A DNA stretch of 30,268 nucleotides from a virus, in the IMG/VR virus record IMGVR_UViG_3300018424_000137, positions 1 to 30,268 of that record; one strand, 5' to 3'. Under the pieces are notes generated by a model that was not told the origin of the DNA, did no database searches, and worked only from the letters and a program-made list of their open reading frames with translations. Of this stretch, positions 1 through 30,268 are shown piece after piece (positions within the stretch are counted from its first letter, which is position 1; each line of letters opens with the position of its first letter). The translations under genes and the position numbers were made by a program.

Positions 1-1320
1 ACTAGACATTTTTGCAACTTTTGCTGCTAGTTCTGGGTTAGTATTTTTAAGCGCTTTTGTCATTCCGGCACGCATACCTGAAAAATTTTCTATTCCTTTT
101 AACCAAGCAGCCATTTTGTCTGGTTTAATTGCTTTAAAAGCATCTGGAAGTTCTTGTGAAGCTCTTTTTGCAATGTTTTCTCCCGACTCAGCTGCTAACC
201 TCCCAATATCGTCTAGAACGTTTTGTCTCAAAAGGTTTATTCTCTTTGGGTCTAATGCCACTCTTAATTCTTGCTGAACACGTGTTGCGTTTTTAAGTTG
301 ACTGGCAACTTTTGCTTGTTTAGACCCTACAGTTGCCAATTCTCTTTCAGCTTTAACAGCAGCTTCGGCAGCGTCATCAAATGATTTTTGTGCAGTCTTT
401 ATAACAGTTTCTAATCCTTCATCACCTACTTCTCCAGCTAATTTTAGTGCATCATCAGAATGTTTTGCTAACTCTTCTGTTATTTCAGAAGCAGCTTTAC
501 CTTCGACCTTAATAGCTGACTTTGTAAACTTTCCAAAAAATCCTAACATTGATTTTAGTTTTTGCAATAAACTTAAGTAAATTTCAAAACCCGGTATTTT
601 ACTAGCTATTTCTTTTCCTGCAGGTGTTTCAAAAAACTTAACAATATCATCAATTTTATCAGAAAACTTCATTGCCCCATCAGCAGCTTTAGCTGCAGCA
701 GGGGCTTTTGCGACAGTTTCAGCTGTTTCAGCAACTATTTTTTCTGCCGCCGGTCCTTTTTTAAAAAAGTTAGCAAAAAACTTTCCTATTAATCCTTCAG
801 CTTTAAAAAGACCAAAAAATACTTTAAACGGTTTAAGTAAAAGATTGCCTATTGCTGATAGAGCTGCTCCGACCGGTCCTATGACGGTACCAGCAGTCAT
901 AGCTGCTGAGAGAGTTTCAAAAAAAGCAGTAAGTTTTTCTCCTTTTCGCCAAGCGTTAATTGCTCTAACAGTGTAATAAAGTGTTCCGCCGGCGGCAATT
1001 GCTTGTCCTAATAGTGGAACAGCACTTAGCACTTTTGCAGAAGTTCCGGCCATAATACTTAAGTCGACGCCTAGATCTTTCATTAGGCCCTCACCAATCA
1101 AAACGCCTCCTTGCTGATTTGTTATTGATTCAGTTAGACTGTCAATCATTACCTTATTTTTTCTATAAAACGTTTCTAATTTTACTCTTTCTAACAAAAT
1201 ATCATCATAAGCATAATTATATAGTGATCGTATTTGATCATGATCGGTCTGAAACCACTGAATTATGTCTAAATTATTTGCCGTAGATTCAATTACATAT
1301 TCCATGTTTAAAGCTGACAT
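1..1320 (-). CDS. Ala/Gly-rich helical protein, probable virion protein (3' end cut by window)
   Basis: The frame is open for 440 codons from an ATG at 1320 to the window edge, so the C-terminus is missing. The start has a GAGG Shine-Dalgarno 6 bases upstream. Residues 1-70 are mixed and fairly polar. Residues about 83-170 are Gly/Ala-rich and hydrophobic and could contain membrane-type helices. Residues about 190-440 are Ala/Lys/Glu-rich and predicted helical, with an Ala-rich stretch at 191-216. I do not recognise a family. The composition resembles tape-measure or other elongated tail proteins, and the gene lies downstream of the baseplate block, so a virion role is inferred. It sits beyond the gp32 terminator, so it needs its own promoter or readthrough; I see no clear promoter in the 47-base gap. 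Confidence 0.7.
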   Translation of the reverse strand, partial: MSALNMEYVIESTANNLDIIQWFQTDHDQIRSLYNYAYDDILLERVKLETFYRKNKVMIDSLTESITNQQGGVLIGEGLMKDLGVDLSIMAGTSAKVLSAVPLLGQAIAAGGTLYYTVRAINAWRKGEKLTAFFETLSAAMTAGTVIGPVGAALSAIGNLLLKPFKVFFGLFKAEGLIGKFFANFFKKGPAAEKIVAETAETVAKAPAAAKAADGAMKFSDKIDDIVKFFETPAGKEIASKIPGFEIYLSLLQKLKSMLGFFGKFTKSAIKVEGKAASEITEELAKHSDDALKLAGEVGDEGLETVIKTAQKSFDDAAEAAVKAERELATVGSKQAKVASQLKNATRVQQELRVALDPKRINLLRQNVLDDIGRLAAESGENIAKRASQELPDAFKAIKPDKMAAWLKGIENFSGMRAGMTKALKNTNPELAAKVAKMSS

Positions 1321-1363
1321 TATTTCCTCGTTAATCTATGCTATTAATTATTAAGATAGAAAC

Positions 1364-1391
1364 AAAAAAACCCGGCAATAATGCCGGGTTT
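1364..1391 (-). terminator. Rho-independent terminator after gp32 gene
   Basis: A perfect 10-bp stem (1368-1377 pairs with 1382-1391, core CCCGGCA/TGCCGGG) has a 4-base loop. On the minus strand it is followed by a run of seven T (1370-1364, the first three also in the stem). It lies 24 bases beyond the gp32 stop codon and should end the gp32 transcript. Confidence 0.9.
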
Positions 1392-1414
1392 AAGAATAAT
1401 GACTAGTTAGTATA

Positions 1415-2197
1415 TTAACTCATTAAGTCAGAAAAAGCATCATCTAGGCTAGAATAACTTTTCCCTTCACTATCTTCATCACTAGAATTAGAGGAAGTTT
1501 CATTACTACTATTCCATTCAGATCCAGTACTCTCTGCTTCTTCTTCGCCATTTAACCAGTTATTAATAATATTGCTAAGCTCGTCATATGACTTAAGTCC
1601 AAAAATATCATTAATATCTGGAATTCCGTCTACCCATTCTTTGGCTTCTTTTGAATCCTTAGAAAGTGGTGATGATTTACGAACAGGCAAGACTTCGGTT
1701 TTTGCCCACTGTTGTCCAGGTGACTTAGTACATTTAATCTTGACGTCTGTTCCAGTTTTAAGATCTGTAATATCACCATAATCTTCATCCATCATGACTG
1801 ATAGTAGTGATTGGTAGACTAGTTTTCCAAATGACCATAAACGTACACCTTCACTCTCTTCACCTCTAACGATAATCGGCGCATATACACGCATCTTAGG
1901 ATACAGTTTTTTGGCCATTTCATAGCTTTCTTTTGTTCCTTCATCGCGAAGCTTATTAATCAACTCTTGGATTGGGTCACGCTTACCAAACTGGCTTGGT
2001 GCAAGTAATCCTCGTTGACCGGGAATATTGTAATAGAATTGCAATTCTTTAAATGGTTGCCCGTCGTTATCAGGAAAAGAAAGAAGACGTACTTTATATT
2101 CTTGTCCTTCTTCAGGTTTCCACATTACATTTCTACTAGTAGTATTGCCGCTAAGTTTGTCTAGTTTACGTTTGATTGCTTCAAAATCAAGTGCCAT
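1415..2197 (-). CDS. 32: T4 gp32-like single-stranded DNA-binding protein
   Basis: This 260-residue protein has the gp32 layout. A basic N-terminus (IKRKLDKL, residues 8-15) stands where T4 has its cooperativity segment. A central OB-type core at about 30-175 includes RVYAPIIV and VRLWSFGK. A Ser/Asp/Glu-rich acidic tail at about 217-260 ends in LDDAFSDLMS, like the protein-recruiting tail of T4 gp32. It should coat single-stranded DNA in replication and recombination. The ATG at 2197 is chosen over the one at 2209, because the upstream one lies inside the GGAGGAAAT Shine-Dalgarno of the downstream one. The T4 zinc site (one His, three Cys) is absent: the region has none of these and the whole protein has one Cys (156). 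It forms a monocistronic unit with its own promoter, repeat leader and terminator. Confidence 0.93.
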   Translation of the reverse strand: MALDFEAIKRKLDKLSGNTTSRNVMWKPEEGQEYKVRLLSFPDNDGQPFKELQFYYNIPGQRGLLAPSQFGKRDPIQELINKLRDEGTKESYEMAKKLYPKMRVYAPIIVRGEESEGVRLWSFGKLVYQSLLSVMMDEDYGDITDLKTGTDVKIKCTKSPGQQWAKTEVLPVRKSSPLSKDSKEAKEWVDGIPDINDIFGLKSYDELSNIINNWLNGEEEAESTGSEWNSSNETSSNSSDEDSEGKSYSSLDDAFSDLMS

Positions 2198-2208
2198 TAT
2201 TTCCTCCA

Positions 2209-2250
2209 TTAATGTTTAACTTGTAATGTCCAATGTGCAATGTTTAAATT
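2209..2250 (-). promoter_or_regulatory. Heptad-repeat leader of gp32 mRNA, candidate autoregulatory operator
   Basis: Read on the minus strand from 2243 to 2209, five consecutive 7-base units occur in strict register: ACATTGC, ACATTGG, ACATTAC, AAGTTAA, ACATTAA. A weaker sixth unit, AATTTAA (2250-2244), precedes them. The last unit abuts the Shine-Dalgarno region. T4 gp32 represses its own translation by cooperative binding to an unstructured AU-rich leader with short repeats, at a site size near 7 nucleotides. The same role is inferred here from position and period. Confidence 0.65.
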
Positions 2251-2260
2251 GAACTATAAC

Positions 2261-2289
2261 ATTATAGACAGTAAATGAAAGATTTATTA
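2261..2289 (-). promoter_or_regulatory. Candidate promoter of gp32 gene
   Basis: A perfect TATAAT (minus strand, 2266-2261) lies about 60 bases before the gp32 start. The -35 position at 17-bp spacing reads TAATAA, a poor match, so activator help of the T4 middle-promoter kind is possible; I see no convincing MotA box. Transcription would start near 2254, putting the heptad repeats at the 5' end of the mRNA. Confidence 0.5.
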
Positions 2290-2321
2290 AAAAAAATTTT
2301 TTTATTTCACTAACAGGTGCT

Positions 2322-3563
2322 TCAGTATACTTCCCAAAAAGTATCACTCGCAGATGCTTTTAATAGTTTGTTCATTTTTCTATCTGTTATTCTTACAGCT
2401 GATTGAATATATTTTGAGTTTAGTCTTCTCATGGATTCGACCTTCTCATTAATGCCAATAATTATTTGATGACTATGATCAGATGCTGGTGGGCTTGATC
2501 CTGTTACACAATCGTCTTGATCATCAAAAGGAGTAGCTGTGCCTGAATAATCAAATGTGTCATTTCCATCTGGAGTAGTTTTCTTTATATAGTTTAAACT
2601 TTTTTCTATCTTGTCCCATACTCGTCTGGCACTCGTAGAAGTTCCAGCTCCATGATCTGAAGTAATTCCTGCATCTTCCTCTTGCTTAAGAACAGTGGAT
2701 GCGATATCGTAAAGAAGTGATCCCATACCTTTTCTTTGAAATTTTTTGGCCACAGCAGAAAATGAAACATCATATGTCATTGGAATGCAAGGCTTTTCAT
2801 TACTTGAAAGTTTATTTACAGTTACAAAACCCACCATCTCAGGTAAATTTATATTGTCTATAACAGGTGTGGCGCCATTAAAACCAACCGGTTTATAGAG
2901 ATAGAAAGAATATTCTTTTCCGCCTCTTTTCTTTTCAACATAAAGAGCAACATCTGATAAGCTGGATGTATATTCTACTTCTTTTCTTTTTCGGTGATCA
3001 ATATTACCTGCAGTTATTGTTGAAAGAAATTCGCGCCATCCTTCCATAATTAAATTCATACCATTAGAATTTAAGCTTTCACCTAGCGGATAACTTTTTT
3101 CTCTGTTAAACTTTTGTCGTTTTTTTCTTTGACTAGGAGTTTCTGGTTTTCCTTTGCTAGTATAACCCATTGGCGCGCCGACACCTGGGACACCACCGGC
3201 TGACATTTCATCAATCATATCATCTAAGCTTTCCAAATCATCGATATTATTTAATCTCTTTTCTGCTTGTCTATTTATCTTATTTGCCATTCTTCGATAA
3301 TCGTCTTTTGGATCTTCGTTTAAGTTATATAATGTTTCAAGTAGACAGAACTTTCCGTTTCTATGAACTCTATTTTCCAATATTTCTTCTTCATCGTCTT
3401 CGAAAACTAAATCTTCTTTACTGTAGGCTAATCTTTGTTGACTTCTGGAAAAATTAGAGTCTGCATCAGACCTAGGTCCTGTCGTTAATCCCGACTTATG
3501 GGATCCAAAAGAAACACCATCAGGGCGAAATGCGCCTATTCCTAATTCATTTACTTTTTTCAT
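2322..3563 (-). CDS. GNAT-like acetyltransferase-fold protein, possible internal virion protein
   Basis: This is a 413-residue protein. The N-terminal ~160 residues are polar and low-complexity, with an acidic patch at 55-62 and a Lys/Arg-rich stretch at 146-156. A LIMEGWREFL segment follows at 171-180. Residues about 200-325 look like a GNAT fold: a strand EMVGFVTVNKL (242-252), then the acetyl-CoA-binding motif A QRKGMG (276-281) with its helix, then GITSD and ARRVWDKIE. A TATPFDDQDDC motif (342-352) follows, and the tail is basic. The last half shares the same motif series with the protein at 25463-26401, so the two look paralogous. The start is supported by GAGGATAGT before the ATG. Substrate and activity are unknown, and the fold may be used structurally. 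Position between baseplate genes and gp32 suggests late expression. Confidence 0.75.
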   Translation of the reverse strand: MKKVNELGIGAFRPDGVSFGSHKSGLTTGPRSDADSNFSRSQQRLAYSKEDLVFEDDEEEILENRVHRNGKFCLLETLYNLNEDPKDDYRRMANKINRQAEKRLNNIDDLESLDDMIDEMSAGGVPGVGAPMGYTSKGKPETPSQRKKRQKFNREKSYPLGESLNSNGMNLIMEGWREFLSTITAGNIDHRKRKEVEYTSSLSDVALYVEKKRGGKEYSFYLYKPVGFNGATPVIDNINLPEMVGFVTVNKLSSNEKPCIPMTYDVSFSAVAKKFQRKGMGSLLYDIASTVLKQEEDAGITSDHGAGTSTSARRVWDKIEKSLNYIKKTTPDGNDTFDYSGTATPFDDQDDCVTGSSPPASDHSHQIIIGINEKVESMRRLNSKYIQSAVRITDRKMNKLLKASASDTFWEVY

Positions 3564-3587
3564 ACTATCCTCAATAATAAATAATTA

Positions 3588-4655
3588 TTAAGAAATAATA
3601 TTAAATTCCACTGGAATTGATATACCTGATTTCGGGCATGTTAAAGACTTGACTTTTAAAATGACTTCAATTATATTTCTATCTACACTGAATGTCATAC
3701 TATCGTGAATAAAAAAATGCTTAGTCAAATTATATTTTTTGGCAAAACTATTAAAAGCCAAAGAACAAAAGTCGACAGTTGATGATTGAATCCAGTAATT
3801 AACTAAATTATTGTTGCTAGTAATTGGCCGGCCATAGTAATTAAAAACATAACCTTTTTCTTTAAATTGATTTTCAAGATTATGTTTAAGACTAGTTAAA
3901 CCTAGGTTTTCTTTAATTAATTTTACCTTGTTTTCTTTGATATTCATTACTCTGGATACTGTTTTTTCATTAGCACCATATATCATTGAGAGAAAACCCC
4001 TTTTTGTGTATTCTCTATTGTTAATATCTATGCTGTATTTTTTTGCTATCCAGTTATAAACGTCATCACCTTCTAAACTTATATTTTGTGAGTTTAGATA
4101 GAAAAAAGGTTCGCAAGATTTAAAGTCAACCTCAACTAAAGTCTTACCACTTATTGTTTTTAAAATTTTTCTTTTGTCTTTTTTAAGAGTAAGAAAATTA
4201 AAACCCTTTTTAATAGTAGTTCTACCGGTAACACCAGAGTGATCGTAATGAGGAATATCTAAGATCTGATCTTTTAATAATACTGATGTAAGGTTTTTAT
4301 AACATTTTACCCTATCTAGAAATGTTGAAAAATGGTAGTCATTAACTAAAGGCACAGTTTTATCAATTTCACTTTTAAGATAATCTAAATACTCTTTCGC
4401 CTTGCACTTTCCTAGAATTAATCTATAGTCAACTTTTTCATCTTCCAAGTTTAAGACGTTAAAAAATTCATTAAAGTATTCTTTTACACTTTTTATTTTA
4501 TCTAAATTAGATAGAACTTTTATTGCAGAAAGATTATTAATGCTGACTGTTACACCTTTTTCAGATAATATAATATCAAAACTATTACCTGTTATTGAAT
4601 AATTTTGTGTAACAATTATTTTTTGGATGCTTATTGACTTATAGACTGATTTCAT
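3588..4655 (-). CDS. Compact family A DNA polymerase (palm/fingers domain, no exonuclease)
   Basis: This 355-residue protein carries the PolA motif series in order: TGR (143-145); motif A with Asp177 and Glu182 at the spacing of E. coli Asp705 and Glu710; motif B on the O-helix with Arg214, Lys218, Leu222, Tyr226 and Gly227; a GRPI segment (275-278) followed by an IQSSTVDF helix (289-296); and motif C with His317-Asp318. Both metal-binding aspartates are kept. Glu182, the steric gate for dNTPs, argues for DNA rather than RNA synthesis. Leu222 stands at the position equivalent to Phe762, and Ser319 replaces the Glu after the catalytic Asp. There is no room for a 3'-5' exonuclease, and the first ~130 residues show no known domain. 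The protein is rich in Lys, Asn and Ile, and the gene has no evident Shine-Dalgarno. Repair, accessory or replicative roles are all possible. Confidence 0.85.
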   Translation of the reverse strand: MKSVYKSISIQKIIVTQNYSITGNSFDIILSEKGVTVSINNLSAIKVLSNLDKIKSVKEYFNEFFNVLNLEDEKVDYRLILGKCKAKEYLDYLKSEIDKTVPLVNDYHFSTFLDRVKCYKNLTSVLLKDQILDIPHYDHSGVTGRTTIKKGFNFLTLKKDKRKILKTISGKTLVEVDFKSCEPFFYLNSQNISLEGDDVYNWIAKKYSIDINNREYTKRGFLSMIYGANEKTVSRVMNIKENKVKLIKENLGLTSLKHNLENQFKEKGYVFNYYGRPITSNNNLVNYWIQSSTVDFCSLAFNSFAKKYNLTKHFFIHDSMTFSVDRNIIEVILKVKSLTCPKSGISIPVEFNIIS

Positions 4656-4659
4656 GGTT

Positions 4660-4667
4660 AATTTATA
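4660..4667 (-). promoter_or_regulatory. Near-consensus T4-type late promoter core before the polymerase gene
   Basis: The minus strand reads TATAAATT, seven of eight bases of the T4 late core TATAAATA. By T4 spacing, transcription would start at or next to the polymerase ATG (4655), giving a leaderless or near-leaderless mRNA, which fits the missing Shine-Dalgarno. A chance match in AT-rich DNA is quite possible. Confidence 0.25.
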
Positions 4668-4692
4668 AGCTAATTAAATTTAATTTACAATA

Positions 4693-7600
4693 TTATTTTT
4701 CATTTATGTCAGTTATTGCGTTTGTTAATTTACTTCTAAATGAAGATATTGCACCCATATTTGAAGGTACTAATTCTAAATCAGTGTTAAATTCTCCTGC
4801 AGATATATTATGATTGACAGATTTAACTGTGTATATGTTATCTAAACTAGTATTTGTGCCAAAATCTATAAATATCGTTTGACCTCTAGACATCATAGGC
4901 ATGCCGGCTAAATTTAAAGAAACAGTATTCGGAAAAACAACCACCTCTTCAAATTTACTGTCGTATGCATTACCATCTTGACCAGACTTAAGATCTCCAT
5001 AAGCTTCAATAGCTAATACATTTGAAAGCTCACCAGAAGTATTTGAACTAACAGAAATTGACTTTACTGTCGAAGCAGCTGACCCATATATAACTGTTGG
5101 ATAGTTTCTTTTTACAAATTCTTTCGCATCAAAAAAAGTCATTTTATTAATAACTTCATTAGATAACTCCGGATTACCTGTTATGAGCGTACGAGAATTA
5201 CCGTCTGTTAAAGTTGATAATAAAGTTAAATCAGAAGGCGAAGCTACTGCTTCCTCATCGTACACATGTATTCTTAGAATTGTTTTGTTATTTTTAATAC
5301 CTGTACCATTAATCTTAGCAAGAGATCCTCCTTGAATTAAGTTTTCGCTTAATCCTGCCAAAAATCCAAGCTCCTCGCCTTGATCAACATCAATTACCGG
5401 TACAGATTCAAACAACATAGTAAAGTTAGGCCTAACAAATTTAGGTTCACTAACTATTTCTTTTGACAGTCCGTCATTTCTGTAAAGATCGATACAGACC
5501 TGTTCAATTTCATCTCTTACTTTTTCTCTTTCTTTTGCAAGGTATTTTGAATAATTTTCAGCAATTAGTTTTTTTGCTTCGTTACTTATCCCTATTCCAT
5601 CATAAAAATCTTTTCTTGACTGATCTGATGAAATAGCATCTCTAAACTTTTGTTTAAGTTGATTATCGTCGCCGTAGCACCTGTTAAGATAGTTATTTAT
5701 TTCTTTTTCTGTATCACTATTACCTTCGCCTCTAATTAAACCTTTATTTTTAATAAGATCCAACCCAGCAAAAAACTTTTGATCATCTGTTTTTTTATCT
5801 TCTAAATTTTTTAACGTGGACAGCAAATTTGAAAAACCATAAACCGGTAAGCTTCTATCATTAAGAATTTTTCTTTCTATCATTGAAAAGAATGACTTAA
5901 CAGAAATAGCTGTGTTTTTATTAACTTGTTCAACAATATCGTCTTCCAGTCTGTTTAACGGTATCGGCAAACTGGCTGTTGTATGTACTCTGCCACCACC
6001 GGCGTGGTGATTCAAAGGATAGAATATCATTTGTACTTCATCGTAAAGGCATGAACTAGCCATAGGATACCCTACGTAGTTCATTAATATTTTGCCTAAT
6101 GTGGCTATGCTTTCATCTCCGCTATTACGTGAAGCCGCCTTAAGGTCTTTTTGCATCTGTTCTTCAGTAACAGCATAGCTCTGACCGGGCCCTACGCCCG
6201 TACTTAATCCTGCAAAACCAACATCTGCTAGTCTATGTAAACTGTATGTGTAAGGATCTAATTTATCGCTTCTTAAACCTTGTAGCTTTCCAAAAACTGA
6301 TGCTAATAAAGTTTCTTTATTTTCTTTTTTTCTGCTGGCAGCTTTTAGTGCATTTAAAACAGCGTTGTACTCTTCGTCGTTAGTTTTTTCCTGTAACTCT
6401 ATTATATTTGATTGGTCATTAGGATCAGTAGTTGTACTAAAAGATTCGTTAACCTGATCAACTATTGATTGCTGTTTTAAGACTTCACCTATTAGCCCAA
6501 TGGCACGATCTTTGTCTTTATTGATAACATTATAAATTGCACTCCATTCATCCCAAGTCATGACACTTTCTAATTGCCTGGCGCTTCTTGCGTTAACTTT
6601 AATTTTCTGCCTTATTTCTGCAACTTGTTTTTTATCTTGGTTTTTGTCAAAGTTGATATCTTTTGATGCTTTAACTATTAAATCAGCTATAGAAGAAACA
6701 GGCACCATTGGCCCAGCACCGCAATGTACTCTAGAGTTTTCTCTAAATCCTTGTGCAACTAATTTAATAGTAATATCAACCGCACCGCCATCTGAAAATT
6801 TATAATCCGACCCTATAACTTGGTATACATGTATGTCTCTTAAAGCATTTAAATATTGCCCTATCGGATTTCCTGAATTAATACCTCCATCCGGGTGCGA
6901 CCACCCAAACTCTATTTGAATCTTTGTGGTTGCAAATCTGTCTGAAGCTACTAGAGGAGCGATATCCTTAAGACGACTTCTATCGTGCAAAGTTAATCCT
7001 AATGTACCACTTTTTGAAGCAAGTAAACCTGTACCTTTTCCTGTAATTGATACACTAAATGATTTAAGCGACATAAAAGGTGCAATTGGTTCATAAACTT
7101 GATTATTGTTATTTTGATTTGAAAATCCGTTTTTAATTTTTAACGGCTCTTCACTGTTTATGTACACAGAATAGTCTGTTGATTTTGATACATTGTTAAT
7201 ATTTGCATTTGCCATTGTTTGCGGCGATGTAAATATGTCCATAAAGCTAGTTTTTGTATTTTGATTTAACTCTTCTTTAAAAATATCCTCAGCATTTAAA
7301 CTATCTGAACCTATTCCGCCCATAGAAGAAAAACTGCCATCACTTTCCTGCTTGACAAATCGCATAAAAGAAGGCATGCTCATTTCATTAATTCCTGGCT
7401 TAAACTCTTCTGATATAATTTTAATATCTAAATAAGGGACACATCTTGTCAGCTCTAATGTAGGAATTCCGCCTAAGAATATAGGCAAATGAGAAGATTG
7501 TCTAGCGTTAATTCCTATATTGGGTGTGCGTACGACGTAAGAATTAAGACTAGGCGTCACTCTAGATGGATCAGAAGTATCAAAAATACCTAAGTCAGCG

Positions 7601-8244
7601 TTTATTGAATCCTCAGAAGATCTTGTAGCAAGTATTTCTTTTACAGGATTACCGTTAGAATCTTTAATTGGTTTGTTTTCACTGTCTAATTTTTCTTTTC
7701 TGTTAATTTCAGTGATGTTAACGTAGGGTAGTATTTGAGTAACTGATATTTTTGTCGGACTGTCGTCACTTTCGTTTGCTTTGTATTTTAAAATTGCCGA
7801 GGAAAAATTCTTAGGCTTGTTTGATGTATCGTCCGCGTCTGTTGAAAATCCTACTTCTAAAATGCTATTTTCAATTATACCTTCTTCATTAGTCTGAAAA
7901 GTTGCAACAGGTGAGAGAATATTAATATATTCGTGCATTTTATCAAAATCATATACGTTTCTTAATTGTGACGCTCGTGAAAGATCTTTAATAAAATAAG
8001 TTCCTGTCGTTCTATCAAATATTTTAGGTGCCAATTCTTTAACAAACTTTTCTTTTTGCTCATCTATAACCGCATTATTAACTGAAGCTATATATTGTTG
8101 TCTAAAGTCTTGGTCCAAATCTTCTAAAAAAAGAAGTAAGTCGTTCTTAGAAAGACCTAAGAGATAACCCTCAAACTCTTTTATTAGCTGAGTAAAATTT
8201 TCGTACTTAACATTATAATTGGATATTTCACTATATTTACTCAA
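4693..8244 (-). CDS. Large baseplate hub-like structural protein
   Basis: This 1,183-residue protein is probably a central baseplate or hub component. The C-terminal part has the pattern of gp27/gpD-type hub proteins: a GMPMMSRGQTIFIDFG strand pair, then YTVKSVNHNISAGEFNTDL near the end. A segment at about 395-500 contains a Gly/Ser-rich strand region and the motif FGWSHP (446-451). The middle (about 550-1000) is largely helical and charged. The best start is TTG at 8244, which overlaps the TGA of the LysM gene (TTGA) and has GGAG seven bases upstream; the next Met in frame is about 100 codons away. That overlap implies translational coupling with the LysM protein, a usual partner of hub proteins. 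Identification rests on C-terminal pattern and gene order. Confidence 0.7.
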   Translation of the reverse strand: MSKYSEISNYNVKYENFTQLIKEFEGYLLGLSKNDLLLFLEDLDQDFRQQYIASVNNAVIDEQKEKFVKELAPKIFDRTTGTYFIKDLSRASQLRNVYDFDKMHEYINILSPVATFQTNEEGIIENSILEVGFSTDADDTSNKPKNFSSAILKYKANESDDSPTKISVTQILPYVNITEINRKEKLDSENKPIKDSNGNPVKEILATRSSEDSINADLGIFDTSDPSRVTPSLNSYVVRTPNIGINARQSSHLPIFLGGIPTLELTRCVPYLDIKIISEEFKPGINEMSMPSFMRFVKQESDGSFSSMGGIGSDSLNAEDIFKEELNQNTKTSFMDIFTSPQTMANANINNVSKSTDYSVYINSEEPLKIKNGFSNQNNNNQVYEPIAPFMSLKSFSVSITGKGTGLLASKSGTLGLTLHDRSRLKDIAPLVASDRFATTKIQIEFGWSHPDGGINSGNPIGQYLNALRDIHVYQVIGSDYKFSDGGAVDITIKLVAQGFRENSRVHCGAGPMVPVSSIADLIVKASKDINFDKNQDKKQVAEIRQKIKVNARSARQLESVMTWDEWSAIYNVINKDKDRAIGLIGEVLKQQSIVDQVNESFSTTTDPNDQSNIIELQEKTNDEEYNAVLNALKAASRKKENKETLLASVFGKLQGLRSDKLDPYTYSLHRLADVGFAGLSTGVGPGQSYAVTEEQMQKDLKAASRNSGDESIATLGKILMNYVGYPMASSCLYDEVQMIFYPLNHHAGGGRVHTTASLPIPLNRLEDDIVEQVNKNTAISVKSFFSMIERKILNDRSLPVYGFSNLLSTLKNLEDKKTDDQKFFAGLDLIKNKGLIRGEGNSDTEKEINNYLNRCYGDDNQLKQKFRDAISSDQSRKDFYDGIGISNEAKKLIAENYSKYLAKEREKVRDEIEQVCIDLYRNDGLSKEIVSEPKFVRPNFTMLFESVPVIDVDQGEELGFLAGLSENLIQGGSLAKINGTGIKNNKTILRIHVYDEEAVASPSDLTLLSTLTDGNSRTLITGNPELSNEVINKMTFFDAKEFVKRNYPTVIYGSAASTVKSISVSSNTSGELSNVLAIEAYGDLKSGQDGNAYDSKFEEVVVFPNTVSLNLAGMPMMSRGQTIFIDFGTNTSLDNIYTVKSVNHNISAGEFNTDLELVPSNMGAISSFRSKLTNAITDINEK

Positions 8245-8546
8245 CTTATCACTCCAAATACCTGCGAAAGATTAATAGGCATTTTTATAATTGTTCCAGG
8301 CGGTACTTGTAATCCCCATCCAATTCCACTTGCAGCAGCAATAACCCACCATAAACTTGAGTCTCCGTATACAGCACCTGCAATTGTATCTAATCGTTCT
8401 CCTTCTTCTAATGTTTTTACATTAACACTAATTAATCCCGCCAAAACTGCCTTATATATTCTAAAAGAAGCTTTAGAATTAGAAACATATTGCTCGTTGT
8501 TTAAGTCTTTTTTTCTTGCAGAAAATGTATATCTAGAAAAGCTCAT
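8241..8546 (-). CDS. LysM-domain baseplate/tail protein (gp53/gpX-type)
   Basis: This is a 101-residue protein. Residues about 45-90 form a LysM-like module: LEEGERLDTIAGAVYGD, a WW pair at 66-67, a short helix, and VPPGTIIKMP as the last strand. The YGD-x-x-xWW pattern is typical of phage LysM tail proteins, including the gpX group and the T4 gp53 group, which bridge hub and wedge or cap the tube near the baseplate. The N-terminal ~40 residues are basic and may be an assembly arm. The Shine-Dalgarno AAGGAAAA lies inside the last codons of the preceding gene, and the stop overlaps the next gene's start, so three baseplate genes are translated as a coupled set. Exact T4 equivalence is not certain. 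Confidence 0.75.
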   Translation of the reverse strand: MSFSRYTFSARKKDLNNEQYVSNSKASFRIYKAVLAGLISVNVKTLEEGERLDTIAGAVYGDSSLWWVIAAASGIGWGLQVPPGTIIKMPINLSQVFGVIS

Positions 8547-8548
8547 CT

Positions 8549-11500
8549 TTATTTTCCTTTAATTGCATTAACTAATTTTTCCCAATTTCCATACCCAGAC
8601 TGCAATTTTTTAAAATTATACTCAGCATTTTTACCATTATCGTCATATGGATCACCGGCTATGTGTTTCATTGTTTGTCCAACATTATAAATAGGTGCTC
8701 TATTATATCCAGTATGATCTAGCCCTGGTGGAATATCATGAATAACTGTTAGATCAAGGGATATTTTACACCCCATTGGAGCCCGAGCGTTAAAATCAGT
8801 TTCCCATGGGAAATTGTCAATCCAAGTAAACTGCAATCCTCCTAATGTGCCTGCCAAACCTCTCCCCCTGGTTGATTCATATGCTTTTGTAAAAGGGTTA
8901 ATGGCTGAATTCATAAAGACGCTAGTGTTAGACGCATAAAGTAGTTTAAGCACATCTAATGTCTCTATTGGCAACCCTGCATTTACAATATTATCTTTTG
9001 CTTTGTTAGTAAAAGCGTCTCCAAGAGAACCTGCAGGATCCAATCCGTATAGTGCCAATCCCATAGCACTCGAGCTAAAAATAGGTCCCGGGTCTGGGAG
9101 TAAGTCAGTGTGTATTACATGTAAGTGTTTTTGAAATATTTCTGATGGTGCATTTAAATCAACAACTTGAACCTTGTAGCAAAGTTTATCAGTATTAGTC
9201 CCTTCAAATCCTCTTCCACTATCTATGACCCTTACATCTAATCGTCGAGGAAGATAAAAAGTCTTTTTTAAGTCAGGCGAATAATAACCTATATTTGTGT
9301 TAGGCTTTAATAGCATTAATTTTAATTCTAGACCTTCTCTAATTCCATCACCAAACTTTCTATCAATATCATAACCGGATTTTTCATCGTTGGCGTCGGG
9401 ATCTTTAAGCTGATTAATAATTTGATTAACAGCTAACGGATTTGCAAAACCGTTAATTAACAAACCAGATACACCTTTCATGACAATATCAATTCCAAGA
9501 GACTTAACTATTTTTCCTATATTTGATGCAGGTGTGCCTATAGAATTTGCTACACCGTTAACAATAGAAACAGGACTCCCAAAAGTAGCTAACCAAATTT
9601 TAAGAGCTATATCTTGTGCTTCAATAGCTTGTTGACCAAGAGTCTTATCTGTGTCTCCTCTACCTGGAAGACCACCAAGAGCTCCAACTGCAGAAGCCGG
9701 CTCTGTTGGTTGAGCATTAACACCTGCGTCACCAATACCAAATGTTCTGGCAAGTGAAAATTGTGAATAATTAGATTTAATTACATCCCCTACACGCATT
9801 CTCACAATAGGTGATGCACCAATTACTTGACTAAAAGGTTGATAAAACTTAGATACACCATCTGTACTTACTAAAGATCCCGGTGTCCATTGCGGATACA
9901 TTAATGTAGTAAGTTTATTTATTTTATACCACATATTATCAAAGTCTTCTCTGTTAGTTGCTAGCATTGTAAAAGACAAGCTAACATTTCTTGTTGTGCC
10001 TTTATATAATTGCACGCTATCCATTCTTCCATAACCGTCAACAGGATTAAATGTAGGACTAATTTTATCTGTCAAGGAATCTAAAAATGCATTAAAAGAT
10101 ATAATTTCATTTGTTCTTAGATCTTGTATATAAAAAGGAACATATTCAGCGTCTAATCTATCTTCAAGTGTTTTGACAACGGCATCAGGAATTCTATTTC
10201 CCGTTCCGTCCACATCAATACCAAAATAAGTGCTTTTTACTAAATTACTTCCTAGCATTCCTCTTGCTGGATTGGGACCGTCGACAGCGTTGTTTAGTCT
10301 TAAGGCAGCTCTTATGACATTTGCTGGGAGTATATAAGCAGATGGAGTAGCATCTTGATTCCAGCTTAGCTCTGTTTTATATCTTCCTGATGTTTTTCTT
10401 GATTTGCCAGGTGTAAAGGCTTTGTCATCCCCTAAAGCATCAACATTTCTATGGTTTGCATATTGACCAGGCATGCCTGGATCTTGTATGTTGACATCAG
10501 TATGTCCTTCTGTTGCAGCTAAACTAATGTCACCAATGGCTGCCATCACATTATAAAAATGAATAAATTTATTTGATCCTAACAAGTCTTTGTAAATTAA
10601 AAATAGTTGATTTGCATCAGTAATCGAATCTGACATAGCTGCATGTTTTTGCACAATTTGATCATATGATTTTAAAATAGATCTAGAGACTGCCAACCAA
10701 AATCCAGAAGATTGAATAATATTTTTACTTTTGTTTTGACGTACACGTGTTCTTGCAATTAAATTTTTATTTTCGCCAAAAATAACATCAATGCCTCTAT
10801 CTACTGCATCTGAATAAGAATACTTTGTATTAGTAAGAAGATTTGAAAATATATGATAATCTAGCTTTGTCGATGTCATATGTCTAGATCTTCCTAACAT
10901 ATAAGAGCCTATATCAATACTTTCATTTTTTGCCAAAACTTTTTCTGTCGATGCTTCTAATGCTGATCGATCTTGAATTCTTAATAAATTCATAAAATTG
11001 GCAAAAAAGTCTTGTGCAATTTTTTTAAGTGCATTCATTGATGCTAGTGCTTCTATGTTTAAAAGGTTTAAGTTCTTACCTAAGAAATGTACTTCTGTAT
11101 TGTAGACTGAGCCAAAAGAAGATGCATTATTTGCATCCGGATCCATTTCAACAATATCTCCCCTTCCAGCTCTAATTGATACGTTTTCACCAGTTGTTGC
11201 CTCCCAAGTTGGAAAACCTTCCGCATTTTTTGATCGAATATCAGATGCACTGATTTTATTAAAACCTGTACCTACTGTCGCTAATGACGATCCTAGTGAT
11301 AAGTCTTCTTTAAAACCAGAACTTTTTAAAAGAAGGGATTTACCTATCTTTTTTAAGTCTTCTAATGTAACAATGTTTTTATCTTTATCATAAGAACCAA
11401 ACTTATTCTGGACGGATATTGTTCCTGTATTGTTTTCTTTGTCTTTTTCTTCCAAAGCTTCTGGAGACTGAGGCCTTATTGTAAATGAAGTATTTTTACT

Positions 11501-12055
11501 GCTTCCAACATTTGCAAACCGATTATTGCTCAATATCATTTTGTTGGTTGCTTGTATAATATCGTTTTCTTCACCTTGAGGATCAACATTTGTTCTTCCG
11601 TACATATCTAAACGTCGTCCTTCTATTTCTTTTAGCTTTTCGTGGTTGTTGAAATTAGTATTTGTCTTGTCGATGATTGTTTCTAGAGGTGTACCTGATA
11701 TATCAAATTTTCTACTATTTGAGTTTTCATCTAATTTATATTTATGTATAGTACCTTGTTCAACAAAAACCCTATCTGATCCTTGATTGTCAGCAATGTC
11801 TATTTTATCACCTCTTTTGGAGGTATTAGCTTCAGAGTTTCCAGGTTTAATTTTATAATCATTTCCAGCTTCGTCCGTTAGATAACTTAAGTAGTCACCT
11901 AAAAGCCCAGATACTTCATTTGTGAGATCGATAAGTTCACTATTTGTGCCCGGATCAATACCTAAACCGTCTTTTCCTTCTTTTTTAACATATGATATAG
12001 AATCAGATGTTGATCCTTTTTTATTTAAAAAATCTTTTAAAGTTTCTCTAGCCAT
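8549..12055 (-). CDS. Large virion structural protein, probable baseplate component
   Basis: This 1,168-residue protein has no family I recognise with certainty. The N-terminal ~300 residues are polar and look extended. Residues about 320-600 are helical. Around 680-730 a strand-rich segment (NVSLSFTMLATNREDF followed by WYKINKLTTLMYPQW) has the pattern seen in phage tail-tube-initiator and baseplate proteins. The C-terminal part contains beta-rich segments such as PRRLDVRVIDSGRGF. It lies between the tape measure/small helical pair and the LysM-hub pair, so a baseplate role is inferred. ATG at 12055 is preferred over GTG at 12064, because a GAGTG element sits 8 bases before the ATG and nothing precedes the GTG. 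The start overlaps the end of the preceding gene by 8 bases. Confidence 0.7.
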   Translation of the reverse strand: MARETLKDFLNKKGSTSDSISYVKKEGKDGLGIDPGTNSELIDLTNEVSGLLGDYLSYLTDEAGNDYKIKPGNSEANTSKRGDKIDIADNQGSDRVFVEQGTIHKYKLDENSNSRKFDISGTPLETIIDKTNTNFNNHEKLKEIEGRRLDMYGRTNVDPQGEENDIIQATNKMILSNNRFANVGSSKNTSFTIRPQSPEALEEKDKENNTGTISVQNKFGSYDKDKNIVTLEDLKKIGKSLLLKSSGFKEDLSLGSSLATVGTGFNKISASDIRSKNAEGFPTWEATTGENVSIRAGRGDIVEMDPDANNASSFGSVYNTEVHFLGKNLNLLNIEALASMNALKKIAQDFFANFMNLLRIQDRSALEASTEKVLAKNESIDIGSYMLGRSRHMTSTKLDYHIFSNLLTNTKYSYSDAVDRGIDVIFGENKNLIARTRVRQNKSKNIIQSSGFWLAVSRSILKSYDQIVQKHAAMSDSITDANQLFLIYKDLLGSNKFIHFYNVMAAIGDISLAATEGHTDVNIQDPGMPGQYANHRNVDALGDDKAFTPGKSRKTSGRYKTELSWNQDATPSAYILPANVIRAALRLNNAVDGPNPARGMLGSNLVKSTYFGIDVDGTGNRIPDAVVKTLEDRLDAEYVPFYIQDLRTNEIISFNAFLDSLTDKISPTFNPVDGYGRMDSVQLYKGTTRNVSLSFTMLATNREDFDNMWYKINKLTTLMYPQWTPGSLVSTDGVSKFYQPFSQVIGASPIVRMRVGDVIKSNYSQFSLARTFGIGDAGVNAQPTEPASAVGALGGLPGRGDTDKTLGQQAIEAQDIALKIWLATFGSPVSIVNGVANSIGTPASNIGKIVKSLGIDIVMKGVSGLLINGFANPLAVNQIINQLKDPDANDEKSGYDIDRKFGDGIREGLELKLMLLKPNTNIGYYSPDLKKTFYLPRRLDVRVIDSGRGFEGTNTDKLCYKVQVVDLNAPSEIFQKHLHVIHTDLLPDPGPIFSSSAMGLALYGLDPAGSLGDAFTNKAKDNIVNAGLPIETLDVLKLLYASNTSVFMNSAINPFTKAYESTRGRGLAGTLGGLQFTWIDNFPWETDFNARAPMGCKISLDLTVIHDIPPGLDHTGYNRAPIYNVGQTMKHIAGDPYDDNGKNAEYNFKKLQSGYGNWEKLVNAIKGK

Positions 12056-12266
12056 GTTTTTCACTCATATATTCAGAAGTCAATTTAATAAACTCGCTCA
12101 AAAGATTTTTGTCACTTAAAACTTTTTCTTGAAGGCGTTGTAAATATTCTAGTCTTTTTTCTATATTTTCTGCAGATACCTCAATTTCTTTTTTTTGGTC
12201 ATCTGTTAGTTCTTCTTCGTTATAGGATTTTCTTATTTCCTTTATAACGTATTCTTTAATTTTCAT
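12048..12266 (-). CDS. Small charged helical protein between tape measure and baseplate genes
   Basis: This 72-residue protein is almost entirely predicted helix, rich in Glu and Lys, with a likely coiled coil over residues about 28-65 (leucines in heptad-like spacing around LEYLQRLQEKVL). The ATG at 12266 is chosen because GGAGGAGG, formed by the final glycine codons of the tape-measure gene, sits just before it. An in-frame TTG 15 bases upstream lies within that Shine-Dalgarno. Tight coupling on both sides (1 base from the upstream stop, 8-base overlap downstream) indicates co-translation with tape measure and baseplate proteins. An assembly factor or small tail component is possible; I recognise no family. 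Confidence 0.7.
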   Translation of the reverse strand: MKIKEYVIKEIRKSYNEEELTDDQKKEIEVSAENIEKRLEYLQRLQEKVLSDKNLLSEFIKLTSEYMSEKHG

Positions 12267-12267
12267 T

Positions 12268-14178
12268 TTAACCTCCTCCAACCTTTGCTAAGGACTGTCC
12301 TGCTGCATTTGTAATTTCGTTATTTAATATATATTGAGCCTGTATTTGTCCTAATTTTTCTCCGTCTAAATTAATTGAAATATTTGTACCTGAATTTTTA
12401 AGCATATCTATTAAGTTACCCACAGCAATTGTTTGCTGATCCATTGCTGCTGTTGAATTTTGCAAGTCTGCCATGAGAGGAGTATTACCGGTCTGAATAC
12501 TTTCTGATATTTGATTTGTATCATATTGATGTTGGACTTCAATTTCTTTTTCAACCTTTCCGTCTAGAACATTTTGCATAACATCAACAACACTAGTAGA
12601 TATATCACCAGCAGCTTGTGTCATTCCTGAAATAAGACCTGCTACTACTAATTGTGGTTTTTGCACTGTCTTTTCAAAAGCTGCAGCTGCATCATCAAAA
12701 TTTTGCAATTGTTCTTTGCTAAATTCTACTTTTTGAAGCTCAGTCGTAATTGCTTGTGCTGCAAGTGCTGTTCTAGAATATTGCTCGACTGAATAGTCTG
12801 CAGCAGCCTTTGCTTTACTTTTCATCATTTCTTCTGCAGATCTAGCAGCACCAGCCGTAGTATCAGCAAAATTTTCCATCGCAGCAGTCATACCGTCAAT
12901 AGAAGCAGCGCTATCAGTTGCTGATTTCATTTCTTCTTGTGTAACTGATAGCTCTTCACCTCTCATAAAGGTCCGCATTTGTTCAATAGACAAGCCAAAT
13001 TGATCTGCCAGCATTCTTTGACGTGCCTTGGACATGTTTTCTACATCTAATCCAGCGTCAAGAATTTCTTCCCTCATTCTAAAAAGAAACTCTTCTTGAT
13101 CTTCAGAGGCAAGATACGTCATTTCCATCGCATCCATTTGAATTCCAAACATTGCAGAAAGATCACCCATTTTACTTGCTGCATCATCAAAATTCATAAA
13201 TCCTTTTGTTAGTGTTTCAAAAGTTTGAAAATCCATTCCTAGTTCTGAAATTGCAGTTGCAATCCTTCCTGCAGATTCAACGCCTATGTCACCAAACGTA
13301 TGTGTTGCTTTAATAACTTCTATAGTTCTATTTTTAATTTGCTCCATACTTGCGCTGGACGAATTACCTAGTGTCGTTGCAACTGCAGCTACTTTTTCCA
13401 GGGTATTTGATGTTGCTTCACCGGTAAAAGCATATTCTCTTTGCAATAGTTGTGCAGCATCTGCAGAATCTACACGCAATGATTTCATAAGTATAATGTT
13501 GTTATTCATTGCTTCTTTTGACATATTGCTCAGTACTTTTGTATTTTTATTACCTATATCTTCCAACAATTCCTTAAAAGAATTGCTAATGTCTTCAACT
13601 TTTTCAAAAAGCATGTCAAATGCGTTACCGGTATTGCCTAATGCGTCTGTAAATTCTATATTTGCTTCGCCCATTCCGGCTTGTGCCATATTAACTTCAG
13701 ACATTAAATCTCTAGTTTTTTGGGCAAACTCGCTTAAAGGTTTTCCGGAAGCTAAAAGATTGCTAGTAATACCACCTACATTTTCATTAAGAACTTTATA
13801 GTCATTTGTTAAAGTTCTGGCATGATTAGCATTTTCTTGATTATTTTCAATAACAGCTTTTGCCCCTTCTGCCAAAAAAGTAAAAGCGGCACGTGCAGAT
13901 CTTCCTAAATCATTATTTGCAACACCTACACCTGCTGTCGCAGCTGCCAACCCTAAAGCAATTTTCGATGCAGTCTCCATGTTTTTGTTGTTTTCTTTTT
14001 GGGCCGCATCTAGCTTCATTTTGTTGTTAATTGCTTCTTGCTCTTGCTTATTTAACTCTTCACCGGCTGCTAGCTTTTCTCGGGCAGCTTTAAGTGTTTC
14101 AGCCTGAATATCAGATTCAGACCTACCGCCTGTCATATCAGCAACTACATCTCCTGTATTATTACCTGGTGTTGCCAT
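12268..14178 (-). CDS. Tail tape-measure-like protein
   Basis: This 636-residue protein is mostly helical and rich in Ala, Met, Gln and Glu. It has one hydrophobic segment at 73-87 (IALGLAAATAGVGVA) and a C-terminal NLDGEKLGQI element, which is common at the ends of phage tape-measure proteins. T4 gp29, the tape measure, is 590 residues, so the size fits. It directly follows the tail-tube gene and the gp26-like/second-frame pair, which is the canonical place of the tape measure after its chaperones. It would set tail length and line the tube. The start has AGGAG 6 bases before the ATG. The Ala-rich protein at 1-1320 is an alternative or additional elongated tail protein. Confidence 0.72.
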   Translation of the reverse strand: MATPGNNTGDVVADMTGGRSESDIQAETLKAAREKLAAGEELNKQEQEAINNKMKLDAAQKENNKNMETASKIALGLAAATAGVGVANNDLGRSARAAFTFLAEGAKAVIENNQENANHARTLTNDYKVLNENVGGITSNLLASGKPLSEFAQKTRDLMSEVNMAQAGMGEANIEFTDALGNTGNAFDMLFEKVEDISNSFKELLEDIGNKNTKVLSNMSKEAMNNNIILMKSLRVDSADAAQLLQREYAFTGEATSNTLEKVAAVATTLGNSSSASMEQIKNRTIEVIKATHTFGDIGVESAGRIATAISELGMDFQTFETLTKGFMNFDDAASKMGDLSAMFGIQMDAMEMTYLASEDQEEFLFRMREEILDAGLDVENMSKARQRMLADQFGLSIEQMRTFMRGEELSVTQEEMKSATDSAASIDGMTAAMENFADTTAGAARSAEEMMKSKAKAAADYSVEQYSRTALAAQAITTELQKVEFSKEQLQNFDDAAAAFEKTVQKPQLVVAGLISGMTQAAGDISTSVVDVMQNVLDGKVEKEIEVQHQYDTNQISESIQTGNTPLMADLQNSTAAMDQQTIAVGNLIDMLKNSGTNISINLDGEKLGQIQAQYILNNEITNAAGQSLAKVGGG

Positions 14179-14209
14179 TAAATACTCCTTTAATAGATAT
14201 AATTATATA

Positions 14210-14401
14210 TTAAGTAAATTTACTATTCACTTGTTTTTCAAATTCAGAAAAGCTTCGTCTATCGTCATTTCTATTATTTGTTTTGTCTTTATTATATCTA
14301 TCGTTCTGATCTTTAAAATGTTTGACAATCCTGTCTATAAACCAACGTCTATATCTTATTGGTAGTTGCTTCACCTCTAAATATGACATATTAAGGTGCA
14401 T
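14210..14401 (-). CDS. Second-frame tail chaperone segment (likely made by frameshift from the gp26-like gene)
   Basis: From its first ATG this frame gives 63 residues, including LPIRYRRWFIDRIVKHF, a pattern typical of the C-terminal extension of phage tail assembly chaperones, and a hydrophilic Asn/Asp/Lys/Arg-rich tail. The same frame stays open upstream to 14455 and encodes protein-like sequence there (WRENILEEFFLLQ) that fits the family pattern. No Shine-Dalgarno stands at normal distance from the ATG at 14401; the nearest purine patch is about 15 bases away. The segment is therefore probably translated mainly as an 81-residue extension of the gp26-like protein after a +1 (or -2) shift. 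Independent initiation at 14401 or 14389 is the alternative. Confidence 0.65.
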   Translation of the reverse strand: MHLNMSYLEVKQLPIRYRRWFIDRIVKHFKDQNDRYNKDKTNNRNDDRRSFSEFEKQVNSKFT

Positions 14402-14441
14402 CTGGAGCAGAAAAAACTCTTCTAAAATATTTTCGCGCCAG

Positions 14442-14462
14442 TTATGTACTGGGCCAAAAAAA
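14442..14462 (-). other. Candidate programmed +1/-2 ribosomal frameshift site
   Basis: On the minus strand the upstream gene ends GAA TTT TTT TGG CCC AGT ACA TAA, with a run of seven T at 14462-14456 and the stop four codons past the TTT TTT pair. Skipping one T (or slipping back two) enters the frame of the RRWFIDRI segment, giving a fusion of about 346-347 residues instead of 269. Position after the tube gene and before the tape measure matches the tail G/GT chaperone slot. A one-base homopolymer sequencing error would look the same. Confidence 0.6.
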
Positions 14463-15251
14463 TTCTGTGGTTATTGGGATACCAAATCCATTATTTGCTC
14501 TGCAAGAAGAACAATCATATTTCCAATTCATGTCGATGCCCGGCTCTAGTTTTTTTACATAAAGTCTTAACGATCTAGAGTCTTTGGCCGGCATATTTTT
14601 AATAAAATGATGAATTTTATTTTTATCATTAACACCGTCTATTGATACTATCATGCTTTCTAAAAAGGAAGTGACACTATTTTCTCTTACGATACCTGCG
14701 TTTTGTAGTCTTTCTCTTTTAACTTCTTCTTCTCTTTCGTCGTTTGCTGTCAAAAATTTAAATAAAACTTTTTTGCCTGTTACTGGAAGACTATAAGCGA
14801 ATAGATTTTTGCCTTGTTCAACTGGTTCAGCTTCTAGACGCTTAATACCTAATTCACTTAGTTTTACATTGACATCATTTTTTCGACCGCAATTTTGACA
14901 TATATGAGTAACTGGATAATCAGATCCGTATCCTGTAATTCTCATTGAAACCATTAAGGCATTTCTATCACCAGCAATCATATTCATAACGTCAACGCTG
15001 TCATCTGTTATGCAAGACTGAATCGCTCTAGATATTGATGTTCCTTCTCTAATATAAGCTGCACTAGACAATATATCTTCTTGCAAGGCAGTCATTGCTT
15101 TAATCTGTATCGTTTCTCTATTATAAATTGTCGAATCAGGGTTATATATTACGCCTCTTGACGGTAAAGGAACAGTTTCAACCGGGACGTCCCATCCAAA
15201 AACATCTTTAGACACATTTTGTCTAGGAATTACAGAATCATTATTGCTCAT
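14442..15251 (-). CDS. 26: gp26/T4_baseplate-family protein, tail assembly chaperone-like
   Basis: This 269-residue protein has the hallmarks of the T4 gp26-type baseplate family: a PLPSRGVIYNP segment at 28-38, a helical IKAMTALQEDILSS region at about 50-63, a DRNALMVSMRITGYGSDYP block at 95-113, and two Cys pairs (118/121 and 247/250) that could bind zinc. T4 assigns gp26 to the baseplate hub. Here the gene sits between tail tube and tape measure, where other phages encode the tail chaperone with a frameshifted extension, and a frameshift appears to occur at its 3' end. The start is clear: GGAGG 9 bases before the ATG. A terminator separates it from the tube gene, so its expression depends on partial readthrough or an unseen promoter. 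Confidence 0.82.
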   Translation of the reverse strand: MSNNDSVIPRQNVSKDVFGWDVPVETVPLPSRGVIYNPDSTIYNRETIQIKAMTALQEDILSSAAYIREGTSISRAIQSCITDDSVDVMNMIAGDRNALMVSMRITGYGSDYPVTHICQNCGRKNDVNVKLSELGIKRLEAEPVEQGKNLFAYSLPVTGKKVLFKFLTANDEREEEVKRERLQNAGIVRENSVTSFLESMIVSIDGVNDKNKIHHFIKNMPAKDSRSLRLYVKKLEPGIDMNWKYDCSSCRANNGFGIPITTEFFWPST

Positions 15252-15273
15252 ATATACAAACCTCCATTAAAAG

Positions 15274-15301
15274 AAAAATCCTCTGTAATTATACAGAGGA
15301 T
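15274..15301 (-). terminator. Rho-independent terminator after tail-tube gene
   Basis: A 10-bp stem (15278-15287 with 15292-15301, ATCCTCTGTA/TACAGAGGAT) has a 4-base loop and is followed on the minus strand by TTTTT, C, then TT. It lies 33 bases past the tail-tube stop and just before the gp26-like gene. As no promoter is evident behind it, it probably acts as a partial terminator that makes tube and sheath mRNA more abundant than downstream mRNA. Confidence 0.8.
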
Positions 15302-15334
15302 CCGGATGTAAGTAAAAATATAATTTAAGATTAA

Positions 15335-15826
15335 TTAGAACTGCAATACACAATTATCAACTTCTAATGTCAGATCAATAGATAACATATTTGAACTACT
15401 GTAAGATAAAGTACCAAATGTTGCCTGTGTAATGAATGCACCTTTAATATCCCACAATTCAATAACTGTACCAACAGGATCTAAAAGCTTAAGCTGTAGA
15501 TCACGTTTGTAAAAATCAGCATATCCAGCACGACCAGAAACTGATTCATAGTGTGTTCTAATCCATTCCATTACTTGCTGTGCGCCTGAAGGAGCAATTG
15601 GATCATGAAGCTTCACACTAATACTACTCCATTTAATTTTACCGTTTGATACGTTCCTGTAGCTGTTAATAAACGGAATTTCTTGTTTGTCAATAGTTAC
15701 GTCTGGTCTTTTGGTGTCAGAAATAAGAAATGAGTCAATTCCTTCAATTGCCAACACCCATCTATAATCTCTTTTTGGTTCAAACTTATTTGGAAGTAAA
15801 TCCGTTACTGAAAGCGTTTCTGCCAT
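15335..15826 (-). CDS. 19: Tail tube protein (gp19-like)
   Basis: This 163-residue protein matches T4 gp19 in size (163 residues) and layout. It begins with LPNKFEPKRDYRWVLAIEG, continues with a long beta-hairpin region (PDVTIDKQEIPFINSYRNV), and has an internal LHDPIAPSGAQQVMEWI helix typical of tail tube subunits. The C-terminal part is strand-rich. Rings of this protein build the inner tube through which DNA passes. It follows the sheath genes, as in T4 (18, 19). The Shine-Dalgarno AGGAG stands 7 bases before the ATG. The terminator right after the gene suggests it ends the most highly expressed tail transcript. Confidence 0.92.
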   Translation of the reverse strand: MAETLSVTDLLPNKFEPKRDYRWVLAIEGIDSFLISDTKRPDVTIDKQEIPFINSYRNVSNGKIKWSSISVKLHDPIAPSGAQQVMEWIRTHYESVSGRAGYADFYKRDLQLKLLDPVGTVIELWDIKGAFITQATFGTLSYSSSNMLSIDLTLEVDNCVLQF

Positions 15827-15861
15827 TTTTTTCTCCTTAATCTTTTATATATATCTACTTA

Positions 15862-18828
15862 CTAAATATTTGATCCAGCATTTGTAACAACAAAATCAAG
15901 TGCAACAAATTCAACAGATCTGGTAGGTTGTAAGAATATTTTACCTCTTAGGGTATTGTTTTCAACGTCTGCTTGGGTTGTAGTTGTAGTATCAATAACA
16001 ACTTTATAGCGATCAACACCACTTTGTTCTTGGACTCTTTGTAAGATCGGATTAACTAATGATGAAAATCTTTCTAGTGTCTCTTCTCTGTTAGGTTCAA
16101 ATAGTAAAGTATTTGCAATATTTCTAACTTTTCTTCTAATATCAATTAAAAGTCTTCTAACATTAATTCTATCCAAGGCAGAGTTTTCCTGCAAAAGTGT
16201 TTTTTGACCCCAAATAGTCACCCCGGCATTTGTAAATTCTGTAATTGGATTAATGTTAGACTCATACAAGTCATCTAAGTTTGTTCTATTTAATCTAACA
16301 GAAGCCATTTCAACTGTATTTAATCCGCCTCTTGCATAACCTGCAGGTGCATACCACGGATGTGAAACAGCATCGTTAAATGCATAAGCTCCTAAAACTG
16401 CAACTGAAGGAGGCACTTGCACCAATGTAGAAGTTGTCGGATCTTCAACAACAACATCTGGGAAATAAGAAGCTGCAAATGAAGTATTAAGCCCTCTATT
16501 TTTAAAATCAACGACAGTATTTGCCACATGTGGTTTTTGCGCTGATGACGTAATATAGTTGTTTAATTGATCTCTTTCTTCAATGTCCATGATGTACATC
16601 GCATCAAATCTATCTTCGACTTTTTGAATTGCGTAATCTGTCACAGAAGAGTGTCTTATACCGGGAATTGCCAATAATTGTATATCAACATCTGTTTTTG
16701 AGGCCATCAAATCAATAGCTTTTCTATATGCAGCAACTGTATTGTTCAAAACTCCGGCATTGTTTTCTTCATTAGCAATTTCTCTTCTAATTGCAATTGT
16801 TGATAATTTTGATTTTTCTTCATCAAATATATTAACACCGTCAAATCCACCTTGCATTAGAAATGTAAATTTAGCAAATTTTGTATTTGCAACTTTACCT
16901 AAGTCATCAATAGAAAAAGCTCTTGTTTTGTTTGTGGCGTTAGGTGTAATATTACCGCCTCTGACATATGATGCACTTAACCAATATTCCGGGTCGGCTA
17001 ACGTATCTGATCCTGTTCTTACAAGTACATTTTCTAATGTAAATTTACTATTATTAAATCTGTCACTGTCCAAAACAGTTCCATTGATGTCAGCAGTACC
17101 GGCATTATTACCAACTGAAAAGCTAATTGTGTCAGTTCTATGTGTAGGAAAATGTTTAACAAATGACTCAAAAGAATTATCAAAAAGACCTTGAAGATTA
17201 GGTTGGGTCGCATCAGTTTTTCTATTTGTCTGTACACCCCAATATAATCTTTGATCTGATCTTTTTCTGATACCTGTGCCTAATGCTATATTTTCTCTAT
17301 ACGGCATAGGAGGCTCAACAATTCTTTTGTGCAAACTAGCTGCTGTAAAAACAGCAGTATTATCATCAGAAGTCATTAATGATCCACTAGTTACAATATG
17401 ATTATGTCCTCTAAATCCAAAAGGTAAAAGCAATGGATCTATCGATGCATCTTTAACTTCTTGAGATATTTCAACTCTAATATATCTAGATTGAACTGGG
17501 TGTACACCTTCAACAACGATTTTTTGTGCACTAGCAGCAACATCAAAATTGTATCTTATGTTTTGATCACCAATTATTCTTCCAATATATCTATCTGAAG
17601 TAGGATCTAAACTTAATCCTCTAAAAGATTCTAAAACAATCGGTTCTTCATCAGTATCTCTAAAGTCTCTAACTACTAAGTCAAATGATCCATAAAGATC
17701 AATTGTTGATGATGATTTTCTAATATTTTCAATTGATATTTTGTATCTATTAGATATTCCTGACCCGTCTGACAAAGCGTGAATTTTAAATAGATTTTTA
17801 GCAGAAGTTCCGCCTTGTGATATCACAAATGGTGAAGATGCATGTGTAAATCTATCTGTAAAAGACTCATAATCAATTTCTGTTGAACTTGATGCTGCTC
17901 CTCGTCCAAAAGAAGAAGTCAATAAAAACGCAATATCTTCTTTTGTTTTTTCGCTGTCTGAATAAACACCTGCAACAATTACACCCGATCCGGTAACGCT
18001 AGCTAAGTCTGGATATATATCATAGTTTGCATATAAATAATGGCCTTCTTCCTCAATTCTGTAAGGATTTGTATTAAATATATTTGCAAAATAGTTTGGA
18101 GCAGTCATATCAAATGAAGCTGTTATAAAAGTCTTTTTTCCAGGGTCAGAATTTGAATAACCATTCATTAACATTACAAATTCTTGTGATCCTAAATTTA
18201 AAGACCCAGTGATGTGACCTTGTTTTGATGTGGTTGCTGTATTAGACTTACTTGGTGCACCTGTTGCTGCAGTATTATTCCCACTCAGATGAAGTATTAC
18301 TCCACTAGGAGCTAACAATACACCTCTTAAAATAGGAACCGCACTAGTTGATGTCTGTATGCCTGCGTCACTAAAAATAGTACTCCCAGCAGATTCTGAC
18401 ATAAAACATCCAAGAAAATAAGTTCGTCCTTCAACGTCTCCACTGCCGTTATTTGCATAAGCATTATTACCAATTTGACCGTTGCTTTGTATTATCCTGT
18501 TGCCTACTGTAAAACCTGCATAAGTCACGTTACCACTATTGTCTTTTTGTTTACCGTTACCTACACCTAAAACTCTCATATAAGTAACAGCTTGTGCATT
18601 ACTAAGCCATTGACTTACAGCTATTGGTCCGAACTTTTCCCCATCACTAGCACCGAATGTCGAAACAAAGTCACTAAAGTTTGCGAATGTTAATGGAACA
18701 TATGCCGGCCCTTCAAGTGAAGTTCCAATAATCCCAGCAGGCGTTCCAACTGGACCAAGTCTAGAAGGTTGTGACAAGTCTATTTCTCTTGTACTTACTC
18801 CTGCCGATTTAAAAGTTAATTCTGCCAT
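15862..18828 (-). CDS. 18: Tail sheath protein, second copy (gp18-like)
   Basis: This 988-residue protein is a contractile sheath protein. The N-terminus carries the usual opening (FKSAGVSTREIDLS, PAGIIGTSLEGPAYVPL, AVTYMRVLG). The C-terminal ~210 residues carry the conserved sheath core: PWYAPAGYARGG, QENSALDRINVRRLLIDI, then LRGKIFLQPTRSVEFVALDF. Between them lies a large insertion of several hundred residues compared with T4 gp18 (659 residues), probably surface domains. It aligns along its length with the next upstream gene, so the two are tandem duplicates that have diverged strongly. Start: GGAG 8 bases before the ATG. It lies nearest the tube gene. Confidence 0.92.
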   Translation of the reverse strand: MAELTFKSAGVSTREIDLSQPSRLGPVGTPAGIIGTSLEGPAYVPLTFANFSDFVSTFGASDGEKFGPIAVSQWLSNAQAVTYMRVLGVGNGKQKDNSGNVTYAGFTVGNRIIQSNGQIGNNAYANNGSGDVEGRTYFLGCFMSESAGSTIFSDAGIQTSTSAVPILRGVLLAPSGVILHLSGNNTAATGAPSKSNTATTSKQGHITGSLNLGSQEFVMLMNGYSNSDPGKKTFITASFDMTAPNYFANIFNTNPYRIEEEGHYLYANYDIYPDLASVTGSGVIVAGVYSDSEKTKEDIAFLLTSSFGRGAASSSTEIDYESFTDRFTHASSPFVISQGGTSAKNLFKIHALSDGSGISNRYKISIENIRKSSSTIDLYGSFDLVVRDFRDTDEEPIVLESFRGLSLDPTSDRYIGRIIGDQNIRYNFDVAASAQKIVVEGVHPVQSRYIRVEISQEVKDASIDPLLLPFGFRGHNHIVTSGSLMTSDDNTAVFTAASLHKRIVEPPMPYRENIALGTGIRKRSDQRLYWGVQTNRKTDATQPNLQGLFDNSFESFVKHFPTHRTDTISFSVGNNAGTADINGTVLDSDRFNNSKFTLENVLVRTGSDTLADPEYWLSASYVRGGNITPNATNKTRAFSIDDLGKVANTKFAKFTFLMQGGFDGVNIFDEEKSKLSTIAIRREIANEENNAGVLNNTVAAYRKAIDLMASKTDVDIQLLAIPGIRHSSVTDYAIQKVEDRFDAMYIMDIEERDQLNNYITSSAQKPHVANTVVDFKNRGLNTSFAASYFPDVVVEDPTTSTLVQVPPSVAVLGAYAFNDAVSHPWYAPAGYARGGLNTVEMASVRLNRTNLDDLYESNINPITEFTNAGVTIWGQKTLLQENSALDRINVRRLLIDIRRKVRNIANTLLFEPNREETLERFSSLVNPILQRVQEQSGVDRYKVVIDTTTTTQADVENNTLRGKIFLQPTRSVEFVALDFVVTNAGSNI

Positions 18829-18855
18829 ATAAAATTCTCCACTTTTTAAAATTTA

Positions 18856-21800
18856 TTATTCAAAACTGACGCCTGAATTTGTAATTATAAAGTCAATTGC
18901 AATAAACTCAATAGCTCTAGTAGGAACAATAACAATTCTTCCGTTAAGTCTATTTTGTTCAATATCTAGCGCTGTATTATTAGTTGAATCCATAATCACT
19001 TTAAATTGATCAATTCCTTGATTTGCCTGAATTGCGCCTAAAGAAGGCGTCACTTGTGCAATAAATCTTGCACGAGTTTGCGGCGTATTGTTTTCAAAAA
19101 TTAAGCTATTAGCAACATCACCTACGATTCTTTTAACTTCCAATAACAATCTCCTTACATTGACTCTGTCAAGAGCAGATCGATCTTGCTGTAAAGTTTT
19201 TTGACCAAAAATTACAAATCCTCCGTTAGGGAAGTTGGCAATAGGATTGATTCTTGACTCATATAAAATATTTCTATCTTCTGAGTTTAATCTTACTCTA
19301 GTATTTAAAACATTATTTAATGAACCTCTATTAAATCCAGCAGGAGCAAACCAAGGATAAGAAATTGAATCATTGTAACCTAAAGATTTAAGAGCAGCAA
19401 TTGATGAGGGCGCCTCTTGTGCTGTTCTATTAATATCATCATTAAAGACAACATCAGGAAAATAAGTTGCTACATAATTATTATCTATACCTCTACCTTC
19501 AAACTCATCGACAGTTTTTTGAACATCTGGTAAAGTTACTGAATCATGAATTCTATTTCCGTTTGAATCATAACTAGGTATATCCATTAAATATATTGCT
19601 TGACTATAGTCTCTTGTTAATTCTGATATGTGATCAGTTACAAAAGGTTCTTTAATTCCAGGTACTGCAATTACATTTACACGTGAAACAAATGGATCTG
19701 TTATTATCTTAGCTGCTTCTCTATAAGAATTAATAATATTGTTGTCATTTCCACTACCCGGACTAGCATCAACATGAAGATTTTCGTATGTATAAGTACC
19801 GTTAGCAGCATTTCCAAGTGCATCCATGGAGCTAGCTCGATCATTCATTAAACGATTATCTTTGTCTAAGATGTTTAATCCATCAAATCCACCAAAAAGT
19901 ATGTTTGTAAATTTAGCGTAGTCTGTAAACCTATTAAAATATTTTGTTTGTCTGGCAGCTGCCAATGTTGCAAAAGTTATTCTTTGACCACTACTTAAAG
20001 TATCAGGGATTGTATAGTTTTTAGTCTCAATTATACCGTTTCTTAAGTATGCACTATCAATCATATGATCGTCAGCAGTCCCTGTTATTTCAGTTGCAAT
20101 ACTTGCTTCTATAGTTGATGTTAAACTAATTGTATTAGGCAATGCCACTTTTGCTAATGTAAATTTATTATTATTGAATATATCAGCACCAGAACCGGTT
20201 GTTAAAGTATCTAGTTTTTCAATTCCTAAAAATTTAGAATAAGAATCAATTAAAGTATTTCTTCCTGAAGACGCATTAGACTTAAGTACTGCACTTGATA
20301 TCGATCCGGTATTTGCTAATTTTTCTGATTTAATACCCCAGAAATATCTTTTATCAGCAATTTCCAAAGCTCCTTTTTGACCAACAAAAGAAGGAGAAGA
20401 ATTAACCGCGCCTCTTGTTGCCTTAAATCTAAAAGGAACAGGAGGAAGAATCGACCCAGAAAGAGATTCACCTGCAACTGCTGCCGACCCTTCCACTAAA
20501 GTAAGTCTTTGATTAAGGGATCCGCCTGTCAAGACTGAATCATCATCAGTAAAATTATCAGAGGTTTTAAGCAAAGGAAGACCTCTGAAACCGAATGGTA
20601 ACGTTTCTTCCGGAATTTGTCTATTTTCTACTTGATCATTCATAACAATTCTTACATAATTTGAACGATTAGGTCTTTTACCATCAACATTAATTCTTCT
20701 TTCTGATCTAGTTGTTGCATTAAAATTATAGTATACTTTTAAATCACCAATTTTATTTGCAACATAATTTTCATCACGAGGATCAAGAGTACATAAATTA
20801 TATTGTTCTAAAACTTTCATATCTAAGTCAGTGTCTTTGTAGTCTCTAACTAAAACTGTAAATGTTCCAAAATTATTTTTTGGATTTGTTGATCTACGTA
20901 GATTGGCAATTGATATCTTTACTCTTCTATTACTTACATCACCGTCATCCAAACTTTCAAAATGAAATAAATCATATTCTTTTGTACCGAAAGGCTGACT
21001 TATAAATGAAGTAGACTTTGCATTTGTATATCTTGTATCAAATCGCCCAAAGAGATCTCTATAAACTACAGAGCTAGCTCCATTTGTCGCTGCACTTCCA
21101 GATGCTATTCCAACTGTTCCTTTAGATCCATTATATGTAACACGAGCTAATTCATCCTCGACAGGAAAGTCAGCATATAATAAATGCTGTTTTTCGTGAA
21201 ATAAATCTGGATTTGTATTTAGAAACTTTCCTATGTAAAATTTACTGTTTGGATTTAATGATGCTGTGTATATTTTTACACCTGGATTAGTTTCATCATT
21301 GCCGTAAGCACTACCTAGTGCGCTGGATAAGACTAGCTTAAAAATACCGTCATCAGCGTTACCAGAGTAATTTTTAATTTTTGCCAAATCATCAGCAGTT
21401 CCACCCGAATAAAAGCTATCATGATCTAATATTTGAAGTCTTGAACCCGTGGCTGTAAATATCATTGCCCTTACTAGTCTAATCGATGTAGCTGTGTTAA
21501 AAGAGTCACTATCTGTAAACAAAGGATATCCTTCATTTTCGTGCTCGTTGACATCGTGAGAAGCAACAATAAACTGTACAGATCCTGCATGTCTATTTTC
21601 ATTTGTTACTGGGTCTGGCGATTGTGAAGATGCCGGCGTTCCTTTTATAACAAATCCAGCGTTCCTAACTGTACCTTGACTTAGTGTAGTTTCAATATGA
21701 GAACTTTCAGTTGCAGCACCAGCTCCTAAAACTCTAACATATGTTACTGCTGTTCTACTTTTAAGCCATTCCCTAACCGCGAATGGTCCATAAAAATCTT

Positions 21801-21984
21801 TTTTAAGTGTTCCAAACTTTCTTTCAAAATCAACAAATGATCCTAAAGTGACAGGAACAAAAGCCGGACCTAAATTTGCTGTACCAATTACACCAGCAGG
21901 TACACCTTCAATTTCAATTGTTCTCTGAGTTAAATCTACCTCTCTTTCGAAAAAACCCGGAGATCTAAATGTTTGCTCTGCCAT
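18856..21984 (-). CDS. 18: Tail sheath protein, first copy (gp18-like)
   Basis: This 1,042-residue sheath protein has the same N-terminal motifs (FRSPGFFEREVDLTQ, PAGVIGTANLGPAFVPV, AVTYVRVLG) and C-terminal core (PWFAPAGFNRGSL, QDRSALDRVNVRRLLLEV, LNGRIVIVPTRAIEFIAIDF) as the copy at 15862-18828. The middle is larger than in T4 gp18 and differs most between the copies. ATG at 21984 is chosen over the TTG at 21987, because AGGAG stands 6-7 bases before it and the TTG is part of the spacer. Either copy could be the main sheath; the other may decorate, form a distinct tail segment or substitute under some conditions. That both are intact argues for selection on both. Confidence 0.92.
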   Translation of the reverse strand: MAEQTFRSPGFFEREVDLTQRTIEIEGVPAGVIGTANLGPAFVPVTLGSFVDFERKFGTLKKDFYGPFAVREWLKSRTAVTYVRVLGAGAATESSHIETTLSQGTVRNAGFVIKGTPASSQSPDPVTNENRHAGSVQFIVASHDVNEHENEGYPLFTDSDSFNTATSIRLVRAMIFTATGSRLQILDHDSFYSGGTADDLAKIKNYSGNADDGIFKLVLSSALGSAYGNDETNPGVKIYTASLNPNSKFYIGKFLNTNPDLFHEKQHLLYADFPVEDELARVTYNGSKGTVGIASGSAATNGASSVVYRDLFGRFDTRYTNAKSTSFISQPFGTKEYDLFHFESLDDGDVSNRRVKISIANLRRSTNPKNNFGTFTVLVRDYKDTDLDMKVLEQYNLCTLDPRDENYVANKIGDLKVYYNFNATTRSERRINVDGKRPNRSNYVRIVMNDQVENRQIPEETLPFGFRGLPLLKTSDNFTDDDSVLTGGSLNQRLTLVEGSAAVAGESLSGSILPPVPFRFKATRGAVNSSPSFVGQKGALEIADKRYFWGIKSEKLANTGSISSAVLKSNASSGRNTLIDSYSKFLGIEKLDTLTTGSGADIFNNNKFTLAKVALPNTISLTSTIEASIATEITGTADDHMIDSAYLRNGIIETKNYTIPDTLSSGQRITFATLAAARQTKYFNRFTDYAKFTNILFGGFDGLNILDKDNRLMNDRASSMDALGNAANGTYTYENLHVDASPGSGNDNNIINSYREAAKIITDPFVSRVNVIAVPGIKEPFVTDHISELTRDYSQAIYLMDIPSYDSNGNRIHDSVTLPDVQKTVDEFEGRGIDNNYVATYFPDVVFNDDINRTAQEAPSSIAALKSLGYNDSISYPWFAPAGFNRGSLNNVLNTRVRLNSEDRNILYESRINPIANFPNGGFVIFGQKTLQQDRSALDRVNVRRLLLEVKRIVGDVANSLIFENNTPQTRARFIAQVTPSLGAIQANQGIDQFKVIMDSTNNTALDIEQNRLNGRIVIVPTRAIEFIAIDFIITNSGVSFE

Positions 21985-22000
21985 CAATTTCTCCTAATTG

Positions 22001-22008
22001 CATTTATA
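22001..22008 (-). promoter_or_regulatory. Near-consensus T4-type late promoter core before the sheath genes
   Basis: The minus strand reads TATAAATG, seven of eight bases of TATAAATA, in the gap between the gp15-like and first sheath genes. By T4 spacing the RNA would start near 21995, at the edge of the Shine-Dalgarno, which leaves a very short leader and weakens the call. Confidence 0.3.
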
Positions 22009-22041
22009 AGTATTCTATAGTATTTTAATTATCTTTTCTAA

Positions 22042-23244
22042 TTATTCGAATTGTTTATCAATTTCTTTAAGAATTCTTTTAGATATAACAGATTCTCCTG
22101 ATCTAGAATTAGTATTTTTAATTTTTAAAAATTCTGTCCTCCCGTCGGATGAAAATGGATTTTGGACATAAACCTCAGTTGCTTCTGAAGTTTCGCCTCT
22201 TTGTAATTTAAGATTGTCGACATTGGTAACATCAGTTAAAACATGCCTTTGTATTTTTTCTTCTTTGGTTTCTTGTTGATAATCTTGTGTCTTTGGTGAA
22301 TTTGTATCATAATAAGTAAAATCTATAATTGGCGCAGAATAAAAGCTTCTAATTTGATTAGGTTGCCCTTCTAATTTAGGATTTAACAAATACCCGGGAA
22401 TTGTCATATCAAAACTATATTTAATTATTCTTTCAGAGTCAGTCATTGAATCGAAATTATTTTCAAAATTTATATTATCACCAATAAAAGCAACTAATTC
22501 ATAACCAGATTCAGTTTTGATTGCAAATTCACCTCCAGGTACATCTATATTATTTAGTAAATATTCTATCATTTGATTACCTTGTTGCATATATTGAGCC
22601 CAAAAAGTAACATTATAAGTGACAGAAACAAAATAAGGATAAGGAACATTAATTATTTCAAAAATATTAGAACCAATATTAGCGTTTAAATTAATCTTAG
22701 CGTTTTTTGAGAATTTTAAATTATTTGTATCTCTTCTTGTTGCAATTGTGCCTTCAATGGCATTTAATCCAGATGCAGGCAATTGAAAATTGCTATTAGA
22801 AGCTACATTATTTTGATTTTTAATGTTTTGTTTATTAATCAAGTTTTGATAAACTCTGTCTTTTTCAGCTAATCTATATTTTATTGTGTAATTTGGCTGT
22901 GCTCTAAAGGAAATAGCTGTTCCTTTTCCGGATTGACTTGGGCTTATATCAAAATTTTGTCTTTGAATACTTATGAGTGGTAAAATATTAGTGTTGTTTC
23001 TATCTCTAATTGGTGTTTTTCTTCTTGTTAGCGCAAATCTTTCTCCGGTGGCAAAAATTACAGGAACTTTTTTAGTTACACCTTTTGCTGTAGTCTCGAA
23101 AGATAATTGCTCATCAAATAATTTAAAAAGAGCTCTATCTATATCTTCGATACCAATGCTGGGAAAATCAAAATTATCCGGAACATTATCACCTTCAAAT
23201 TTTTTAATTATTAATTTTTTTTCTGGCGGTTTTCTAATTGACAT
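22042..23244 (-). CDS. 15: Tail completion and sheath stabiliser protein (gp15-like)
   Basis: This 400-residue protein aligns by pattern with T4 gp15 (272 residues). KVPVIFATGERFAL corresponds to the IRVPITYASKEHF region, followed by LPLISIQRQNFDISP. PYFVSVTYNVTFWAQYMQQ matches the strand-helix segment before the dimer-like helix. IIKYSFDMTIPGYLLNP followed by IIDF matches the last strands. In T4 a gp15 hexamer caps the finished tail and joins it to the neck. Extra length comes from an Asn-rich insertion (about 130-185) and a longer charged C-terminus. It lies between gp14 and the sheath genes, in T4 order except that 16 and 17 are not here. The Shine-Dalgarno is weak (GATGAG overlapping the gp14 stop), suggesting coupling. 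Confidence 0.85.
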   Translation of the reverse strand: MSIRKPPEKKLIIKKFEGDNVPDNFDFPSIGIEDIDRALFKLFDEQLSFETTAKGVTKKVPVIFATGERFALTRRKTPIRDRNNTNILPLISIQRQNFDISPSQSGKGTAISFRAQPNYTIKYRLAEKDRVYQNLINKQNIKNQNNVASNSNFQLPASGLNAIEGTIATRRDTNNLKFSKNAKINLNANIGSNIFEIINVPYPYFVSVTYNVTFWAQYMQQGNQMIEYLLNNIDVPGGEFAIKTESGYELVAFIGDNINFENNFDSMTDSERIIKYSFDMTIPGYLLNPKLEGQPNQIRSFYSAPIIDFTYYDTNSPKTQDYQQETKEEKIQRHVLTDVTNVDNLKLQRGETSEATEVYVQNPFSSDGRTEFLKIKNTNSRSGESVISKRILKEIDKQFE

Positions 23245-23249
23245 TATTT

Positions 23250-23912
23250 TTACTCATCATAAAAAGACGACCCTACATTTGTTGAGTCTCCTTTGCCTGA
23301 AACTTCTTTTGGACCGGAGATTGGTTTTTCTAACACACCGTTCTTTTGCAAGTCTCTTACATCTTCTGTTTTACCTAAATTGTTTGTTTTAAAGCCTCGT
23401 TGTTGCACAAAAGTTTCTTGTATGGCATCAGAATCTAAATATTCTTCTGATGTAGGACCAAATACTCTTGTCAAGAATTGATCTTTTCTTGCCTGTCTTC
23501 CAGATATCGTAACAAAACGTTTATGCTCAATTTGGCCAAAGATGGTTTGCGTTATTGGTGCTTTAATAACTTCAAAAAATGTATTACCGTACGAAAAAAA
23601 GTCTCCTTCCAAAATTTCTATTCCTTTGTCTAATAAATCACGTGATTGAATATATGCTTCTATAGTATAATATTCTTCTGATCCAAACCTATTTGTTGTG
23701 ATTTCTTGCTCATTATATTTAACCAGGCAATCAATCTCAATAGGCGATTCAAAAACTTTATCAGGGCTTTCTTCATAAATGTCATGAACTTTTGATTTAA
23801 TTTCTGATATTTGAAAAAGATATATTTTTTGCCCTATGACATCTTTAATTACTTCTTTAGCAATATCATTTATAAAGTTCATCTCTCTAGGTGTTATAAA
23901 AAGTCTAGCCAT
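23250..23912 (-). CDS. 14: Neck protein (gp14-like)
   Basis: This 220-residue protein is close in length to T4 gp14 (256). The central ILEGDFFSYGNTFFEVIKAPI matches the T4 [21 protein letters not shown] region, and the C-terminus SSFYDE resembles the T4 acidic ending. gp14 forms the neck with gp13, connecting portal-bound head to tail. Start: AGGGGG 6 bases before the ATG, directly after the gp13 stop. The order 13-14-15 as in T4 supports the call where sequence similarity is low. Confidence 0.85.
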   Translation of the reverse strand: MARLFITPREMNFINDIAKEVIKDVIGQKIYLFQISEIKSKVHDIYEESPDKVFESPIEIDCLVKYNEQEITTNRFGSEEYYTIEAYIQSRDLLDKGIEILEGDFFSYGNTFFEVIKAPITQTIFGQIEHKRFVTISGRQARKDQFLTRVFGPTSEEYLDSDAIQETFVQQRGFKTNNLGKTEDVRDLQKNGVLEKPISGPKEVSGKGDSTNVGSSFYDE

Positions 23913-23923
23913 TAACTACCCCC

Positions 23924-25072
23924 TCATCCGTAAAAAATTGCTTTCCCGTTAGGGACTGGAATATATTTTAACTGTTTTTGAATTTGTTCAGATCTAGCTG
24001 ACTGGACCTCCATTAATTTATCATATGTCATACTATCCAACATTTCTCTTAGTTTTTCTTTTAAGGCATCCCTATCAGCTCTACCGTTTTGTATCATATC
24101 AGAGCTGTTTAGAGTAACATCAGAATTAGGTACAGGGATACTTCCAAACTTGCCCCTAATATAACCTAATTGCTCCATTGAAATTGCTAGAGTATAACTT
24201 CTGATCCACTGACGTCCTATACTATTTACTCTATTGTATTTAACATTTCCAAAAGGTAGATTACTCATATTGGAAACACCATGAATTGTATCATCACGAT
24301 AAGAAGGGGACGTCGGATCAGGATATTGTCTAACTCTAAAAAATAGCTTTTGAGCTTTTGTAGGAATTGGAAATACTCTAAAGTTAGTACCTGTTATCTT
24401 ATAAGAAAAATTAGATCTGCGAACTCTATTAGAAAGATCTAATTGACCTCCTCTAAGAATGTCCTCATAAACAGGTAAAATATAAAAAACTGTTTCAGGT
24501 GTAAAAGATTCAAAACTAAATTCATTGTTTAAATAGTTAATTGCAGACGTAGTGTCAAAGAATCTATAGGCAGCTTGCGGATTATAGTGAAAAACTTCTT
24601 CAATCTTAAGTTTTCCTTTTGTATTATCAAAAAGGCCACCGCTAGACCCGCTTAGTTCTGTATAAAGATTATAATCTTGTCGTCCTATTTCTAGGTCAAT
24701 CGATCCTGAAAAGGAATTATAAGACCCACCAATACCTGCTTCCATAGCATATGGTTCAGCAAACCTAGTAAGAAATTCTAAGTTTTCTCTAATATATTTT
24801 TCTTCACTACCGGACATACTTCCTGTGGTATATCCTAAAAAATTAACAAGTTGAGATTTTGCTTGATACTGATTAATTATTGAACTATATTCTAACGTTG
24901 CTTCTTCAAAGTTACCCCAAATTTGTTTTTTGGTAAGTTCTACAGAGAGAATATCATCCCCTAGTTTGCGTTTAACAAAGGTAACGATATTATCAGCGTC
25001 TGAAATAAAATCTGTTTCGCTATCGTATATACCAAAAGGGGTTGGACTAGATGTATTTTCAAAATTTGCCAC
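23924..25072 (-). CDS. 13: Neck protein (gp13-like)
   Basis: This 382-residue protein has the gp13 signature at both ends. VKRKLGDDILSVELTKKQI is followed by an acidic helix (EEATLEYSSIINQY) near the N-terminus. In the C-terminal third come VSNMSNLPFGNVKYNRVNSIGRQWI, a YTLAISMEQLGYIRGKFGSIPVPNSD block, and DSMTYDKLMEVQS before the tail. T4 gp13 (309 residues) forms the neck ring that attaches to the portal and receives gp14. The start codon is GTG, with GAGG 8 bases upstream and no better ATG nearby. A consensus T4-type late promoter lies just upstream, so this gene probably heads the neck-tail transcript. Confidence 0.9.
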   Translation of the reverse strand: MANFENTSSPTPFGIYDSETDFISDADNIVTFVKRKLGDDILSVELTKKQIWGNFEEATLEYSSIINQYQAKSQLVNFLGYTTGSMSGSEEKYIRENLEFLTRFAEPYAMEAGIGGSYNSFSGSIDLEIGRQDYNLYTELSGSSGGLFDNTKGKLKIEEVFHYNPQAAYRFFDTTSAINYLNNEFSFESFTPETVFYILPVYEDILRGGQLDLSNRVRRSNFSYKITGTNFRVFPIPTKAQKLFFRVRQYPDPTSPSYRDDTIHGVSNMSNLPFGNVKYNRVNSIGRQWIRSYTLAISMEQLGYIRGKFGSIPVPNSDVTLNSSDMIQNGRADRDALKEKLREMLDSMTYDKLMEVQSARSEQIQKQLKYIPVPNGKAIFYG

Positions 25073-25090
25073 GCTTTTACCTCATATTAT

Positions 25091-25098
25091 TATTTATA
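25091..25098 (-). promoter_or_regulatory. T4-type late promoter of the neck-tail operon
   Basis: The minus strand reads TATAAATA, an exact match to the T4 late core, in the 58-base gap before the gp13-like gene. Predicted transcription start is near 25085, which leaves the GAGG Shine-Dalgarno and GTG start intact on the mRNA. Confidence 0.7.
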
Positions 25099-25130
25099 AT
25101 TATGCTAAAAACTCAACAAATACTTTTAAT

Positions 25131-25466
25131 TTATTTTTTAGGACCGCCTTCTGTATAACCTGTGCAACTATTTGTTGCTTTGCAAGAAAAACCAAACGCA
25201 TGACAAAAAGCTATCGATTTATCTTTTTTTGTTGCACCTGCTTCAACTGCAGCTTTAGACACATCATAAGCAGCGCAAGTTTTACAATATTTAACTTTTC
25301 CGAACTTATCTTCTAAAAATTCTTTTAAGTCTTTTCTTTTTTTCGGGTCACCATATTTAGCTGCTTTGACTGCTTTTTGACGTCCTCCTTTGACTTTTTT
25401 GTATTTTTCTGCTTTTTTAGCAACCTCTCTTATTAAATACTTAAGTCTTCCTAGCGTCATTCTCAT
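25131..25466 (-). CDS. Small basic Cys-rich protein with LIRE N-terminus, possible internal head protein
   Basis: This 111-residue protein has three parts. An N-terminal helix LGRLKYLIRE (5-14) ends in a candidate prohead-protease site. A strongly basic middle (15-60) has repeated Lys and Arg and could bind DNA. A C-terminal Cys cluster (61, 64, 88, 95, 101) may hold a zinc or be structural. The ATG overlaps the TGA of the preceding gene (ATGA), with GGAAGAAG upstream, so the two are co-translated. I do not recognise a named family. A packaged DNA-binding protein, in the manner of T4 internal proteins, is inferred from charge and N-terminus; a regulatory zinc-binding protein is the alternative. 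Confidence 0.7.
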   Translation of the reverse strand: MRMTLGRLKYLIREVAKKAEKYKKVKGGRQKAVKAAKYGDPKKRKDLKEFLEDKFGKVKYCKTCAAYDVSKAAVEAGATKKDKSIAFCHAFGFSCKATNSCTGYTEGGPKK

Positions 25467-26401
25467 TTTCTTCTTCCTGCTTTTGCACGATTATAAGCTT
25501 CAATTTCTTCTGGGGTTGGTGATTGATCATATGCCTTAATAAAACCTGACCTTCTTTTACTACCTAAGTGTAGATCATCATCAACGTTAGGATCTCTAGA
25601 AGTAAGCATATTCCACACCTCTGCCATTGACTGAATTCCTCTTTTGCGCCAAGAGCTAGTAGTACCAAACGGATTTTTTGCTGTAGCAGCAGCTTGCGCC
25701 GGTGTAAGACCGTTAAAAAAGACGTCATCAAGAACACCTTCCTCGTGATATAACTCTGAATAGCAATCATCATCCCTATCTGGAGTTATTCCAAAAAAAT
25801 CCATTTCATCATTTCCGCCTTTAGTTACCTGTTTGTAGTATACGCCTTGATTAGCCGGATCATTAATTTTAGAGTTAATAACGTTATTAATAACTGCTGT
25901 ATTGCCACCTTCAAAATCTGTTGTTATCCCAGCAGGGGCCAAAGGAGCTATAACTTCACAATAATAAAAGATCAGGTCAAACATCAAGTCGCCAATTCCT
26001 CTATTTTGACTTGACCGGTCAGTATAGACTGAGCTAACTGAATATGTATTTGGTATACATTTAGCATCATGCCAATATCTTATTTCTCCATATTCGTCTT
26101 CGCCAACTGCATCGCCGTATTCTTCATCACTCATTCCTTTAAGTCTTTGCTCTACGTTAGGGTCTAATGATCTCAATGGGTGTCCTTGTAGTTGACCGGT
26201 CAGCTTGGTCAAGGTCGCTGATGCAATTAAATCTTGCCCGTTAAAAAGATCAAGTATTGTGATATCTTCATTGCCACCATCTACAGTTTCTTGATATCTT
26301 AAAGACAGATTAGGCAATGCTGCTAGCAGACTATCATGTTCAGTAGTCTCTAGTATTATCTTTCTGATTGATTCTCTGATAAGTTTTCTTAATAAGTTCA
26401 T
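25463..26401 (-). CDS. GNAT-like protein with LIRE N-terminus, possible internal virion protein
   Basis: This 312-residue protein starts with LLRKLIRESIRKIILE (3-18), an amphipathic helix with I/L-x-E sites at its end, like the capsid-targeting leaders of T4 internal proteins. Residues about 30-75 are strand-rich. The SQNRGIG motif (131-137), with a preceding VSSVYTD strand, resembles acetyl-CoA motif A of GNAT enzymes and is followed by a long hydrophobic helix and GITTDFEGG. GITPDRDDDC (204-213) matches the TATPFDDQDDC of the protein at 2322-3563, so the two are probable paralogues. The C-terminal ~90 residues are unique. No good Shine-Dalgarno is visible. Activity and substrate are unknown; delivery into the host with the DNA is a possibility, not shown. 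Confidence 0.75.
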   Translation of the reverse strand: MNLLRKLIRESIRKIILETTEHDSLLAALPNLSLRYQETVDGGNEDITILDLFNGQDLIASATLTKLTGQLQGHPLRSLDPNVEQRLKGMSDEEYGDAVGEDEYGEIRYWHDAKCIPNTYSVSSVYTDRSSQNRGIGDLMFDLIFYYCEVIAPLAPAGITTDFEGGNTAVINNVINSKINDPANQGVYYKQVTKGGNDEMDFFGITPDRDDDCYSELYHEEGVLDDVFFNGLTPAQAAATAKNPFGTTSSWRKRGIQSMAEVWNMLTSRDPNVDDDLHLGSKRRSGFIKAYDQSPTPEEIEAYNRAKAGRRK

Positions 26402-26525
26402 TTAGTTTATTTATTTTTTGTTTAAAATCATTTTTGTATATGTCAAAATACATAAAACAAACAGCAAAAAATATAATAAAATAAACTATATTAAAATTCT
26501 TTATTATATTTTTATAGCTGTTCAT
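26340..26525 (-). CDS. Possible small one-helix membrane protein
   Basis: This 61-codon frame encodes a hydrophobic segment at 13-27 (IVYFIIFFAVCFMYF) followed by a Lys-rich tail, a shape seen in small phage inner-membrane proteins. It fills the gap between the coiled-coil protein and the GNAT-like gene. Against it: no Shine-Dalgarno, extreme AT composition that produces Phe/Ile/Tyr codons by chance, and a 62-base overlap with the GNAT-like gene in another frame. It may be non-coding. Confidence 0.3.
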   Translation of the reverse strand: MNSYKNIIKNFNIVYFIIFFAVCFMYFDIYKNDFKQKINKLNELIKKTYQRINQKDNTRDY

Positions 26526-26536
26526 TTTAAAGCTGA

Positions 26537-26779
26537 TTAAAGACGCTGTCCTAGTTTAGGATTCCATAATGCTAATTTTTTACGAAGATCATGATCAACT
26601 AAACTGACTGGTTTTTTTGATAATTCTTCCAGTGCTTTAATTTTATCAGACGCGTCTTTAAGTAATTTTGATAGCTCAGCAACTTTATCTTCCAAAGCTT
26701 TAATTTCTTTACTGTGATCAACAACTTTAGCTTTTGCTGTTGATGTTGCTGTTGCTGTTGAATTTTTTGATAATGCCAT
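26537..26779 (-). CDS. Small coiled-coil protein
   Basis: This is an 80-residue protein. An Ala/Thr/Ser-rich linker (7-17) leads into a regular coiled coil at about 23-56 (EIKALEDKVAELSKLLKD and on), then a short basic tail ending in LWNPKLGQRL. ATG at 26779 is chosen because AGGAG stands 8 bases upstream. The longer frame back to 26875 runs through the opposite-strand promoter and gene start and has no Shine-Dalgarno of its own. Small phage coiled coils act as whisker, fibre or assembly oligomerisation parts; the function here is unknown. It is transcribed divergently from the zincin-like gene. Confidence 0.7.
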   Translation of the reverse strand: MALSKNSTATATSTAKAKVVDHSKEIKALEDKVAELSKLLKDASDKIKALEELSKKPVSLVDHDLRKKLALWNPKLGQRL

Positions 26780-26811
26780 AACAATTTCTCCTATTAAATG
26801 TTTTGTGCAAT

Positions 26812-26819
26812 TATAAATA
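26812..26819 (+). promoter_or_regulatory. T4-type late promoter of the plus-strand gene
   Basis: The plus strand reads TATAAATA exactly, 36 bases before the ATG at 26855. Predicted start near 26825 leaves a leader of about 30 bases holding the AAAGGAGG Shine-Dalgarno. This is the only gene in the window transcribed rightward. Confidence 0.7.
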
Positions 26820-26854
26820 TTATTTAAGAACCAAAAGTTCACAAAGGAGGTAAC

Positions 26855-27193
26855 ATGAAACCGATCATCATTCAAAATAGTAAAATACCAGTCTATTTGT
26901 CGCTATTTATCAGCATTAGCGCAATTACACTTTTTCCTTTTATAATCTCGCGTGATGAAATGAGTGAAACCACAATAAGACATGAATGTATTCACATAGA
27001 ACAACAACGTGAACTCTGGGTCATTCCTTTTTATTTGTTATATGGTTTTTATTGGCTTAAAGGAAAGTGGTCAGGAATGTCAAATGATGATGCTTACATG
27101 AATATTCCATTTGAAAAAGAAGCTTATCGAAAAATGTATGACCCAAAATATTTAGAAAAAAGAAAAAGATTTGCTTGGCGTCAGTACCTTTAA
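26855..27193 (+). CDS. HExxH zincin-like small membrane-associated protein
   Basis: This 112-residue protein has an N-terminal hydrophobic segment at about 12-32 (membrane anchor or signal), then HECIH at 43-47, an HExxH metalloprotease motif, followed by EQQRELW and a second hydrophobic stretch WVIPFYLLYGFYW (55-67). The PFEKEAYRK segment (85-93) offers a Glu as third zinc ligand. The combination of HE-x-IH-x-x-QQ-x-E, an FYLLY stretch and a late FE-x-EAY is known from short uncharacterised bacterial membrane proteins. The Shine-Dalgarno AAAGGAGG is near perfect. The stop overlaps the stop of the convergent gene at 27190. Late timing plus membrane location would fit a lysis or envelope role, but that is inference. 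Confidence 0.8.
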   Translation: MKPIIIQNSKIPVYLSLFISISAITLFPFIISRDEMSETTIRHECIHIEQQRELWVIPFYLLYGFYWLKGKWSGMSNDDAYMNIPFEKEAYRKMYDPKYLEKRKRFAWRQYL

Positions 27194-27723
27194 ATCCACT
27201 CGTCGCTAAAGCTATCTTCTTCAATATCAGGTGTCCATCCCGGGCTGTATCTTTGAATTGCAGCATCGTTTAACTCACCCACGTATCTGCCATCATACAG
27301 GTCTTGGATGTCGATGATATGTGTAAAAGGTGCAAAACCAGCACGAGGTGTTCTTAAAAGATTAAGTACTTCGCCCACCAAGTCTTCGTTTTCTTGATAA
27401 TGCTCCTGTCCCAAAGAGCTATCAAATCTCTTTTGCTTAACAACAAGCCTTGCGCCGTTTGGAGACCTAGGGGGCTCAGGTATTTCTATATGTGTTTCAT
27501 AAGCGTCTAAGATATCACCAAACAATTGTCTAAATGTAGGTGTAGAAAAGTCTGGGTTTTGTATAAAAGTAAAAAAATATCCATCAGGTCCGGGTTGCTG
27601 ATATATGCTAATGGCTCTCATGCCTGGCTTTTTTAAATGATGCGGAAAGTTAACTGGATATGACTCAGCGCTATTAATTGACTCAGATATCAACTTTCTT
27701 AATTGTGACCTAGTTATTTTCAC
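27190..27723 (-). CDS. Unknown protein with KITRSQLRKLISE N-terminus, possible internal virion protein
   Basis: This 177-residue protein starts at a GTG at 27723 whose bases overlap the TGA of the preceding gene (GTGA), with GGGAG upstream. A longer frame to 27801 would lie entirely within that gene and is rejected. The first 14 residues (KITRSQLRKLISE) match the leader shared with the proteins at 25131 and 25463 and end in an I-x-E site. The body is mixed alpha/beta with no motif I recognise: a PGPDGYFFTFIQNPDF region at 44-59, a Pro-rich PEPPRSPNG at 82-90, and an acidic C-terminus ending in DEWI. It is probably co-translated with the exported protein upstream and ends against the convergent zincin-like gene. 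Confidence 0.72.
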   Translation of the reverse strand: MKITRSQLRKLISESINSAESYPVNFPHHLKKPGMRAISIYQQPGPDGYFFTFIQNPDFSTPTFRQLFGDILDAYETHIEIPEPPRSPNGARLVVKQKRFDSSLGQEHYQENEDLVGEVLNLLRTPRAGFAPFTHIIDIQDLYDGRYVGELNDAAIQRYSPGWTPDIEEDSFSDEWI

Positions 27724-28331
27724 TGTATTTTTACTCCCAACCAAAGGCCCTTTGCTGCTTGTCTGACGTAGCCTTCTAAAAGATGTGCAGGAATAATCCA
27801 CTTAAGCGGTTTTTGCTCAGGCATTACTCTCATATCTATTCTGCCTTGTGTCATTGTGATACGAGTTTCTTGTTGTTTTATATAGTTAATCTGACCCCTG
27901 TCAGATACTGTAGAAGTACTTGCAAGGGTCATGTCTGGGTTAAACAATAGCATTTGCACTACTGTTTCATGATCGTCAATTGTGATAATCGTTTCAACTA
28001 GCATATGATTGTTTTGATTAGCACACTTCTTTGCGTCTAACAGGTAATTGCAATTGTCATATGCATAGCTGATTGTGTCTTTGTCGTATACTTTGACAAT
28101 TGTTTTTTGTCCAAGCCGATCCCATGTTCCGCGTTCGTTAATGATTTTGCCGTCTTTCCAGTATGTGCTATTATAAGCATAGACAGACTTACTCCCTATA
28201 GTCCCTTCTGTTTCAGCAGATACATTTACGATCTTTGGCGTTGATATATACACCTCTAGCCCACTGTGTTCTTCTACGATAATTGTCGTTTGTGCAATTG
28301 CTATTAATGTCATTAAAATATAAAACATCAT
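27720..28331 (-). CDS. Exported protein of unknown function with signal peptide
   Basis: This 203-residue protein has a hydrophobic N-terminus (FYILMTLIAIAQ, 3-14) that reads as a Sec signal peptide, with possible cleavage after AQ or nearby. The mature part is strand-rich, with two Cys (94, 103) that could form a disulfide in the periplasm, and ends in a segment at 177-203 with aromatic and hydrophobic residues. No known family is recognised. ATG at 28331 or the adjacent ATG at 28328 may be used; GGGG lies 13-16 bases upstream, inside the end of the preceding gene. Export suggests an action on the infected cell envelope (lysis, superinfection exclusion or similar) rather than a virion part, but no direct evidence decides. 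Confidence 0.7.
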   Translation of the reverse strand: MMFYILMTLIAIAQTTIIVEEHSGLEVYISTPKIVNVSAETEGTIGSKSVYAYNSTYWKDGKIINERGTWDRLGQKTIVKVYDKDTISYAYDNCNYLLDAKKCANQNNHMLVETIITIDDHETVVQMLLFNPDMTLASTSTVSDRGQINYIKQQETRITMTQGRIDMRVMPEQKPLKWIIPAHLLEGYVRQAAKGLWLGVKIQ

Positions 28332-28333
28332 TT

Positions 28334-30268
28334 TTAATCTATTTCCCCTTCATTTAACATTTTTGGCATTCTAATGTCTCCTGATGCCAGAGCTTGAAAA
28401 TGTGTTCCAAACTCAGAGTATACTCCCGGGTTGACTTCAATGTCAAATTCTTTGTATACTTGGATCGGTATCTCCGTAATTGCTCTAAATGTTGCTACAT
28501 ATTCATTGTAAGGCATGCCGTAACCTGGAATTCCCTTCAAGCCGTTCGAATAAGACAGATTTAATTGTGTTCCTAAATAGTTAAAAATGTGACCAACACG
28601 TGGAATGCTAGAAGTCGTTCCGGTTTGGACACTATAAGGAACTCTTCCATCGTCTACGTATTTCATTGCTAAAATTAAGTCTCTTATCATTGCACGATAA
28701 AGATCAGGTTTGAATTTAATAAGTGGGTGCAATATTTTAAGAGCGTCTTCCATTATTTTATTAAAAAACAACGCTGATAAAAAAGGCGGATATAACAATG
28801 CATTATAGTTGTTTTGTTGTACAGACTCTGGGTTCCAATTCATTAATTTGATCTGATCATACCCATCTTCAATTATATCAAGCTTAGAAAGGGCGTCCAT
28901 TTGGCTTTCTTTGCCCATGTAATTAGCTACGGCAAATATTTTATATGCAGCTTTGTCAGGTCTGCTTGAAATACTATCTATCATTGTTTTGTAAGTTTCC
29001 TTAACGTCCTCAGGCTTATTCATGTAACGAATAAAATATTTAATCTCTTCTGCTGGATCTGGTATCCAATTCATTTGTTGTACAACACCACTATCGAGTA
29101 ATTCTTTTCTAAATGGAGTCAATATTCTGCACAATTCTGTATAGTACTTTGTAAATTCAGCTATAGCTTTAGATGTACCGATATCAAATCCTGGTATTTC
29201 GTGCAATACAGGCAATAGATCTCTAAAAACATAATTGTATTGCGTGCGTGATCTCATAAGTGCATCTGTTGCAAGATGAATTAATTCTATTGCTTTAGGA
29301 GGTAGCTCATATTCACCTTTAATATGACCCACTATATGAGAGTGCAGTTTAGGTAAAAGATTTGCTGCTAATTCTAATTTGTCGCCGGCGAGACGAGTGT
29401 TTACTTTAGATCCTAAGCTTTCCGCACTTTCAAAAGTTTCTTCCATGATAGGTAAAAATTTATCTAAAATATATTTTTTAACTTTAACGCTACTATTTCC
29501 ATGATCAAGCATATTTTTCATGGCACCCATTAATTCCTTAAGAGCCGGAGACATTTGCTTGGACTCAGGCGTAAGATAGAACCCAAATATTTCTTGAATT
29601 CTATCATCTAAAACATCATCGAATTTACCGGCAAGTATCATTTCCTCAAGTGCGCGGTGAGCTGTTCCGACCTGATAAGCTCCTGATGTCAAGCGCTTCA
29701 AAGACTCTGCAATTGCTGGAATTAGCCATGGCAATTCGTGATTGTAGATAATTCCTTCCATGTTGTCCGTTACTTTAGAAATAAGCAACTTACAAATTTC
29801 TGGATTATAAGCTACAGATGAAGCGAACATATTGACAAAAAGATTTAGAGATCCTCCTGCAGATCTAAATTGTGATTTTGGCACAAAATCCCACTTATTG
29901 TCATTAGTCATTGGTGGTTCAAGAAGGCCTCTCATTTCATAGTCAGTTTTTAACTTTTCGATCATTGCGCCTTTCTTAGCTTTTGAGTCTTCTGAATGAG
30001 GATCAAAAAGAAGGTCATCTGTTAGCGTAAGATATCCAATATTTTCTTTGATTTTTTTACTTACTTCTGTGTGAGCTGCACCGATTAGTGATATAACGAT
30101 ATAGGGAAACATTCCCTCTGTTGCAAGTTCTGACTGAGCCATTCCACTGTCTTTAACACGCGGAACGTTTCTCATGTAGATATAGTCCAAAACAGCCGGG
30201 CCTAGATGTGTACTTCTTAAAATGTTCATTGTAAAAGCCATGCGGTCATTAGGTTCTGCTAGTGTCTC
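28334..30268 (-). CDS. Large helical protein of unknown function (5' end cut by window)
   Basis: The frame is open to the right edge of the window. The first in-frame ATG (30241) has no Shine-Dalgarno, and the codons before it read as protein (ETLAEPNDRMAFT), so the gene most likely starts outside. At least 644 residues are visible. They are mostly predicted helix, with many Leu/Met/Lys positions and a few Gly/Pro breaks, and a more polar end (LASGDIRMPKMLNEGEID). I see no transmembrane segment and no catalytic motif. It ends 2 bases before the exported protein gene, whose Shine-Dalgarno lies in its last codons, so they form one operon. A structural or injected protein is possible. Confidence 0.75.
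   Translation of the reverse strand, partial: ETLAEPNDRMAFTMNILRSTHLGPAVLDYIYMRNVPRVKDSGMAQSELATEGMFPYIVISLIGAAHTEVSKKIKENIGYLTLTDDLLFDPHSEDSKAKKGAMIEKLKTDYEMRGLLEPPMTNDNKWDFVPKSQFRSAGGSLNLFVNMFASSVAYNPEICKLLISKVTDNMEGIIYNHELPWLIPAIAESLKRLTSGAYQVGTAHRALEEMILAGKFDDVLDDRIQEIFGFYLTPESKQMSPALKELMGAMKNMLDHGNSSVKVKKYILDKFLPIMEETFESAESLGSKVNTRLAGDKLELAANLLPKLHSHIVGHIKGEYELPPKAIELIHLATDALMRSRTQYNYVFRDLLPVLHEIPGFDIGTSKAIAEFTKYYTELCRILTPFRKELLDSGVVQQMNWIPDPAEEIKYFIRYMNKPEDVKETYKTMIDSISSRPDKAAYKIFAVANYMGKESQMDALSKLDIIEDGYDQIKLMNWNPESVQQNNYNALLYPPFLSALFFNKIMEDALKILHPLIKFKPDLYRAMIRDLILAMKYVDDGRVPYSVQTGTTSSIPRVGHIFNYLGTQLNLSYSNGLKGIPGYGMPYNEYVATFRAITEIPIQVYKEFDIEVNPGVYSEFGTHFQALASGDIRMPKMLNEGEID

Follow-up and report, generated by a model that had tools for sequence, protein, structure and literature searches.

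Introduction

In the lambda gpG/gpGT pair and other frameshifted tail chaperones, a gene lying between the tail tube and tape-measure genes yields a short form and a frameshift-extended long form, with the frame-0 stop just past the slip site and a shift that is usually -1 on an X XXY YYZ heptamer. In prfB, the gene of release factor 2, the slip occurs on CUU U with a stop codon in the A site and a Shine-Dalgarno (SD) sequence just upstream. Vladimirov, Gautam and Davidson are said to have identified the tail assembly chaperones of T4-like phages in 2022 (Virology 566:9-15), reportedly under a title that suggests a mechanism other than frameshifting.

Atkins and co-workers described G-T frameshifting as widely conserved in long-tailed phages 'except T4', and called a +1 shift in the haloarchaeal HSTV-2 'very likely' (PMC5009743). 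To judge from titles and reviews, the published view is that T4-like phages are without a frameshift at this gene. A passage of PMC12846349 that cites Vladimirov 2022 mentions poly-T -1 signals in the TAC-N genes of T4-like phages as known, so that -1 sites may already be known. No report of a +1 site was found in the literature searched, in which Vladimirov 2022 was represented by its title and by the papers citing it.

Here we analysed a virus record of 30,268 bases (the window, meaning the whole stretch), in which a programmed +1 shift of the ribosome on a gp26-like gene very probably yields two tail assembly chaperones of the G/GT type, both belonging to the gp26/gp51 family. At the level of sequence, the frame architecture, the conserved site and selection on the +1 frame can be regarded as established, as can the homology of the G part to T4 gp26/gp51; that of the extension, traced by way of a cyanophage domain, is probable.

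Gene order and reading frames in the window

The relevant genes lie on the minus strand in the order two sheath-like genes, gp19-like tube gene, gp26-like gene and a gene encoding 636 aa, with the following features.

15335..15826, minus strand: tail tube protein (gp19-like), directly upstream of the gp26-like gene; phrog_4542 E 8.7e-25, PF06841 E 1.7e-5
14442..15251, minus strand: gp26-like gene, short form (G / TAC-N), 269 aa, with zinc-ribbon cysteines and the C-terminus EFFWPST*
14452..14462, minus strand: shift site TTT TTT T GG CC; frame 0 reads TTT TTT TGG CCC and the +1 frame continues GGC CCA
14442..14444, minus strand: frame-0 stop TAA, four codons beyond the second TTT
14210..14455, minus strand: +1-frame extension (T domain), 81 codons plus stop (14210-14212), helical in the model
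12268..14178, minus strand: probable tape-measure protein, 636 aa, directly downstream of the gp26-like gene, assigned by position and size

The 636-aa gene gave no family match. A tape measure is annotated in the equivalent slot of Flavobacterium phage immuto and Listeria phage LIS04, and the order of tube, gp26-like and tape-measure genes in the window is the order annotated in both, placing the gp26-like gene, like lambda G/GT, between tail tube and tape measure. The earlier note had proposed a programmed frameshift of G/GT-like architecture in this slot, and gene order and relatives support this. Elsewhere in the window, the tandem minus-strand genes at 15862-18828 and 18856-21987 each encode about 1000 aa and resemble one another at both termini; tail-sheath domains are present in the first of the two, and the second looks, by eye, like a sheath paralogue. 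The large proteins encoded at 4693-8244 and 2322-3563 (minus strand) are without any PHROG match.

The gp26-like protein matched PF12322 (T4_baseplate) with E 1.7e-14 and 54.5 bits against a curated cut-off of 24.5, and phrog_150 (baseplate hub) with E 2.6e-17. Its AlphaFold model had a pLDDT of 88, and the best viral Foldseek matches were the SP-15 baseplate hub subunit and T4-like hub proteins. A fold search of the PDB with the G part returned nothing significant; the best-probability match among those listed was the HK97 tail chaperone 2ob9 (probability 0.20, E 3.8), which is below significance. The G part of the window differs from the described chaperones in belonging to the PF12322 zinc-ribbon family without a significant match to a solved tail chaperone.

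From 14465 downward the minus strand reads GAA TTT TTT TGG CCC AGT ACA TAA, in which the T7 run occupies 14462-14456, TGG 14456-14454 and TAA 14444-14442, confirming the claim that the gene stops four codons past TTT TTT. Translation from 14455 to 14210 likewise confirmed the 81 open codons previously described in the +1 frame, which begins GPVHNWRENILEEFFLLQMHLNMSYLEVKQLPIRYRRWFIDRIVK and comprises 81 residues. From the T run onward this frame has the look of protein, as described earlier for the part before the first ATG. That ATG is codon 19 (14401), and the bases preceding it, TTTTTTCTGCTCCAG, contain no SD core, in agreement with the view that the frame has no usable SD sequence. The window is without an in-frame X XXY YYZ heptamer combined with an open -1 frame.

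Frame and selection among relatives

A profile scan gave 594 confirmed relatives from IMG/VR, the best 80 of which were kept, together with 15 from bacterial or archaeal assemblies, which in the main are probably misbinned phage. The retained relatives, two further scans and phage records together provided a classified set of 174 distinct proteins. The second frame was +1 in 155 of these and -1 in 19; nine of the 155 also had the -1 frame open, and in all four of the nine that were inspected the T motif was in +1. The frame arrangement of the gp26-like gene is real, and it is the rule in the clade and not peculiar to the phage of the window.

Each of the 95 TGG loci in the first set keeps its +1 frame open for 54 codons or more beyond the stop (median 69), as against a median of 12 codons for the -1 frame of the same loci, and 79 of 7100 composition shuffles reached 54 open codons; the openness of the +1 frame exceeds chance. 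Comparison of homologous loci showed the slippery run and the nearby stop to be conserved, the stop lying 2-10 codons from TGG. Conservation with a variable third position follows frame 0 upstream and the +1 frame downstream, switching exactly at the shift site, and substitutions in the T region between near pairs numbered 368, 190 and 1073 at the first, second and third +1 codon positions, respectively. As in G/GT-type genes, a second frame is open across the frame-0 stop and under selection.

The same junction was found in divergent relatives at 28-51% protein identity. In four of them (L003-L006, 46-49% protein identity) TTT TTT TGG CC is followed by a stop 0-2 codons after the CC codon, and the +1 frame stays open for 71-83 codons past that stop. 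Named phages carry +1 junctions as well, AGC TTT CTT TGG CCT in immuto (L007) and AAC TTT TTT TGG CCT in Microcystis phage Mel-JY01 (L008), and candidate +1 sites of the UUU-C or CC-CGA type are present in Bacillus SP-15 (L013), Listeria LIS04, Streptococcus GXN1, and Streptomyces LuckySocke and BRock (L018). A second IMG/VR contig (L002, metagenome 3300017967), whose sample is possibly non-independent, is identical to the window over 4637 bases with 0 mismatches or gaps, the T7 run included. In a separate observation, a gp26-like gene with the same junction occurs near both ends (L102 and L103) of the 305,838-base contig NHDW01000006.1, which was binned as Methylococcaceae; misbinning of a large phage genome, circular or terminally redundant, is the probable explanation.

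The shift site

The site of the 146 +1 loci with TGG has the pattern TTY/TTT, TTT/CTT, TGG and is near-invariant over 12 bases including wobble positions, with 1.69-2.00 bits at each of positions -6 to +5 around TGG, silent third positions included. Most of the 146 read TTT TTT TGG CCT, six read TTT CTT TGG and six TTC TTT TGG; three further +1 loci have TTT TTT TTC or TTT TTT TAC and not TGG. The Pro codon CCT accounts for 93% at the site versus 35% elsewhere in the same genes, where TTC makes up 19% of Phe codons. The P-site codon is TTT in 140 of the TGG loci and CTT in 6, and the next base is T in all 146, which means that a +1 slip would bring the P-site tRNA onto UUU, where it can pair again. 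Lambda-type chaperones, with their usual -1 shift on X XXY YYZ, differ in this respect from the clade of the window, in which the predicted shift is +1 on UUU UUU UGG CC.

No conserved stimulatory SD sequence was found near the shift site among the relatives, the GGAG-like cores seen in some loci being about 30 bases upstream, which is too far. RNA structure at the site did not exceed that of control regions (mean z about -0.8 versus -0.7); in the window the 50 bases that follow the site gave a folding z of -2.75, a feature not common to the relatives. With no stimulatory element found, the shift could be inefficient, or its efficiency could depend only on the site and the A-site UGG, and re-pairing together with the Trp codon in the A site are the likely drivers of the slip. 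The CTT TGG variants would share with prfB the re-pairing of the P-site tRNA from CUU to UUU, whereas here the A site holds the sense codon UGG and a conserved SD sequence is missing.

The T domain and its relation to T4 gp51

The T domain matched DUF6760 in 18 of 31 relatives (best E 3e-5), and members matched phrog_634, 'baseplate hub assembly catalyst'; the papers examined yielded no mention of this Pfam DUF. In cyanophages and their allies (L016, L115-L120), gp26 is followed by T TTT TTY and then by T in the -1 frame, often annotated as a separate 'gp51'. The G and T domains of cyanophages (Kyanoviridae and related) are homologous to those of the window, with T in the -1 frame after T TTT TTY, whereas in the clade of the window T is in +1. 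Comparison by hhalign linked the +1 T domain to the cyanophage -1-frame 'gp51' (probability 93, E 4e-7) and the cyanophage T domain to the C-terminus of T4-type gp51 (probability 97, E 3e-11). The direct match of +1 T to gp51 was weak (probability 10, E 0.003), and an early T alignment gave no hhalign match to the tail of T4 gp51 taken as a single sequence. With the cyanophage T domain as the intermediate, the T extension is probably homologous to the gp51 C-terminus.

T4 gp26 and T4 gp51 are both members of PF12322, and gp51 is longer at the C-terminus by 48 residues; together with the homology of T to the gp51 tail, this suggests that gp26 is the counterpart of the short form and gp51 that of the long one. 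The T4 proteins are of the same family as the window gene, but T4 encodes them in two divergently placed paralogous genes, whereas the clade of the window has one gene with a predicted +1 shift.

A fused form was found in a bacterial locus (L213:859-1623, genome G204), where a continuous 255-aa protein right after a gp19-type tube gene matches both PF12322 (2.5e-9) and DUF6760 (1.5e-6) over their cut-offs; the fusion ties DUF6760 to the T domain. Another bacterial locus (L212, genome G078, reverse complement 1115-1665) has a gp19-like tube gene and, in the G slot by position, a 124-aa ORF overlapped in the -1 frame by a DUF6760 ORF (E 8e-15); five consecutive G occur where the two overlap, and a further frameshift is possible there.

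A branch with the opposite direction

Fourteen loci (L065, L084, L122-L124, L126, L127, L129, L130, L132 and L202-L205) read AAATTTCTTYTGGCCYTCCCGRTAR: TTC TTY replaces TTT TTT, and T lies in -1, the +1 frame being closed. The heptamer A AAT TTC, of the X XXY YYZ form, is present in 14 of 14, and this sub-clade and the cyanophages are where an in-frame heptamer was found together with an open -1 frame. The ten members sampled form one clade (SH-aLRT 99) nested inside +1 rows, in a quick tree that was built without the last 14 residues and is unsure at its deep long branches; the tree requires 3 direction changes overall and 18 site changes. We read this as a probable natural switch in which one branch went from +1 to -1, gaining A AAT TTC and losing the +1 site. 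In the jumbo phages Stenotrophomonas RAS14 (L014) and Xanthomonas XacN1 (L015), the junction is GCT/AGT TTT TTT ATY and the -1 frame is open for 68 codons past the stop, with no fusion annotated.

Proposed mechanism and alternatives

From this pattern we infer how the slip occurs, how efficient it is and that the products act as chaperones. One gene read in two frames would give two proteins. The majority of ribosomes would terminate after the short gp26-like protein, and a minority would slip +1 while UGG (Trp) occupies the A site and peptidyl-tRNA-Phe is on the last UUU (or tRNA-Leu on CUU). This P-site tRNA would re-pair on the overlapping UUU, GGC would enter the A site, and translation would continue for about 80 codons to give a long form with a helical C-terminal domain. 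As in lambda gpG/gpGT, the short form would then coat the tape measure and the long form would recruit tube subunits.

The same frame could be reached, with one extra residue, by a programmed -2 shift as in phage Mu, and the TTT TTT T of the window permits UUU re-pairing in either direction. In the six TTC TTT TGG relatives, however, a -2 shift would place tRNA-Phe on UCU with a middle-base mismatch, and in the six TTT CTT TGG relatives a +1 shift matches the CUU-U slip known from prfB. Because a mechanism shared by all site variants fits only +1, we consider -2 improbable; the frame change put forward in the earlier note as +1 or -2 stands, with +1 favoured and -2 disfavoured by the TTC TTT TGG relatives. 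These interrupted sites also bear on transcriptional slippage, a known alternative to frameshifting (PMC5009743), by which mRNAs lacking one U at the T7 run would be read as one continuous gene. Most sites do contain T7, but polymerase slippage needs a homopolymer, and TTT CTT TGG and TTC TTT TGG, with runs of at most three and at most four T, keep the +1 frame relation, so that we give this explanation a similarly small chance. Seven T is, moreover, short for RNA polymerase slippage.

A programmed +1 shift is also to be preferred to an arrangement of two separate genes, the downstream one starting at an internal ATG, either from a ribosome binding site of its own or through coupled re-initiation. 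A short downstream ORF with an internal start is indeed annotated in immuto, SP-15 and cyanophages. Yet the first start codon of the T frame (median codon 31) is preceded by residues of that frame that are conserved; 6 of 146 T frames are without any start codon; an SD core precedes the first start codon in just 6 of the 146; and L213 and T4 gp51 are examples of the fused form. A separate start for T is accordingly unlikely, and we hold the two-gene reading to be very improbable. Least probable of all, to the point of being negligible, is a homopolymer sequencing error or recent frameshift mutation in a gene that is truly continuous. An isolated T7 run in a contig assembled from a metagenome is where such errors typically arise, but a frame break of the same kind occurs at the same place in more than 100 loci from many assemblies, with equivalent +1 junctions in the named genomes of immuto, Mel-JY01, SP-15 and BRock, and sequencing error was ruled out by these relatives and phage genomes. 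Relatives with six T, or with separate genes carrying their own ribosome binding sites, were looked for among the phages of the clade and were not encountered.

Discussion

The site in the window is strongly conserved and is most probably one of programmed +1 ribosomal frameshifting. The device is of a familiar type, but the variant and its setting seem new against the literature searched. With more reserve, we think it somewhat likelier than the contrary that frameshifting, not gene duplication, is the common route to two forms of the T4-type chaperone family, and that its direction is evolvable. UUU UUU UGG CC with +1 would be the rule in the clade of the window, one branch of which would have passed to -1 when it lost the +1 site and acquired A AAU UUC; U UUU UUY would serve in cyanophages, the gene pair 26/51 would stand in for the shift in T4, and some bacterial contractile systems would keep the fused long form only.

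For annotation, a short ORF labelled 'gp51' or hypothetical that follows a gp26-like gene is likely to be a C-terminal half and not a gene. The hundreds of natural variants of one +1 site, together with a clade in which the direction has flipped, would make the sequence rules of bacterial +1 shifting directly testable. If the interpretation is true, the 'except T4' gap would be closed, the T4-type chaperone being made by frameshifting in the relatives of T4, mostly in the rarer +1 direction.
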